A program made the translations under genes and the position numbers. From Gammaproteobacteria bacterium HGW-Gammaproteobacteria-1 (GTDB lineage Bacteria; Pseudomonadota; Gammaproteobacteria; Thiohalomonadales; Thiohalomonadaceae), in assembly GCA_002840095.1 (NCBI GenBank), contig PGZL01000005.1, positions 1 through 64,000 of the forward strand: 64,000 nucleotides of DNA, given 5' to 3'. Under the pieces are notes generated by a model. It was given only the letters and a program-made list of their open reading frames with translations, did not search any database and was not told the origin of the DNA. Below, one piece after another: positions 1 to 64,000 of this stretch (positions within the stretch are counted from its first letter, which is position 1; every line of letters starts with the position of its first letter).

Positions 1-310
1 TTTTGTAGGAGCGAATGGTATTCGCGAGTGTTTGTGCCTGTCCCGGCGTTTTATCGCGGATACGATCCGCTCCTACAGCACGTAGGATGGGTAGAGTCGC
101 GCGAAACCCATCGTTTGTGTGGTGGTGGGTGGTTGATGGGTTTCGTTGCACCGCTCCTGCGCATCCATGCGCCCGCGGATTTAGTGTATCCATGCACGTC
201 ACTCTACCCATCCTACATCCGGTGTGTTCTGTCGGGGCGAATGGTATTCGCGAGTGTTTGTGCCTGTCCCGGTGTTTTATCGCGGATACGATCCGCTCCT
301 ACAGGTGCGG
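1..310. repeat. Nested and duplicated intergenic palindromes
   Basis: No gene is seen in the first 359 bases. Two copies of a roughly 65-bp unit (about 14-76 and 237-303) start with GCGAATGGTATTCGCGAGTG and end with CGGATACGATCCGCTCCTAC. Between them sits a different palindrome (81-216) whose arms carry GTAGGATGGGTAGAG and CTCTACCCATCCTAC. The left unit also begins with GTAGGAGCG, so it folds on itself. The layout suggests one hairpin element inserted beside another, followed by duplication. Short ORFs over this region are repeat-derived and are not called. Confidence 0.8.
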
Positions 311-359
311 CCCCGCAGAGGGACGGCGTTCAGCGGAACCGGTGGATCAGGGGCATTGT

Positions 360-1058
360 TCACCAGGGTATTTCCGAGCCGTCGAAGCGGAAGAAGCGGC
401 CGCTGTGTTCGGGGCGGAAGCCGTCGGCTCTGCGGCGCATGCCGCGCACGCTTTCTTCGGCGGTGTAGGGGGCGTCGGGTCCGCCCATGCGGGTGTTGAC
501 CCAGCCGGGGTGCAGCAGCAGCACGCCGATGTCGCGTGGCTTCAGTTCCAGGGCGATGCCTTTCATGGCGGCGTTGAGGGCGGCCTTGCTGGAGCGGTAG
601 GCGTAGCTGCGGCCGCTGCCGATTTCGGCGATGGATCCCATGTGCGAGGTGATGGTCAGCACCAGCTTGTGTTCGCTGCGCGCCAGCTGTTCCGTCAATG
701 CCTCGGTGACGCGCACCGCGCCCAGGGTGTTGACGCGGAAGGTTTCCTCCCAGGCGTCGTATTCGATGCTGCCCAGAGGATCCTTGTCCCAGCGTTCGAA
801 ATAGACGCCGGCATTGTTGATGAGCCAATCGATGGCGCTGTCGTGCAGTTCGCGGGACAGGGCGGCGATCTCGTCGCCTTTGGTGACGTCGAGCCGGTGT
901 ACGCTGAGCTTTGGGTAGGCGGCGGCGAGGCGGTGCAGGTCGTGGGCCTCGTCCGGAAGGCGGCAGGTGGCGTGGACGCGCCAGCCCGCGGCGGCAAGCT
1001 GGTGGGTCCACTCCAGGCCGAGCCCGCGGTTGCTGCCGGTGATGAGGGCGGTGGGCAT
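360..1058 (-). CDS. Short-chain dehydrogenase/reductase (SDR)
   Basis: A classical SDR of 232 residues that would use NAD(P)H on an unidentified carbonyl or alcohol in the cytoplasm. Seen: the N-terminal nucleotide-binding motif TGSNRGLG at residues 7-14, the NNAG motif near residue 80, a Ser near residue 130 and a YRSSKAAL stretch holding the Tyr-x3-Lys catalytic pair. The ATG at 1058 is chosen because GGGAGA lies just upstream and the TGSNRG motif falls where the family has it. The ORF is open further upstream, but that part reads into the leader of the divergent gene. It stands alone. The family is certain; the substrate is unknown. Confidence 0.85.
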   Translation of the reverse strand: MPTALITGSNRGLGLEWTHQLAAAGWRVHATCRLPDEAHDLHRLAAAYPKLSVHRLDVTKGDEIAALSRELHDSAIDWLINNAGVYFERWDKDPLGSIEYDAWEETFRVNTLGAVRVTEALTEQLARSEHKLVLTITSHMGSIAEIGSGRSYAYRSSKAALNAAMKGIALELKPRDIGVLLLHPGWVNTRMGGPDAPYTAEESVRGMRRRADGFRPEHSGRFFRFDGSEIPW

Positions 1059-1165
1059 GATCGGTCTCCCTGTGACGTGGAGTTCTTCAAAACATAGCAG
1101 GGGCGCACGTGACAGACGGTGTTTTCGGTGCACAATTAAGCTATCGACCACCAGCCGAGACTGAC

Positions 1166-1819
1166 ATGACAATATTCCGTTTCTGTGCCGCGTTTCTTCT
1201 TCTTGCACTCCTGCCCGCCGCGCAGGCGGAGGAACTGCATATCGCCCTCTATGCCCAGCGCGACGAGGCCACGCTGCGCGGCGGCGGCACGGATGTGGAG
1301 ACCGACACCGGCCGCCTGGGCGTCACGCTCACGGGCATCTACAGCCCCCATGTGGATGCCAATCTGGATGTGGCCCACGTGAGTCTCACCCAGACCGGCA
1401 ACCCCGCCACCCAGGGCATGACGCTGGGGGGCGAGTACCTGGGTGTGGGGCTGAGGCTGTGGCCTCTGCGCAGCCGGCATCTCGATGCCTGGGTGCGGGG
1501 CGACTACGGCTATCAGACCGTTACCGGCAGCACCGCGGGGCAGAACACGGAAATCGACTGGTATGACAGCGGGCTGTCCGCCGGAGTGGTGGCGCATTTC
1601 GGCACGGTGGATTTTCATGCCGGCGCGCGCCAGGGCAGCCTGAGCGGCGACGAGGTGGCCAGCGGCACGCTCACCTATACGCGGGACATCGAACTGAAGG
1701 ACAGGACCACCACCTGGGTGGGCATGGACCTGCATGTGGACGCGGGCGGGACCATCGGCTTCGTCTACGCAAGCGGCGGCCACCGCGGACTGTCATTGCG
1801 CTTTGGGCGCAGGTTCTGA
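1166..1819 (+). CDS. YfaZ-like outer-membrane beta-barrel protein
   Basis: A predicted 217-residue outer-membrane protein. A Sec signal peptide (about residues 1-21, ending ALLPAAQA) precedes a mature chain of alternating polar and hydrophobic strands. It ends in Arg-Arg-Phe, the terminal aromatic residue expected of a BAM-inserted barrel. The pattern of Gly-rich strands (LGGEYLGVGLRLWPL, GLSLRFGRRF) resembles YfaZ-type barrels. The ATG at 1166 starts the signal peptide; the ORF extends upstream without a plausible leader. A GC-rich hairpin follows the stop. Function is unknown and the YfaZ assignment is by resemblance only. Confidence 0.6.
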   Translation: MTIFRFCAAFLLLALLPAAQAEELHIALYAQRDEATLRGGGTDVETDTGRLGVTLTGIYSPHVDANLDVAHVSLTQTGNPATQGMTLGGEYLGVGLRLWPLRSRHLDAWVRGDYGYQTVTGSTAGQNTEIDWYDSGLSAGVVAHFGTVDFHAGARQGSLSGDEVASGTLTYTRDIELKDRTTTWVGMDLHVDAGGTIGFVYASGGHRGLSLRFGRRF

Positions 1820-1832
1820 GCGGTGTGGGCCA

Positions 1833-1852
1833 GGCCGGCTGTGAAGCCGGCC
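1833..1852. terminator. GC-rich hairpin between convergent genes
   Basis: GGCCGGCT-GTGA-AGCCGGCC forms a perfect 8-bp stem with a 4-nt loop between the convergent barrel-protein and dihydroorotate-dehydrogenase-like genes. There is no U-run on either strand. It is therefore either a rho-assisted transcript end or one of the many intergenic palindromes of this genome. Confidence 0.5.
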
Positions 1853-1865
1853 CTACAACGTAGCG

Positions 1866-2876
1866 TCAGACACCCACGCTGGGCAGGTAGCTGTCCAGCA
1901 GTTGCAGGTAGTTGGCGCGGGCATAGGCCGAGGCCGAGGCGTTGCCGGCATGGCGCTGGCTCAATACGCCCTTGAGCTGATCGATCGATTCATACGGGCT
2001 GTCGTCCAGCCAGTCCTTCATGCCGTGCAGGATTTGCTTCAGTCGTTGCGGACCGTGCAGCAGCAGGGTGCTGCACAGATGCACCACGTCGGCGCCGGCC
2101 AGCAGCATCTTCAGGGCATCGCTGTGGGTATGGACGCCGCCGGTGGCGGCGAGGGTGAGCTTGACGCGGCCGAAGAGGATGGCGATCCAGCGCATGGCGA
2201 GCAGCGACTCGGCGGAACTGGACAGGTGCAGTTGCGGCGCCACGCGCAGGCTGTCGAGATCGATGTCCGGCTGGTAGAAGCGGTTGAACATGCTGACGCC
2301 GGCGGCACCGGCCTGTTCCAGGCGGCCGACCATGTTGGCCACGGAGCTGAACTGCGACGACAGCTTCATGGCGATGGGCACGGTGACGTGGTGGCGCAGT
2401 TCCTGGAGTACGTCGACGTAGCGCTGTTCCACGTCGGCGCCGCTGACGTTCACGTCCCCGGCGATGTAATACACGTTCAGCTCCAGGGCATCGGCGCCGG
2501 CCTGCTGCAAGGCCTTGCCGTGCTCGATCCAGCCGCCCGGCGTGACGCCGTTGAGGCTGGCGATGACCGGGATACCCAGGGTCTGCTTGAGCCGTTGCAG
2601 CTGCTCCAGGTAGCGATCCTGCTTGGAGGGCATGTCGCCGTGCATGGGCAAAAAGCTGGTGGCCTCGGCATGGCCCAGGGACTGGTTGTGCAGGTAGGAG
2701 TCCATCACGTCGTGGTCGTGCTGGAGCTCTTCCTCGAACAGCGAATACATCACCAGGGCCGCGGCCCCGGCATCCTCCAGCCGCTTGGCCGTGTCGAGGC
2801 TGCGCGACAGCGGCGAGGCGGAAGGTACCAGCGGGTTCTTCAGTTCCAGTCCGAGATAACGGGTGCGCAGGTTCAT
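1866..2876 (-). CDS. Dihydroorotate dehydrogenase-like flavoprotein next to PFOR
   Basis: A 336-residue FMN-binding TIM barrel of the dihydroorotate dehydrogenase superfamily. The start reads LRTRYLGLELKNPLVPSASP, followed by an EDAGAAALVMYSLFEEEL segment. This family is often found next to pyruvate:ferredoxin oxidoreductase genes and is thought to serve redox chemistry other than pyrimidine synthesis. The start is ATG 2876 because AAGGAG sits 5 nt upstream. A GTG at 2882 would overlap that ribosome-binding site and the nifJ stop. Its start lies immediately after the nifJ stop (2879), so the two are surely co-transcribed and probably translationally coupled. The substrate is unknown. Confidence 0.85.
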   Translation of the reverse strand: MNLRTRYLGLELKNPLVPSASPLSRSLDTAKRLEDAGAAALVMYSLFEEELQHDHDVMDSYLHNQSLGHAEATSFLPMHGDMPSKQDRYLEQLQRLKQTLGIPVIASLNGVTPGGWIEHGKALQQAGADALELNVYYIAGDVNVSGADVEQRYVDVLQELRHHVTVPIAMKLSSQFSSVANMVGRLEQAGAAGVSMFNRFYQPDIDLDSLRVAPQLHLSSSAESLLAMRWIAILFGRVKLTLAATGGVHTHSDALKMLLAGADVVHLCSTLLLHGPQRLKQILHGMKDWLDDSPYESIDQLKGVLSQRHAGNASASAYARANYLQLLDSYLPSVGV

Positions 2877-2878
2877 GT

Positions 2879-6478
<3,600 letters not shown>

Positions 6479-6568
6479 CGTGTCCTCCCGTTGTTGTGCG
6501 GGGCCTTGTTCCCGGCCCTGCGACCAAGCATAGCCTAATTTTGTTGCATGAACGGCGGAGCGGTATAA

Positions 6569-6604
6569 GCCCCTCTCCCTCAGGGAGAGGGGGTGGGGAG
6601 AGGG
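6569..6604. repeat. CCCTCTCCCT palindrome at the 3' end of the DUF559 gene
   Basis: CCCCTCTCCCTCAGGGAGAGGGG forms a near-perfect stem, followed by a second GGGGAGAGGGG copy. The repeat overlaps the end of the DUF559 gene and supplies its last codons and stop. The same words recur at 6934-6973, so the gene is bracketed. Confidence 0.8.
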
Positions 6605-6930
6605 GATAAATTCAACTCCTGATGAATTCGTTCAAGCACTGTCTGGGTCTCGGTCAATATTTCATGGTTCCAGAAACGGAGTACCCGGTAGCCCATGGCT
6701 TCGAGGCAGGCCGTTCTTTCCTGATCTTCTTCTACCCGGAGTCCATGCTGACCACCATCGGCCTCGATAATCAGTTTGGCCTCGATGCAGATGAAGTCGA
6801 CGATATAGGGCTCTATTACGAGTTGGCGTTTGAATTTATGGCCGCCCATACGGTGAGCCCTTAGATGCTGCCAGAGTACACGTTCGGCATCGGTCATGTG
6901 CTGGCGTATTGAGCGGGCGAGCTGTTTCAT
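6580..6930 (-). CDS. DUF559 endonuclease-fold protein
   Basis: A 116-residue protein of the DUF559 family, a small PD-(D/E)XK-like fold related to very-short-patch-repair endonucleases. Seen: AERVLWQHLRAHRMGGHKFKRQ at the N terminus, IVDFICIEAKLIIEADGGQH in the middle (the Asp and the Glu-x-Asp acids of the fold), then YRVLRFWNHEIL. Such proteins are typically standalone, and their role is undetermined. The start is ATG 6930 (MKQLARSI); the reading frame continues upstream only through repeat DNA. The C-terminal LSPLPTPSP is encoded by the flanking repeat, so the native C terminus may have been replaced when repeat and gene were joined. Confidence 0.8.
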   Translation of the reverse strand: MKQLARSIRQHMTDAERVLWQHLRAHRMGGHKFKRQLVIEPYIVDFICIEAKLIIEADGGQHGLRVEEDQERTACLEAMGYRVLRFWNHEILTETQTVLERIHQELNLSPLPTPSP

Positions 6931-6933
6931 TTG

Positions 6934-6973
6934 ATCCCCTCTCCCTGGCCCTCTCCCTGAGGGAGAGGGGATG
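6934..6973. repeat. CCCTCTCCCT palindrome upstream of the DUF559 gene
   Basis: Tandem CCCTCTCCCT words followed by GAGGGAGAGGGG fold into a hairpin just 5' of the DUF559 start. Together with 6569-6604 it forms a matched pair around one small gene. Confidence 0.8.
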
Positions 6974-7043
6974 GCGGTCCAAATGCTTTCCAGATGTCTT
7001 GTAGTTCGGGATATTGAGTGCGCCATTGCCTTACGTAGCAAGC

Positions 7044-7976
7044 TCAATGCACCCCCATCAGCACCTTGATGTGCGCGGCGGCGCTGCGGCCGAGGGCGTT
7101 CATGACGTAGCCGCCCTCCAGGGTGGAAACCACGCGGTTGCCGCAATGGACGGCGGCGGCTTCCATGATGCGCTCGGTGACCCAGGCGTAGTCGGTGTCG
7201 AGCAGGTTGAGGCCGGACATGTCGTCCTCGAAATGGGCGTCGAAGCCGGCGGAGATCAGAATCAGCTGGGGCTGGAAGCGGTCCAGGGCCGGCAGCCACT
7301 GGTCGCTCACCGCCTGCTGGAATTCCTCGCTGTAGGCGCCGTTGCGCAGCTTGCTGTGGATCAGGTTGGGCCGGTCCTCGGCCAGCGGCGTGGCGGGGTA
7401 GAAGGGGTGCTGGAAGCTGGAGCAGAACAGGATGCGCGGTTCGTCCCGGAAGATGTCCTCGGTGCCGTTGCCGTGGTGGGCGTCGAAGTCGAGGATGGCG
7501 ATGCGCTCCAGGCCGTGCCGGCGCATCGCATGGGCGGCGCCGACGGCTATATTGTTGAAGAAGCAGAAGCCCATGGCGCGGTGACGTTCGGCATGATGGC
7601 CGGGCGGGCGGATGGCGCAGAAGGCGGTTTCCATTTCGCCGCTCATCACCAGGTCGACGCCGAGGGTGACGGCGCCGGCGGCATGCAGGGCGGCTTCCAG
7701 GGTGTGGGGCGCAAGCCAGGTGTCGGAGTCCAGCATCACCGGCGCCTGTCCCGGTTGCGGCGCGCGGGCGAAGAGGTCATCCACGTAGGCGGCGTCATGC
7801 ACCTGCAACAATTGCTCGCGGCCGGCGCGCGGCGCGTCGTAGTGGCGCAGCAGCGGCATCAGCTGCGATGCCACCAGGCGATCCTCGATGGCGTGCAGGC
7901 GTTCGGGGCTCTCCGGATGGAACTGGCCCATGTCGTGTAACAGACAGTCGCGGTGGGAAATATAGGCAGTGCGCAT
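7044..7976 (-). CDS. Histone-deacetylase-family (AcuC/HdaH-like) amidohydrolase
   Basis: A 310-residue zinc-dependent deacetylase of the HDAC/acetoin-utilisation superfamily. Seen: HPESPERLHAIEDRL near the N terminus, IRPPGHHAERHRAMGFCFFNN with the paired catalytic His, LDFDAHHGNGTEDIF with the Asp/His zinc ligands, SAGFDAHFEDDM with the second Asp, and LEGGYVMNAL with the terminal Gly-Gly-Tyr. Substrates in bacteria include acetyl-lysine proteins, acetylpolyamines and small acyl amides. It is divergent from a gene whose product carries an acetyltransferase domain, so reversal of protein acetylation is one plausible job. A role on acetylpolyamines is also possible, since putrescine genes lie elsewhere in the window. 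Confidence 0.9.
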   Translation of the reverse strand: MRTAYISHRDCLLHDMGQFHPESPERLHAIEDRLVASQLMPLLRHYDAPRAGREQLLQVHDAAYVDDLFARAPQPGQAPVMLDSDTWLAPHTLEAALHAAGAVTLGVDLVMSGEMETAFCAIRPPGHHAERHRAMGFCFFNNIAVGAAHAMRRHGLERIAILDFDAHHGNGTEDIFRDEPRILFCSSFQHPFYPATPLAEDRPNLIHSKLRNGAYSEEFQQAVSDQWLPALDRFQPQLILISAGFDAHFEDDMSGLNLLDTDYAWVTERIMEAAAVHCGNRVVSTLEGGYVMNALGRSAAAHIKVLMGVH

Positions 7977-8141
7977 GGGGTTCGCCGGACGTGAATATTC
8001 GTCTCAAGGTAACACCGGTACCGGCGTCTGGCTACAGGCGAAGAGAAACCCGTTTTCGTGTGCGGGTAAGGCAGATTTGTTCCGATCAAGTATGTTTAAA
8101 TGTGCGCTGACTCGATCAATGGAGACGTGCCGGGGACTGTC

Positions 8142-10820
8142 ATGGGACAACACTATCTGAAGCGGCTGTTCGAACCAAAATCCGTGGTCATTTTCGGCGC
8201 CAGCGATCGCCCCGACGCCGTCGGCGCGCTGGTGTTCAAGAACATGCTGGAGGGCGGTTTCAAGGGCGACGTCTATCCCATCAATCCCAAACGCGACCAG
8301 GTGCAGGGACAGAAGGCGTATCCGTCGCTGGAGGCCCTGGGCAAGACCATCGACCTGGCCGTCATCACCACCCCGGCCCACACCATACCCGCCATCATCG
8401 AGGACTGCGGCCAGCACGGCGTCAAGGCGGCGGTGATCATCTCCGCCGGCTTCCGCGAAGTGGGGCCGCAGGGTATGAAGCTGGAGAAGGCGGTGCTGGA
8501 GAACGCGCGCCGCTACGGCATCCGTTTCATCGGTCCCAACTGCCTCGGCATCATGCGGCCGGACATCGGCCTCGACGTCACCTTCAACAAGGGCGGCGCC
8601 CGGCCCGGCAACGTGGCCTTGGTGTCGCAGTCCGGCGCCATCTGCACCGCCATCCTGGATTGGGCGGCGCCCAACGGCATCGGCTTTTCCGCCGTGGTGT
8701 CCACCGGCATCTCCGCCGACCTCGACTTCGGCGACGTGCTGGACTACCTGGTCAACGACCCCAAGACCGACAGCATCCTGCTGTACATCGAAGGCATCCA
8801 TAATTCGCGCACCTTCATGAGCGCGGTGCGCGCCGCCTCCCGCGTCAAGCCGGTGCTGGCGCTCAAGGTGGGCCGCCACAGCAGCGGCTCCAAGGCGGCC
8901 ATGTCCCATACCGGCGCCCTGGCCGGTGCCGACGACGTGTTCGACGCGGCCCTGCGCCGCGCCGGTGCGGTGCGCGGCATGCGCATCGGCCACCTGTTTT
9001 CCAATGCCAGCACGCTGGATGCCGGTTTCCGCGCCAAGGGCGAGCGCCTGTGCATCCTGACCAATGGCGGCGGCCCCGGCGTGATGGCCTCCGACCGTGC
9101 CGCCGACCTGGGCATTCCCCTGGCCGAACTGGGGGAGATGGCCCTGGCCCGTCTCAACGAGGCGCTGCCGGCCACCTGGTCCCACGGCAACCCGGTGGAC
9201 GTCATCGGTGACGCCACGGCGGAGCGTTATGCCGCGGCCGTGGATGCCTGTCTGGCCGACCCCGGCGTCGACGGCATGCTGGTGATCCTCACGCCGCAGG
9301 CCATGACCGCGCCCAACGAGGTGGCCGAGGCGGTGGGCGCCATCGCCCGCCAGCACAGCAAGCCCGTGCTTTGCTCCTGGATGGGACAGACCCAGGTGGC
9401 CGAAGGCCGCGCCACCCTGGTGCACGCCGGCCTGCCGATCTTCCACACGCCGGAAGCGGCGGTGGAAGCCTTCGCCTCATTGACGGCCTATTACCGCAAC
9501 CAGCAGTTGCTGTTGCAGGCACCGGGTCCCATCTGGCAGAGCGTGCCGCCCGACGTGGAGGGCGCGCGCCTGATCATCGAGGGGGCGCTGGCGGAAGGGC
9601 GCAAGGTGCTGTCGGAGAGCGAGTCCAAGGCGATCCTGGGCTGCTTCCACATCCCCTCGGCCCGCGCCGTCGTGGTGCGTTCGCCCAACGAGGCGCTGGT
9701 GCAGGCGGCCTCCATGGGCCTGCCGGTGGCCATGAAGATCAATTCGCCCGACATCACCCACAAGTCCGACTCCGGCGGCGTGCGCCTGGGCATCAACACC
9801 GCCCAGGGTGTGCGCAGCGCCTATAACGACATCATCGCCGCGGTGCGCCGCAACCGGCCCGAGGCGCGCATCGACGGCATTACCGTCGAGCCCATGCTGC
9901 AGCGGCCCAACGGCCGCGAGCTGCTGGTGGGCATATCGACGGATGCGGTGTTCGGCCCGGTGATTACCTTCGGCGCCGGCGGCATCACGGTGGAGGTGAT
10001 GGGCGACCGCGCGGTGATGCTGCCGCCGCTCAACCGCTTCCTGGCCCGCGACCTGATCCAGCGCACCAAGGTGGCGAAGATGCTGGGCGCCTTCCGCCAC
10101 ATGCCCGAGGCGGACATGCTGGCCCTGGAGAACGTGCTGCTGCGCGTGTCCGAGATCGCCTGCGAGCTGCCCTGGGTAAAGGAACTGGACATCAACCCGC
10201 TCATCGTCGACGAGACCGGCGCCATCGCCGTGGATGCGCGCGTGGTGGTGGATTACCACTCCACCACCCACGAACGCTACAGTCACATGGCCATCTATCC
10301 CTACCCGAACCAGCTGGTCAGCCGCTGGCAGCTGCCCGACGGCACCGACCTGGTGATTCGTCCCATCCGGCCGGAGGACGCGGAGATCGAGCAGGAGTTC
10401 GTGCGCAACCTGTCCGGCCAGGCCAAGTACTTCCGTTTCATGCAGAGCCTGGACGAGCTGACCCCGGCGATGCTCGCCCGCTTCACGCAGATCGATTACG
10501 ACCGCGAGATGGCCTTCATCGCCGTCATTGAAAAGGAAGGCGGGGAGGAGGAGATCGGCGTGTCCCGCTACGTTACCAACCCGGATCGCACCACCTGCGA
10601 GTTTGCCGTGGTGGTGGCCGACGCCTGGCAGCGCCGCGGCATCGCCCATCGCCTGATGGATGCGCTGATCGAAACCGCGCGCCTGCGCGGCCTGCGCCTG
10701 ATGGAGGGCGAGGTGATGGCGAGCAACCACGACATGCTGTCCTTCGTGCGCGCGCTGGGTTTCTCCGTCAGCACCAGCGTGGAAGACGCGGCAATCAAGT
10801 ACGTATGCAAGGAACTGTAA
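8142..10820 (+). CDS. ADP-forming acyl-CoA synthetase fused to a GNAT acetyltransferase (PatZ/Pat-like)
   Basis: An 892-residue fusion. An N-terminal CoA-binding Rossmann domain (VVIFGASDRPD near residue 15) is followed by a succinyl-CoA-ligase-like domain with SHTGALAG near residue 260, then an ATP-grasp domain (about 470-690) and a C-terminal GNAT domain (about 720-892, ending in a GIAHRLMDALIETARLRGL acetyl-CoA loop). PatZ/Pat proteins of this layout acetylate lysines of acetyl-CoA synthetase and other enzymes. Here the His of SHTG, the phospho-acceptor of active ADP-forming synthetases, is present, so the synthetase half could also make ATP from acetyl-CoA. ATG 8142 is chosen because GGGG lies just upstream and the length matches the family; ATG 8100 has no ribosome-binding site. 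Confidence 0.88.
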   Translation: MGQHYLKRLFEPKSVVIFGASDRPDAVGALVFKNMLEGGFKGDVYPINPKRDQVQGQKAYPSLEALGKTIDLAVITTPAHTIPAIIEDCGQHGVKAAVIISAGFREVGPQGMKLEKAVLENARRYGIRFIGPNCLGIMRPDIGLDVTFNKGGARPGNVALVSQSGAICTAILDWAAPNGIGFSAVVSTGISADLDFGDVLDYLVNDPKTDSILLYIEGIHNSRTFMSAVRAASRVKPVLALKVGRHSSGSKAAMSHTGALAGADDVFDAALRRAGAVRGMRIGHLFSNASTLDAGFRAKGERLCILTNGGGPGVMASDRAADLGIPLAELGEMALARLNEALPATWSHGNPVDVIGDATAERYAAAVDACLADPGVDGMLVILTPQAMTAPNEVAEAVGAIARQHSKPVLCSWMGQTQVAEGRATLVHAGLPIFHTPEAAVEAFASLTAYYRNQQLLLQAPGPIWQSVPPDVEGARLIIEGALAEGRKVLSESESKAILGCFHIPSARAVVVRSPNEALVQAASMGLPVAMKINSPDITHKSDSGGVRLGINTAQGVRSAYNDIIAAVRRNRPEARIDGITVEPMLQRPNGRELLVGISTDAVFGPVITFGAGGITVEVMGDRAVMLPPLNRFLARDLIQRTKVAKMLGAFRHMPEADMLALENVLLRVSEIACELPWVKELDINPLIVDETGAIAVDARVVVDYHSTTHERYSHMAIYPYPNQLVSRWQLPDGTDLVIRPIRPEDAEIEQEFVRNLSGQAKYFRFMQSLDELTPAMLARFTQIDYDREMAFIAVIEKEGGEEEIGVSRYVTNPDRTTCEFAVVVADAWQRRGIAHRLMDALIETARLRGLRLMEGEVMASNHDMLSFVRALGFSVSTSVEDAAIKYVCKEL

Positions 10821-10845
10821 CGTTATTCAGGTACTTCAAAACCCC

Positions 10846-10912
10846 GTCGCTGAGGCGCAGAGACACGGAGAATTGAATCAGCAATATCTCCGCGTCTCTG
10901 CGTCTCTGCGAC
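10846..10912. repeat. Tandem-word palindrome (GCAGAGAC family)
   Basis: Two 25-bp arms (10846-10870 and 10888-10912) are complementary except at three positions, with a 17-nt loop. Each arm is made of repeats of a CGCAGAGA-like word. The same word family builds 16639-16709 and 38835-38914. It lies between the stop at 10820 and the start at 10956 and would form a long hairpin in any read-through RNA. Confidence 0.85.
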
Positions 10913-10955
10913 AGTGGGTGTTGCATTCACACCTGATATTCTTTTGTCCAGCATC

Positions 10956-12230
10956 ATGAACGTCGTCTTTTTCTTTCTCGTCGCCGCGGCCTTCGTTACC
11001 GCTGCCTGGCATCAGTTGCGCTGGGCGGGCGAGGGCGCCGCGCCCATGGATGCGCTGTCCACCGCGATGGTGGAGTCGGCGACGGGTTCGGTGGAACTGG
11101 CCCTGGGCCTGGTGGGCGTGATGACGCTGTTCCTCGGCCTGATGAAGGTGGCGGAGGCGGGCGGGCTGCTCACCATCATTGCCCGCCTGATCCGGCCGCT
11201 GATGGTGCGGTTGTTCCCCTCGGTGCCGCCGGAGCACCCCGCCATGGGGGCGATGATCCTCAATCTCTCGGCCAACGCCCTCGGTCTGGGCAATGCCGCC
11301 ACGCCCTTCGGCATCCGTGCCATGCAGGAGCTGGAGCGGCTCAACACCCGGCCGGGCACGGCCACCGATGCGATGGTGCTGTTTCTCGCCATCAACACCT
11401 CCAGCGTGACCCTGCTGCCCACCGGCGTCATCGCCCTGCGCGCGGCGGCGGGCTCGGCTGATCCGGCGGGCATCCTGCCCACCACACTGTTCGCCACCTT
11501 CTGCGCCACTGCCGCCGCGATCGTCGCGGCCTTTGTCTACCGGCGTTTCTTTCCACAGGATGATGTCCCCGCTGTCGTGCCGGCAGACCTGCCGGTGGAC
11601 GACGATGTGCTGCCGGCCGAGGCCGCGCAGGCCTATCCACTGTGGGTGTCGGTGCTGAGCCTGGGGATATTGCTGGCGCTGATCCCGCTCAGCGTGTTGT
11701 ACGGCCGCACCATCGCGCCGTGGATCCTGCCCGGCCTGATGCTGGGCTTTCTCACCTTCGGCCTGCTGCGGCGGGTGGCGGTGTACGAGGTCTTCGTGGA
11801 GGGGGCGAAGGAGGGCTTCCAGGTGGCGATACGCATCATTCCCTACCTGGTGGCGATCCTGGTGGCGGTGGCGATGCTGCGCGCCAGCGGTGCGCTGGAG
11901 GCGGTGATCAGTCTGCTGGCGCCGTGGACCGGTGCCGTCGGCCTGCCGGCGGAGGCCCTGCCCATGGCGCTGCTGCGGCCGCTGTCCGGCTCCGGCGCCT
12001 ACGGCGTGCTGGCCTCCATCATCAACGATCCGGCCATCGGTCCCGACAGCTACACCGGCTACCTGGTCAGCACCCTGCAGGGCTCCACCGAAACCACCTT
12101 CTATGTGCTGGCGGTGTATTTCGGCGCGGTGCAGATCAAGCGCATGCGCCACGCCCTGCTGGCCGCGCTGACCGCCGACGTGATTGCCGTGTTCGCCGCC
12201 GTGTTCGCCTGCACCTATTTCCTGTCCTAG
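10956..12230 (+). CDS. Nucleoside-recognition-domain membrane protein (SpmA-SpmB fusion type)
   Basis: A 424-residue inner-membrane protein with two nucleoside-recognition (Gate) domains. The N-terminal half (NLSANALGLGNAATPFGIRAMQELERLN, INTSSVTLLPTGVIAL) matches spore maturation protein A. The C-terminal half (PLSGSGAYGVLASIINDPAIGPDS, STLQGSTETTFYVLAVYFG) matches SpmB. Spore formers carry the halves as separate genes; in many proteobacteria they are one protein of unknown transport role. At least eight hydrophobic segments are visible. The start is ATG 10956 (NVVFFFLVAAAFV); an upstream GTG at 10914 lies at the end of a repeat arm. The ribosome-binding site is weak. Confidence 0.85.
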   Translation: MNVVFFFLVAAAFVTAAWHQLRWAGEGAAPMDALSTAMVESATGSVELALGLVGVMTLFLGLMKVAEAGGLLTIIARLIRPLMVRLFPSVPPEHPAMGAMILNLSANALGLGNAATPFGIRAMQELERLNTRPGTATDAMVLFLAINTSSVTLLPTGVIALRAAAGSADPAGILPTTLFATFCATAAAIVAAFVYRRFFPQDDVPAVVPADLPVDDDVLPAEAAQAYPLWVSVLSLGILLALIPLSVLYGRTIAPWILPGLMLGFLTFGLLRRVAVYEVFVEGAKEGFQVAIRIIPYLVAILVAVAMLRASGALEAVISLLAPWTGAVGLPAEALPMALLRPLSGSGAYGVLASIINDPAIGPDSYTGYLVSTLQGSTETTFYVLAVYFGAVQIKRMRHALLAALTADVIAVFAAVFACTYFLS

Positions 12231-12356
12231 CCCAGTCCCTGCACTATACTTTTCAATACCAGAGTAAATTGGTAAGGCAGTAGACGCGAAGCGAAACCCA
12301 TCCGTGACGTGTGCGGGGAGTGGGCGTCGGTTCGCTGTTGCCATAGGAGGTGCATC

Positions 12357-12728
12357 ATGGGCCACGTCGACATCAACAAGTTCATCCACCGCGGCGACGT
12401 CGTCAGCCGCGATCCCGAAGGCCATATGCTGGGTCTGCCGCCTTGGGACGAGGAGATTGCCGAGGAGCTGGCACGGAAGGAGGGCATCACGCTTACGCCT
12501 GCACACTGGGACGTGCTGCGTTTCGTGCGTGAGCATTTCCGCCGCCACGGCCGTGCGGACAGCGGGCGGGTACTGTCGGAGGCGCTGGATAGCGCATTCC
12601 ATGACCACGGCGGGCGCCGCTGGCTGTATACGCTGTTTCCCCACGGCCCGGTGGCGCAGGCTTCGCGTATCGCAGGCCTGCCCCTGCCGCCGTACACCAC
12701 GGACGCCTCGTTCGGTAGTGCGGAGTAA
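12357..12728 (+). CDS. DsrC/TusE/RspA-family protein lacking the conserved cysteines
   Basis: A 123-residue DsrC-superfamily protein. DsrC and TusE carry persulfide on a penultimate C-terminal Cys, in sulfur oxidation/reduction or tRNA thiolation. Seen: PPWDEEIAEELARKEGITLT and the C-terminal block WLYTLFPHGPVAQASRIAGLPLP. The two Cys of DsrC (in the ACxxAG and PxxCV contexts) are Ser and Tyr here, the protein contains no Cys at all, and about ten extra residues follow. Cys-poor homologues have been grouped as RspA and proposed to be regulatory. AGGAGG seven bases before ATG 12357 fixes the start. It stands alone, with no dsrAB or tus genes nearby. Confidence 0.85.
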   Translation: MGHVDINKFIHRGDVVSRDPEGHMLGLPPWDEEIAEELARKEGITLTPAHWDVLRFVREHFRRHGRADSGRVLSEALDSAFHDHGGRRWLYTLFPHGPVAQASRIAGLPLPPYTTDASFGSAE

Positions 12729-12737
12729 CCCAATAGG

Positions 12738-12813
12738 GTAGGAGCCGAGTCCTCTCGGCGAATCGGCGAACGGGCTTGCCCGTACCGCGTTCGCCCACGG
12801 AGTGGGCTCCTAC
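12738..12813. repeat. GTAGGAGCC...GGCTCCTAC palindrome
   Basis: GTAGGAGCC and GGCTCCTAC arms, with internal CTCTCGGCGAA and TTCGCCC complements, fill the gap between the DsrC-like gene and the convergent CZB gene. It is a member of the GTAGGAGC palindrome family also seen at 1-76 and 53000-53071. Confidence 0.75.
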
Positions 12814-12818
12814 ACCTG

Positions 12819-13265
12819 TTATATCAACGCCGCAATTTCCCCATCTTCCATGTGCATTACTTCCTGCTCCAGCATTTCGATGGCGGCGAGCAGGGTCTTG
12901 GACATGTCAATCAGGCTGTTGAGCAGTGCGTTGAGCTGCTCCTTGCGGTCGTCACGTTTCTTGCTCGCGCCGATCAGCTTCTGGAAAAAGCCGGTTTCCT
13001 CCACTTCGAACAACAGCTTGAAGATCTGCATGTAGATACCGTGCAGCGCCTCGTGCGGCGTTTCGATGGCATGGTAGGCGGGCAGGGACGACAGGCGCTG
13101 GCCGGGTCCGTAATACCACTTGCCGAAGGTGCAGTCGGTGTGGATGACCGGAACCTGATCGTCGTTGACAGGGAGGCCGGCGACCAGGGCCTGGGCATAG
13201 GAGCGCCATTTGATGTGGGCGGATTTGGCGGCGCGCAGGTGGGAAATGAGCTGTTTTTTGTCCAT
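12819..13265 (-). CDS. Standalone CZB (chemoreceptor zinc-binding) domain protein
   Basis: A 148-residue soluble protein made almost entirely of a CZB domain. It has a His near residue 17 (SAHIKWRSYAQAL), a Cys-x3-Trp motif near residue 45 (DCTFGKWYYGPG), and two His in ETPHEALHGIY. These are the His3-Cys zinc-site residues of the family. CZB domains usually sit at the end of chemoreceptors or diguanylate cyclases and sense zinc or hypochlorous acid. Here no methyl-accepting or GGDEF domain is attached. A C-terminal helix (LNALLNSLIDMSKTLLAAIEML) could form a coiled coil with a partner. AAGGA lies 9 nt upstream of ATG 13265. Confidence 0.8.
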   Translation of the reverse strand: MDKKQLISHLRAAKSAHIKWRSYAQALVAGLPVNDDQVPVIHTDCTFGKWYYGPGQRLSSLPAYHAIETPHEALHGIYMQIFKLLFEVEETGFFQKLIGASKKRDDRKEQLNALLNSLIDMSKTLLAAIEMLEQEVMHMEDGEIAALI

Positions 13266-13449
13266 GGTATTCGTCCTTGAGCGAATGGTTGGCGTGGTGT
13301 TCCCGGCGGGCCGGCTTTTTTACGTTATTAGCTTAATGAACTCGTCGGGTATAAGGAGAATACCTAGGGATGCAGCTGTAGGCAATAGGCGGACAAGCGC
13401 GGCAAGAATAGCGCGGGGGAATGACGGATTTATGACAGCCGGCCGCCCC

Positions 13450-13473
13450 GGCACCGGCACGGGTGCCGGTGCC
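13450..13473. terminator. Perfect GC-rich hairpin after rsmB
   Basis: GGCACCGGCAC-GG-GTGCCGGTGCC is a perfect 11-bp inverted repeat just past the rsmB stop (13487). It lacks a U-run on either strand. It probably stabilises or ends the rsmB transcript. The surrounding 13266-13449 shows no gene. Confidence 0.5.
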
Positions 13474-13486
13474 GGAGGATGGGCCG

Positions 13487-14758
13487 TCAGAGGGGCTTGC
13501 GTTCCAGCACGGCGGCGAAGAAGCCGTCGGTGTTGTGGCGGTGGGGATACAGCCGCAGCATCTCGCCCATGTCCGGCAGCGGGATGTTGCGCCGGGCCAG
13601 TACCTCGCCCACGGGGACGAGATGAAAGGTGTCATGGGCGGCGAGGAAGGCGTTGACGATGTCTTCGTTCTCTTCCCGCAGCAGGCTGCAGGTGGCGTAG
13701 ACCAGGCGCCCGCCCGGCTTCACCAGGGTGGCGGCGGCCTCCAGGATGCGCTGCTGGGTGGCGGTGATTTCATCCAGGTTGAGGGGGCGCCACTTGATGT
13801 CCGGGTTGCGGCGCACGGTACCGCTGCCGCTGCACGGCGCGTCCACCAGCACCCGGTCGGCCTTGCCGGCGAGGCGGCGCACGCGCTCGTCGCGCTCATG
13901 GCCGATGACCACGGAGCGGACGTTGTCGAGGCCGGCACGGGCCAGGCGCGGTTTCAGTTTTTCCAGCCGCTTGGCGACGATGTCGAAGGCGTAGAGGGTA
14001 CCGGAGTTGACCATCAGCGCGCCCAGCTCCAGGGTCTTGCCGCCGGCACCGGCGCAGAAATCCACCACCATTTCCCGCCGCTTGGGTTCCAGCAGCAGGC
14101 CCAGCAACTGGCTGCCCTCGTCCTGGATTTCGAACAGGCCGGCCTGGAAGCTGGGGCTCTTGAACAGCGGCGCCCGGTCGGCGCGGCGCAGGCCCAGGGG
14201 CGAGTAGGGGGTCGGTTCCAGGACGTGGCCTTCCTCGGCCAGTTGCGCCTGTACCGTGGCGCGATCGGCCTTCACCGTATTGACGCGCAGGTCCAACGTC
14301 GCCGGCTGGTTCAGCGCCTCGGCCAGGCGCAGGGTTTCCTCTTCGCCCAGCTGTGCCACCAGACGCTGCGCCAGCCACTCCGGCAGGTTGGTGCGCACCT
14401 CCAGCGGCAGATCCGGCGCGCCCAGGCTGCGTGAGCGTTCCGCCAGGACGCGTCCTTCGAAGCCGGGGCGTTCCGGATAACCGGCCTGTTCCAGCGCACG
14501 TGCGCTCCAGCCCTGCTGGGTGAGCAGCTGCACCGCTACCAGGGCGGTGGCCGGGGCATCGGGGCCGGCAGCGTGACGCAGCATGGCGAGACGGCGCAGG
14601 CAGGCGTAGACGGTCTCCGCGACGGCGCCGCGATCACGCACGCCCAGCTCGCGATTCTCGCGGAAATAGCGCTCCATGGCCTTGTCTGCCGCCGAACGGC
14701 CGTTGAGGATGGAGGCCAGCAGGGCGGCGGAGTGCTTGAGCAGGGCGTTGTGTTTCAT
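13487..14758 (-). CDS. rsmB: RsmB/NOP-family rRNA (cytosine-5) methyltransferase
   Basis: A 423-residue S-adenosylmethionine-dependent RNA m5C methyltransferase that in E. coli modifies 16S rRNA. An N-terminal NusB-like helical domain (residues 1-140) precedes the catalytic domain. Motifs seen: VVDFCAGAGGKTLELGA (SAM binding, about 240), VDAPCSGSGTVRRNPD (motif IV with Pro-Cys) and VYATCSLLREENE (motif VI catalytic Cys). Length matches RsmB (429 in E. coli). The ORF remains open upstream through the palindrome 14765-14848, but ATG 14758 (MKHNALLK) is the natural start. In E. coli rsmB follows fmt; here it follows hflD, replacing the usual purB neighbour. The exact target base is inferred. Confidence 0.85.
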   Translation of the reverse strand: MKHNALLKHSAALLASILNGRSAADKAMERYFRENRELGVRDRGAVAETVYACLRRLAMLRHAAGPDAPATALVAVQLLTQQGWSARALEQAGYPERPGFEGRVLAERSRSLGAPDLPLEVRTNLPEWLAQRLVAQLGEEETLRLAEALNQPATLDLRVNTVKADRATVQAQLAEEGHVLEPTPYSPLGLRRADRAPLFKSPSFQAGLFEIQDEGSQLLGLLLEPKRREMVVDFCAGAGGKTLELGALMVNSGTLYAFDIVAKRLEKLKPRLARAGLDNVRSVVIGHERDERVRRLAGKADRVLVDAPCSGSGTVRRNPDIKWRPLNLDEITATQQRILEAAATLVKPGGRLVYATCSLLREENEDIVNAFLAAHDTFHLVPVGEVLARRNIPLPDMGEMLRLYPHRHNTDGFFAAVLERKPL

Positions 14759-14764
14759 AGTTAA

Positions 14765-14848
14765 GTCGCAAGTTTCAAGTTGCAAGTTGCAAGTTAAACA
14801 AAGGGCAAGAAATGGTTTTCTTGCAACTTGTAACTTGTCACTTGCAAC
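14765..14848. repeat. Tandem-word palindrome (CAAGTTG family)
   Basis: Arm 14765-14795 is a run of CAAGTTT/CAAGTTG words with 7-base spacing. Arm 14820-14848 is the inverse, made of CTTGCAA/CTTGTAA words. The loop is 24 nt. It fills the hflD-rsmB gap exactly. Confidence 0.85.
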
Positions 14849-14853
14849 TGGGG

Positions 14854-15483
14854 TTAGTGTGTCATCTGCGCCAGCAGGCGCTCCGCCTCGTTGAGGAAGG
14901 TCTTGCGCCGGAACAGCAGTTGCAGCCGGCTGCCGCCGCTCTGGCTCCACAGTACCGCCGAGCGCATGCCGGCCAGCAGCAGGGCGCGCACCCGGTTCGC
15001 CGTGTCCGGGTTTTGCAGGTGGCCGTGCTCGCCGGTGACCATGATGCGTGGTTGCAGGGTGCTGACGGTGTTGACGTAGATGTCGGCCAGGGCGGCGATG
15101 ACGCTGTCATGGGTGGCGTGGAAATGGGTCATCTGGCGCTCGGCCTTTTCCAGTCCCTCGGCGATGGTGGCGAGCAGGTCCTTGCGCGCGGCCATCTTGC
15201 GTTCCAGGGTGAGCAGGGCCACGGCGTAGCGGGTCAGTTCCAGGTCGCGCGCCGCGCTGTCGCCGCCGAGCTGCCGCCGCACCGTCTGCAGGCCGTGGCG
15301 CAGGGCGGAGAGGTCGCCGTAGACGTCGACGGTGGCGTCGGCGTTGCGCACGAACAGGCTGCGGATCACGGTCTCGAAGGGCGCCTGCTCCACCATGCCC
15401 CGGCGCGCGGTCTGCGCCACCAGGGACACGGCCTGGAACAGGCCGGCCAGGGCCAGGGTTTTGTCGGTAATCGTTTTGCTCAT
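14854..15483 (-). CDS. hflD: Lysogenisation regulator HflD homologue
   Basis: A 209-residue all-helical protein of the HflD family, which in E. coli binds phage lambda CII at the membrane periphery. Its housekeeping role is unclear. Seen: DKTLALAGLFQAVSLVAQTARRG at the N terminus and a C-terminal RVRALLLAGMRSAVLWSQSGGSRLQLLF block typical of the family. Length is close to the 213 residues of E. coli HflD. ATG 15483 begins 4 nt after the mnmA stop, preserving the widespread mnmA-hflD operon. The upstream in-frame extension lies inside mnmA and is ignored. Confidence 0.9.
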   Translation of the reverse strand: MSKTITDKTLALAGLFQAVSLVAQTARRGMVEQAPFETVIRSLFVRNADATVDVYGDLSALRHGLQTVRRQLGGDSAARDLELTRYAVALLTLERKMAARKDLLATIAEGLEKAERQMTHFHATHDSVIAALADIYVNTVSTLQPRIMVTGEHGHLQNPDTANRVRALLLAGMRSAVLWSQSGGSRLQLLFRRKTFLNEAERLLAQMTH

Positions 15484-15487
15484 CGGG

Positions 15488-16588
15488 TCAGTCCGGAAAG
15501 GCAGGCGTGGTCTGTTCGATAATGCCGCCGCCGAGGCAGACGTCGTCGTCGTAAAACACGACGGACTGGCCCGGGGTGACGGCGCGCTGGGCCTGGGCAA
15601 AGGACACCTGGCAGCGTTCGGCGTTCAGGGCCGTGATGGTACAGGGTTGATCGCCCTGGCGGTAGCGCACCTTGCCGTGGCAGGGATGCGGCGCGGCCGG
15701 CGGGCGGCCCGCCACCCAGTGCAGCTGTCCCGCCTCCAGTGCGCTGCTGAACAGGCGCGGGTGGTCGTGGCCCTGGGCCACCACGAGGACGTTGCGCTCC
15801 AGCTCCTTGTCCACCACGTACCAGGGGGCTTCGCCGTGCTCCTTGCGGCCGCCGATGCCCAGGCCCTGGCGCTGTCCCAGGGTGTAATACATCAGGCCGT
15901 CGTGGCGGCCGACGAGCTCGCCGTCCGGAGTACGCATGTCGCCGGGGCAGGCGGGCAGGTAGCGGGCGAGGAAGTCCTTGAAGCGGCGCTCGCCGATGAA
16001 GCAGATGCCGGTGCTGTCCTTTTTGTCGTGGGTGACGAGGCCGTGCTCCTGGGCCAGGCTGCGTACTTCGCTCTTGCGCAGCTCGCCCACCGGGAACAGG
16101 GTGCGCGACAGCTGCTCCTGTTGCAGGGTGTAGAGGAAGTAGCTCTGGTCCTTGTCCGGATCCAGGCCCTTGCGCAGGCGGTATATGCCGTCCACGGCAT
16201 CGACGCGGGCATAGTGGCCGGTGGCGATGGCGTCGGCGCCCAGTTGCAGGGCGTGGTCGAGAAAGGCGCGGAACTTGATCTCCTTGTTGCACAGGATGTC
16301 CGGGTTGGGCGTGCGCCCGGCGCTGTATTCGGCCAGGAAGTGACTGAACACCCGTTCCCAGTATTCGGCGGAGAAATTGATGGTGTGCAGCGGGATGCCC
16401 AGCTTCTCGCACACCGCGCGCGCATCGGCCAGGTCGGCGGCGGCGGCGCAATAGTCCTGGTCGTCGTCCTCCTCCCAGTTCTTCATGAACAGCCCTTCCA
16501 CGCGATATCCCTGCTGCTGGAGCAGCAGCGCGGCGACGGAAGAATCCACGCCGCCAGACAGGCCGACGATGACGTAGGGGCGGGTCAT
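15488..16588 (-). CDS. mnmA: tRNA-specific 2-thiouridylase MnmA
   Basis: A 366-residue enzyme that thiolates U34 of Lys, Glu and Gln tRNAs, using ATP and sulfur relayed by IscS/TusE-type carriers. Seen: the PP-loop [13 protein letters not shown] (residues 9-21), [10 protein letters not shown], the catalytic Cys in [12 protein letters not shown] (near residue 100), ATGHYAR, and the second catalytic Cys in [12 protein letters not shown] (near 195). The start is ATG 16588, with GAGAGG seven bases upstream; a longer ORF to 16636 lacks a site. First of the mnmA-hflD pair. MnmA acts on tRNA-Glu, which is relevant to the aberrant tRNA-Glu-like gene at 52156. Confidence 0.96.
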
Positions 16589-16638
16589 GCCGCGGCCTCT
16601 CGCGTACGGGGCGGAACAGCAACCAGCCACCAACACAG

Positions 16639-16709
16639 TGGCGCAGAGGCGCGGAGGGCGCAGAGAATAGCGTTACATGTCTTCTCTGCGTCTCCGCGTC
16701 TCTGCGCCA
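16639..16709. repeat. Tandem-word palindrome (GCAGAGGC family)
   Basis: Arms 16639-16667 and 16682-16709 are inverse copies built from GCAGAG/GCGGAG words, with a 14-nt loop. It lies between nudJ and mnmA, on the mRNA if the two are co-transcribed. Same word family as 10846-10912. Confidence 0.85.
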
Positions 16710-16750
16710 GGTTGTGGAAGTTTATCCAGTGGAGCATGAGGAGGCGCCCG

Positions 16751-17197
16751 CTACATCTCGGTCAGCAGGTCGAGCGGGTAGCGCTTGCCGGCAAGGTAGT
16801 CGTCGATGCAGCGCAGCACCAGCGGGCTGCGCAGGGCGTCGCCCAGGGCTGCCACCTCGTCGCGGCTGAACCACGCCGCGCGCAGGATGCCGGTGTCGAG
16901 GGGACGTGCCGGGTCATGGCCGGTGATGCGGCCGGTGAAGGCGAAACGCAGGTAGGTGATGTCACTGTCCGGCTTGCGCCAGCGGTACACGCCCAGCACC
17001 GCCTCGGGCACGAAGTCGTAGCCGGTTTCTTCCAGCGTTTCGCGCGCCGCGCCGGTGATGGGGCTTTCGTCCTCTTCCAGGTGGCCGGCGGGCTGGTTAT
17101 ACACTACGCGGCCGTCGGCCTCTTCCTCCACCAGGAGGAACTTTCCGTCCCGCTCCAGCACGCTGGCCACGGTGACGTGGGGTTTCCAGATTTCCAT
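16751..17197 (-). CDS. nudJ: NUDIX phosphohydrolase NudJ
   Basis: A 148-residue NUDIX hydrolase; E. coli NudJ dephosphorylates nucleoside di- and triphosphates and HMP-pyrophosphate. The NUDIX box is complete: [20 protein letters not shown] (residues 38-57), followed by TGY. The N-terminal [22 protein letters not shown] is the usual first strand pair. It occupies its E. coli position between rluE and mnmA. Its start (ATG 17197) lies about 100 nt inside the 3' end of the rluE reading frame. Confidence 0.92.
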
Positions 17198-17765
17198 GTT
17201 TGCCTTCCTTTACCAATGTTGCGTATTCGTGTTGCGCCAGTTCGCGCCATTGCCCCGGCGCCAGCCCGGCGAGGGTGTACGGGCCGATGGCCCAGCGCAC
17301 CAGGCGCAGGGTGGGATGGCCCACGGCGGCGGTCATGCGCCGCACCTGGCGGTTGCGCCCTTCGCTGATGACCAGTTCGATCCAGCCGGTCGGGATGGCG
17401 GCACGATAGCGGATCGGCGGGTCGCGCGGCCACAGTTCCGGTGCCGCCATGAGGCGCGCCTGTGCCGGCGCGGTCGGGCCGTCGCCCAGAGTCACCCCCT
17501 GCCGCAGCTGTTCCAGCGCGGCCTCGTCCGGCACCCCTTCCACCTGTACCCAGTAGGTCTTGGGCAGTTTGTGGCGCGGGTGACTGATGCGGTGTTGCAG
17601 CGCGCCGTCGTCGGTGAGCAGCAGCAGGCCCTCGCTATCCCGATCCAGCCGGCCGGCAGGGCGGACGGCCGGTATGGCCAGGTAGTCCGCCAGGGTGGGG
17701 CGGCCCTGGTCGTCGGTGAACTGGGGCAGCACGTCGTAGGGCTTGTTGAACAGGATGACGGTCAC
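17097..17765 (-). CDS. rluE: 23S rRNA pseudouridine synthase RluE-type
   Basis: A 222-residue RsuA/RluB/E/F-family pseudouridine synthase without an S4 domain. Seen: [15 protein letters not shown] near the start, the catalytic motif [20 protein letters not shown] with its Asp, and the [21 protein letters not shown] block. The recognisable fold ends near residue 185. The last 35 or so residues (rich in Arg, Gly and Pro) are read from within nudJ in another frame, giving a 101-nt overlap. Either the overlap is real or a frameshift or missed stop has extended the protein. The order rluE-nudJ-mnmA-hflD matches E. coli. Confidence 0.88.
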
Positions 17766-17867
17766 GGAGCGGAAGCGGGCTAGGGCGGATGGATGCGTGC
17801 GGCGTTGCGGTTATGGTACCGTTGCCCGGTTCGCAATACCACAGCCCACCACAAGAAGAATAAGCCC

Positions 17868-20729
17868 ATGTCCTACGGGTTGCGTAGCATACGGCGGCGC
17901 ATCATCGCGTTGTCGCTGATCCTCGCCATGCTGTTGCTCGGTGCGGTTTTCCATACCGAGAATCGCGTGCGCGAGGTGGCCGACCGTTCCCAGGAGGATG
18001 TGGTTCGCCTGCAGGCCTTTACCGCCGGCGTCGCCGGATTGAAGAACACCGTGTACTCCATGGAGGGCAGCCTGTACCGCTATACGGTGTTGCAGGATGA
18101 GTCGGCGCGCGCCAGCGTCGAGTCGCTGCTGCTTGAGATCGCACGGACCAGCCGGGCCCTGCGCGATTCCGACGTCATCGCCGACGATGACCTGCATCGC
18201 AGCCTCGACACCCTGGCGGACACGCTCGCCCTGGTGGACAGGGAGGTGCGCGACCTGCTCGACATCATCGCCACCCTGGACCGGCGTTTTCCCGCCGCCC
18301 CGATCATCACCGGCAAACTGTACCCGCTGAACATCGCCTTTATTACCGCGCTGGAAGAGGCCATGCTGGACCTCGAGGTGGAAGCAGGCGGCGCCTACGC
18401 CCGCGACATGCAGCAGCTGTTGCAGGAGGTGCGCTACTTGTGGTCGCAGCAGATCGGTACCGTACGGGTCTATATCGCCAACCGCTCCGGCGTGTTCGGT
18501 TCGCCCGAGGCCGGCATGCAGCAGCAGCTGCACAACCGCGCCCAGTACATGGACGAAATCCGCCGCCATATCGAAACCATGCAGCGGCAGGCGCGTGCCT
18601 CGCAGCTGGGTTTGCTGGAAAACTCGCTGGCGACGCTGTCGTCCATCGTGGACGAATACGAAGGGCATTTCAGCGACACTGTCGAAATCTACCAATCGGG
18701 CGGCTGGCGCGGCGACATCGCCGTCCTGCGCAACACCATCCAGCCGCTGTTTTCAGGGGTGCGGCGCATCTTCAGCGCCATGGACACCCGCCTGGGCGCA
18801 CTGGGCTCGGAGGGTGTCATCGGATCGTTGCGCCTGACGGAGGAGCTGACCACCTTCCTCTGGCGCGTGACCGGCGTGGTGCTGCTGCTCCTGGTGGCCG
18901 GTTATCTGGCCTATGAACTGACCATCCGCCGTCCCATCGATCAGGTCATCATGGCCCTGCGAGCCCTGGGCAAGGGCGAGGCCTACACCCCGCTGCTGAA
19001 GACCTACGCCTACGAAACCGAATCGCTGCTCAACGCCTTCCGCGAGATGCAGAACCAGGTGAACGGCCGCGAGCTGCGCCTCAGTTCGATCCTCGACAAT
19101 GCCAGCGACGGCATCATCACCATCAACGAACAGGGCGTCATCGAAACCTTCAATGCGGCGGCCGAGTCACTGTTCCGCTACCAGGCCGAGGAGGTGATCG
19201 GGCAGAAGGTCAACCTCCTGATGCCGCACCCCATGCGCGACGAGCACGATCTCTATGTGCAGCGCTACATCGAGACCGGCGAGCAGCGCATCATCGGCAA
19301 CGAGATGAACGTCAGCGCGCAGCGCAAGGACGGCACGATATTCCCCATGTCCATCAAGGTGGGGGAAATGCTGCTGGAGGGACAGCGCTATTTCACCGCC
19401 ATCGTCTCGGACATCAGCGAGCGCAAGGCGATGCTCGACCACCTGCGTCACCTGGCGGAGCACGATTCACTCACCGGGCTCTATAACCGTCAGTATTTTA
19501 CCGACGAGATGGAACGCGTGATCCAGCGCTCCATGCGCCAGAAGGGCTTGAACTGCGCGCTGCTCTATATCGATCTGGACAACTTCAAGTTCGTCAACGA
19601 CACCCTGGGGCACCTAGCCGGCGATCGGGTCCTGATTGAGGTGGCCGGCCTGATCACCAAGCGCGGCCGCAAGAGCGACCTCATCGCCCGCCTCGGCGGT
19701 GACGAGTTCGCGCTGCTGCTGTACGACGTCGATCTGGAACAGGCGCACTTCACCGCCGAGAGCTACCGCCAGATGATGGCCGACTACACCTTCCGCCATG
19801 ACGGACGGGTGGTGGATATCGGCTGTTCCATCGGCCTGGCGATGTTCGAGAACGACGTGGCATCGCGTGAGGATCTGATGGCGCGTGCCGACATCGCCTG
19901 CCACATGGCCAAGCGCGCCGGCCGCAACAGCGTGCACCTGTACCGCGCCGACGACCGCGCCAACATGGATACCATGTTTGCCGACATGGGCTGGGCGCGC
20001 AGCATCAAACAGGCCATCGACCAGGACGGTTTCGCGTTCGCCCTGCAGCCCATCGTCACCATCCCGCAGCGCGAGGTGGTCAGCTACGAGTTGCTGCTGC
20101 GCATGCGCGGCGAGAACGGCGAAATCATCATGCCCTCCGGCTTCATGCCCTCGGCGGAGCGCTTCGGCCTGATCCTGGAAATCGACCGCTGGGTGGTGCG
20201 CCATGCCATCCGCCTGCTGTCCGAGGGCGTGGTGGAGCCGTCGGCCCGGCTTTCGGTCAACCTTTCCGCCATGGCCATCGGCGACAATGAAGTGCTGCGC
20301 CTGATTAACGAAGGCCTGGAGCGTTACCAGACCGATGCCCGCCGGCTGACCTTCGAGATCACGGAAACCATCGCCATGGCCGATCTGGGGGCCGCGGTGG
20401 AGTTTCTCTCCAGCCTGCGTGCGCTGGGTTGCGCCACCGCCCTGGATGACTTCGGCGTGGGCTACAGTTCGTTCGCCTATCTCAAGGACCTGCCGGTGGA
20501 CTACGTCAAAATCGACGGCTCCTTCGTGCGCGACATCGCCAAGGATACGGTGCAGCTGGCCATGGTGAAGTCCATGAACGAGATTGCCCATGCCATGGGC
20601 AAGCGCACCGTGGCCGAATACGTGGACAACGACGAGGTACTGCGCCTGCTGGGTGAGATCGGCGTCGATTTCGCCCAGGGCTATCTCACCGGCAAGCCGC
20701 GCCTGATCGACGCGCCCGCGAACGCCTGA
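17868..20729 (+). CDS. Membrane PAS-GGDEF-EAL cyclic-di-GMP protein
   Basis: A 953-residue sensor for cyclic-di-GMP turnover. A transmembrane helix (about residues 13-30) leads into a roughly 310-residue periplasmic helical sensor, a second helix (about 330-350), a HAMP-like linker, a PAS domain (about 400-525), a GGDEF domain (GGDEF intact near 610) and an EAL domain (about 710-950). The EAL signature reads ELL (YELLLR), which keeps the catalytic Glu. SVNLSA, the ETIA Glu, DDFGVGYSSFAYLKDLP and VKIDGSF are also present, so both activities look possible. The start is ATG 17868; upstream ORF sequence has no ribosome-binding site. It sits between rluE and icd, which are neighbours in E. coli, so it appears inserted. 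Confidence 0.93.
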   Translation: MSYGLRSIRRRIIALSLILAMLLLGAVFHTENRVREVADRSQEDVVRLQAFTAGVAGLKNTVYSMEGSLYRYTVLQDESARASVESLLLEIARTSRALRDSDVIADDDLHRSLDTLADTLALVDREVRDLLDIIATLDRRFPAAPIITGKLYPLNIAFITALEEAMLDLEVEAGGAYARDMQQLLQEVRYLWSQQIGTVRVYIANRSGVFGSPEAGMQQQLHNRAQYMDEIRRHIETMQRQARASQLGLLENSLATLSSIVDEYEGHFSDTVEIYQSGGWRGDIAVLRNTIQPLFSGVRRIFSAMDTRLGALGSEGVIGSLRLTEELTTFLWRVTGVVLLLLVAGYLAYELTIRRPIDQVIMALRALGKGEAYTPLLKTYAYETESLLNAFREMQNQVNGRELRLSSILDNASDGIITINEQGVIETFNAAAESLFRYQAEEVIGQKVNLLMPHPMRDEHDLYVQRYIETGEQRIIGNEMNVSAQRKDGTIFPMSIKVGEMLLEGQRYFTAIVSDISERKAMLDHLRHLAEHDSLTGLYNRQYFTDEMERVIQRSMRQKGLNCALLYIDLDNFKFVNDTLGHLAGDRVLIEVAGLITKRGRKSDLIARLGGDEFALLLYDVDLEQAHFTAESYRQMMADYTFRHDGRVVDIGCSIGLAMFENDVASREDLMARADIACHMAKRAGRNSVHLYRADDRANMDTMFADMGWARSIKQAIDQDGFAFALQPIVTIPQREVVSYELLLRMRGENGEIIMPSGFMPSAERFGLILEIDRWVVRHAIRLLSEGVVEPSARLSVNLSAMAIGDNEVLRLINEGLERYQTDARRLTFEITETIAMADLGAAVEFLSSLRALGCATALDDFGVGYSSFAYLKDLPVDYVKIDGSFVRDIAKDTVQLAMVKSMNEIAHAMGKRTVAEYVDNDEVLRLLGEIGVDFAQGYLTGKPRLIDAPANA

Positions 20730-20807
20730 TTCCGCGGCAACTTACGCCGCCCGCCGCCGGGTGGTAGAATCCGGCGTCATTTTTCCCGCTATCCCACGGA
20801 GCAGTTC

Positions 20808-22064
<1,257 letters not shown>

Positions 22065-22082
22065 TTTGTGGCAATACAAGGG

Positions 22083-22123
22083 CGGGGCAGGTATCCGGGG
22101 AGGGGGCCTGCCCCGTTTTTTTT
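22083..22123 (+). terminator. Intrinsic terminator of icd
   Basis: CGGGGCAGG (22083-22091) pairs with CCTGCCCCG (22107-22115) and is followed by eight T. Placed 19 nt after the icd stop. Strong rho-independent form. Confidence 0.9.
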
Positions 22124-22412
22124 GGTGTCGTTGGTTGTGCGCTATCGCGCGGTTTTGTTGTCTTTGCTCCGCCAAAGAAAGTAACCAAAGAAAGGCGGGC
22201 CCGACTCCCGCGCCCTTCGGGTTCCCTGCGCTTCTCGCCCGAATCGGCGCTCGCCTACGCGCCGTCCCTGGCGCGAAGGCGAGGACAGGCCATCCATGGC
22301 CTGTCCCCTTCGGGCTTAATCCGATTCGGGCTGCGATGCTCGGCGCGGCAGACGGGGGGAAGACGAACGTCAAAATCCCAAGAAACAAACGGGTGTGCGC
22401 ATAGCGCACACC
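22124..22412 (+). repeat. Long intergenic repeat, copy A (diverged)
   Basis: Non-coding repeat beginning near GCGCTATCGCGCGG, continuing AAAGAAAGTAACCAAAGAAA, GGGTTCCCTGCGCTTCTCGCC and CATCCATGGCCTGTCC, and ending GGGCTGCGATGCTCGG. It is a diverged copy of the element at 49300-49640 in the same orientation. ORFs across it are spurious. Together with copy B it fills the whole 863-bp icd-clpS gap up to about 22745. Confidence 0.8.
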
Positions 22413-22745
22413 CGACAGCGCGATGCCGTAGGCGAGCTGTTTTTGACTTTCAAACCCCTTTGTCTCGCCGAGCAACGCAGCCCGGGGCGGAATTGCCCGC
22501 AGGGGGCGCGCCATGGATGGCGCGCATTTCTCCGTCGGCACACGGACGTGCCGTCGGAGAAACCCGTCCCGGGCGAGTAGCGCAGGGCACCGCGATAGCG
22601 GCGAGACATCGGGGCGGCCTTTTCTTTCGTTAGTTTCTTTTGGCCGCGCAAAAGAAAGTAACACGTCGTACGGGGGCGGAACCCCGATAAATACACCGCG
22701 CGCAGCGCACAGCCCCCCACCTAAAACCAGCGCGTGCATGCATTT
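22413..22745 (-). repeat. Long intergenic repeat, copy B (inverted)
   Basis: Reading on the minus strand it matches copies C and D: AAAAGAAACTAACGAAAGAA, GATGTCTCGCCGCTATCGCG, CGGGTTTCTCCGACGGCACG, CGCCATCCATGGCGCGCC and GCTGCGTTGCTCGGCGAGAC. It lies head to head with diverged copy A, so the pair could form a very large cruciform. The remaining 22746-22927 carries the clpS promoter region. Confidence 0.85.
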
Positions 22746-22927
22746 TTAAAGCTTACAGAGCACTACTACTGGTAATACCCCACTATCCCCTCCACCCGGC
22801 ATGGAATTTTTTCCCACCCCGGAAGCTCTAACATCGTCATGGACCCAACTTGTTACAATGACGAAGCTTGGAATCAGGCCCCCGAGTCTTTATGTTAGTA
22901 ACCGTGGACAGGCACAGGTAAGGAAAT

Positions 22928-23251
22928 ATGGCAGACAGCGATCAGCAGCACGGTGACCACCGCGATTTGGCGGTCGAAGAGGATCGCCCGCAACTCAAGC
23001 GCCCGCCCATGTACAAGGTGGTGCTGCTGAACGACGACTACACGCCCATGGAGTTCGTCGTCCACATATTGGAAATTTTTTTCGCCAAGGACCGCCCGAC
23101 GGCTACACGCATCATGTTGGCGGTCCATACTGAGGGCAAGGGGATTGCAGGTGTATACAACCGCGACGTGGCCGAGACCAAGGTACAGCAGGTCAACAGC
23201 TACTCCCGCAAGCACCAGCATCCATTGATGTGTGCCATGGAGGCCGAGTAG
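22928..23251 (+). CDS. clpS: ATP-dependent Clp protease adaptor ClpS
   Basis: A 107-residue adaptor that delivers N-degron substrates (N-terminal Leu, Phe, Trp, Tyr) to ClpAP. Seen: [20 protein letters not shown] with the Asn-Asp-Asp and Thr-Pro-Met of the N-degron pocket (about residues 27-46), then the helix [22 protein letters not shown] with the pocket His. AAGGA precedes ATG 22928, and a TACAAT-like -10 element is visible at 22854-22859. clpA starts 21 nt after the stop, the normal operon. Confidence 0.97.
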
Positions 23252-23271
23252 GGCTCAAAGAGAGGCTGACC

Positions 23272-25536
23272 ATGTTGACGAAAGAATTGGAATTTACCCT
23301 CAATCAGGCCTTCAAGGCGGCCCGCGAGATGCGCCACGAGTTCATGACCGTGGAGCACCTGCTGCTGGCCCTGCTGGACGATCCGACCTCGGTCGCCGCG
23401 CTCAAGGCTTGTGGCGCCAACATGGAGCAGCTGCGCAACGATCTGGTCGGCTTCATCGAGGACACCGTGCCACTGCTGGCGCCGGACAGCGAACGCGAAA
23501 TCCAGCCCACTCTTGGTTTCCAGCGCGTGCTGCAGCGCGCCGTGTTCCACGTCCAGGCCTCGGAGCGCAAGGAGGCCAACGGCGCCAATGTGCTGGTGGC
23601 GATGTTCAGCGAGCAGGAGTCGCAGGCGGTCTACTTCCTCAACCAGCAGAACATCACCCGCCTCGACATCGTCAACTACATCTCCCACGGCATTTCCAAG
23701 CTGACCGGTGAAGGCGAGGACGAGTCCGTCCGTCCCAGCGAGGAGGACGGCGGCGCCGATCTGGCGCAGAAGCCGCTGGAGGCCTATGCCTCCAATCTCA
23801 ACGCGCTGGCGAAGCAGGGCAAGATCGATCCTCTCATCGGCCGCGCCAACGAGATAGAGCGCACCATCCAGGTGCTGTGCCGCCGCCGCAAGAACAACCC
23901 GCTGTTCGTCGGCGAGGCCGGCGTGGGCAAGACGGCCCTGGCCGAAGGGCTGGCGAAGAAGATCGTCGACGGCGAAGTGCCGGATATCCTGGCCCATGGC
24001 ACGGTCTATTCCCTGGACCTGGGCGCCCTGCTGGCCGGCACCAAGTATCGCGGCGATTTCGAGAAGCGCCTCAAGGCCGTGCTGGCCCAGCTGAAGAAGG
24101 AGCCGGGAGCGATCCTGTTCATCGACGAGATTCACACCATCATCGGTGCCGGCGCCGCCTCGGGCGGCGCCATGGACGCCTCCAACCTGATCAAGCCGGT
24201 GCTGGCCAACGGCGACCTCAAGTGCATCGGTTCCACCACCTACCAGGAATACCGCGGCATCTTCGAAAAGGACCGCGCCCTGGCGCGCCGTTTCCAGAAG
24301 ATCGACGTGCCGGAACCGACGGTGGAGGAGACCGTGCTGATCCTGGAGGGGTTGAAGTCCCGTTTCGAGGAGCACCACGACGTCAAGTACACCAAGGCGG
24401 CGCTGCGTTCCGCGGCGGAGCTGGCGGCGCGCTACATCAACGATCGCCACCTGCCGGACAAGGCTATCGACGTCATCGACGAGGCCGGCGCCAACCAGCG
24501 CATGCAGCCGGTGTCCAAGCGCAAGAAGACCCTGGGGGTGAAGGACATCGAGGCGGTGGTGGCCAAGATTGCGCGCATCCCGCCCAAGAGCGTGTCCGCC
24601 TCGGACCGCGAGGGTTTGAAGAACCTGGAACGCGACCTGAAGCTGATGATTTACGGCCAGGACGAGGCCATCACCACCCTGTCCTCGGCCATCAAGATGG
24701 CCCGTTCCGGTCTCGGTACCGACCAGAAGCCCATCGGCTCCTTCCTGTTCGCCGGTCCCACCGGCGTCGGCAAGACCGAGGTGACGCGCCAGCTGGCCAG
24801 CATCCTCGGCATCGAGCTGATTCGCTTCGACATGTCCGAATACATGGAGCGCCACACGGTATCGCGCCTGATCGGTGCGCCGCCGGGCTATGTGGGCTTC
24901 GACCAGGGCGGCCTGTTGACCGAGGCCATTACCAAGCACCCGCACGCGGTGCTGCTGCTGGACGAAATCGAGAAGGCGCATCCGGACGTGTTCAACCTGC
25001 TGCTGCAGGTGATGGACCACGGCACGCTGACCGACAACAACGGCCGCAAGGCCGACTTCCGCAACGTCATCCTGGTGATGACCACCAATGCCGGCGCGGA
25101 GCAGACCAGCCGCCGCTCCATCGGCTTCGCCGACCAGGATCACAGCAGCGACGGCATGGAGGTGATCAAGCGCATGTTCACCCCCGAGTTCCGCAACCGC
25201 CTGGATGCGGTCATCCAGTTCAAGCCGCTGGATGAGGAAAACATCAAGCACGTGGTGGACAAGTTCATCATGGAACTGGAGACCCAGCTGGAGCAGAAGG
25301 GCGTCACCCTGGACGTCGACGCCGGCGCCCGGCGCTGGCTGGCCAAGAACGGCTACGACCCGCAGATGGGCGCCCGCCCCATGGCGCGCGTCATCAAGGA
25401 AAAGCTCAAGAAGCCCATGGCGGAAGAACTGCTGTTCGGCAAGCTGGAAGGCGGCGGTCACGTCCTGGTGACCGAGCACGACGGCGAACTGAGCTTCGAG
25501 TTCGAAGGCAAGGAGGAGGCCGCCACGGTGCATTGA
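23272..25536 (+). CDS. clpA: ATP-dependent Clp protease ATPase subunit ClpA
   Basis: A 754-residue AAA+ unfoldase that feeds substrates into ClpP. Order: N domain with two Clp-N repeats (about 1-145), first AAA module with Walker [10 protein letters not shown] (about 214) and Walker [15 protein letters not shown], second module with Walker [10 protein letters not shown] (about 497) and [15 protein letters not shown], then the D2 small domain. The pore loop [11 protein letters not shown] is present. Length equals the E. coli protein (758). The start is ATG 23272 after AGAGG; the in-frame extension overlaps clpS. The 3' end carries a bidirectional terminator. Confidence 0.97.
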
Positions 25537-25560
25537 CCGGCGGCTGTCCCGGCAAACAAA

Positions 25561-25593
25561 AACGCCCGATGGCGATGCCATCGGGCGTTTTTT
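25561..25593. terminator. Bidirectional terminator between clpA and infA
   Basis: AACGCCCGATGGC-GAT-GCCATCGGGCGTT is a perfect 13-bp stem with TTTTTT on the right for clpA and, read on the other strand, TTTTTG for infA. It separates two convergent transcription units. Confidence 0.93.
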
Positions 25594-25666
25594 ATGGTGG
25601 CCGGGGTGAGGCGCCGGATTCGGAGGTGGTACCGGCTTTCGTACCTCGCTCCTGGTGCCCGTCTTC

Positions 25667-25885
25667 TTAGCGGGCGCGGAAGGTGATGCGGCCCTTGCTC
25701 AAATCGTAGGGGGTGACCTGGACGGTGACCTTGTCGCCGGTGAGGATGCGGATGTAGTGCTTGCGCATCTTGCCGGAGATGTGGGCAGTGATGACGTGAC
25801 CGTTTTCCAGCTCCACGCGGAACATGGTGTTGGGCAGGGTCTCGATGACCGTGCCTTCCATTTCAATGCCTTCTTCCTTCGCCAT
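25667..25885 (-). CDS. infA: Translation initiation factor IF-1
   Basis: A 72-residue S1-type OB-fold protein that occupies the ribosomal A site during initiation. The whole protein matches the family: [40 protein letters not shown], then [15 protein letters not shown] and the [10 protein letters not shown] terminus. Length is exactly standard. There is no clear ribosome-binding site before ATG 25885, common for infA. The 184-nt leader (25886-26069) contains a TTTGCCT/AGGCAAA inverted repeat and no gene. Confidence 0.97.
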
Positions 25886-26069
25886 ACGGTGTTGCTCGTG
25901 CCTCGCTACAAGGGAAATACCGGGAGTGTGGACTGGACATCGTCCGACAGGCCGTCAATTAGCCCGCAAGTTTGCCTCATTTCGCATTGCAAGGCAAAGA
26001 TTTATGCGGGCCAGGGGGACAAAGACACTACGCCGGCCACCTGGCCGGTGGGTCGAGACCGGCCCGCGT

Positions 26070-26303
26070 TCAGCCCACGGCCTGTTGCCAGGCCATATGT
26101 GTCCAGGCGACGTGCGGGTGAACCACCTCCTCGGTCAATACGATCTCCATGCCCAGACGCTCACGCAGGGTGCCTTGTTCGCTGTCGGTGGGGAGATCCG
26201 CCCGCAGGGCGTTGTAATGACGGTGGTTCAGGTAGAGCAGGTTGGGCGGATAGCCGTGTTCCCGCTCGAAGGTGTGGGCCAGCTGATAGACGAAGCTCAG
26301 CAT
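26070..26303 (-). CDS. Small conserved-type protein of unknown function
   Basis: A 77-residue soluble protein (starts LSFVYQLAHTFEREHGYPPN, then LLYLNHRHYNALRADL) that I cannot assign to a named family. It has no signal peptide or membrane segment. A very strong AAAGGAGG six bases before ATG 26303 supports translation. It is the middle gene of bpt-(this gene)-infA, 54 nt after the bpt stop. The composition matches neighbours, so it is native rather than acquired. Confidence 0.7.
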   Translation of the reverse strand: MLSFVYQLAHTFEREHGYPPNLLYLNHRHYNALRADLPTDSEQGTLRERLGMEIVLTEEVVHPHVAWTHMAWQQAVG

Positions 26304-26357
26304 GTTGCCTCCTTTGCACGGCGGGGAGAGCCGTGCTGTCTTTGAGTATAGCGGCCG

Positions 26358-27095
26358 TCAGTTCTCCTGCTTGAGTTGCCTCCATTCGCCGCCCCCATAG
26401 ACCTCCAGGGGGTGGAATCGCTGCTTGTAGGCCATGCGCGACGATTCGGCGATCCAGTAACCCAGGTAAACGTAGGGGAGTTTGCGCCAGCGGCTTTCCT
26501 CCACCTGCCACATGATGGCGTAGGTTCCCAGGCTGCGGCGGGCCTCGTCCGGATCGAAGAAGGTGTAGACCGCGGACAGGCCGTCGCTCATCAGGTCGAT
26601 GATCGCCACCATCATCAGCCGGCCTTGCAGGCGGAACTCCACGAAGCGGGTGTCCATCCAGCGGCTGCCGAGAAACTCCAGGTAGCGGGCAGGGTCGTCC
26701 ACGTCCATGCCGCCTTCGGCGTGGCGGCTGTGGATGTAGCGGCGGTAGAGCTGGTAGTGCTCCTCGTGGTACTCGGCGGGGAGCACGGATACGGCGAGGT
26801 CGCGGTTGCGCTGCCAGGCGCGGCGCTGGCTGCGGTCCGGCGTGAAACCGGCAACCGGGATGCGGGCCGGGCGGCAGGCGTCGCAGGTCGGGCAGCGCGG
26901 CCGGTAGACGTAGTTGCCGCTGCGGCGGAAACCCAGCTCCGCCAGCACGCTGTACAGGGACGGGTTCATGGATGCGTGCGGGTCGGCGAACAGAGTCACG
27001 GCCTCGCGCTCAGGTAGATAGCTGCACTGGTGCGGCGGGCTGGCGTAGAACACCAGATCGGCGGGAAGCACGGAAAAGGCGTGGGGACTGGTCAT
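26358..27095 (-). CDS. bpt: Leucyl-tRNA-protein transferase Bpt
   Basis: A 245-residue member of the arginyl-transferase (ATE1)-like family. Bacterial Bpt attaches Leu to proteins starting with Asp or Glu, creating a ClpS substrate. Seen: CSYLPEREAVTLFADP, the YRPRCPTCDACRPARIPVAGF Cys block, PDRSQRRAWQRNRDL, and the C-terminal YTFFDPDEARRSLGTYAIM and YLGYWIAESSRMAYK motifs. The start is ATG 27095 (MTSPHAFSV), without a good ribosome-binding site. Upstream partner is the divergent FAD enzyme; downstream are the 77-residue protein and infA. It works with Aat, ClpS and ClpA, all encoded within 8 kb. Confidence 0.93.
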   Translation of the reverse strand: MTSPHAFSVLPADLVFYASPPHQCSYLPEREAVTLFADPHASMNPSLYSVLAELGFRRSGNYVYRPRCPTCDACRPARIPVAGFTPDRSQRRAWQRNRDLAVSVLPAEYHEEHYQLYRRYIHSRHAEGGMDVDDPARYLEFLGSRWMDTRFVEFRLQGRLMMVAIIDLMSDGLSAVYTFFDPDEARRSLGTYAIMWQVEESRWRKLPYVYLGYWIAESSRMAYKQRFHPLEVYGGGEWRQLKQEN

Positions 27096-27247
27096 GAAAA
27101 AAACATAACACACCGTTTGTTTTGTGCTTCCATGCACGGCGTGGGGTTTTTCCCGGGAGGGCGCGGGCGCCGCCTGCGGCAGCGGGCGAAAAACGCTACT
27201 ATGTACGCCGTTTTATCGGGCGCCCGCCGCCTGTATCGGATGAATGC

Positions 27248-28870
27248 ATGTTACGACTGACTGAAATCAGGCTTCCCCTCGACCACTCCGACGCGGATAT
27301 CAGCACGGCCATCGTGCAGCGGCTCGGCATTCCCGCGTCGGCGCTGCTCGGCTACAGCGTCGCGCGGCGCGGCCATGATGCGCGCAAGCGCCACGCCATC
27401 GTCTTCACCTATACCCTGGACGTGGAGGTGGCGGACGAGGCGGCCCTGTTGCAGAAGTTCCGCGCCGACACCCATGTCGGTCCCGCTCCGGACACCACCT
27501 ACCATTATGTCGCCCAGGCGCCGGCGGAGCTTTCCAGCCGCCCGGTGGTGATCGGTACCGGCCCGTGCGGCTTCATGGCCGGCCTGCTGCTGGCCCAGAT
27601 GGGATTCCGGCCCATCATCCTGGAACGCGGCACGCCGGTGCGCCAACGCACCAAGGACACCTGGGCGCTGTGGCGCGAGGGCAGGCTCAATCCGGAATCC
27701 AACGTCCAGTTCGGCGAGGGCGGCGCGGGCACTTTTTCCGACGGCAAGCTGCACAGCCAGATCAAGGACCCGCGCCACCTCGGCCGCAAGGTGCTGACCG
27801 AGTTCGTCCAGGCCGGCGCGCCGGAGGAAATCCTCTACATCAGCAAGCCGCACATCGGCACCTTCCGCCTGGTGAGCATGGTGGAGAAGATCCGCGCCAC
27901 CATCGAGTCCCTCGGCGGCGAGTTCCGTTTCCAGAGCCGGGTCGACGACGTGGAGATCGCCGACGGCGCCATCAAGGCGGTGGTGCTGGCCGGCGGCGAG
28001 CGCATCGAAGCGGATCACGTGATCCTGGCCATCGGCCACAGCGCGCGCGATACCTTCCGCATGCTGCACCGGCGCGGCGTGTACATCGAGGCCAAGCCGT
28101 TTTCCGTCGGTTTCCGCATCGAGCATCCGCAGTCGATGATCGACAGCTGCCGCTTCGGCGCGCAGGCGGGCAACCCGGAGCTGGGCGCCGCCGATTACAA
28201 GTTGGTGCACCACTGCAGGAACGGCCGCACCGTGTACAGCTTCTGCATGTGCCCCGGCGGCCAGGTGGTGGCCGCCACCTCGGAAGAGGGCCGGGTGGTG
28301 ACCAACGGCATGAGCCAGTATTCCCGCGCCGAGCGCAACGCCAACAGCGGCATCGTGGTGGGCATCACGCCGGAGCAGGATTATCCCGGCGACCCGCTGG
28401 CGGGCATCGCCTTGCAGGAACAACTGGAGGCGCGCGCCTTTGAACTGGGCGGGCGCAACTATCAGGCGCCGGGGCAGCTGGTGGGGGATTTCCTGGCCGG
28501 GCGTCCTTCGACACAGTTCGGCGAGGTGCAGCCGTCGTACACGCCCGGCGTGCACCTGACCGACCTGAGCAGTGCGCTGCCCGACTATGCCATCGAGGCC
28601 ATCCGCGAGGCCATTCCCGCCTTCGACAAACAGATCCGCGGCTTCTCCCGCGCCGACGCCGTCCTCACCGGCGTGGAGACGCGCACCTCCTCGCCGATCC
28701 GCATCCGCCGCAACGACGCCACCCTGCAAAGCCTCAACGTGAAGGGGCTGTACCCAGCCGGCGAAGGCGCCGGGTATGCCGGCGGCATTCTCTCCGCCGC
28801 GGTGGACGGCATCAAGGTGGCGGAGGCGCTGGCCCTGGATATGGTGGCGCGGAGCGGGAAAAAACCATGA
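27248..28870 (+). CDS. Uncharacterised FAD-dependent dehydrogenase (COG2509 type)
   Basis: A 540-residue flavoprotein. Residues 1-90 form an extra N-terminal domain (LRLTEIRLPLDHSDADISTA). The FAD-binding motif VIGTGPCGFMAGLLLAQMG lies near residue 100, then FGEGGAGTFSDGKLHSQIKD, SVGFRIEHPQSMID, CPGGQVVAATSEEG and GVETRTSSPIRIRR. The end GLYPAGEGAGYAGGILSAAVDGIKVAEA is the closing FAD contact. The family occurs widely without a known reaction. ATG 27248 is the only start giving the correct N-terminal domain. Divergent from bpt. Confidence 0.88.
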   Translation: MLRLTEIRLPLDHSDADISTAIVQRLGIPASALLGYSVARRGHDARKRHAIVFTYTLDVEVADEAALLQKFRADTHVGPAPDTTYHYVAQAPAELSSRPVVIGTGPCGFMAGLLLAQMGFRPIILERGTPVRQRTKDTWALWREGRLNPESNVQFGEGGAGTFSDGKLHSQIKDPRHLGRKVLTEFVQAGAPEEILYISKPHIGTFRLVSMVEKIRATIESLGGEFRFQSRVDDVEIADGAIKAVVLAGGERIEADHVILAIGHSARDTFRMLHRRGVYIEAKPFSVGFRIEHPQSMIDSCRFGAQAGNPELGAADYKLVHHCRNGRTVYSFCMCPGGQVVAATSEEGRVVTNGMSQYSRAERNANSGIVVGITPEQDYPGDPLAGIALQEQLEARAFELGGRNYQAPGQLVGDFLAGRPSTQFGEVQPSYTPGVHLTDLSSALPDYAIEAIREAIPAFDKQIRGFSRADAVLTGVETRTSSPIRIRRNDATLQSLNVKGLYPAGEGAGYAGGILSAAVDGIKVAEALALDMVARSGKKP

Positions 28871-29060
28871 ATCTCGCCAAGACGACTGGAGCGCGTAGGC
28901 CGGACATAGCGACGGCGGTGTCCGGCAGGCCATGCCCGATACCGCTGCGCTTTATCGGGCCTACCCCTTGGCGGAAAACCATGACTCTCGCCAAGACACC
29001 AAGCTCGCCAAGAAAGTCTTTTCTGGCAGTTCTTTGCGCTCTTGGCGTCTTGGCGAGAGA
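28864..29060. repeat. Interrupted tandem-word palindrome (CGCCAAGAC family) with a nested hairpin
   Basis: The word CTCGCCAAGAC appears at 28873 and again at 28985, after a perfect repeat of AACCATGA. Inverse words (CTTGGCGTCTTGGCGAGAG) are at 29041-29059. Between the two left-arm copies sits a different palindrome, GTAGGCCGGACA...CGGGCCTAC (about 28897-28965). This looks like one hairpin element inserted into another with a short target duplication. Confidence 0.75.
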
Positions 29061-29069
29061 CTGCTTTTA

Positions 29070-29864
29070 ATGATGAGCCTCTTCACGCACATCACCTCGG
29101 CAGAGAATCCGCAGTTCAAGCAGCTGAAGAAGCTGGCGACGAGCGCGCGCGAGCGGCGCAAGGCCGGGCAGACCCTGCTCGACGGCGTGCACCTGCTGCA
29201 TGCGCTGGCCGATACGGGCGGCGTGCCGGAACTGATCGTGGTGCGGGAGGGAGCGGAGCACGACGCGGAAATCGCCCGCTGTCTTGCGCCTTATGCAAGC
29301 GTGCCCGCGCTGCTGTTCGCCCCGGCCCTGTTCGATGCCGTCTCGCCGGTGGAAACGCCAGTGGGTGTGCTGGGTTTGCTGACGGTGCCGACGCCGGAAC
29401 AGCAGGCCTGCCGCAGTGCGGTGCTGCTGGAAAACATCCAGGACCCCGGCAATCTCGGCAGCATCATCCGTACCGCGGCCGCGGCGGGTATCGACGCCGT
29501 ATTTCTATCGAAAGGCTGTGCCGAAGCCTGGTCGCCCAAGGCCTTGCGCGCGGGCATGGGAGCGCACTTCGTCCTCGCTGTTCATGAACATCAAGACCTG
29601 GCCCAGGCCGCAAAAGGATTTGATGCCGCCGTGGCGACGCGCCTCGATGGCACGCAGTCGCTTTACGACGTTGATCTCGCCGGATCGGTGGCGTTTGTCT
29701 TCGGCAACGAAGGCGCAGGCCTGTCGCCGGAATTGGCCGCCTGCGCCACGCATCAGGTAACGATCCCGATGCCCGGTCAGGTGGAGTCGCTTAACGTGGC
29801 GGCGGCGGTGGCCGTGTGCCTGTTCGAGCGGGTGCGGCAGATGACCGCCAAGGCATCAAAGTAG
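29070..29864 (+). CDS. TrmH/SpoU-family RNA 2'-O-methyltransferase
   Basis: A 264-residue SPOUT methyltransferase. An N-terminal substrate-binding domain (NPQFKQLKKLATSARERRKAGQTLLDGVHLL, about 10-40) precedes the knotted catalytic domain. Motif 1 is ENIQDPGNLGSIIRTAAAAG with the catalytic Arg, motif 2 is VFGNEGAGLS with the Glu, and motif 3 is IPMPGQVESLNVAAAVAVCLFE. The target (tRNA or rRNA ribose) cannot be read from sequence. The start is ATG 29070 or 29073. The stop codon TAG is contributed by the GTAGGATG palindrome that follows. Confidence 0.9.
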   Translation: MMSLFTHITSAENPQFKQLKKLATSARERRKAGQTLLDGVHLLHALADTGGVPELIVVREGAEHDAEIARCLAPYASVPALLFAPALFDAVSPVETPVGVLGLLTVPTPEQQACRSAVLLENIQDPGNLGSIIRTAAAAGIDAVFLSKGCAEAWSPKALRAGMGAHFVLAVHEHQDLAQAAKGFDAAVATRLDGTQSLYDVDLAGSVAFVFGNEGAGLSPELAACATHQVTIPMPGQVESLNVAAAVAVCLFERVRQMTAKASK

Positions 29865-29945
29865 GATGGTGTAGAGCGCAGCGAAACCCATCACGCAGTT
29901 CGCATCGACAGGCGATGGGTTTCGCTGCGCTCTACACCATCCTAC
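29861..29945. repeat. GTAGGATGG...CCATCCTAC palindrome
   Basis: GTAGGATGGTGTAGAGCGCAGCGAAACCCATC is inverted as GATGGGTTTCGCTGCGCTCTACACCATCCTAC with a short loop; arms are almost perfect. Same family as 81-216 and 44346-44428. It overlaps the stop of the methyltransferase gene. Confidence 0.9.
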
Positions 29946-30019
29946 AAAGGCTGACCGGCGAGGTCACCCGACAATTCGGCATCCCACGCAATCGCCAAAT
30001 AAATCTCTGCGTCGGATTT

Positions 30020-30691
30020 TCACGTGTACTCCCGCAACAATCCGACGAAGCGCCGCCGCGGGATCTCCTCCGCCCCCAGGCTGAGGAGGTGATCGGTGGT
30101 CACCTGGCAGTCGATGAGCACCACGCCTTCCTCCTGCAGTTTGCGCACCAGATGCACGAAGGCAACCTTCGAGGCATCGGTCCTGCGGCTGAACATGGAT
30201 TCGCCGTAGAACACGCGGCCGAGGCGTATTCCGTACAGGCCTCCCACCAGTTCATCTCCCGACCAGCTCTCCGCCGAGTGGGCATAGCCCATGCGGTGCA
30301 GGTGGATATAAGCCTGCTGCATCTCCTCCGTGATCCATGTGCCGGGCTGGCCGCGGCGCGGTGTCGCGGCGCAGGCGCGTATCACCTGTTCGAAGGCGGT
30401 GCCGAAGGTGACCCGGAAGCTGCCCTTGTTGATGGTTTTGCGCAGGCTGCGCGAGACCTTGAGTTTTTCCGGCAGCAGTACGGCGCGCGGATCGGGCGAC
30501 CACCACAGGATCGGCTGGCCGGGGCTGAACCAGGGAAAGATGCCGTGGCGGTAGGCGTTGAGTATGCGTTCGGGTGCGAGGTCGCCGCCGATGGCGAGCA
30601 GGCCGTCGGGCTCGCGCAGGGCGTGTTCCACCGGCGGGAAGACGTAGCCGGTGTCGGCGGGATCGAGCCAGAACGGGCCGGTGCGGTTCAT
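30020..30691 (-). CDS. aat: Leucyl/phenylalanyl-tRNA-protein transferase
   Basis: A 223-residue GNAT-like enzyme that adds Leu or Phe to proteins with N-terminal Lys or Arg, marking them for ClpS-ClpAP. Seen: [92 protein letters not shown] and the DCQV terminal block. ATG 30691 overlaps the stop of the upstream gene (ATGA), so translation is coupled. Completes the N-degron set with bpt, clpS and clpA. Confidence 0.96.
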
Positions 30692-31842
30692 GGCGTGTCC
30701 GTCCCCGTCTTGAACGGCAGGTGTCCGCGCAGTTCGGCCATCTGTTGTTCCATCGCTTCCCGTTCCTGTTGCAGATAGCGGCCCACCGCATCGGCAAAGG
30801 CCGGGTGGGCGAGATGGTGGGCCGACCAGGTGGGCACCGGCTTGAAGCCGCGCCACACCTTGTGTTCGCCCTGGGCGCCGGGTTCGAAGCGTTGCAGGCC
30901 GTGGGCGATGCAGTATTCGATGCCGACGTAGTAACAGGCCTCGAAGTGCAGGCTGTTGAACTCTTCCAGGCAGCCCCAGTGCCGCCCGTAGAGGGTGTCG
31001 CCGGAGCGCAGGTTCAGGGCGCCCGCCACATACTGCCCCTGATGCCTGGCCAGCACCAGCACCACCTGGCGCGGCAGGTCGCGGCCGATGGCGCGGAAGA
31101 AGTCCAGGGTCAGGGTGGCGTGGCCGCCGCGCTTGTCGTAGGTGCTTGCATAGAAGCGATGGAAGGTGGCCCACTGTTCGGCGCTGATTTCATCGCCGTG
31201 CAGTATCTCCATCTCGATGCCGGCGTCGCGCACCCGACGTCGCTCCTGCTTCACCTTCTTGCGCCGGTCGCGGGTGAAGCCGTCGAGGAAATGCTCGAAG
31301 GACTCGTAACCGCGATTGAACCAGTGGTACTGGCAGCCGGTGCGGCGCATGAAGCCGTGCCGCTCCAGGGCGTCCATTTGCGCGTCGTCGGGAAACAGCC
31401 AGTGCAGCGAGGATGCACCTTCCTCGCGCAGTAGTTCACGCGCGGCACCGATCAGCTGCGCTTCCACGGCGTCACGCCCGGTGTCCGGGTGCACCAGCAG
31501 CCGCGCGCCGGGGATCGGGGAGTAGGGGATGGCGGATACCAGCTTGGGGTAGTAGCGCAGGCCGTGGCGCTGGTAGGCCTCGGCCCAGCTCCAGTCGAAC
31601 ACCAGTTCGCCGTAGGAGTTGTCCTTGAGATAGAGCGGCACCGCGCCGATCAGCGTGCCGGTTCCGTCACGCACGGTGATGTGGCGCGGCCGCCAGCCCC
31701 ACAGCTCGCCGACGCAGCCGTGCCGTTCCAGATTGGTGAGAAATTCGTGGCGCAGGAACGGATTGTCGATGCCGCCTTCGAGTGCGTTCCACTCGGCGGC
31801 GGGAATGTCATCCAGGCTGGTATGGATTTCGATGCGGCTCAT
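30688..31842 (-). CDS. GNAT-fold N-acyltransferase (COG3146, FemAB-like)
   Basis: A 384-residue protein of the uncharacterised COG3146 family, built of two GNAT-like halves. Seen: [72 protein letters not shown], and [29 protein letters not shown] near the end. The latter half resembles FemAB amino-acyl transferases that use aminoacyl-tRNA, but the true donor is unknown. Start ATG 31842 (MSRIEI). Its stop overlaps the aat start, a common pairing that hints at a functional link with protein aminoacylation. Confidence 0.85.
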
Positions 31843-31852
31843 AAAACTCTGG

Positions 31853-31932
31853 GACAGGATGAACAAGATAAAACAAGATGCACAAGATGACGGTTTGTCT
31901 TGTTAATCCTGTTTTATCTTGTTCATCCTGTC
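31853..31932. repeat. Tandem-word palindrome (ACAAGAT family)
   Basis: Arm 31853-31888 (GACAGGATGAACAAGAT, then AAAACAAGAT, GCACAAGAT) is mirrored by 31899-31932 (CTTGTTAATCCTGTTTTATC, then TTGTTCATCCTGTC). It lies in the leader of the COG3146-aat operon. A second member is at 61292-61372. Confidence 0.9.
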
Positions 31933-31951
31933 GTGCTTTTCCTCCGGCAAT

Positions 31952-31983
31952 AAAAAACCCGCAGGCGGGTGCCTGCGGGTTTT
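31952..31983 (-). terminator. Intrinsic terminator of trxB
   Basis: AAACCCGCAGGC-GGGT-GCCTGCGGGTTT makes a 12-bp stem followed on the minus strand by a TTTTTTA run. It lies 30 nt beyond the trxB stop. Confidence 0.92.
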
Positions 31984-32012
31984 GATGGGGCCGCGGGGAG
32001 CTGAAAGCAAGC

Positions 32013-33053
<1,041 letters not shown>

Positions 33054-33109
33054 TCAATTCGTCGTTGCGGCATGTTACGGAATGCCTCCCCATGGGTAAA
33101 GGACAGCGT

Positions 33110-34171
33110 ATGCGCATCGGTATTCCCCGCGAGGTGAAAACCCTTGAAGGCCGCGTGGGATTGATCCCTGCGGCGGCGGCCGAACTGGTGCGGGCCGGAC
33201 ACGAAGTGGCGGTGGAACGGGAAGCCGGCCGTCTGAGCGGTTACGCCGATGCTGATTACACAGCAGTGGGCGTGAGTGTGCTGCCCGATGCCGCGGCTCT
33301 GTACGGCTGGGCGCAGATGGTGGTCAAGGTGAAGGAGCCGCAGCCGCAGGAATGGCCGCTGCTGCGCGCCGACCACCTGCTGTTCTGTTATCTGCACCTG
33401 GCGGCGGAACCGGCGCTGACGGCGGAACTGCTGCGCATCGGCCTGACCGGCGTGGCCTTCGAGACGGTGGAGGAGGCCGACGGCCGCCTGCCGCTGCTGG
33501 CGCCCATGAGCGACATTGCCGGGCGCATCGCCGCTCAGGCGGGGGCGTATTTGCTGACTGCGCCGCAGGGCGGCAAGGGCATTCTGCTGGGCGGCCTGCC
33601 GGCGGCGGAGCGCGGCCACGTGGTGGTTCTGGGCGCCGGCGTGGCCGGCGGCAGCGCCGCGGCGGTGGCCGCGGCCCTGGGGGCGCGGGTGACGGTGTTC
33701 GATCGCAACCGCGACAAGCTGGCAGCCATGCGCGCCCTCGGCCCCAACGTCACCGCCCTGCATCCCTATGCCGATGCCATCGAGCAGGCGGTGGTGGGCG
33801 CGGACCTGCTGGTGGGGGCGGTGCTGATCCCCGGCGCCCGCGCCCCGCACCTGGTGTCGGCGGCCACGGTCCGGCGCATGGAGCCGGGCAGCGTGGTGGT
33901 GGACATTTCCGTGGACCAGGGCGGTTGCATCGAGACCACCCGGCCCACCACCTGGGCGGCACCGACCTACGTCCGGGAGAACGTTCTGCACTTCGGGGTG
34001 ACCAATATGCCGGGCTCGGTGCCGCGCACCGCCTCCCAGGCCCTGTCGGCGGCCCTGATTCCCTATGCGCAGCGCCTGGCGCAGGGCGGCTGGGAGGCGG
34101 TGCCGGCCCTGGCCCGTGGTGTGAACGTGCGCGGTGGTGAGATTGTGCATCCGGCCCTCAAGACGATGTAA
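33110..34171 (+). CDS. ald: Alanine dehydrogenase
   Basis: A 353-residue NAD-dependent alanine dehydrogenase, slightly shorter than the usual 370. It interconverts L-alanine with pyruvate and ammonia. Seen: RIGIPREVKTLEGRVGLIPAAA, the catalytic Lys in VVKVKEPQPQEW, HLLFCYLHLAAEPAL with the catalytic His, APMSDIAGRIAAQAGAYLL, the Rossmann motif VVLGAGVAGGSAAAVAAALGA, and DISVDQGGCIETTRPTTW. Start ATG 33110, with AAAGGA six bases upstream. Could supply pyruvate to the PFOR or assimilate ammonia; this is inference. Confidence 0.93.
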   Translation: MRIGIPREVKTLEGRVGLIPAAAAELVRAGHEVAVEREAGRLSGYADADYTAVGVSVLPDAAALYGWAQMVVKVKEPQPQEWPLLRADHLLFCYLHLAAEPALTAELLRIGLTGVAFETVEEADGRLPLLAPMSDIAGRIAAQAGAYLLTAPQGGKGILLGGLPAAERGHVVVLGAGVAGGSAAAVAAALGARVTVFDRNRDKLAAMRALGPNVTALHPYADAIEQAVVGADLLVGAVLIPGARAPHLVSAATVRRMEPGSVVVDISVDQGGCIETTRPTTWAAPTYVRENVLHFGVTNMPGSVPRTASQALSAALIPYAQRLAQGGWEAVPALARGVNVRGGEIVHPALKTM

Positions 34172-34238
34172 TGTGCGGCGTTAATCTGTAGAATTACAAA
34201 GTGTTAGTAATCGTTCTTACAGTAAAAGGTTAATTCCA

Positions 34239-36560
34239 TTGGCACAGGCGAGCAGCAAGAAACCGGATCGTTTCGTCCTCGGACAGCAGTTGCGGCGCGG
34301 CCTGCGCGAGGCGGCGCTGTACCTGTTCGGTGCCGTCGCCATCTATCTGCTCATCGCCCTCTACACCTATCACCCCTCCGATCCGGGCTGGTCCAGCGTC
34401 GGCCGTTCCGCCGGCATTGCCAACCTGGGCGGCCGCGCCGGCGCCTGGTTCGCCGACATCTTCCTCTATCTGTTCGGCTACATGGCCTACCTGTTCCCGG
34501 TGATGGTGGCCTACAGCGGCCTGCTGCTGTTCCGCGGCCGCAACGAGGAAGAGGATGCCGCCAATCACGCCGAACTGGCCCTGCGCGGTGCGGGCTTCGT
34601 GCTCACCGTCACCGCCGGGGCCGGCCTGGCCTTTCTCCATTTCGATTACAGCGCCGTGGCCCTGCCGCTCAATGCCGGCGGCATCCTCGGCGACGTCGCC
34701 GGGCGCAGCCTGGTCGGCTCCTTCAGCTTCCTCGGCGCCACCCTGTTCCTGCTGGCCCTGTTCCTTGCCGGCGTCACCCTGTTCACCGGCCTGTCCTGGC
34801 TGTGGGTGATGGATGCCGTGGGGGCCTGGACCCTGCGCTTCGGTGCCTGGCTGCGCCGCCTGCTGCCGCAACTGAATGAATTGCTCGCCGCCCGCCAGGC
34901 GCGGCAGGAGCGCGAGCAGACCGTCAAGACTGAAAAGGCCAGGGTGGCCAAACGGCCGCCGCCGCGCATCGAGCCGGTGATCAAGCAGGCGCCGGTGGTG
35001 TCGGAACGGGTGGAGAAGGAAAAGCAGGTGCCGCTGTTCGCGCCCACGGCAGGCGAGGGCGGGCTGCCGCCGCTGGCCCTGCTGGACGTGGCCGAGCAGG
35101 GCGGCAACCGCATTTCGCCGGAGGCGCTGGCCGCGGTGTCGCGCCTGGTGGAGATGAAACTGCAGGATTTCGGCATCGAGGCCCAGGTGGTGGAGGTGCA
35201 TCCCGGTCCGGTGATCACCCGCTTCGAACTGCAGCCGGCCGCGGGCATCAAGGTGAGCCAGATCTCCAACCTGTCCAAGGATCTGGCCCGTTCCCTGTCC
35301 GCGATTTCGGTGCGCGTGGTGGAGGTCATTCCGGGCAAGACCACCATCGGCCTGGAAGTGCCCAACGAGTCGCGGGAGATCGTGCGTCTGTCCGAGGTGC
35401 TGCGCTCGCCGGCCTACGAAAACGCCGCTTCCCACCTGACCCTGGCCCTGGGCAAGGACATCGCCGGCGTGCCCATGGTGGCGGACCTGGCCAAGATGCC
35501 GCACCTGCTGGTGGCCGGCACCACCGGTTCGGGCAAGTCGGTGGCCATCAACGCCATGATCCTGAGCTTGCTGTACAACGCCACGCCGCGCGACGTGCGC
35601 ATGATCATGGTCGACCCCAAGATGCTGGAGCTGTCCATTTACGACGGCATCCCGCACCTGCTGGCGCCGGTGGTCACCGACATGAAGGACGCCGCCAACG
35701 CCCTGCGCTGGTGCGTGGCGGAGATGGAGCGCCGCTTCAAGCTGATGGCCACCCTGGGTGTGCGCAACGTCGGCGGCTACAACAAGAAGATCAAGGACGC
35801 CGTCGCCGCCAAGCAGCCCATCAAGGACCCCCTGTGGAAGCCGCTGGTGCCTGACGCGCCGGAACTGGAGGAGCAGCGCCCCGAACTGGATACGCTGCCC
35901 TACATCGTGGTCATCGTCGACGAACTGGCCGACATGATGATGGTGGTAGGCAAGAAGGTCGAAGAGCTCATCGCCCGCCTGGCGCAGAAGGCCCGCGCCG
36001 CCGGCATCCACCTCATTCTGGCCACGCAGCGGCCGTCGGTGGACGTCATCACCGGCCTGATCAAGGCCAACATCCCGACCCGCATCGCCTTCCAGGTGTC
36101 CTCGCGCATCGACTCGCGCACCATCCTCGACCAGCAGGGCGCCGAAAGCCTGCTCGGCAACGGCGACATGCTCTACCTGCCGCCGGGCCACGGCGTGCCG
36201 GCGCGCATCCACGGCGCCTTCGTCTCCGACCAGGAAGTGCACCGGGTGGTGGACGACCTGCGCAAGCGCGGCCTGCCCGAATATGTAGACGACATCCTCA
36301 AGGGCGGCGGCAGCGACGGCAACGAGGGTGGCCCGGCGGGCGAGGGCGGCGGCGGCGACGAATCGGACCCGCTGTACGACGAGGCGGTGCAGATCGTGCT
36401 GGAGAGCCGCCGCGCCTCGGTGTCCGGCATCCAGCGCCGTCTCAAGATCGGCTACAACCGTGCCGCGCGCATGGTGGAGATGATGGAACTGGCCGGCGTG
36501 GTCGGGCCGCTGCAATCCAACGGCGCGCGCGAGGTGCTGGCGCCGCCGCCGCCGGAGTGA
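34239..36560 (+). CDS. ftsK: DNA translocase FtsK
   Basis: A 773-residue septal DNA pump of the short SpoIIIE/FtsK type. Four to five transmembrane helices (about residues 25-190) and a charged linker precede the alpha-beta motor. Walker A is [14 protein letters not shown] (about 427), Walker B is [14 protein letters not shown] (about 555), then [14 protein letters not shown]. The C-terminal gamma domain (about 705-773, [26 protein letters not shown] type) would read KOPS and activate XerCD. The start is TTG 34239, the only one that suits AAAGG upstream. First of the ftsK-lolA-rarA group. Confidence 0.95.
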
Positions 36561-36562
36561 AA

Positions 36563-36688
36563 ATCAGATACAAGAGTAAAGGTACAAGATACAAGTGAAT
36601 GAGTGCGCTGGGCGCACGATTGTTTGAATTCAAGAACACTACGAGCGTAGCGAATTCATTCCCTTGTATCTTGTCACTTGTATCTCTG
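36563..36688. repeat. Tandem-word palindrome (GATACAAG family) with an inserted segment
   Basis: Left arm 36563-36600 is built of ATACAAG/GTACAAG words; right arm 36655-36688 is built of CTTGTATC/CTTGTCAC words. The loop contains a separate CGCTGGGCG hairpin and an ACTACGAGCGTAG palindrome. It fills the ftsK-lolA gap. Confidence 0.8.
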
Positions 36689-36709
36689 TTCTACACCACT
36701 GAGCAAAAT

Positions 36710-37342
36710 ATGAACCGAACCTGTTTGTTGGCACGAATCTCCTTATTGATGCTCTCCTTCCTGTTGGCATCGGTCGCCCAGGCCGCCGACGGCAAGAAGC
36801 GGCTGGATGTCTTCTTCAAGGGGCTGAAGACCATGCGCGCCGAGTTCGTGCAGACCCTGGTGGATGCCGAGCAGCGGGTGAAGGAGGAGAGCGAGGGCGT
36901 GCTGCTGCTGTCGCGCCCCGGCCGCTTCCGCCTCGACTATTCCAAGCCCTACAGCCAGCTCTACGTCGCCGACGGCACCCGCATCTGGATGTACGACAAG
37001 GATCTGGAGCAGGTCACGGTGCGGCCGCAGGACGAAGCCCTGGGCAGCACCCCGGCCATGCTGCTGTCCGGCAGCGAGCCGCTGGAGCGCAACTTCACCC
37101 TGCAGGAACTGGGCGACCACGAGGGCTACACCTGGGTCGACCTCAAGCCGAAACAGAAGGACGCCACCTTCGCCTATATCCGTCTGGCGCTGGAGGGTGA
37201 CGTCATTCGCGCCATGGAAATGGTGGACAACTTCGGCCAGATGACGCGCCTGTTCTTCCACACCGTCACCCGCAACCCGAAGGTGGAGGCCGAGGCCTTT
37301 CGCTTCACGCCGCCGCCGGGCGTGGACGTGGTGGGCGAGTAA
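36710..37342 (+). CDS. lolA: Outer-membrane lipoprotein carrier protein LolA
   Basis: A 210-residue periplasmic chaperone that ferries lipoproteins from LolCDE to LolB. A Sec signal (about residues 1-24, LLMLSFLLASVAQA) is followed by TMRAEFVQTLVDAEQRV, GVLLLSRPGRFRLDYSKPYSQLYVADG and the LSGSEPLERNF loop typical of the family. Start ATG 36710. Conserved position between ftsK and rarA. Confidence 0.94.
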   Translation: MNRTCLLARISLLMLSFLLASVAQAADGKKRLDVFFKGLKTMRAEFVQTLVDAEQRVKEESEGVLLLSRPGRFRLDYSKPYSQLYVADGTRIWMYDKDLEQVTVRPQDEALGSTPAMLLSGSEPLERNFTLQELGDHEGYTWVDLKPKQKDATFAYIRLALEGDVIRAMEMVDNFGQMTRLFFHTVTRNPKVEAEAFRFTPPPGVDVVGE

Positions 37343-37352
37343 AAGAACGGTA

Positions 37353-37429
37353 TCCGCAAATGAACGCCAATAAACGCAAATGATCGAACCTCTGTCATTA
37401 TTTGCGTACATTTCGCGTTCATTTGCGGA
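37353..37429. repeat. Tandem-word palindrome (CGCAAATGAA family)
   Basis: Arm 37353-37383 (TCCGCAAATGAACGCCAATA, then AACGCAAATGA) is inverted in 37395-37429 with a short loop. It lies between lolA and rarA. Relatives are at 39695-39765 and 62307-62394. Confidence 0.88.
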
Positions 37430-37474
37430 CTATTCTGTTTCATTTGTAGTTGCGGTGCAGGCGGCAAACATTTG

Positions 37475-38797
37475 ATGAAAGACCAGGACCGTTTCCACCC
37501 GCTGGCCGACCGTATGCGGCCGGCCGCGCTGGAGGAGCTCTTCGGCCAGACCCATCTGCTCGGTCCGGGCAAGCCGCTGCGCCTCGCCATCGAGTCGGGC
37601 AACCTGCATTCCATGGTGTTCTGGGGCCCGCCCGGCACCGGCAAGACCACCCTGGCGCGCATGATCGCCGGTCGCGCCGATGCGCAATTCCTGGCGCTCT
37701 CCGCGGTGCTGTCGGGGGTCAAGGACATCCGCGAGGCCATCGCCCAGGCACAACAGGTGCGCGCCGCCTACAACCGCGGCACCGTGCTGTTCGTGGACGA
37801 GGTGCACCGCTTCAACAAGTCGCAGCAGGATGCCTTCCTGCCTTACGTGGAGGACGGCACCGTCACCTTCATCGGCGCTACCACGGAAAATCCCTCCTTT
37901 GAGCTGAACAACGCGCTGCTGTCCCGCGCCCGCGTCTACGTGCTGAAGAGCCTGAGCGCCGACGAAATCCGCGCGGTGCTGGAGCGTGCGCTGCACGATA
38001 CGGAGCGCGGCCTCGGCGAGCGGCCCCTGGTGATTGCCCCGGAACTGCTGGCCCGCATCGCCGAAGCTGCCGACGGCGATGCCCGCCGCGCCCTCAACCT
38101 GCTGGAGATCGCCGCTGACCTGGCGGAGCGGGTGGACGGGAAGGAGGTGGTGGCGGAGGAGACCCTGCACGAGGTGCTGGCCGGCGGCGGGCGCCGCTTC
38201 GACAAGGGCGGCGAGGCCTTTTACGACCAGATATCGGCCCTGCACAAATCGGTGCGCGGTTCCGCCCCCGATGCCGCCCTGTACTGGCTTACGCGCATGC
38301 TGGACGGCGGTTGCGATCCGCTCTACATTGCGCGCCGGGTGGTGCGCATGGCCACCGAGGACATCGGCAACGCCGACCCGCGCGCCCTGCGTATCGCCCT
38401 GGATGCCTGGGACGTGCAGGAGCGCCTCGGCAGCCCGGAAGGGGAACTGGCCATCGCCCAGGCGGTGCTTTACATGGCCTGTGCGCCCAAGAGCAACGCC
38501 GCCTACATGGCTTACAATGCGGCCATGGCCGACGTGAAGCAGCACGGCTCCTATGAAGTGCCGGTTCATCTGCGCAACGCGCCGACCAAACTGATGAAGG
38601 AGCTGGGCTACGGCCGGGCCTACCGCTACGCCCACGACGAACCGGAAGCCTATGCGGCGGGGGAAAATTATTTCCCCGAGGACATGCCCGAGCGCCACTA
38701 CTACCAGCCGGTGCCGCGCGGCCTGGAACTGAAGATAGGCGAAAAGCTGGCCCACCTGCGCGACCTGGATCGCGCGGCGCGGGGGAAGAAAAAATGA
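37475..38797 (+). CDS. rarA: Replication-associated recombination protein A (MgsA/WRNIP1 family)
   Basis: A 440-residue AAA+ ATPase that acts at stalled replication forks. Seen: [20 protein letters not shown], Walker [16 protein letters not shown] (about 50), Walker [24 protein letters not shown] (about 105), [23 protein letters not shown], then the C-terminal tetramerisation domain with [21 protein letters not shown] and [21 protein letters not shown] 37475 chosen over TTG 37472. Length matches E. coli (447). Confidence 0.95.
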
Positions 38798-38834
38798 AAT
38801 CAACGCAAAGACGCAGACAACTTCAAAGACTTAA

Positions 38835-38914
38835 CGCAGAGACGCAGAGGCGCAGAGGAAAACCTTGTATCTTCTCTGCGTCCTCTGCGTCCTCCGCGTC
38901 TCTGCGCCTCTGCG
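38835..38914. repeat. Tandem-word palindrome (GCAGAGACGCAGAGG family)
   Basis: Left arm 38835-38863 and right arm 38871-38914 are inverse runs of GCAGAG-type words. A further imperfect run (ACGCAAAGACGCAGAC) at 38803 extends the left side. The element occupies the whole rarA-crcB gap and ends about 17 nt before the crcB GTG. Confidence 0.88.
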
Positions 38915-38930
38915 ACGGAAGGGGTTCTTA

Positions 38931-39305
38931 GTGCTCCAGCTAGCAGCCATTGCCGGGGGCGGAGCCGTCGGGGCATTGCTGCGCTTCTGGGTGTCGGGCT
39001 GGGTGTACGGCCTGCTCGGGCGGGGCTTTCCCTGGGGCACGCTGGCGGTCAACGTCGGCGGCTCGCTGCTGATGGGGTTTCTGTATGTGATGCTGGTGGA
39101 GCGGCTGAGCCTGGCGCCGGAATGGCGCGCCCTGCTGCTGGTGGGGTTCCTCGGCGCCTTCACCACCTTCTCCACCTTTTCGCTGGAAACCCTCACCCTG
39201 ATGGAGGACGGCCAGCTGTTGCGGGCAGTGATGAACGTGTTGCTCAGCGTCGTGCTGTGTATCGGTGCGGCCTGGGCCGGGATGGTGTTGGGGAGGCAGT
39301 TATGA
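38931..39305 (+). CDS. crcB: Fluoride channel CrcB/Fluc
   Basis: A 124-residue four-helix fluoride exporter that works as a dual-topology dimer. Seen: GGGAVGALLRFWVSGWVY, TLAVNVGGSLLMGFLYV with the conserved Asn, and GFLGAFTTFSTFSLETLTL with the Phe-box and polar track residues. The start is GTG 38931 after GGAAGGGG; the upstream ORF is repeat-encoded. Its stop overlaps the next start by ATGA. No fluoride riboswitch could be recognised in the repeat-filled leader. Confidence 0.93.
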   Translation: MLQLAAIAGGGAVGALLRFWVSGWVYGLLGRGFPWGTLAVNVGGSLLMGFLYVMLVERLSLAPEWRALLLVGFLGAFTTFSTFSLETLTLMEDGQLLRAVMNVLLSVVLCIGAAWAGMVLGRQL

Positions 39306-39607
39306 GCGGCACAGACGTTACCGTAGTGCGTATTTATCTGCACGAGGGACAGGGGCAGGCGGACAATTTGCTCAAGCGCCTGCACGACTGGGAGCACGTG
39401 CGCGGCGTCACCGTCTATCGCGGCGTCGCCGGTTTCGGCGCCTCCGGCAAGATCCACACCGCCAAGCTGGTGGACCTGTCGCTGGACCTGCCGGTGATCG
39501 TCGAATTCTTCGACACCCCGGAAAAAGTGGCGGCGATCCTCGAACACCTGAGCGCGGACATCAAACCGGGCCACATGCTGAGCTGGACCGCGCAGGTCAA
39601 CGATTGA
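39302..39607 (+). CDS. DUF190 family protein
   Basis: A 101-residue protein of the DUF190 family, a PII/CutA-like ferredoxin fold. Seen: VRIYLHEGQGQADNLLKRLHDW, GVTVYRGVAGFGASGKIHTAKLVDLSLDLP and IEFFDTPEKV-like strands (VIVEFFDTPEKV). DUF190 proteins are recurrent partners of CrcB. Here the ATG overlaps the crcB stop, so the two are translationally coupled. A regulatory role on the fluoride channel is a reasonable inference but unproven. Confidence 0.88.
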   Translation: MSGTDVTVVRIYLHEGQGQADNLLKRLHDWEHVRGVTVYRGVAGFGASGKIHTAKLVDLSLDLPVIVEFFDTPEKVAAILEHLSADIKPGHMLSWTAQVND

Positions 39608-39613
39608 ACCAAT

Positions 39614-39676
39614 GTAGGGTGCGCACCGCGCACCTTATCGCCGTGCCACGATTGCGGTGCGCAGTGCGCACCCTAC
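39614..39676. repeat. GTAGGGTGCGCACC palindrome
   Basis: GTAGGGTGCGCACCGCGCACC is inverted as GGTGCGCAGTGCGCACCCTAC. A second copy at 59763-59827 overlaps a gene end. No gene is seen here. Confidence 0.88.
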
Positions 39677-39694
39677 GAATGCTGAGAAAAACGA

Positions 39695-39765
39695 GTCCGC
39701 AAATGAACGCAAATAAACGCAAATTGATGGGGTTGATTTGCGTCCATTTGCGTTTATTCGCGGAC
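39695..39765. repeat. Tandem-word palindrome (CGCAAATGAA family), perfect arms
   Basis: Thirty-base arms 39695-39724 and 39736-39765 are near-perfect inverses made of CGCAAAT words spaced 10-11 bases, with an 11-nt loop. It ends 38 nt before the serS start and is present in the serS leader if transcription starts upstream. Confidence 0.92.
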
Positions 39766-39791
39766 TGATTTAGTTAAATGTAAAAAAATAG

Positions 39792-41084
<1,293 letters not shown>

Positions 41085-41103
41085 CCGTAACGGAGCGGCG
41101 GAC

Positions 41104-41403
41104 ATGAGGCTGAGTCTGGCGGTGATGCTGCTGGTATTGATGCTGCCCGTGCAGGCCGGGGTGTGGGACGACATCAAGTCCGACGCCCGCGAACTGAAGC
41201 AGGACATCAAGAGCGGCGCCAAGGAATTGAAAAGCGACGTCAAGGAAGGCGCCAAAGAGCTGAAGCAGGACGTCAAGGAAGGCGCCAGGGAACTGAAGCA
41301 GGACGTCAAGGATGAGTCCAGAGGCACCTGGCACAGCATCAAGAGCGGCGTGAAGAACGGCTGGTCCGGGGTCAAGCGGCGCTGGAACGAATTCTGGGAC
41401 TGA
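41104..41403 (+). CDS. Secreted lysine-rich LEA-like repeat protein
   Basis: A 99-residue protein with a Sec signal (residues 1-18, ending MLPVQA) and then four to five near-identical 11-residue amphipathic repeats of the ELKQDVKEGAR type. The body is charged, Lys/Glu/Asp-rich and helical, as in late-embryogenesis-abundant and apolipoprotein-like repeats. It ends in a Trp-rich WSGVKRRWNEFWD tail. No enzymatic motif. Starts 20 nt after serS. The next gene is a paralogue. A periplasmic or surface protective role against desiccation or salt is inference. Confidence 0.75.
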   Translation: MRLSLAVMLLVLMLPVQAGVWDDIKSDARELKQDIKSGAKELKSDVKEGAKELKQDVKEGARELKQDVKDESRGTWHSIKSGVKNGWSGVKRRWNEFWD

Positions 41404-41417
41404 GGGAGGTCATGGCG

Positions 41418-41660
41418 ATGAATCGTGGCGTGGTCGGTTGGAGTGCGGCGCTGCTGCTGGCGCTGACTGTGGCGGCATCTCCTGTGACGGCCGATGAGGC
41501 CAAGTCGGACAAGAGTTTCAAGCAGGAGGTCAAGGAGAGCTGGCAGGGCTTCAAGCAGGGCGTGAAGGATACCGGCCGCGCGATCAAGGACACCGGCAAG
41601 GCCATCAAGGAGGACGTCAAGGAAAGCGCCCGGGAAGTGAAAAAGGATTTGAAGGACTAG
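41418..41660 (+). CDS. Second secreted LEA-like lysine-rich protein
   Basis: An 80-residue paralogue of the preceding product. The Sec signal ends about SPVTA, followed by KQEVKESWQGFKQGVKDTGR, then AIKDTGKAIKEDVKESAREV with the same 11-residue heptad-like periodicity and high Lys. The start is taken as ATG 41418, because GGGAGG is 8 nt upstream; ATG 41412 would leave only two bases. Located 14 nt after its partner, surely co-transcribed. Function unknown. Confidence 0.72.
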   Translation: MNRGVVGWSAALLLALTVAASPVTADEAKSDKSFKQEVKESWQGFKQGVKDTGRAIKDTGKAIKEDVKESAREVKKDLKD

Positions 41661-41685
41661 CCGCAGGCGTTGTTGCAGCGGAAAC

Positions 41686-41704
41686 GGGGGCGCTGCGGCG
41701 CCCC
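41686..41704 (+). terminator. Hairpin after the LEA-like pair
   Basis: GGGGCGCTGCGGCGCCCC stem flanked by AACGG/CCGTTT complements, giving an extended hairpin with a weak T-stretch. Probable end of the serS-LEA transcript. Confidence 0.6.
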
Positions 41705-41831
41705 TTGCCGTTTCCGGCACAACGTTGCGTTCTCGGCCCCCGGCCCCATATCGGGCTAGGTTACGCCTGTACTTCGGGGTAAACTAATCGGCCTTTTTGC
41801 CCGCCAGGGCGGTACTACGAGTAGTAAACCG

Positions 41832-43232
41832 ATGGATTTATTGCCAATTTTCATGAATATACGCGGTCGCCGCACCCTGGTGGTGGGCGGCGGCGAGGTG
41901 GCGGCGCGCAAGGTCGGGCTGCTGCTCGAGGCCGGGGCCGCGGTGACCGTGGTGAGCCCGGCGCTGGGCTCCACCCTCCAGGCCCAGGCCGACGGCGGCG
42001 CCGTCACCTGGCGCCAGGCGGCGTTCGCGCCGGCCGATCTTGAGGGCGTGACCCTGGTGGTCGCCGCCACCGATGACGAGGCCGTCAACCGCCAGGTGTC
42101 CGAACTGGCCCAGGCGCGCAGCCTGCCGGTGAACGTGGTGGACAACCCGGAACTGTGCAGCTTCCTGATGCCCTCGATCATCGACCGCTCGCCGGTGCAA
42201 ATCGCCGTGTCCACCGGCGGCGCCTCGCCGGTGCTGGCGCGCCTGCTGCGCGCCCGGCTGGAATCGGCCATCCCCGCCGCCTACGGCCGTCTGGCCCAGC
42301 TGGTGGAAAGCTTCCGCGACCAGGTCAAGGCACGCTTCAAGGACACCAACGCCCGGCGCAATTTTTGGGAACACGTGTTGCAGGGCGAGATCGCCGAAAT
42401 GGTGTTCGCCGGCAAGGACGAGCAGGCCCGTGACGCCCTGGAGGCCGCCGTGGCCGCGGGCAAGGACGAGCCTGTGGGCGAGGTGTACCTGGTCGGCGGC
42501 GGTCCCGGTGATCCGGATCTGCTCACCTTCCGCGCCCTGCGCCTGATGCAGCAGGCCGACGTCATCGTGCACGACCGCCTGGTATCCAAGCAGGTGCTGG
42601 ATCTGTGTCGCCGCGACGCCGAACGCATCTACGTCGGCAAGGAGCGCGACAACCACGCCCTGCCGCAGGACGACATCAACATGCTGCTGGTGAAGCTGGC
42701 CAAGGAGGGCAAGCGCGTCTGCCGTCTCAAGGGCGGCGATCCCTTCATCTTCGGCCGCGGCGGCGAGGAGATCGAAACCCTGGCGGCGGAAGGCGTGACC
42801 TTCCAGGTGGTGCCCGGCATTACCGCCGCCATAGGCATGTCCTCCTATGCCGGCATTCCGCTGACCCACCGCGATTACTCCCAGTCGGTCACCTTCGTCA
42901 CCGGCCACCTCAAGGACGGCAGCATGAACCTCAACTGGTCGGCGCTGGCCCAGCCCAACCAGACCGTGGTGTTCTACATGGGGCTGAAGGGCCTGTCGGT
43001 GATCTGCGACAACCTGATCAAGCACGGCCGTTCGCCCGACACGCCCATGGCCCTGGTGCAGCAGGCGACCACGCCGCGGCAGAAGGAATTCATCGGCACC
43101 CTCGGCACCATGACCAAGGTCATCGCCAGGGAAGAGATCAAGCCGCCGACCCTGATCGTCGTCGGCGAGGTGGTGCAGCTGCACAAGCAGTTCAGCTGGT
43201 TCGAGCCGCAGGGGTATTACGGGGATAAATAA
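41832..43232 (+). CDS. cysG: Siroheme synthase CysG (trifunctional)
   Basis: A 466-residue fusion that makes siroheme from uroporphyrinogen III: an N-terminal precorrin-2 dehydrogenase/ferrochelatase (residues 1-205) and a C-terminal SAM uroporphyrinogen-III methyltransferase (about 215-460). Seen: [57 protein letters not shown], then [36 protein letters not shown] and [20 protein letters not shown]. Siroheme serves sulfite reductases (assimilatory or Dsr type), in line with sulfur metabolism. Confidence 0.96.
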
Positions 43233-43301
43233 CAGTTTCGAGTTTCGAAAACGGAGGCACAGACCAGCCGTTCGAAACCCGAAACCCGCAACTCGAAACT
43301 G
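43233..43301. repeat. Tandem-word palindrome (TTTCGAG family)
   Basis: CAGTTTCGAGTTTCGAA (43233-43249) is inverted by TTCGAAACCCGAAACCCGCAACTCGAAACTG words (43271-43301). It starts directly at the cysG stop and ends 5 nt before the convergent rhodanese stop. Related to 44261-44333. Confidence 0.88.
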
Positions 43302-43305
43302 GTTT

Positions 43306-43770
43306 TCAGGCCGGCTTGCGCTGTTCCGGGCGCAGCCTGGTGGTGAAGTAGTCCTCGCCGGTGTCTTCGTCGACCGGCTGTTTGGCGGCGTCGACCATGG
43401 GTTGTTCGAATTCGAACCAGCCGCGCATGCCGGTCTTGAGGGAGTAGACGTGTTTGTAGCCCATGCGCTGCATGGTGTGGGCGGCGAGGACGCTGCGGTA
43501 GCCGGAGCGGCAGATGACGACGATTTCGCGCTGGCGGCCGGCGGCGAGTTCCGGCACGGTCTCCTCGTAATCCCACTCGCAGGCCGATTCCAGTACGCCG
43601 CGCGGCACGTTGAGGGCGCCTTCGATATGCATGGCGGCGAATTCGTAGGGTTCGCGCACATCCACCAGCAGCAGGTCCGGCGTGTCCCGGAGTTTTTCCT
43701 CCAGATCCCAGGGGAACAGCTCATCCACTTCGGACAGGCATTCGGCGACCAGATCGGTGTAGTGCTTCAT
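43306..43770 (-). CDS. Rhodanese-domain protein
   Basis: A 154-residue single-domain rhodanese (sulfurtransferase). Seen: LLLVDVREPYEFAAMHIEGALNVPRG (about residues 33-58), active-site loop CRSGYRS (about 87-93) with Cys, and KTGMRGWFEF. The six-residue loop is typical of sulfurtransferases rather than phosphatases. The N-terminal SEVDELFPWDLEEKLRD extension is an added helix. Start ATG 43770 (MKHYTDLV). Divergent from the S24-like gene, with a 98-nt shared promoter region. A persulfide carrier role fits the sulfur context. Confidence 0.9.
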   Translation of the reverse strand: MKHYTDLVAECLSEVDELFPWDLEEKLRDTPDLLLVDVREPYEFAAMHIEGALNVPRGVLESACEWDYEETVPELAAGRQREIVVICRSGYRSVLAAHTMQRMGYKHVYSLKTGMRGWFEFEQPMVDAAKQPVDEDTGEDYFTTRLRPEQRKPA

Positions 43771-43868
43771 GACGGATAACCCTGTACAGCCAAGCCAAAC
43801 GGAAGGCCGAATATTACTTGCTTTGACTCGCAGACTCAAAGCACCCATTTCAAGTGGAGACTCGACCC

Positions 43869-44258
43869 ATGGCCGTGGATAAATTCATCCCCATCAAGAA
43901 CGAGCAGCAGGCGGAACCCGACGACGAGCGGTTGGCCGCGTTTTCCAGCCCCTGCGAAGGCAACGAGCCCTATGCCCTGATGGTCCTGGGCGACAGCATG
44001 CTGCCGGAGTTCGCCGAGGGCGACGTCATCATCATCTACCCCAAGAACACGGTGCAGGACGGCTCCTACGTGGTGGCCCAGCACAATGGCGAATACACCT
44101 TCCGCCAGTACGTGGTGCAGGAGGGGCGCAGCTACCTCAAGGCCCTCAATCCGGCCTATCCCATGGAGGAAGTCCCGGGTGTCGAGGTGGTGAAGGGAGT
44201 GATCGTGCAGAAGAAGGGGAAGGGCGGGGGCCGCAAGAACATCAAGCATTACGCTTGA
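43869..44258 (+). CDS. S24/LexA-type peptidase-fold protein without DNA-binding domain, catalytic Lys replaced
   Basis: A 130-residue protein consisting only of a LexA/UmuD-like C-terminal fold. The Ser nucleophile motif GDSMLPEF is present (Ser43), with EGDVIIIYPKN and DGSYVVAQHNGEYTFRQYVV. In LexA the general base is Lys in a TVKR context; here the aligned residues read TFRQ, so Lys is replaced by Arg79. There is no helix-turn-helix. It is therefore probably not an active autoprotease and may be a binding or regulatory module. Start ATG 43869. Shares its promoter region with the divergent rhodanese gene. Confidence 0.8.
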   Translation: MAVDKFIPIKNEQQAEPDDERLAAFSSPCEGNEPYALMVLGDSMLPEFAEGDVIIIYPKNTVQDGSYVVAQHNGEYTFRQYVVQEGRSYLKALNPAYPMEEVPGVEVVKGVIVQKKGKGGGRKNIKHYA

Positions 44259-44260
44259 TC

Positions 44261-44333
44261 AGTTTCGAGTTTCGAGTTTCGAGTTTCGGGGATGGTGCAT
44301 ATATCCGAAACTCGAAACCCGCAACTCGAAACT
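44261..44333. repeat. Tandem-word palindrome (TTTCGAG family)
   Basis: Left arm 44261-44290 contains four tandem TTTCGAG words with strict 7-base spacing. Right arm 44305-44333 is the inverse (CTCGAAA words). Immediately follows the S24-like gene stop. Confidence 0.92.
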
Positions 44334-44345
44334 TCGATTCCTGCG

Positions 44346-44428
44346 GTAGGATGGGTAGAGCGGAGCGAAACCCATCATGCACATCATAGCGACGGGCGAT
44401 GGGTTTCGCGTAGCTCTACCCATCCTAC
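44346..44428. repeat. GTAGGATGGG...CCCATCCTAC palindrome
   Basis: GTAGGATGGGTAGAG / CTCTACCCATCCTAC outer arms and GCGAAACCCATC / GATGGGTTTCGC inner arms. It abuts the previous palindrome, so 44259-44434 is entirely repeat. Related to 81-216 and 29861-29945. Confidence 0.92.
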
Positions 44429-44434
44429 ATTGGA

Positions 44435-44920
44435 TTAGTGGTGATGACCGCCGGCGCCGTGCACGTGGCCGTGCTCCAGTTCTTCCTCGGAGGCGTCGCG
44501 CACCTCGACGATGGTGACGTCGAAGTTCAGGTTCTGGCCCGCCAGCGGATGGTTGGCGTCGACGGTGATGGTTTCCGGTGAGGTCTCCACCACGGTGACC
44601 ACCATGGGCTGACCGCCTTCGGTCATGGTGTGGAACTGCATGCCGACCTGGATCTCTTCCGGGGTCTCGAACATCTGGCGCGGCACGGCCTGCATCATGC
44701 TGTCGTCACGTTCGCCATAGCCTTCCGCCGGTGCCACGGCAACCTTCAGCGCTTCGCCGGCCTTCTTGCCTTCCAGCGCAGCTTCCAGACCGGGGATGAT
44801 GTTGCCGATGCCGTGGATGTAGGCCAGGGGATCGCCGCCTTTGGAACTGTCGATGACGTTGCCCGAATCATCGGTGAGGGTGTAGTCGATGGTGACGACC
44901 TTGTGAACGGAAATCTGCAT
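44435..44920 (-). CDS. slyD: FKBP-type peptidyl-prolyl isomerase SlyD
   Basis: A 161-residue prolyl isomerase and metallochaperone. Seen: VTIDYTLTDDSGNVIDSSKG, YIHGIGNIIPGLEAALEGKKAGE, the insert-in-flap domain (about residues 70-125, VPRQMFETPEEIQVGMQF), DANHPLAGQNLNFDVTIVEVR, and a His-rich metal-binding tail GHVHGAGGHHH. Start ATG 44920. Confidence 0.95.
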   Translation of the reverse strand: MQISVHKVVTIDYTLTDDSGNVIDSSKGGDPLAYIHGIGNIIPGLEAALEGKKAGEALKVAVAPAEGYGERDDSMMQAVPRQMFETPEEIQVGMQFHTMTEGGQPMVVTVVETSPETITVDANHPLAGQNLNFDVTIVEVRDASEEELEHGHVHGAGGHHH

Positions 44921-44982
44921 GGTACGGCCCTTGGTTACGGAGTGTGCATGCCATTGTAGGTGCTTTATCCCGCTGTTCCAAG

Positions 44983-45006
44983 AAAAAAAGCGGCCCGGAG
45001 GCCGCT
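44983..45006 (-). terminator. Intrinsic terminator of the DUF2892 gene
   Basis: On the minus strand AGCGGCC-TCCG-GGCCGCT is followed by TTTTTTT. It ends the transcript that includes 45044-45247 and probably the porin gene upstream. Confidence 0.9.
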
Positions 45007-45043
45007 ATAAAAGTCCACAGCTGCAGGGGTGCGGCTGGTGGAA

Positions 45044-45247
45044 TCAGCTACAGGCATTGCCCTCCGGAACCCCGGCCTTTTTGAGCATGAAGGACAGGGG
45101 GCAGAAGCTGGTGATGCCGCTCTGTGCCAGGTTGAGCCCGACAAAGGCGGTCAGCCAGACCCAGTCGGGATGGTGGAAGTTGGCCAGCGCCAGGCTGATC
45201 AACACCATCATGCCGGCGACCAGGTGAACGATACGATCGACAGTCAT
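45044..45247 (-). CDS. DUF2892 small membrane protein
   Basis: A 67-residue inner-membrane protein with two hydrophobic helices (IVHLVAGMMVLISLALANF and VWLTAFVGLNLAQSGITSFC) and the family motif GITSFCPLSFMLKKAGV. DUF2892 modules are often fused to or encoded near rhodaneses (YgaP type), and the conserved Cys hints at sulfur or thiol chemistry. It lies 14 nt after the porin stop, so it is co-transcribed with it. Role unknown. Confidence 0.85.
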   Translation of the reverse strand: MTVDRIVHLVAGMMVLISLALANFHHPDWVWLTAFVGLNLAQSGITSFCPLSFMLKKAGVPEGNACS

Positions 45248-45261
45248 TGCGTCATCTCCAT

Positions 45262-46401
45262 TCAGTTGCGATAGCTGATTTGCAGGTTGAGCACGTTCTG
45301 CTCCAGTTCAATCTTCTGCCCGGTGCTGTTCTTCACCTCGTTGCTGGGCGCATGCACATAGGACAGGCTGACCGAGGCCTTGTCGGTCAGTTGCCGCGTC
45401 ATGCCCAGGGAGAGGTGATGTTCGGTGACGGCGAGGGAGCCGTAGTTGTTGATGACGTCCTCAGGCCCGATGGGGGAGGCGCCGTAGTTGTAGCCTACGC
45501 GCAGCGTGGTCTTGTCGCTGACCTTCTTCTGCATGGCGATGGCGTATACCGTCTGATCGCTCCAGCCGAAATTCATCGTCATGTTGCCGCCCGGCGTCTT
45601 CAGCGTGACCTTGTCCAGCACGTCGCTGAACTGGATCTGCTTGATGTCGAACTCCACCAGCAGGTCCGGACCCGGCATGTAGGCCAGCCCCACTTGCAGG
45701 GTCTGCGGCGCGTCCATGGTCATCTCGTAATAGCCCGAGTTGGTGTTCCACTTGAACGCGCCCATGTTCTGCTGGCTGACGTAGGACGCACCCAGACGCA
45801 GGGTGTCGCTCAGCTGGTAGGTCAGGCCGACGGCGGCGCCGAATCCGTAGGCCTGGTTCTGCGGCAACTGAAAGCTGGCGTTGTACATGGCCAGGCTCTG
45901 GTAGTCGATGTTGAGGGCGGCGCCGACGTTGAGTTTGTCGTTGACCCGGTAGGCGAAACCGGGCGCAATCTTGTAGAACTGCTTGGTGGTGACCATGGCC
46001 TGGTTGCCCGCCAGCGGCGCGATGTCGGCGAAGTCGACGCCCATGCCGGACAGGCCGGCCATGCCCATGCCCAGGGTCAGCTGGTCGTCGACGCGAAAGG
46101 CTATGGCGCCGGCGGGGATCAGGTACAGATCCGAATCGCTGCTGGCGCCGTTGGCCTTGCGCGGCGGATTGAGAAAGCCGAAGCCCATGTCGGAACGGAA
46201 TTCGTTCATCTCCAGCGTGGCCAGGCCCGCCGGGTTGGTCAGTACCGTGCCGGCATCCTGCGGTGCGGCCACCACGGCGCCGGCCATGCCCCATTGCGTG
46301 GCGGTGACGCCCAGCATCTGGTCGCCGTTGGTGGCATGGGCGCCGCCGGCGATGCTTAGCAGCGCCACGGCCAGTGTGTTTCTGTTGATATTGTTATTCA
46401 T
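45262..46401 (-). CDS. OmpP1/FadL-family outer-membrane transporter
   Basis: A 379-residue FadL-like barrel for import of hydrophobic compounds. The signal peptide (about residues 1-23, ending AGGAHA) is followed by the TNGDQMLGVTATQWGMAGA N-terminal hatch. NPAGLATLEMNEF is a family hallmark, and a barrel ends in LNLQISYRN. Substrates could be fatty acids, hydrocarbons, or in sulfur oxidisers possibly polysulfur, as FadL homologues have been linked to sulfur globules in some groups (inference). First gene of a porin-DUF2892 unit. Confidence 0.9.
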   Translation of the reverse strand: MNNNINRNTLAVALLSIAGGAHATNGDQMLGVTATQWGMAGAVVAAPQDAGTVLTNPAGLATLEMNEFRSDMGFGFLNPPRKANGASSDSDLYLIPAGAIAFRVDDQLTLGMGMAGLSGMGVDFADIAPLAGNQAMVTTKQFYKIAPGFAYRVNDKLNVGAALNIDYQSLAMYNASFQLPQNQAYGFGAAVGLTYQLSDTLRLGASYVSQQNMGAFKWNTNSGYYEMTMDAPQTLQVGLAYMPGPDLLVEFDIKQIQFSDVLDKVTLKTPGGNMTMNFGWSDQTVYAIAMQKKVSDKTTLRVGYNYGASPIGPEDVINNYGSLAVTEHHLSLGMTRQLTDKASVSLSYVHAPSNEVKNSTGQKIELEQNVLNLQISYRN

Positions 46402-46450
46402 GTTTTCTCCTCCCCTTTGGTGGTGATATTCCGCTGTGCCGCGGCTGTTT

Positions 46451-47065
46451 TTATTGTTTCGGCTTCAGGTTGGCGGAGATGCCGGGCTGGCCGCGGAAGT
46501 AGTCGTGACAGGCGACGCAGCCCTGGGCAATCGGCCCGAGGTAGCCCGCGGCCTTGGCCATGTTGCCCTCCCTGGCGGCTTCCGCCAGGCGCAGGGTGTT
46601 GCCTTCCACCATGTCCTGGAAGCCGAGCAGGGCATCGACGGTCTCGTCCTTCACCTTGTCCAGCGGCATGTAGGGAATCAGGCCGCCGCGCGGCAGGCGG
46701 TGATGGGCCAGGTTGTGCGCGGCATCGACGGCCATGTCGGCATTTTCGGTGGCGATGGCGGCGGTCATGCGCTGGTAGTCGGAGAGGATTTCCTGCATCA
46801 CCTGCACCATGGTCAGCGTATCGCTGCGGCGGTCATGCATGCTTTGCAGGCGGGCCATGGTCTGCTTGCTCTTCGGTGACAGCGCCTGCACCTTCTGCTG
46901 CAGTTCGGGCGTCATCAGCGACATCATGTGCTGCATCATTTTCTGCGGGTCGGCGGGATTGGCGGTCTGGGCATGGGCATCGGCGGCATGGGTGGTGCCG
47001 CTCAGGCCCAGTGCCGCGCAGAAGGCCGCTGCGAACAGTTTGCGGTTCGTGGCAATGTGGAGCAT
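46451..47065 (-). CDS. Periplasmic cytochrome c with C-terminal CxxCH
   Basis: A 204-residue secreted haem protein. A signal peptide (about residues 1-27, ending GTTHA) and a Met-rich segment DPQKMMQHMMSLMTPELQQK lead into a long helical body. The only haem motif is CVACH near residue 187, close to the C terminus, as in cytochrome c'-type four-helix bundles. GAGGGG lies six bases before ATG 47065. Divergent from the two-component regulator that starts at 47198, a likely controller. Electron transfer or gas/metal sensing are both possible. Confidence 0.82.
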   Translation of the reverse strand: MLHIATNRKLFAAAFCAALGLSGTTHAADAHAQTANPADPQKMMQHMMSLMTPELQQKVQALSPKSKQTMARLQSMHDRRSDTLTMVQVMQEILSDYQRMTAAIATENADMAVDAAHNLAHHRLPRGGLIPYMPLDKVKDETVDALLGFQDMVEGNTLRLAEAAREGNMAKAAGYLGPIAQGCVACHDYFRGQPGISANLKPKQ

Positions 47066-47197
47066 ATAATTCCCCTCGTTATGGTTTGTGACGTGAATGG
47101 TTGATGCCAGACTGGCGCCAGGGTGTTGCGGGGGGATTGCGCAGTTGTAACAACTTGTAACAGGGTGTTTCCCGGATGTGTCGGCGAGTGGTGATTC

Positions 47198-47902
47198 ATG
47201 ATTAATGGCAAGGAACATGTGCTGGTGGTGGACGACGATGCCGCGTTGCGCGGCCTGCTGACCCGCTACCTGAGCGAGAACGGCTATGCCGTGACCGCGG
47301 TCGCCGACGGCGTGGAGATGGCCGCTGCCATGGCCCAGCAGAAGCCAGATCTGGTGATCCTCGACCTGATGCTGCCCGGCGAGGATGGTTTTGCATTGGC
47401 GCGGCATCTGCGCAGCGACGGCGACATCCCCATCGTCATGCTGTCGGCGCGCGGCGAGGATATCGATCGTATCGTCGGGCTGGAGATCGGCGCCGACGAC
47501 TACCTGCCCAAGCCCTTCAACCCGCGCGAACTGCTGGCGCGCATCCGTGCCGTATTGCGGCGTCAGCGCCCGCCGGCCGCGCCGGCGCCGCATGCCGCCT
47601 TCTGTTTCGGTCCCTACCGCCTGGAGGCGGAACGCCACCGCCTGCTGCGCGGCGGCGAGGAGGTGGCACTGACCACCGGCGAGTTCGCCCTGCTGCGGGT
47701 ATTTGCCGAGCACCCGAACCGGGTGCTGGAGCGTGACGTCCTGCTGGAGCGCCTGAAAGGCTACGAACGCAATCCTTTCGATCGCAGCATCGACGTGCGC
47801 GTCAACCGCCTGCGCCGCAAGATCGAAACCGATCCGGCCAATCCGCGCTACATCCGCACCGTCTGGGGCGAGGGCTATATGTTCTGCCCCGAAGCGGAAT
47901 AG
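47198..47902 (+). CDS. OmpR-family response regulator
   Basis: A 234-residue DNA-binding response regulator. The receiver domain has the acidic pair in VLVVDDDAALRG, phospho-acceptor Asp in DLVILDLMLPGEDG (about residue 55), Ser in MLSARG and Lys in YLPKPFNPRELLARIRAVL. The OmpR/PhoB winged helix (about 140-232) includes LTTGEFALLRVFAEHPNRVLER and RSIDVRVNRLRRKIE. The kinase gene starts two bases after the stop. Closest in feel to OmpR. Confidence 0.94.
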   Translation: MINGKEHVLVVDDDAALRGLLTRYLSENGYAVTAVADGVEMAAAMAQQKPDLVILDLMLPGEDGFALARHLRSDGDIPIVMLSARGEDIDRIVGLEIGADDYLPKPFNPRELLARIRAVLRRQRPPAAPAPHAAFCFGPYRLEAERHRLLRGGEEVALTTGEFALLRVFAEHPNRVLERDVLLERLKGYERNPFDRSIDVRVNRLRRKIETDPANPRYIRTVWGEGYMFCPEAE

Positions 47903-47904
47903 GC

Positions 47905-49227
47905 ATGTCCTTTCCCGCGCTGCGCACCCTGTTCAGCCGCATCCTCGTCACCATCGCCGTGGTGTCGGTGGTGTTCCAGCTGTTCACCGCCTGGGTCATC
48001 GGCCAGCTGATGCTGCTGCCCGTGGGGCAGCGCGCCGCCGCCGATCTCGTGGCGCTGATGATGCAGACCGCCGAGACCTGGCTGCAATATCCCTCGGCGG
48101 AGCGCATGCGTTACGCCGCCGAGGTGCGGGAATCGCTGCTGCTGCACGTCGGCGCACCGGACCAGTCCCTGCCGTATTCCACCAGCCTGCTGCCCTACCT
48201 GTTTTTCATCGAGCGCGAACTGCAGGCCAAGGCAGGGCAGCCGGTGATGCTGCGCATGAGTCACATGGACGACGACGACTGGTTCTGGGCGGACGTGCTG
48301 GTGCAGGGCCAGCCGGTGCGGCTGGGCTTCAGCCGCAACCGCATCGGCGTGCATCCGCCTTTCGCCCTGTTTCTGGTACTGAGCGTCGGCGGCCTGGTGA
48401 TACTGGCGACTGCGGTGCTGCTGGCGCGGCGCCTGAGCCGGCCGCTGGAAAACCTGGCGGATGCCGCCCAGCACATAGGCAGCGGCCAGTGGCCGGCGCC
48501 GCTGCCGGAGGAGGGGCCGCAGGAGCTGGCGGCACTGGCACGCAGCTTCAACCAGATGGGACAGCAGGTGCGCGAACTGCTGGCCAACCGCACCACGCTG
48601 CTGGCAGGCATCTCCCACGATCTGCGTACGCCGCTGGCGCGCATCCAGCTGGCGCTGGCCATGCTGCCGGAAAACGCGGAGCCGGATCTGGTTCAGGGCA
48701 TGCAGCGCGATCTGGAGGAGATGAACCGGCTCATCGGTCAGTTCCTGGAAATCAGCCGCGGCCTGGGCGAGGCGAAGCTCGAATGGGTGGACGTGAGCGA
48801 AGCCCTGCGCGAGCTGGCCGACAACGCACGCCGCGGCGGTGCCGAGGTGAACTGGCGCGATGCCGGTCCCTGCCGTCTGGAGCTGCACAAGCTGGCGCTG
48901 TGCCGTATCGTCGCCAACCTGCTGGAGAACGCCGTGCGTTACGGTGCCGGGCAACCGGTGGAGCTGGAGTACATCTGCGGCGATGACGGCCTTGTGCTGA
49001 GCATCATGGATCGCGGCCCGGGCATTCCGGCCGAGGCACGCGAGGCGGTGTTCCGTCCGTTCTATCGCCTGGAGCAGTCGCGCAGCGCGCAGACCGGCGG
49101 CAGCGGTCTGGGGCTGGCCATTGCGCGGCAGCTGGCCGAGGCCAATCAGTGGACCATCGAGTTGTTGCCCAGGGATGGGGGAGGGACGGTGGCGAAGGTG
49201 GGGATACCGGTGGGGCGTAAGTTGTAG
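47905..49227 (+). CDS. Sensor histidine kinase (EnvZ-like)
   Basis: A 440-residue membrane kinase: helix 1 (about residues 13-33), a roughly 110-residue periplasmic loop, helix 2 (about 150-173), HAMP (PLENLADAAQHIGSGQWPAPLPEEGPQELA), H-box SHDLRTPLARIQLALAML (His about 236), N-box LLENAVRYGAG, G1/G2 DRGPGIPAEAR and TGGSGLGLAIARQLAEANQW. Same architecture as EnvZ. Paired with the regulator above; likely targets are the divergent cytochrome or the porin gene. Confidence 0.93.
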   Translation: MSFPALRTLFSRILVTIAVVSVVFQLFTAWVIGQLMLLPVGQRAAADLVALMMQTAETWLQYPSAERMRYAAEVRESLLLHVGAPDQSLPYSTSLLPYLFFIERELQAKAGQPVMLRMSHMDDDDWFWADVLVQGQPVRLGFSRNRIGVHPPFALFLVLSVGGLVILATAVLLARRLSRPLENLADAAQHIGSGQWPAPLPEEGPQELAALARSFNQMGQQVRELLANRTTLLAGISHDLRTPLARIQLALAMLPENAEPDLVQGMQRDLEEMNRLIGQFLEISRGLGEAKLEWVDVSEALRELADNARRGGAEVNWRDAGPCRLELHKLALCRIVANLLENAVRYGAGQPVELEYICGDDGLVLSIMDRGPGIPAEAREAVFRPFYRLEQSRSAQTGGSGLGLAIARQLAEANQWTIELLPRDGGGTVAKVGIPVGRKL

Positions 49228-49299
49228 GAGCGGCGCCGCCGCGATGTAACGCTTGGGCGGAGCCTTCTCGCGAATACGATTCCCTGCTGATGTGCGCTG

Positions 49300-49640
49300 T
49301 CGCGCGGATTGATTTTGGTGCGGGGAGCCGCCCCGCGCGCGGGTTACTTTTCTTTGCACGGCCAAAGAAAAGTAACCAAAAGAAAGGCCGCCCCGATGTC
49401 TCGCCCTGCGGGTTCCCTGCGCTACTCGCCCGGAGCGGGTTTCTCCGACGGCACGTCCCTGTGCCGACGGAGAAATGCGCGCCATCCATGGCGCGCCCCC
49501 TGCGGGCTGTTCCGCTCCGGGCTGCGTTGCTCGGCGAGACAGAGGGGTTTGAAAGTCAAAGGCGGGCTCGCCTGCGGCATCGCGCGAGTGGCGTGCGCTT
49601 CGCGCACGCGGATAGAGAAGTCTGTTCTTTGTTGTTTGAA
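49300..49640 (+). repeat. Long intergenic repeat, copy C (left border of the foreign island)
   Basis: Contains AAAGAAAAGTAACCAAAAGA, GATGTCTCGCCCTGCGGGTT, CGGGTTTCTCCGACGGCACG, CGCCATCCATGGCGCGCC and GCTGCGTTGCTCGGCGAGAC. Closely matches copy D (52490-52830, inverted) and copy B. No genuine gene. It starts soon after a degenerate GTAGGAGCGGCG hairpin half at 49226 and ends at the compositional switch into the AT-richer island. Confidence 0.88.
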
Positions 49641-49660
49641 ACCGAGCTTGCTGGGCTCAT

Positions 49661-49690
49661 GTAGGTTGGTGCTGACGCAGGAAGCCCAAC
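49661..49690. repeat. GTAGGTTGG...CCCAAC short hairpin
   Basis: GTAGGTTGGTGCTGACGCAG, then GAAGCCCAAC. An inverted relative lies at 52452-52483, just inside copy D, so both island borders have the same two-part structure. Remaining gap 49691-49744 shows nothing else. Confidence 0.65.
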
Positions 49691-49744
49691 GAGTTGATTT
49701 GACATGAGGAACTGTACCTCAATCTACCGCGCTGATTGTGCCCT

Positions 49745-50341
49745 TCAGACTTGCCATCGCCGTAATACACGTTCCATCCGCTCTCCGAATCGTTTGACTT
49801 GCGCCGGTGTGAGTTGTTCGCTTTTATACAGTGACAATATATCAAAACTGCATTGTGGCGCACACGTTCCGACAATGGCCGTTTTTAGCACCCTCCTGAC
49901 AGGCTGTCGCAACACAAGTCGGTCAACCCACCACGGAGAGCCGAGCGATGTAATTGCCAGCATGTGGCGCAACTTTGTCAGGCGCGGCTTGATACGGCCG
50001 TACTCATCGGCATGCTCATATGCCACGCCAGGTGCCCACACGCGGTCAAACCAGCCCTTGAGAATGGCAGGGAAGCCGAACCACCACGTGGGAAACACAA
50101 GCACGATGGCCTCAGCTTGCAGCAGGCGTTCTATCTGCGGAGCAACCTGTTTCCCACAATACGGCCCGGCGTAGTAGCTGCGTCGCTCGTTCTCGGTCAG
50201 GGAGGCATCAAATCTATTGGTGTACAGGTCTTCCACATCAACGTCATGGCCGACGCTTTGAAGCAGATCGATGGCTTGCTGGGCAAGCGAAGCGGACAGG
50301 CTGTCCGATAGTGGGTGGGTCTTTACGATTAGACAGTTCAT
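49745..50341 (-). CDS. NAD(P)H-dependent FMN/FAD oxidoreductase (NQO1/flavodoxin-fold)
   Basis: A 198-residue flavodoxin-like quinone reductase of the NQO1/MdaB/KefF superfamily. Seen: NCLIVKTHPLSDSLSASLAQ (FMN phosphate loop), VLVFPTWWFGFPAILKGWFDRVWAPGVAY (about 75-103), and AITSLGSPWWV. Codon use and base composition are AT-richer than the flanking chromosome. Last of three same-strand genes in the island. Confidence 0.88.
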   Translation of the reverse strand: MNCLIVKTHPLSDSLSASLAQQAIDLLQSVGHDVDVEDLYTNRFDASLTENERRSYYAGPYCGKQVAPQIERLLQAEAIVLVFPTWWFGFPAILKGWFDRVWAPGVAYEHADEYGRIKPRLTKLRHMLAITSLGSPWWVDRLVLRQPVRRVLKTAIVGTCAPQCSFDILSLYKSEQLTPAQVKRFGERMERVLRRWQV

Positions 50342-50409
50342 TTGAGGTGCTTTTCCTGTCCTTGGATACGGTATGGAATGTGGCGCAAATTACGGTAGAT
50401 GTTCTGTCG

Positions 50410-50730
50410 TCAATCGATGTGCTTAGACACGCGGGATTCGAGCACCTTCACAAGCTCCGGGCCCATATACTCGTAGCGATCCGGGATGCCGAGGACGATC
50501 ACGCGCTTATTGCGAAGTAATTGTGCAAAATCTCGATTCAACCGCTTGCGGTGAACCGGCTCCATCACAAGGATCAAATCAGCCCATTCGATGAGGTCGA
50601 CTGATACTGCGACGTCGGCATCGGGCGCTGTCCCGGCGGACATAGTACTTATTTCAGGTCGGCCACCGAAAATCACTTCAGCAGTCGGACTGCGGAGGCG
50701 GTTGCGGCTACAAATGAAGAGAAGGTTCAC
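50410..50730 (-). CDS. Low-molecular-weight phosphotyrosine phosphatase-like protein
   Basis: A 106-residue short member of the LMW-PTP superfamily. The P-loop is CSRNRLRSPTAE, giving Cys-x5-Arg with Ser (residues 7-14). The later stretch IEWADLILVMEPVHRKRL fits the family core. The usual DP acid motif near the end appears replaced by GIPDRYEYM with Asp, as in other short homologues. The start is GTG 50730. It lies 17 nt after the preceding gene. Could be a phosphatase or arsenate-reductase-like enzyme. Confidence 0.8.
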   Translation of the reverse strand: MNLLFICSRNRLRSPTAEVIFGGRPEISTMSAGTAPDADVAVSVDLIEWADLILVMEPVHRKRLNRDFAQLLRNKRVIVLGIPDRYEYMGPELVKVLESRVSKHID

Positions 50731-50747
50731 GTTTACGCATTGAAATT

Positions 50748-51233
50748 TTAAGCCCTCTCGAAGCGCTGACTATTTTTGTGGTAAACGAGAACTTCACCAA
50801 ACGCACTGGTGCCAATTGGCCCGATATGAGCGCATTCAATCAACGGCATGATCTTTCGATATCGTTCATCGGAGCTATTCCATCTGGATAATAACGTCAC
50901 GCCATCAACGAAACTCTCGTCGACTTGAGACAACCTGATTTCAATCCAAACAGCTGATTTGTTTTTAGGTCTGCAAGGAACAAACTCGCGCCAAGATGAA
51001 TTGGGATATTGCTTATCATATTCTTCAGGCTGAAAGTCTCGAAAATCAAAAAGACTTACGCCACCAATGCTGCGAACAAACGGGTGTTTTTCCGGTCCCA
51101 TCGCCGTTCCCCACCTGTCGATATCGGGGATATTGGGCTCTGGAAGAATAGCCCCGTCATTCGATATGCTCGTAAATCTTTCTTCGGTTGTGGTATGCCA
51201 AATACGGTTGGCTAACTGTTGTGGAAAGGCCAT
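50748..51233 (-). CDS. Unknown island protein with an ADP-ribosyltransferase-like N terminus
   Basis: A 161-residue protein I cannot name. The N terminus reads RIWHTTTEERFTSISNDGAI, then LPEP: a His-x-Thr followed by a Gly-Ala-Ile-Leu-Pro turn, the spacing seen at the start of ADP-ribosyltransferase folds such as DarT or Tpt1. A GGVSLFDFRDF strand follows. No catalytic Glu can be placed with confidence, so this is a weak structural guess. It begins 11 nt after the attC-like site, as the first ORF of a downstream cassette would, and has no clear ribosome-binding site. AT-rich composition indicates transfer. Confidence 0.55.
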   Translation of the reverse strand: MAFPQQLANRIWHTTTEERFTSISNDGAILPEPNIPDIDRWGTAMGPEKHPFVRSIGGVSLFDFRDFQPEEYDKQYPNSSWREFVPCRPKNKSAVWIEIRLSQVDESFVDGVTLLSRWNSSDERYRKIMPLIECAHIGPIGTSAFGEVLVYHKNSQRFERA

Positions 51234-51244
51234 TTTCTTTAGGT

Positions 51245-51344
51245 TTATAACGCCTACGTTCAGGCGTGTTTGAGGTGATAGCTGCTTTTTCCGGCAGCAA
51301 AAGTGAACAGCGGGTCAGGCGTCGCCTGCAACGTGTTGTTAGGC
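51245..51344 (-). other. attC-like integron recombination site
   Basis: Read on the minus strand, the 100-bp segment begins with R'' box GCCTAAC (51344-51338) and ends with an R'-like box GTTATAA (51251-51245). Inside, CGCCTGCAACGT (51323-51334) pairs with ACGTTCAGGCG (51256-51266), leaving one unpaired base. Such an extrahelical base is a hallmark of folded attC sites. A GCTGC/GCAGC hairpin sits in the variable middle. The stop codon of the upstream ORF (51339) lies inside R'', as in gene cassettes. R' departs from the GTTRRRY consensus at one position. Confidence 0.65.
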
Positions 51345-52142
51345 GCGGGATTTAATAAACGGCCCATTCTTGTATATCTCTTCAACAAATACATCAGTCA
51401 AGTCCGAAAATTCGGATTTTAAGAACAAAGCCAGCTTGCGACGCCTTGTGGTTTCGCCATTCGCGTTCATGATTTTATTGAATGTTTCTAAGAGTCCGCG
51501 CTGCCTTAACCGTTGCTCAAAACCTTCAAGCGAGTGAATTCTTGGTTCCAATTGTTTGTCGAGGGCGCGAACAAAGTGGACAGCTATTGCTATTAGGGTT
51601 GTAAAGTCCTTAAGCGTAATTTGGCCAGACTCAAAATTTTCTAGTGTCCTAGTTATATCTATTCCGGCGTGTCGTTTGTTCAATTCGTCAGCATGATTAA
51701 TCAGAATCTTTCGCTGATGAACCGTGAGGCTACTTGCGGAATGGTGAACCACCTTGTTCCTCCACCTCACTAGCAACACGACCATAGGCCACCAGTACGT
51801 CTCTACATTAGAGAGAAATTTGGAAACCTCGAATATCCGGTTAGCAGCACCCTCAGTTTTTACTGCTTTTATAAGATTTTCGTCATCTGTTGAGCAGTCA
51901 GCTAAAAACTCCAGATATTTCAGTAAAGCCTCTTCAACAAATACCAATGAAGCGCGGAGTGCGAATAGACGAGCTTTGGCGGCAGCCGTGGCTGGATCGG
52001 ATGTTGACCAACTGATCGTTAGATCATCGGGCTTCTTTGCTTCGCCGGATCCAACTGCTGATAAACCAACGCAGATCGTATTCACCGAATGTACGGCATC
52101 GCCGACGATTTCCAGAAAATCTTTGAGACCCTCGCTTTCCAT
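51339..52142 (-). CDS. HEPN-like all-helical cassette protein
   Basis: A 267-residue, almost entirely helical protein with no match I recognise. Residues 126-135 read VRWRNKVVHHS-like, giving Arg128-x4-His133. The Arg-Asn-x3-His form is characteristic of HEPN ribonucleases found in toxin-antitoxin and anti-phage systems. Start ATG 52142 with AGGG upstream; GTG 52148 is an alternative. The ATG is only 13 nt downstream of the CCA end of the tRNA-like gene on the same strand, so the mRNA may be released by tRNA processing. The stop sits within the attC R'' box. AT-rich. HEPN assignment is from one motif and helical character. Confidence 0.6.
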   Translation of the reverse strand: MESEGLKDFLEIVGDAVHSVNTICVGLSAVGSGEAKKPDDLTISWSTSDPATAAAKARLFALRASLVFVEEALLKYLEFLADCSTDDENLIKAVKTEGAANRIFEVSKFLSNVETYWWPMVVLLVRWRNKVVHHSASSLTVHQRKILINHADELNKRHAGIDITRTLENFESGQITLKDFTTLIAIAVHFVRALDKQLEPRIHSLEGFEQRLRQRGLLETFNKIMNANGETTRRRKLALFLKSEFSDLTDVFVEEIYKNGPFIKSRA

Positions 52143-52155
52143 ATACACCCTAAGT

Positions 52156-52244
52156 TGGTGGTGCCGTGGGGATTCGAACCCCAGTTACCCGCTTTAAACA
52201 GCGGAAGTAATCGGCGGGCGTCTTAACCACTAGACGACAGCACC
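52156..52244 (-). tRNA. Aberrant tRNA-Glu-like gene with a 21-nt anticodon loop
   Basis: An 89-nt tRNA-shaped gene with encoded CCA (52158-52156). Acceptor GGTGCTG pairs with CGGCACC. The D arm GTCT...AGAC has loop AGTGGTTA. T arm TGGGG/CCCCA has loop TTCGAAT. The body, including the TAAC variable loop, resembles tRNA-Glu. The anticodon stem CCCGC/GCGGG (52218-52214 with 52192-52188) encloses 21 nt, 14 more than normal. Within the loop, CCGC can pair with the same GCGG strand, giving an alternative stem around TGTTTAAA. No anticodon can be assigned. It may be a pseudo-tRNA, a decoy or a regulatory tRNA-like RNA. Confidence 0.75.
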
Positions 52245-52255
52245 AAAGTATTAGC

Positions 52256-52330
52256 GTCTAACGAAAAATGAACTGCCCATTGCCAGATATGGCGGGTCGG
52301 GGAGCGATTCATCGCATGCAACTTGTTGTT
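52256..52330 (-). other. Possible degraded attC remnant upstream of the tRNA-like gene
   Basis: On the minus strand AACAACAAGTTGCATGCG (52330-52313) matches 16 of 18 bases of the same part of the attC-like site at 51340-51323. The segment ends with a perfect R' box GTTAGAC (52262-52256). The R'' box is not conserved (TGAAAAC), and the arms pair poorly. If real, it marks the start of the tRNA-plus-ORF cassette. Confidence 0.4.
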
Positions 52331-52451
52331 TTCACGGGTCAAAGCATCCTGCGCAGAGGGAACCCATGGGGAAATATACTGCAACTTTGCCGTATGACAC
52401 TACATATCTACCAAATTGCCGTTTAACAGTGGCATCGGGTGGGAGTTTACC

Positions 52452-52483
52452 GTTGGGTTACGCCTTCGGCTAACCCAACCTAC
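52452..52483. repeat. GTTGGGTTA...TAACCCAAC short hairpin
   Basis: GTTGGGTTA-CGCCTTCGGC-TAACCCAAC followed by CTAC. It is the inverted counterpart of 49661-49690. The stretch 52331-52451 between it and the attC remnant shows no ORF or RNA I can support. Confidence 0.75.
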
Positions 52484-52489
52484 ATTTGA

Positions 52490-52830
52490 TTTTTGCGTGC
52501 GCGTAGCGCACGCCACCCGCGCGATGCCGAAGGCGAGCCGGGTTTGCTTTTCTCCCCCTTTGGCTCGCCGAGCAACGCAGCCCGGAGCGGAATAGCCCGC
52601 AGGGGGCGCGCCATGGATGGCGCGCATTTCTCCGTCGGCACAGGGACGTGCCGTCGGAGAAACCCGCTCCGGGCGAGTAGCGCAGGGAACCGCGATAGCG
52701 GCGAGACATCGGGGCGGCCTTTTCTTTCGTTAGTTTCTTTTGGGGGGCGGAACCCCGACCCAATACACCCGCGCGATAGCGCGCACCATCCCGGGGCAGG
52801 GGGACCGGAACCCCCCGCAGAATCAGCGCG
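52490..52830 (-). repeat. Long intergenic repeat, copy D (right border of the foreign island)
   Basis: On the minus strand it contains AAAAGAAACTAACGAAAGAA, GATGTCTCGCCGCTATCGCG, CGGGTTTCTCCGACGGCACG, CGCCATCCATGGCGCGCC and GCTGCGTTGCTCGGCGAGCC. Inverted relative to copy C. The following 52831-52999 is low-information GC-rich DNA with a GCATGGGGGAGGAG stretch and no supportable gene. Confidence 0.88.
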
Positions 52831-52999
52831 CGTAGCGCACCACCCCAAGCGCCCCCTCCCGGCCTCCCCCATATGCATGGGGGAGGAGTTTGCAAGGAGT
52901 GCGCGCAGCGCGCATCCATCCCGGTGGATGCGCTGTGCTTATCCAACCTGCATAGCCTATCCAGGCGCCGCTATCGCCCAATGAATTGGGCTCCCACGT

Positions 53000-53071
53000 G
53001 TAGGAGCGCCTATGGCGCAGATGATCTGCGTAGCCAGAACAGATGCCGCATCGCGGCGGAGCCGCTCCTAC
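53000..53071. repeat. GTAGGAGCG...CGCTCCTAC palindrome
   Basis: GTAGGAGCGCCTATGGCGCA and GCGGCGGAGCCGCTCCTAC form the arms with a GCAGATGATCTGC internal palindrome. It lies just beyond the mfd stop and may end or stabilise that transcript. Confidence 0.75.
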
Positions 53072-53105
53072 ATGAAGGAGCCTGCTGCCGGGCAGCAGCA
53101 AAAAA

Positions 53106-56100
53106 TCAGCTGCCCAACCGCTTGAGCAACCCCTCCAACAACTCGAACCTGCTCTCCGCATCCGGCATATCCATCACTATGCGCAACCGCTCCTGCCCGT
53201 CCAGTTTGTAGACCTTCGCCTGGGTCTGGATCAGCTGGATGATCTTCATGCCGTCGATGTGGGGCTGGGGGATGAAGGTGATGCGGCCGCCGGCGGGGCC
53301 GAGTTCGATCTTGCGGATGCCGAGCGGGGTGGCCTGCAGTTTCAGTTCGGTGACGTGGATCAGGTTCTTGGCCGGTTCGGGCAACAGGCCGAAGCGGTCG
53401 ATCATTTCCACTTGCAGGTCGCGCAGTTCCTCCAGGCTTTCGGCGCTGGCGATGCGTTTGTACATGATCAGGCGGCTGTGCACGTCGGGCAGGTAGTCGT
53501 CGGGGATCAGGGCGGGGATGTGCAGGTCGACCTCGGTGCCGTGATCCAGCGGGCGATCCAGTTCCGGTTCGCGGCCGGCCTTGAGGGCGGCGACGGCGCG
53601 TTCCAGCAGTTCGCTGTACAGGCTGAAGCCGATCTCCTGCATCTGGCCGCTCTGTTCCTCGCCGAGCAGCTCGCCGGCGCCGCGGATCTCCAGGTCGTGG
53701 GTGGCGAGGGTGAAGCCGGTGCCCAGTTCCTCGATGGCCTCGATGGCCTCCAGGCGCTTTTGCGCATCGTCGGTCATCTGCCGGCGCGGCGGCACGATGA
53801 GATAGGCGTAGGCGCGGTGATGGGAGCGGCCGACGCGGCCGCGCAGCTGGTAGAGCTGGGCCAGACCGAAGCGGTCGGCGCGGTTGATGACGATGGTGTT
53901 GGCGCTGGGGATGTCGATGCCGGTTTCGATGATCGTGGTGCACACCAGGATGTTGAAGCGCTGGTGGTAGAAGTCGGACATCACCCGTTCCAGCTCGCGT
54001 TCGCGCATCTGGCCGTGGGCGTGGCGCACGGTGGCCTCGGGGATCAGGGCGGCGAGTTCCTGCTCCATCTTCTCGATGGTGTCGACGTCGTTGTGCAGGA
54101 AGTAAACCTGGCCGCCGCGCTTGATCTCGCGCAGGCAGGCCTCGTGGATCAGCGGCTGCTGCCATTCGGTGACGAAGGTCTTCACGGCGAGGCGCCGCGC
54201 CGGGGCGGTGGCGATGATGGACAGGTCGCGGATGTTGGCCAGCGACATATTGAGGGTGCGCGGGATCGGCGTGGCGGTGAGGGTGAGCACGTCCACCTCG
54301 GCGCGCAGCGCCTTGAAGCGCTCCTTCTGCCGCACGCCGAAGCGATGTTCCTCGTCGATGATGACGAGGCCGAGGCGTTCCAGCTTGATGTTTTCCTGCA
54401 ACAGCTTGTGGGTGCCGATGATGATGTCCACCTTGCCCTGTTGCAGGCCTTCGATGACCTGGTCCTGTTCCTTGCGGGTACGGAAGCGCGACAGGCTTTC
54501 GATGCGCACCGGCCAGTCGGCGAAGCGGTCGCGGAAGTTCTCGTAGTGCTGCTGGGCGAGCAGGGTGGTGGGCACCAGCATGGCCACCTGCTTGCCGCCC
54601 ATCACGGCGACGAAGGCGGCACGCATGGCCACTTCGGTCTTGCCGAAACCGACGTCGCCGCACACCAGGCGGTCCATGGGCTGCGGCGTTTCCATATCGT
54701 TGATCACCGCGTCGATGGCGGCCTGCTGATCGGGCGTGGTCTCGAAGGGGAAGCCGGCGGCGAAGGCCTGGTAGCCGGCCCAGTCCATCTTGTAGGCGTG
54801 GCCCTTGCGCGCGGCGCGCTGGGCGTAGATGGCGAGCAGTTCCGCCGCCACGTCGCGCACCTTTTCGCTGGCCTTGCGCTTGGCCTTTTCCCATTGGCCG
54901 CTGCCCAGCTTGTGCAGCGGGGCTGATTCCGGTGCGGCGCCGGTGTAGCGGCTGATCAGGTGCAGAGAGGACACCGGCACGTACAGCTTGTCGCCGCCGG
55001 CGTATTCCAGGGTGAGGAATTCCTGTTCGATGCCGCCGGTGTCCAGAGTCTGCATGCCGAGGTAGCGGCCGACGCCGTGTTCCTCGTGCACCACCGGCGC
55101 ACCCGGCTGCAACTCGGCCAGGTTGCGGATCACCGCATCGGAGTCGCGGGTGGCGCGTACCTTGCGGCGGCGCCGCTGCATCACCTGTTCGCCGTACAGC
55201 TGCGGTTCGGCGATGACGGCCAGCGGCGGGTCCTGCAACAGCAGGCCCTGCTCCAGCGGCGCCACCAGCAGGCCCAGGGCGATGTCGCTGTCGAGGAACT
55301 CCTGCCACGACTCCACCGCCCTGGGTTTGATCTCCGCGCCGCCCAGCAGGTCCAGCAGGGCCTCGCGCCGGCCCGCCGATTCCACCGCGAACAGCACGCG
55401 GCCCTGGAATTCGCCGAGGAAGCGGCGCAGGGCGGCGGTGGGATGTTCGGAGCGCACGTCCAGGGTCAGGCTGGGCGGGTTGTCGCAGGCGAAGTTGTGG
55501 TGGCCGGCCCTGGGCTCCAGCTCGAAGCGCTGCAACTGGGTACGCGGATAGGCGGCCAGCGCCCCCAGCACCTCGTCGCCGCGCAGGAAGATGTTTTCCG
55601 GCGGCAGCAGCGGCCGTTCGATGTTGTGGCGCAGCTGTTCGTGGCGCTCCTTGCATTCGCCCCAGAAACCGTCGGCGGCATCCTCGGCGCCCTCGGTGCT
55701 GAGCACCAGGGTCTGGGCCGGCAGGTAGTCGAACAGGGTGTGGGTGTGTTCGAAGAACAGGGGTAGGTAGTACTCGATGCCCGGCGGGGCGAGGCCGTTG
55801 CTGACGTCGCGGTAGATCAGGCTGCGCTGCGGGTCGCCCTCGACGGCGAGGCGCCAGGCGGAGCGGAACTGCTTGATGGCCGCCTCTCCCATGGGGAACT
55901 CGCGTGCCGGCAGCAGGCGCACCGACTCCACCTTGTCCAGCGAGCGCTGGTTCTCCGGGTCGAAGGTGCGGATGCTCTCCACCTCGTCGTCGAACAGTTC
56001 GATGCGGTAGGGTACCGGGCTGCCCATGGGGAACAGATCGAACAGGGCGCCGCGCACGGTGAACTCGCCGTGTTCCATCACCTGGGACACGCAGCGGTAA

Positions 56101-56570
56101 CCGCTGGCATCGAGACGATGCCGCATCTGGTCCAGGTCCATGCGCTGGCCCAGGTCCAGCACCAGGCTGTGGCCTTCCAGGTACTCGCGCGGCGCCAGCC
56201 GGTGCATCAGGGTGGAGATGGGGGTGATCAGCACGCCGCGGCTGAGGGAGGGCAGCCGGTACAGGGTGGCGAGGCGCTCGGAGATGATGTCCTGGTGCGG
56301 CGAGAAGGCGTCGTAGGGCAGGGTTTCCCAGTCGGGGAAGTGCAGCACCGGCAGGGTGGCGTCGTCGCCGAGGTAGAAGCGCAGCTCGTATTCCAGGCGG
56401 CTGGCGGTGGGGGCGTCGGCGGTGACCACCAGCACCATACCGTCCTGTTCCCGCGCGGCGGAGGCGATGGCCAGACCGTAACTGCTGCCATACAGGCGGC
56501 CCCAGCGCAGGCGTTCGCCGGGGCGGCGCGCGGCGACGGGATGGAGCGGCGAATGGTAGCGTTCAGTCAT
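53106..56570 (-). CDS. mfd: Transcription-repair coupling factor Mfd
   Basis: A 1154-residue ATPase that removes stalled RNA polymerase and recruits UvrA to lesions. Order: UvrB-like N-terminal module (about 1-350, HFPDWETLPYDAFSPHQDIISERLATLYRL), RNA-polymerase interaction domain (about 470-550, VHEEHGVGRYLGMQ), RecG-like motor with Walker A CGDVGFGKTEVAMRAAF (about 643) and DEEH in VIIDEEHRFGVRQKERFK, motif VI VGRSHHRAYAYL, and the C-terminal D7 domain. Length matches E. coli (1148). Start ATG 56570. Confidence 0.97.
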   Translation of the reverse strand: MTERYHSPLHPVAARRPGERLRWGRLYGSSYGLAIASAAREQDGMVLVVTADAPTASRLEYELRFYLGDDATLPVLHFPDWETLPYDAFSPHQDIISERLATLYRLPSLSRGVLITPISTLMHRLAPREYLEGHSLVLDLGQRMDLDQMRHRLDASGYRCVSQVMEHGEFTVRGALFDLFPMGSPVPYRIELFDDEVESIRTFDPENQRSLDKVESVRLLPAREFPMGEAAIKQFRSAWRLAVEGDPQRSLIYRDVSNGLAPPGIEYYLPLFFEHTHTLFDYLPAQTLVLSTEGAEDAADGFWGECKERHEQLRHNIERPLLPPENIFLRGDEVLGALAAYPRTQLQRFELEPRAGHHNFACDNPPSLTLDVRSEHPTAALRRFLGEFQGRVLFAVESAGRREALLDLLGGAEIKPRAVESWQEFLDSDIALGLLVAPLEQGLLLQDPPLAVIAEPQLYGEQVMQRRRRKVRATRDSDAVIRNLAELQPGAPVVHEEHGVGRYLGMQTLDTGGIEQEFLTLEYAGGDKLYVPVSSLHLISRYTGAAPESAPLHKLGSGQWEKAKRKASEKVRDVAAELLAIYAQRAARKGHAYKMDWAGYQAFAAGFPFETTPDQQAAIDAVINDMETPQPMDRLVCGDVGFGKTEVAMRAAFVAVMGGKQVAMLVPTTLLAQQHYENFRDRFADWPVRIESLSRFRTRKEQDQVIEGLQQGKVDIIIGTHKLLQENIKLERLGLVIIDEEHRFGVRQKERFKALRAEVDVLTLTATPIPRTLNMSLANIRDLSIIATAPARRLAVKTFVTEWQQPLIHEACLREIKRGGQVYFLHNDVDTIEKMEQELAALIPEATVRHAHGQMRERELERVMSDFYHQRFNILVCTTIIETGIDIPSANTIVINRADRFGLAQLYQLRGRVGRSHHRAYAYLIVPPRRQMTDDAQKRLEAIEAIEELGTGFTLATHDLEIRGAGELLGEEQSGQMQEIGFSLYSELLERAVAALKAGREPELDRPLDHGTEVDLHIPALIPDDYLPDVHSRLIMYKRIASAESLEELRDLQVEMIDRFGLLPEPAKNLIHVTELKLQATPLGIRKIELGPAGGRITFIPQPHIDGMKIIQLIQTQAKVYKLDGQERLRIVMDMPDAESRFELLEGLLKRLGS

Positions 56571-56650
56571 TAATTCAGAATCCGGCGGGTAAAAAGCGGC
56601 TATTGTATATGCACTTGCGCCCTGGGTAACCCGGGGCGGAGCGGACGGGA

Positions 56651-56890
56651 GTGACGATCGAGGTGAGCTGGCTGGACAAACCGCCCTGGGGCCCGCTGCT
56701 GCTCGGGGCGTTGCTGCTGGGCCTGGCGCCCTTCCTGCCGGAGCCCCACCTGTGGGAGAAACTCAAGATGCTGGCCGCCGGCCGGCTGGTGCGGCCCATC
56801 GATATCTTCGATCTGGTGCTGCACGGGGCGCTGCCGCTCCTGCTGGCCGCCAAGGGGCTGCGCAACCTGACCCGCAGGGGCGCCGGCTGA
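56651..56890 (+). CDS. Small inner-membrane protein of unknown function
   Basis: A 79-residue protein with two predicted transmembrane helices (GPLLLGALLLGLAPFLP and LHGALPLLLAAKGLRNL) separated by a LWEKLKMLAAGRLVRPIDIFD linker. I do not recognise a named family. Start GTG 56651 is uncertain, because the nearest GGAG is 9 nt upstream and another GTG lies at 56663. The stop is 5 nt before the sigma-54 promoter of sqr. A link to the sulfide oxidoreductase is suggested only by position. Confidence 0.6.
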   Translation: MTIEVSWLDKPPWGPLLLGALLLGLAPFLPEPHLWEKLKMLAAGRLVRPIDIFDLVLHGALPLLLAAKGLRNLTRRGAG

Positions 56891-56894
56891 GTTG

Positions 56895-56910
56895 TGGCAT
56901 AAATATTGCC
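56895..56910 (+). promoter_or_regulatory. Sigma-54 promoter of sqr
   Basis: TGGCATAAATATTGCC has the invariant GG and GC dinucleotides separated by exactly 10 bases, close to consensus TGGCAC-N5-TTGC. The predicted start is near 56921, giving a 58-nt leader with GAGGAGGAG before ATG 56979. A sigma-54 activator gene lies directly downstream of sqr. Confidence 0.75.
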
Positions 56911-56978
56911 TTATGGTTACGCGAAGATGAACAAGGTCCGGCTCAGGCCGTTTTGAATAATTGAGGAGGAGAAGTTAA

Positions 56979-58253
56979 ATGGCACATATCGTCATCATGG
57001 GCGCCGGCATCGGCGGTCTGCCTGCGGCATACGATTTCCGCGACGTACTGGGACGGGAGCACGACATCACCGTCGTGAACAGTTCCGACCATTTCAGCTT
57101 CACCCCCTCCAACCCGTGGGTGGCCGTGGGCTGGCGCACGCGCAAGGACGTCACCTTCCCCATGGAAGGCTACCTGGCCAAGAAGGACATCAAGCTCATC
57201 GCCCAGCCCGTCATCGAGCTGAAGCCGGACGAGAGCACCCTGATCGTGCAGGACGGCACTGCCGTCAAGTACGACTACCTGATTATCGCCACCGGCCCCA
57301 AGCTGGCGTTCGAGGAAGTGGAGGGCCTGGGCCCCCACGGCGGTTTCACCCAGTCCGTGTGCACCACCGACCACGCCGAGAAGGCGTATGACGAGTGGCA
57401 GAAGTTCGTGCAGGACCCGGGACCGCTGGTCGTCGGCGCCGTGCAGGGCGCGTCCTGCTTCGGCCCGGCCTACGAGACCGCCTTCATCTACGCCACCGAC
57501 CTGCGCAAGCGCAAGATCCGCGACAAGGTGCCCATGACCTTCGTTACCTCCGAGCCCTATATCGGTCACCTGGGCCTGGGCGGCGTGGGCGATTCCAAGG
57601 GCATGATGGAGTCCGAACTGCGCCAGAACCACATCAAGTGGATCTGCAACGCCAAGGTCACCAAGGTCGAGGCCGGCAAGATGTTCGTGGCCGAGCACAA
57701 TGACAAGGGCGAGGTTATCAAGGAGCACGAGCTGCCGTTCAAGTACTCCATGATGCTGCCGGCCTTCAAGGGCATCGACCCGGTGATGAAGGTGGGTGAG
57801 GACCTGGTCAACCCGCGCGGCTTCGTCAAGGTGGATGCCTTCCAGCGCAATCCCAAGTGGAAAAACATCTACTCCGTGGGCGTCTGCATCGCCATTCCGC
57901 CGGTCGAGGTCACCCCGGTACCCACCGGCACCCCCAAGACCGGTTACATGATCGAGTCCATGGTGTCGGCCACCGCCCACAACATCAAGAACGCCCTGGA
58001 AGGCAAGGACCCGGACGAGAAGGGCACCTGGAACGCCATCTGCCTGGCCGACATGGGTGACACCGGCGTGGCCTTCGTCGCCATGCCGCAGATCCCGCCC
58101 CGCAACGTGTCCTGGATGAAGAAGGGCAAGTGGGTGCACATGGCCAAGGTCGCCTTCGAGAAGTACTTCATCAACAAGATGAAGAAGGGCTCCTCCGAGC
58201 CCCTGTTCGAGAAGTATGTCCTCAAGGCCCTGGGCATCGAGCGCCTGAAGTAA
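56979..58253 (+). CDS. sqr: Sulfide:quinone oxidoreductase (Acidithiobacillus-type)
   Basis: A 424-residue FAD flavoprotein that oxidises sulfide and passes electrons to quinone. It is peripheral on the periplasmic face in characterised relatives. Seen: the FAD motif IVIMGAGIGGLPAAYDF (residues 4-20), FTPSNPWVAVGW, YDYLIIATGPKLAFE, the two redox Cys at 128 (QSVCTTDHAEKA) and 160 (GASCFGPAYE), the third at 355 (WNAICLADMGD), PVPTGTPKTGYMIESM with the C-terminal FAD site, and an amphipathic end (KVAFEKYFINKMKKG) for membrane binding. All three Cys match the Acidithiobacillus ferrooxidans enzyme. Controlled by a sigma-54 promoter at 56895. Confidence 0.93.
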   Translation: MAHIVIMGAGIGGLPAAYDFRDVLGREHDITVVNSSDHFSFTPSNPWVAVGWRTRKDVTFPMEGYLAKKDIKLIAQPVIELKPDESTLIVQDGTAVKYDYLIIATGPKLAFEEVEGLGPHGGFTQSVCTTDHAEKAYDEWQKFVQDPGPLVVGAVQGASCFGPAYETAFIYATDLRKRKIRDKVPMTFVTSEPYIGHLGLGGVGDSKGMMESELRQNHIKWICNAKVTKVEAGKMFVAEHNDKGEVIKEHELPFKYSMMLPAFKGIDPVMKVGEDLVNPRGFVKVDAFQRNPKWKNIYSVGVCIAIPPVEVTPVPTGTPKTGYMIESMVSATAHNIKNALEGKDPDEKGTWNAICLADMGDTGVAFVAMPQIPPRNVSWMKKGKWVHMAKVAFEKYFINKMKKGSSEPLFEKYVLKALGIERLK

Positions 58254-58276
58254 GCGGGTGCAAGGTGGCTGAAAAG

Positions 58277-58301
58277 CGGCGGGGCTGGTCCCCGCCGTTT
58301 T
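58277..58301 (+). terminator. Intrinsic terminator of sqr
   Basis: CGGCGGGG-CTGGT-CCCCGCCG followed by TTTTC, 24 nt after the stop. It isolates sqr from the regulator gene, which therefore needs its own promoter. Confidence 0.9.
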
Positions 58302-58335
58302 CATTTGGAGTGCGGGAGGGTACTCTGTCGGGTAT

Positions 58336-58372
58336 TGACATGACAGATTGGCGGGCAGAAGATGTCATGACA
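58336..58372. promoter_or_regulatory. Paired palindromic operators upstream of the sigma-54 activator gene
   Basis: TGACATGACA (58336-58345) and the perfect palindrome TGTCATGACA (58363-58372) have centres 27 bp apart. The same TGTCATGACA occurs at 60082-60091, upstream of the predicted small RNA. TTGACA at 58335-58340 could also act as a -35 element. Likely binding sites for the adjacent Fis-type regulator (autoregulation), by inference. Confidence 0.65.
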
Positions 58373-58419
58373 CTGACTGCCATATAAAAACAAAAACAGT
58401 TACGTCTGGAGGAGAGAAC

Positions 58420-59766
58420 ATGAGCTGCGACAGCATCGCCAAACCGTCCTGCGAACAAATCATCAACATCCTGCCCGATCCCTTCGTGGTCATCGACCGC
58501 AACTACCGCATCATGGCCGCCAACGCCCAGTACCGCAGGCGCTACGGCCTGGGCAACGGCGACGACGTGGTCGGCCGCTTTTGCTACGAGGTTTCGCACC
58601 GGGTGGACACCCCGTGCAGCCAGCACGGCGAGCACTGCCCCCTGGAGATCGTGTTCAGCACCGGGCAGTCGACCCAGGTGATGCACGTCCACTACGACAT
58701 GAACGGCCACGAGGAATACGTCCAGCTGCAATCGACGCCGCTGTTCGACGACAAGGGCAAGGTGCTGTACGTGGGGGAGTACATCTTCCCCATCAGCCAG
58801 AAGCGGCAGGACACCCTGCTTATCGGCCGCTCCCGCCCCATGGTGCGCATGACCAGCCTGTTGCAGCGCGTCGCTCCCACCACCACCACGGTGCTGCTGC
58901 TGGGCGAAAGCGGCGTGGGCAAGGAGTGCGTGGCCAAATACGTACACGAGTATTCGCCCCGCGGCGGCGGCCCCTTCGTCATCGTCGACTGCGGCACCCT
59001 GGGCGAGAACCTCATCGAGAGCGAGCTGTTCGGCCATGAAAAGGGCGCCTTTACCGGTGCCACGGGGCGCAAGAAGGGCCTGTTCGAGGTGGCCCACGGC
59101 GGCACCCTGTTCATCGACGAAATCGCCGAATTGCCCCTGGCCCTGCAAACCAAGCTGCTGCGCGTACTGGAGACCGGCACCATCCGCCGCCTCGGCGGCA
59201 CCGAGTACATCAATGTGGACGTGCGCGTGGTCGCGGCAACCCACGGCGATCTGCAGCGCATGGTGGAGCGCGGCGCGTTCCGCCAGGATCTGTATTACCG
59301 CCTGTCCGCCTTCCCGGTGCACATCCCGCCGCTGCGCGACCGGCCCGACGACATCGCCGCCCTGGCGGAGCACTTCCTGGCCAGCAGCGAAGATGCCGAT
59401 CGCTACATCCCGCTGTCGCCCGAGGTGATCGAGACCCTGATGACCTACGACTATCCGGGCAACGCCCGTGAGCTGCGCAACATCGTCGAGCGCGCGGCGA
59501 TCCTGGCCTACGGCGAGGACATCATCCGCCCGGAACACCTGGTGTTCGAGGGACCGCGGCGCGAGGACGCGCAGGGCGGCGGCGGGCTCGACATGGGCCT
59601 GGCCGCCAGCGGCCGGCGCATGCTGCAGCGGCGCAACGGCCGGCTGACCGATGACGAGGTGCTGCACGCCCTGGAAAGCTGCGACGGCCACCGCGCCAAG
59701 GCGGCGCAACGGCTCGGGGTGAGCGAACGTACCCTGTATCGCTACGTGGAGCGCATGCGCGGGTAG
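58420..59766 (+). CDS. Sigma-54-dependent PAS-AAA-Fis activator
   Basis: A 448-residue enhancer-binding protein. A PAS domain (about 10-125) carries a Cys/His cluster, [20 protein letters not shown] (residues 49-68), which may bind metal or haem or act as a redox switch. The AAA+ domain (about 140-380) has Walker A GESGVGKE, the sigma-54 contact loop GAFTGA (in [13 protein letters not shown]), Walker [14 protein letters not shown] and the Arg finger region [15 protein letters not shown]. The C terminus is a Fis-type helix-turn-helix ([20 protein letters not shown]). GGAGGAG precedes ATG 58420. Context suggests sulfide- or redox-responsive control of sqr and of the small RNA at 59904-60003. 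The stop is formed by a repeat. Confidence 0.92.
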
Positions 59767-59827
59767 GGTGCGCACCGCGCACCAAAAGCAGCAAGCAACG
59801 CCCCTTGGTGCGCGATGCGCACCCTAC
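59763..59827. repeat. GTAGGGTGCGCACC palindrome overlapping the activator stop
   Basis: GTAGGGTGCGCACCGCGCACC is mirrored by GGTGCGCGATGCGCACCCTAC. The TAG of GTAGGG is the stop codon of the activator gene. Second copy of the 39614-39676 element. Confidence 0.9.
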
Positions 59828-59903
59828 GGGTGTCGTCATGTGCGGATTATCCGGGCCTCCTGGCGAGGGCGACGGGTGTTCCCTTTTTCCCGGCCTGAAA
59901 ACG

Positions 59904-60003
59904 AAAAAAGCCGCGCCATTACGGACGCGGCTAAAAACACCACAGTGTGGAAGGAGGGGAATCCGCCACATGGCTCCGTCGGAGCAATGTGGTTTTACTC
60001 CAC
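59904..60003 (-). ncRNA. Predicted sigma-54-dependent small RNA with an anti-Shine-Dalgarno region
   Basis: From the promoter at 60015-60030, the predicted transcript runs about 60003 to 59904. The 5' hairpin (59992-59966) pairs CCACAT with ATGTGG and GCTCC with GGAGC. A single-stranded stretch CGGATTCCCCTCCTT follows (59965-59951), complementary to strong Shine-Dalgarno sequences. After a small CCAC-ACT-GTGG hairpin comes a strong terminator, AGCCGCG...CGCGGCT (59932-59909) with six T. No ORF of note lies inside. The layout (5' hairpin, exposed CCUCC, U-run terminator) is typical of trans-acting regulatory RNAs. Targets such as sqr or the activator mRNA are speculative. Confidence 0.65.
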
Positions 60004-60014
60004 GGCAATAATTT

Positions 60015-60030
60015 TGCAACTCCTATGCCA
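60015..60030 (-). promoter_or_regulatory. Sigma-54 promoter of the predicted small RNA
   Basis: On the minus strand TGGCATAGGAGTTGCA has GG-N10-GC and a full TTGCA -12 element, one of the best matches to consensus one could expect. The predicted start is near 60003. Confidence 0.8.
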
Positions 60031-60081
60031 TAAAGTATCCGATTGATTTATAAGTACAAATATTCTGCGGTATAGGCTGTT

Positions 60082-60091
60082 TGTCATGACA
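60082..60091. promoter_or_regulatory. Upstream activating palindrome TGTCATGACA
   Basis: A perfect 10-bp palindrome centred about 83 bp upstream of the predicted small-RNA start, ideal spacing for an enhancer-binding protein. Identical to the operator at 58363-58372. A TGTCAG half-site follows at about 60097. The surrounding 59828-59903 and 60031-60144 hold no gene. Confidence 0.7.
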
Positions 60092-60144
60092 GATGGTGTC
60101 AGCTGGCATGCCTGGCGCAAACTTCAGCTTCTGTCAGGTCCTCC

Positions 60145-61263
60145 TCATGCCACCCCGGCGCGCACGGCGGCGGCGCACCGTTTCTCATAGGCCTCGCGGG
60201 CGATGGCCACGTCCTCCAGGAAGTGCGGCAGCTCGTTGAGCAGCAGGGCCTGCGGTCCGTCCACCAGCGCCTTGGCCGGCTGCGGGTGGAAGTCCACCAG
60301 CACCATGTTGGCGCCGGCGATGATGCCCTGGGCGGTGACGTGGAACACGTCGAGCAGGCCTTCCGGGCCGCGATCGCGCGTACCCACCGAGTGCGATGGG
60401 TCGATGCACACCGGCATGCGCGTCATGCGCTTCACCACCGGCACGTGGGCGAAGTCCACCATGTTGCGGTGCGGATCGCCCATGTTGGTCTTCATGCCGC
60501 GCAGGCCGAACACCACGTTGCGGTTGCCCTCCGAGGCCAGGTACTCGGCGGCGTTGAGCGATTCCTCCAGGGTGATGCCGAAGCCGCGCTTGAGCAGCAC
60601 GGGAAAGTCGCGCTGGCGGCCGACGATCTTCAGCAGCTCGAAGTTCTGGGTGTTGCGGGTGCCGATTTGCAGCATCACGCCGGTGGGGTTGCCGGTCTGG
60701 TGCAGTGCCTCGCGGATTTCGTTGACGTGGCTTTCATGGGTCACCTCCATGGCGATGACCTTGATGCCGTACTTGCCCGCCAGCTCGAATACGTAGGGCA
60801 GGCAGGTCTTGCCGTGGCCCTGGAAGGCGTAGGGGTTGGTGCGTGGCTTGTAGGCGCCCATGCGCGTGCACACCTGGCCGTGGTCGCGCAGGGTGCGCAT
60901 CATGATCTCCACGTGCTCCGGCGTATCCACCGCGCACAGTCCGGCGAAGACGTTGAAATTGTCCTGGCCGAAGCGCACGCCGTTGTATTCGAAATAGCTG
61001 GCACGCTGGTCGTCGTGATGACGGCCCAGCACGCGGTATTCGCGCGACACCCGCACCACGCGCTCGACGCCGGCCAGACTGGCGATATCGTCCTTGTCCA
61101 GGGCGGCGGTGTCGCCGATGAGATAGATCTCGGTCAGCGTCTGCTGGCTGCCGCGCTCTTCGTGCACGCGCATCTGCACCCGCGGCAGGTTGGCGATGTA
61201 GGTGCGCAGGGCGTCGAACTCGGGACTCTGCGCGGTGACGTGCGGCTGCAGGATGATGATCAT
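60145..61263 (-). CDS. aroF: 3-Deoxy-7-phosphoheptulonate (DAHP) synthase, type I-beta
   Basis: A 372-residue first enzyme of the shikimate pathway, condensing phosphoenolpyruvate and erythrose-4-phosphate. An N-terminal ferredoxin-like regulatory domain (residues 1-75, QMRVHEERGSQQTLTEIYLIGDT) precedes a KdsA-like TIM barrel: FAGLCAVDTPEHVEIMMRTL, GAYKPRTNPYAFQGHG with the PEP Lys/Arg, VLLKRGFGITLEE, GLRGMKTNMGD, and CIDPSHSVGTRDR with the metal His. The regulatory domain normally mediates Phe/Tyr feedback. Start ATG 61263. Its 3' end faces the small-RNA locus without an obvious terminator before it. Confidence 0.93.
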   Translation of the reverse strand: MIIILQPHVTAQSPEFDALRTYIANLPRVQMRVHEERGSQQTLTEIYLIGDTAALDKDDIASLAGVERVVRVSREYRVLGRHHDDQRASYFEYNGVRFGQDNFNVFAGLCAVDTPEHVEIMMRTLRDHGQVCTRMGAYKPRTNPYAFQGHGKTCLPYVFELAGKYGIKVIAMEVTHESHVNEIREALHQTGNPTGVMLQIGTRNTQNFELLKIVGRQRDFPVLLKRGFGITLEESLNAAEYLASEGNRNVVFGLRGMKTNMGDPHRNMVDFAHVPVVKRMTRMPVCIDPSHSVGTRDRGPEGLLDVFHVTAQGIIAGANMVLVDFHPQPAKALVDGPQALLLNELPHFLEDVAIAREAYEKRCAAAVRAGVA

Positions 61264-61291
61264 GGTGAAGCTACCTTTTGGTCAAAACCGG

Positions 61292-61372
61292 GACAGGATG
61301 AACAAGATTTTTCAAGATTAACAAGATAAAGGATTCATCTTGTGCATCCTGAAACATCTTGTAAATCTTGTC
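61292..61372. repeat. Tandem-word palindrome (ACAAGAT family)
   Basis: Arm 61292-61327 (GACAGGATGAACAAGAT..., TTCAAGATTAACAAGAT) is mirrored by 61337-61372 (ATCTTGTGCATCCTG, then AAACATCTTGTAAATCTTGTC). It fills the gap between aguB and aroF. Same family as 31853-31932. Confidence 0.88.
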
Positions 61373-61395
61373 GAAGGTTTTCTTTTACGGCTGGG

Positions 61396-62286
61396 TCAGT
61401 CGCGGTAGCGGCGCAGCAGGTCGCCGTAGGCGTCGATGCGGCGGTCGCGCAGGTAGGGCCAGGCGCGGCGCACCTGTTCGGTGCGGCCCAGGTCGACCTC
61501 GGCCACCAGGAAGGTGGGGTCGTCCTCCGGCGCCTGGGCGAGGATTTCGCCCTGTTGGCCGCAGATGAAGCTGTAGCCCCAGAAGTTGATGCCCGGCGTC
61601 CGGCCCGAAGGGTCGGCCTCGAAGCCGACACGGTTGCAGGCCATGACCGGAACACCGTTGGCGACGGCGTGGCTGCGCTGGATGGTGACCCAGGCATCGC
61701 GCTGACGCAGCTGCTCGTCCAGTTCGGCGCGTTCGTCCCAGCCGATGGCGCTGGGATAGAGCAGGATCTCCGCGCCGGCCAGGGCCATCAGCCGCGCCGC
61801 TTCCGGATACCACTGATCCCAGCACACCAGCACGCCGAGGCGTCCCACCGAAGTGTCGATGGGCGTGAAGCCCAGATCGCCCGGTGTGAAATAGTATTTT
61901 TCGTAATAGCCGGGATCGTCCGGGATGTGCATCTTGCGGTAGAGGCCGGCGATGCTGCCGTCCTTTTCCAGCACCACGGCGGTGTTGTGATACAGGCCTG
62001 GGGCGCGCCGCTCGAACACCGAACCGACGATGACGATGCCCAGTTCCTGCGCCAGTTCCGCCAGGGCGTCGGTAGTGGGGCCGGGAATGGGTTCGGCCTG
62101 ATCGAAACGTGCCGGGTCTTCCGACTGGCAGAAGTACACGCCGCCGTGCAGTTCCTGCAACAGCACCAGTTCGGCGCCGTCGGCCGCCGCCGCGCGGATC
62201 TCCAGCGAGCTGTAATAGAGATTGGTTTCGCGGTCCTCGCTGCAGGGCTGCTGGACCAGGCCGACACGCAGGGTTCGTGATTTCAT
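61396..62286 (-). CDS. aguB: N-carbamoylputrescine amidase
   Basis: A 296-residue nitrilase-superfamily amidase that turns N-carbamoylputrescine into putrescine. Catalytic triad regions seen: Glu in LVLLQELHGGVYFCQ (about 45), Lys in YRKMHIPDDPGYYEKYYF (about 118), and Cys in LVCWDQWYPEAARLMAL (about 154). GFTPIDTS and GINFWGYSFICG are family features. ATG 62286 has GGAGG six bases upstream. Forms a two-step pathway with aguA just upstream on the same strand. Confidence 0.95.
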   Translation of the reverse strand: MKSRTLRVGLVQQPCSEDRETNLYYSSLEIRAAAADGAELVLLQELHGGVYFCQSEDPARFDQAEPIPGPTTDALAELAQELGIVIVGSVFERRAPGLYHNTAVVLEKDGSIAGLYRKMHIPDDPGYYEKYYFTPGDLGFTPIDTSVGRLGVLVCWDQWYPEAARLMALAGAEILLYPSAIGWDERAELDEQLRQRDAWVTIQRSHAVANGVPVMACNRVGFEADPSGRTPGINFWGYSFICGQQGEILAQAPEDDPTFLVAEVDLGRTEQVRRAWPYLRDRRIDAYGDLLRRYRD

Positions 62287-62306
62287 CACATCCTCCACAA
62301 GGATGA

Positions 62307-62394
62307 GTCCGCAAATGAACGCGAATTAACGCGAATACAACTTTGCCGGGGAAGAATAGCTTTCATTGGCGTGCATTCGCGTTCATTTGCGGAC
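62307..62394. repeat. Tandem-word palindrome (CGCAAATGAA family)
   Basis: Thirty-base arms GTCCGCAAATGAACGCGAAT...(62307-62336) and its inverse (62365-62394) enclose a 28-nt loop. Located between aguA and aguB, inside the presumed operon mRNA. Third member of the family in the window. Confidence 0.9.
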
Positions 62395-62402
62395 CCGATT
62401 TT

Positions 62403-63431
62403 TCATACCACCCCTGCCGGCAGTTGCATGGTGACGCAGTGCAGGCTGCCGTATTGCTGGATCAGGGGCAGGCAGTTGATGGCGATGATCTCGCGGCCGG
62501 GAAAGCAGGGAGCCAGGCGCTCCAGCGCCACCCCATCCATGACGTCGTCGTAGACCGGCAGCAGCACCGCGCCGTTGAGGATGAGGAAGTTGGCGTAGGT
62601 GGCGGGCAGGCGCTGGCCGTGTTCGTTGAGCTTGGGGGAGGGCAGCGGCAGCGGTACCAGGCGGTAGGGCCGGCCGTCGTTGTCGCGGAAGCCCCTCAGT
62701 TCGCGCTCCATTTCCTGCAAGGCTGCGTAATGGCTGTCGCGCGGGTTGTCGCAGCGCACGTAGGCGATGGTGTGTTCGTCGCAGAAGCGCGCCAGGGTGT
62801 CGATATGGCCGTCGGTGTCGTCGCCTTCCAGTTCGCCGTGGTCCAGCCACAGCACGCGCCTGCTGCCGAACACCTGGGCAAAGAGCCCTTCCAGGCCGAC
62901 GCAGTCGTATTCGGGATTGCGCTGCGGGTTGAGCAGGCAGTGACGGGTGGTGAGCAGGGTGCCCTGGCCGTCGCTTTCGATGCTGCCGCCTTCCAGGATC
63001 AGGTCCACGCCCTCCAGCGGCGTGGCGCCGAACACGCCCTGGCCGTGCAGGGCGCGGGTGAGGGCGTTGTCCAGATCGTAGGGGTATTTGCGGCCCCAGC
63101 CGTTGAAGGCGAAGTCCAGCAGCAACGGTGCGCCGTCGCGCAGCACGGTGATGGGACCGTGGTCGCGTGCCCACACGTCGTTGGACGGCGCGATGGCCAG
63201 CCGCACCCGGCCGGTGTCGATGCCGGCGGTGGTCAGCCGGCCGGCGACGTGGTCGCGATGTTCTTCGTGCAGGCAGGAAACGATCAGCGGTTCATGGGCG
63301 GTGACGGCGCGGGCAATGCTCAGGAACACCGCTTCCACCTGTTCCAGGATGCGGCCCAGCGGGCCGTGGCGGTGGGGCCAGGTGAGCATCACCGCGCTTT
63401 GCGGCGACCATTCGGCGGGCAGTATCTGCAT
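62403..63431 (-). CDS. aguA: Agmatine deiminase
   Basis: A 342-residue pentein-fold hydrolase converting agmatine to N-carbamoylputrescine. Seen: PAEWSPQSAVMLTWPHRHG, NDVWARDHGPITVL with the substrate Asp, GGSIESDGQGTLLTT with the Glu, LDHGELEGDDTDGHIDTLARF with the catalytic His, and the Cys nucleophile in SLHCVTMQLP (about 334). Start ATG 63431 (MQILPAEW). GTG 63443 is an alternative and neither has a good ribosome-binding site. With aguB it gives putrescine from arginine-derived agmatine. Confidence 0.95.
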   Translation of the reverse strand: MQILPAEWSPQSAVMLTWPHRHGPLGRILEQVEAVFLSIARAVTAHEPLIVSCLHEEHRDHVAGRLTTAGIDTGRVRLAIAPSNDVWARDHGPITVLRDGAPLLLDFAFNGWGRKYPYDLDNALTRALHGQGVFGATPLEGVDLILEGGSIESDGQGTLLTTRHCLLNPQRNPEYDCVGLEGLFAQVFGSRRVLWLDHGELEGDDTDGHIDTLARFCDEHTIAYVRCDNPRDSHYAALQEMERELRGFRDNDGRPYRLVPLPLPSPKLNEHGQRLPATYANFLILNGAVLLPVYDDVMDGVALERLAPCFPGREIIAINCLPLIQQYGSLHCVTMQLPAGVV

Positions 63432-63491
63432 GGGGGGAAGCACCGCGTGCGGTCGCGCTGAGACAACCGCATGAATTGGAGGGAGATGCGG

Positions 63492-63788
63492 CTATTTGCG
63501 CCGGCTGACCGTGTGGATTACGTACTGGCCCTCGAAATAGACGGTATAATCGGCGTAAATCCAGCGGCTGATGGGCGGTTTGCCCACGGCGGGGATTTTT
63601 TCCTGCGGGGCGCCGTAGCGCGCTTCCACCTGCTGCATCTTCATGCCACGGAGCGGCAGCTCCATCTGCGGCGCCGGTTGCGCGGACATGGCTTCCGGCT
63701 CGGCGGGCGGCATCTGTACCTCATCGCCGCTGGCGGCGGTGCTGCCGACGGCCAGCAGGAGGGAGAGGATGAAATGGTGTGGACGCAT
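63492..63788 (-). CDS. Small secreted protein with a BamE/SmpA-like fold
   Basis: A 98-residue periplasmic protein. A signal peptide (about residues 1-20, LLLAVGSTAASG) and a Pro/Glu/Met linker precede a short domain: LPLRGMKMQQVEARYGAPQE, then PPISRWIYADYTVYFEGQYV. The Met-x-x-Val-x-x-x-Tyr-Gly-x-Pro turn followed by two strands is like BamE/SmpA-OmlA domains. AAGGAG nine bases before ATG 63788. Divergent from ygiQ. Function unknown. Confidence 0.75.
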   Translation of the reverse strand: MRPHHFILSLLLAVGSTAASGDEVQMPPAEPEAMSAQPAPQMELPLRGMKMQQVEARYGAPQEKIPAVGKPPISRWIYADYTVYFEGQYVIHTVSRRK

Positions 63789-63886
63789 GATACGGCTCCT
63801 TGATCGTCGTCTTCGGTTATTGTCCCTGCGACCCAATATACTGCACTGACTCCATACGAGTAAAACCCATTCGGTATTCCGCCTCC

Positions 63887-64000
63887 ATGCCAGCCCGCGA
63901 ACTTTTTTCCTACCGTAAATACTGGGCACAGCGCTTCGGTACGGCGCCCTTTTTGCCCATGTCGCGCGAGGAGATGGAACGCCTGGGCTGGGACTCCTGC
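63887..64000 (+). CDS. ygiQ: YgiQ-family radical SAM protein (5' end only)
   Basis: The first 38 codons are present before the window ends. The sequence [20 protein letters not shown], then [15 protein letters not shown], is the unmistakable N terminus of the YgiQ family (radical SAM, cobalamin-like N domain, unknown reaction). Start ATG 63887. Partial at the right edge. Confidence 0.88.

Follow-up and report, generated by a model that had tools for sequence, protein, structure and literature searches.

Does the DNA beside the gene for a PAS-AAA-Fis regulator encode a small RNA under the control of that regulator and, if so, what would such an RNA do? The window (the whole 64,000-nucleotide stretch analysed) contains on its minus strand a sigma-54 (-24/-12) promoter, TGGCATAGGAGTTGCA (60015-60030), which a motif search returned as the sole zero-mismatch match to the consensus TGGCAYRNNNNTTGCW in the 64 kb scanned; the original prediction had called it near-perfect. 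The palindrome TGTCATGACA, located by pattern search at 60082-60091 and presumed to be the FisR-type activator site of this promoter, is placed so that its distal edge is 61 bp upstream of the -24 element; it lies about 82 bp from the predicted transcript start (~60005/60004), compared with the 83 bp first proposed. An intrinsic terminator (GCCGCGTCC...GGCGCGGC followed by T6; 59904-59931, minus strand) has a GC-rich stem at 59931-59910; taking the start from the promoter and the end from the terminator gives a predicted sRNA of ~101 nt (59904-60005, minus strand). The predicted transcript (103 nt as folded) has an energy of -41.9 kcal/mol compared with a shuffle mean of -28.6 kcal/mol (z = -3.7), with 0 of 200 shuffles as low, so that the proposed transcript of about 100 nt with a 5' hairpin and a terminator is borne out at the level of predicted structure.

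The 5' hairpin (59966-59992, minus strand), identified by folding, has a stem whose sequence varies among species, and the 5' part alone gives folding z values from -1.2 to -4.1. Between two close relatives, three of its ten base pairs are changed on both sides and none is broken, values that 58 of 500 shuffles also reach and which are weak by themselves; because alignments of the 5' hairpin are unreliable across nine sequences, and likewise across the five of the genus, we claim covariation for this one clean sequence pair only. The anti-Shine-Dalgarno stretch CCCCUCCUU (CCCCTCCTT; 59951-59959, minus strand) was assigned from the sequence and the fold ensemble. Its original description as exposed fits the CCCC (unpaired probability at least 0.88) and the UU (0.86-0.92), but not the UCC, which is unpaired with a probability of only 0.18-0.29. 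CCCCUCCUU is kept within the genus, and other CU-rich versions occur in the remaining homologues. The conserved core CCACACUGUGGUG (59938-59950, minus strand) can form a 4-bp hairpin, CCAC-ACU-GUGG, for which no covariation support was found and whose stem is shifted outward in L027; as ACACUGUGGUG, the core is invariant in nine sequences and altered in L025, L026 and L027. A scan of the whole window against Rfam at gathering scores returned only a tRNA, and the sRNA is thus without a family. The transcript might instead be a short mRNA encoding a small protein, as ATG-started frames in single sequences would allow; this is barely credible, given that the ATG frames of G000 and G002 (two sequences, compared by eye) do not read the conserved CCCCTCC in the same register and that the stem sequences change while pairing is kept.

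A DNA search with 59890-60100 against 144 genomes gave matches in 10, comprising the source genome, eight real relatives (four within the genus and four elsewhere in the family, in different genera) and a false match (G097, L015), which is AT-rich and lacks the core. Seven of the eight relatives match solely in the transcript and terminator, not in the promoter, L007 matching in both; in all eight, a correctly spaced sigma-54 promoter is accompanied by CATGACA-type sites, the promoter of L010 being one that a stricter sigma-54 motif missed. A covariance model (R1) built from the source sequence and these eight relatives gave matches in 13 of the 20 family genomes, which are the same 20 as those of the order; the match in G012 (L028) and a second one in G001 (L029), both without a sigma-54 promoter or sites, were dropped. 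The sRNA is kept in 12 of the 20 genomes (G000-G005, G009, G010, G011, G013, G017 and G018), and the three loci newly found by the model, L025-L027, were accepted partly on their own promoters and sites. The original prediction had pointed to relatives with the same regulator as the place where promoter, palindrome and terminator should recur. TGGCAY and the -12 GC of the promoter are retained in 12/12 homologues, the terminator is likewise present in 12/12, and at least one heptamer (CATGACA, TGTCATG, CATGTCA or TGACATG) lies within 150 bp upstream in 12/12, compared with a mean of 1.34 and a maximum of 6 for 300 dinucleotide shuffles. TGWCATGWCA with at most one mismatch is found upstream of nine of the 12 sRNAs (shuffle mean 0.53, maximum 3); G003, G010 and G013 have no upstream site within one mismatch of it, and these three, together with G004, have a single heptamer only.

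The sRNA is also found in Thiohalomonas denitrificans isolate BE2011_63_42 (L068), which makes Thiohalomonadaceae the probable identity of the family. A pattern scan of named genomes gave 13 matches, about seven being expected by chance; six were true and seven were dropped, none of the latter having a site within 150 bp upstream or, by eye, a T-run terminator. Among 369 genomes drawn from the class, only four of them from the family, a pattern search gave three matches, all inside the family and none outside it. The class-wide model search (R2), run with strict filters, gave matches outside the family in 22 genomes; a sigma-54 motif, loosened form included, is present upstream in 0 of the 21 loci viewed, the stricter of the motifs used being one that missed the true G010 promoter. 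Sixteen of these 21 loci (15 aligned) bear the core of a second RNA, considered below.

The gene convergent with the sRNA (58420-59766, plus strand) encodes, by domain scan, a FisR-like regulator with PAS_4, sigma-54 activator AAA+ and HTH_8 domains. A close orthologue (65-92% identity, 627-1022 bits) is present in 12 of the 20 family genomes, exactly those with the sRNA; in the remaining eight, three of which are less than 85% complete, the best regulator match is at most 359 bits and the sRNA was not found. Counted by genomes, with ancestry ignored, such a coincidence would arise by chance once in 125,970; counted by genus (both present in six of 11, neither in five), the figure is 1 in 462. 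The two genes lie on one contig, within about 2.3 kb of each other, in eight of the 12 genomes, and on different contigs in G005, G009, G013 and G018. As judged from comparative sequence, 60005-59904 (minus strand) is a real, conserved and regulator-linked small RNA gene with a predicted transcript. That a chance promoter merely stands beside the ordinary terminator of the regulator gene, with no independent RNA, would accord with a stem-loop that could end the convergent regulator transcript, but is rendered highly improbable by the presence of core, promoter and sites together in 12 genomes, including the four with the regulator on another contig.

The palindrome also precedes the regulator gene, as had been proposed: pattern search located the variant TGACATGACA at 58336-58345 and a second copy of TGTCATGACA at 58363-58372 (58336-58372 overall), the two copies of TGTCATGACA, at 58363 and 60082, thus flanking the gene. 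Heptamer sites occur within 150 bp upstream of the regulator gene in 12/12 genomes; among regulator paralogues, a single heptamer is found upstream in 1/9. With one mismatch allowed, the palindrome has four matches in the window; as 8 of 100 shuffles reach that number, the window count is weak evidence by itself. The whole 4.23-Mb genome has five exact sites versus two for the reversed-pattern control; three of the five sit at promoters of the sulfide-oxidation regulon described below, and one of the five starts 68 bp upstream of the sigma-54 promoter at G000:C3:381749. Control of the putative sRNA by the adjacent activator, acting on a sigma-54 promoter, is supported.

Bacterial sulfide and persulfide sensing is known as control at the level of transcription, exerted by regulators such as FisR, SqrR and BigR. 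In the regulator described here, Cys11, Cys55, Cys66 and Cys73 are invariant in 12/12 orthologues, and the spacing of the last three equals that of Cys53, Cys64 and Cys71 reported for Cupriavidus FisR. Its architecture, neighbouring genes and cysteine spacing point to a FisR-type sensor of sulfide or persulfide as its most likely identity. A point against this is that FisR of Acinetobacter baumannii, which PMC7315123 describes as a sigma-54 activator controlling an operon for sulfide oxidation, lacks these cysteines. The regulator resembles FisR of Cupriavidus and Acinetobacter, as far as the accounts of these cover it, in being a sigma-54 activator of the Fis family beside sulfide-oxidation genes for which a sigma-54 promoter is predicted; it differs from the FisR regulons in the fcc operons and the palindrome found here, and the term 'small RNA' has 0 occurrences in PMC7315123.

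The pattern CATGWCA, 35-65 bp and a sigma-54 promoter has 19 matches in nine of the 20 family genomes, versus two for the reversed pattern. Seven are sRNA promoters (in six genomes), four stand before sulfide dehydrogenase operons, and eight are unexplained or lie inside genes. In G000 (G000:C3:381749, L113/L125), G001 (L118/L126) and G002 (L114/L127), the site and a sigma-54 promoter stand before a nine-CxxCH cytochrome gene with fccB next in line; in G009 (L107/L128) they stand before a napC-ankyrin-cytochrome-fccB operon. Pfam identified FccB in G002 and G009, and similarity to the protein so identified did so for G001 (94% identity) and for the first operon of G000 (91%); a second G000 fcc operon (L141), with FccB assigned by Pfam, has weaker sites. 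Since the site and sigma-54 promoter stand before flavocytochrome c sulfide dehydrogenase operons, we take these genes to form a sulfide-oxidation regulon, with a FisR-type regulator most likely. In both G011 and G017, the sRNA is separated from the regulator by two rhodanese genes, the first of which has a sigma-54 motif about 0.38 kb upstream. One of the eight remaining pattern matches belongs to a gene of the formate/nitrite transporter family in G011 (L108; G011:C8:44673), which thus has the site and a sigma-54 promoter; our guess is that it may encode a hydrosulfide channel.

The same transporter-family gene could be cited for a regulator that does not sense sulfide but some different signal, perhaps a respiratory or redox one; the genes for fcc, cytochromes and the sRNA would then belong to a wider anaerobic or lithotrophic regulon. 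The fcc operons also encode multihaem and NapC-type cytochromes, and PAS cysteines are not unique to FisR. We regard such a signal as unlikely, as the sqr neighbour in nine of 12 genomes, fccB and the rhodanese genes of G011 and G017 point to sulfide or sulfane sulfur.

The sqr gene (56979-58253, plus strand) encodes a sulfide:quinone oxidoreductase of 424 residues, closest to solved SQR structures (E = 3.8e-169), and adjoins the regulator gene in 9/12 genomes. That it has its own sigma-54 promoter, as originally proposed, is confirmed by motif search (TGGCATAAATATTGCC; 56895-56910, plus strand), the promoter being conserved as a motif match in six of nine loci and as a looser match by eye in the other three. 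No palindrome site was found upstream of sqr in these nine loci (about 190 bp only in G004); in G009, one heptamer overlaps the sqr start codon. Given this lack of an upstream palindrome, activation of sqr by the regulator is an inference. Of the proposed circuit, in which one activator would induce both sulfide oxidation and the RNA, the co-occurrence of regulator and sRNA and the sites at the sRNA and fcc promoters argue in favour, but the sqr branch is without its palindrome. The sole palindromes near sqr in the window are downstream of it, before the regulator (within 58254-58419), and in the other loci examined, too, the nearest sites lie between the two genes; the palindromes there could have a part in autoregulation, or could enhance sqr transcription from the downstream side.

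Control of an sRNA by a sigma-54 activator, often with the sRNA encoded beside the activator gene, is familiar from the Qrr sRNAs with LuxO and from CrcZ with CbrB. The sRNA described here resembles both in its predicted sigma-54 activator control and neighbouring activator gene, but has no Rfam match to them and is associated with another signal and regulon, that of sulfide oxidation. Qrr1 is located beside luxO in the account given in part of PMC5688073. The Rfam family that recurs is RF02278 (Betaproteobacteria_toxic_sRNA, the double-hairpin or 'toxic' sRNAs such as Burkholderia ncS03/05/27/62 and bdhR1); these RNAs and Bordetella S17, in the sections of the sources devoted to them, are likewise short, with hairpins, a CU-rich unpaired stretch complementary to ribosome-binding sites and a terminator. 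Action at ribosome-binding sites by way of CU-rich regions is a prediction for the RF02278 RNAs and has been demonstrated for S17, the target of which is a sigma-54 activator (relevant sections of PMC5688073, PMC11722255). Unlike RF02278 members, the sRNA has its CU stretch mainly before the small hairpin and scores 21-26 bits against a gathering threshold of 50: 21.4 bits in the window and 25.4-25.7 bits in three of the six relatives scanned, the other three not being listed at E values up to 0.5. RF02278 is the only Rfam family matched in those three relatives and the second in the window, where it is outranked by rli61 (26.2 bits, threshold 50), presumably a chance match. Unlike S17, for which a sigma-A promoter is reported in the section concerned of PMC11722255, the sRNA has a sigma-54 promoter and activator sites. 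From sequence likeness, the sulfide-linked sRNA may be a divergent sibling of these CU-rich double-hairpin RNAs.

The class-wide model search led to a second RNA, with the core CUCCUCCAUCCUCCUUUGGUGG, which scores 30-45 bits with RF02278 in all ten loci scanned and, being below the threshold in each, is apparently uncatalogued. Its model (R3) finds it in 64 of 138 genomes, including 17 of the 20 in the family; its loci include L178-L226, and the copy in the source genome is at G000:C44:100254-100311 (L219). This sibling has a sigma-70-type promoter, a 5' hairpin and a terminator: the 14 family copies read, out of 17, all have a promoter of the TTGAC...TATATT type and none (0/14) has a sigma-54 motif. 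The 12 sulfide-linked sRNAs score 22.3-41.8 bits with R3, the best unrelated match being at 23.3 bits, so that 11 of the 12 lie above it, some barely. NmsRb (RF02877) was listed for one sigma-70 sibling only (28.6 bits, threshold 52), and not for the sRNA; the Neisseria NmsR/RcoF pair, as described in part of PMC5688073, resembles the sRNA and its sibling in consisting of sibling sRNAs whose CU-rich stretches are directed at ribosome-binding sites. In open-access PMC literature, from which subscription journals may differ, no paper contains both 'FisR' and 'sRNA', and none prints the core of the sibling.

An extended match, GGAAGGAG, before ATG occurs 76 times in five genomes versus 71 for the reversed control, and no conserved target emerged among the 30 of 76 viewed; a ranking of the window genes with RNAduplex was confounded by GC content and by wrongly assigned starts. 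Pairing with the leader of the regulator itself (GGAGGAG/GGAGGGG or similar) was seen by eye in the genus only, and, because this GGAGG-type match is confined to the genus, feedback of the sRNA on its regulator is possible but not conserved. The leader of a gene for a FadL/TodX-type outer-membrane protein (46401-45262, minus strand) is complementary in its ribosome-binding region (46397-46428) to the sibling, with 11 contiguous pairs and seven over the Shine-Dalgarno sequence (by eye). Only three of 31,984 window positions pair better with the sibling, this leader being third best after overlaps are merged, whereas 137 positions pair better with the sulfide-linked sRNA; the gene is therefore a candidate target of the sibling and a weak one for the sRNA. 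The description of the sRNA as a repressor accordingly stands in part: the anti-Shine-Dalgarno stretch and the likeness to double-hairpin/S17 RNAs favour it, but no conserved target was found.

With a probability of about 0.74, we favour the reading that the sRNA is made by sigma-54 RNA polymerase under a FisR-like regulator responding to sulfide or persulfide and, with Hfq, represses mRNAs by Shine-Dalgarno pairing during sulfide oxidation. Sulfide or persulfides would most likely be sensed by the cysteines of the PAS domain, and the active regulator, to judge from its sites, would bind the CATGACA-type palindromes. It would then drive the sigma-54 promoters seen before the sRNA and fcc operons and would probably act on sqr; sites of this kind also stand before its own gene. 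The predicted RNA has a 5' hairpin, then a largely single-stranded CU-rich stretch that mimics the 16S rRNA 3' end, and lastly a small second hairpin with the terminator after it; together with Hfq, the gene for which is present in the genome, it would most likely pair with Shine-Dalgarno regions and so repress a set of mRNAs while sulfide is oxidised. The sRNA could be a true member of the regulon and yet a sponge for a protein or another sRNA, or pair via CCACACUGUGGUG instead of the anti-Shine-Dalgarno stretch, given that the ACACUGUGGUG core is its most conserved part, beyond what a plain anti-Shine-Dalgarno RNA would call for, and that CCACACUGUGG is nearly self-complementary. We think this improbable: the core varies in L025, L026 and L027 while the CU-rich letters stay, and related double-hairpin RNAs are reported, in the part of PMC5688073 that treats them, to work through the CU-rich region.

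Both kinds of RNA, the sigma-54-activated sRNA and the CU-rich anti-Shine-Dalgarno sRNA, are already known, and no new molecular principle is involved. If the favoured reading, repression under FisR-type control, is right, an RNA arm is added to sulfide sensing, one that extends over six genera within a single sulfur-oxidising family and could explain how lithotrophs lower competing translation when sulfide arrives. As to its origin, we tentatively suggest, with the odds somewhat against it, that the sRNA is a duplicated and re-promotered copy of the sigma-70 sibling, captured by a sulfide-sensing sigma-54 activator; with shared targets, such as the FadL-type gene, sulfide would add a second dose of repressor and help switch the cell from organic uptake to sulfide lithotrophy. 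The analysis also provides a clear candidate binding motif and regulon for a FisR-type regulator, and a pointer to a large family of gammaproteobacterial RNAs, none of the Rfam thresholds being reached by it.

Two further observations concern neighbouring and related genes. A paralogous PAS-AAA-Fis regulator gene of the source genome (L100/L043; G000:C31:46468-47975) has a sigma-54 promoter just beside it, without palindromes, and the gene after that promoter encodes what we take to resemble subunit I of cytochrome bd. In the window, 61396-63443 (minus strand) carries genes of the carbon-nitrogen hydrolase and peptidyl-arginine deiminase families, probably an ordinary agmatine/putrescine pathway.
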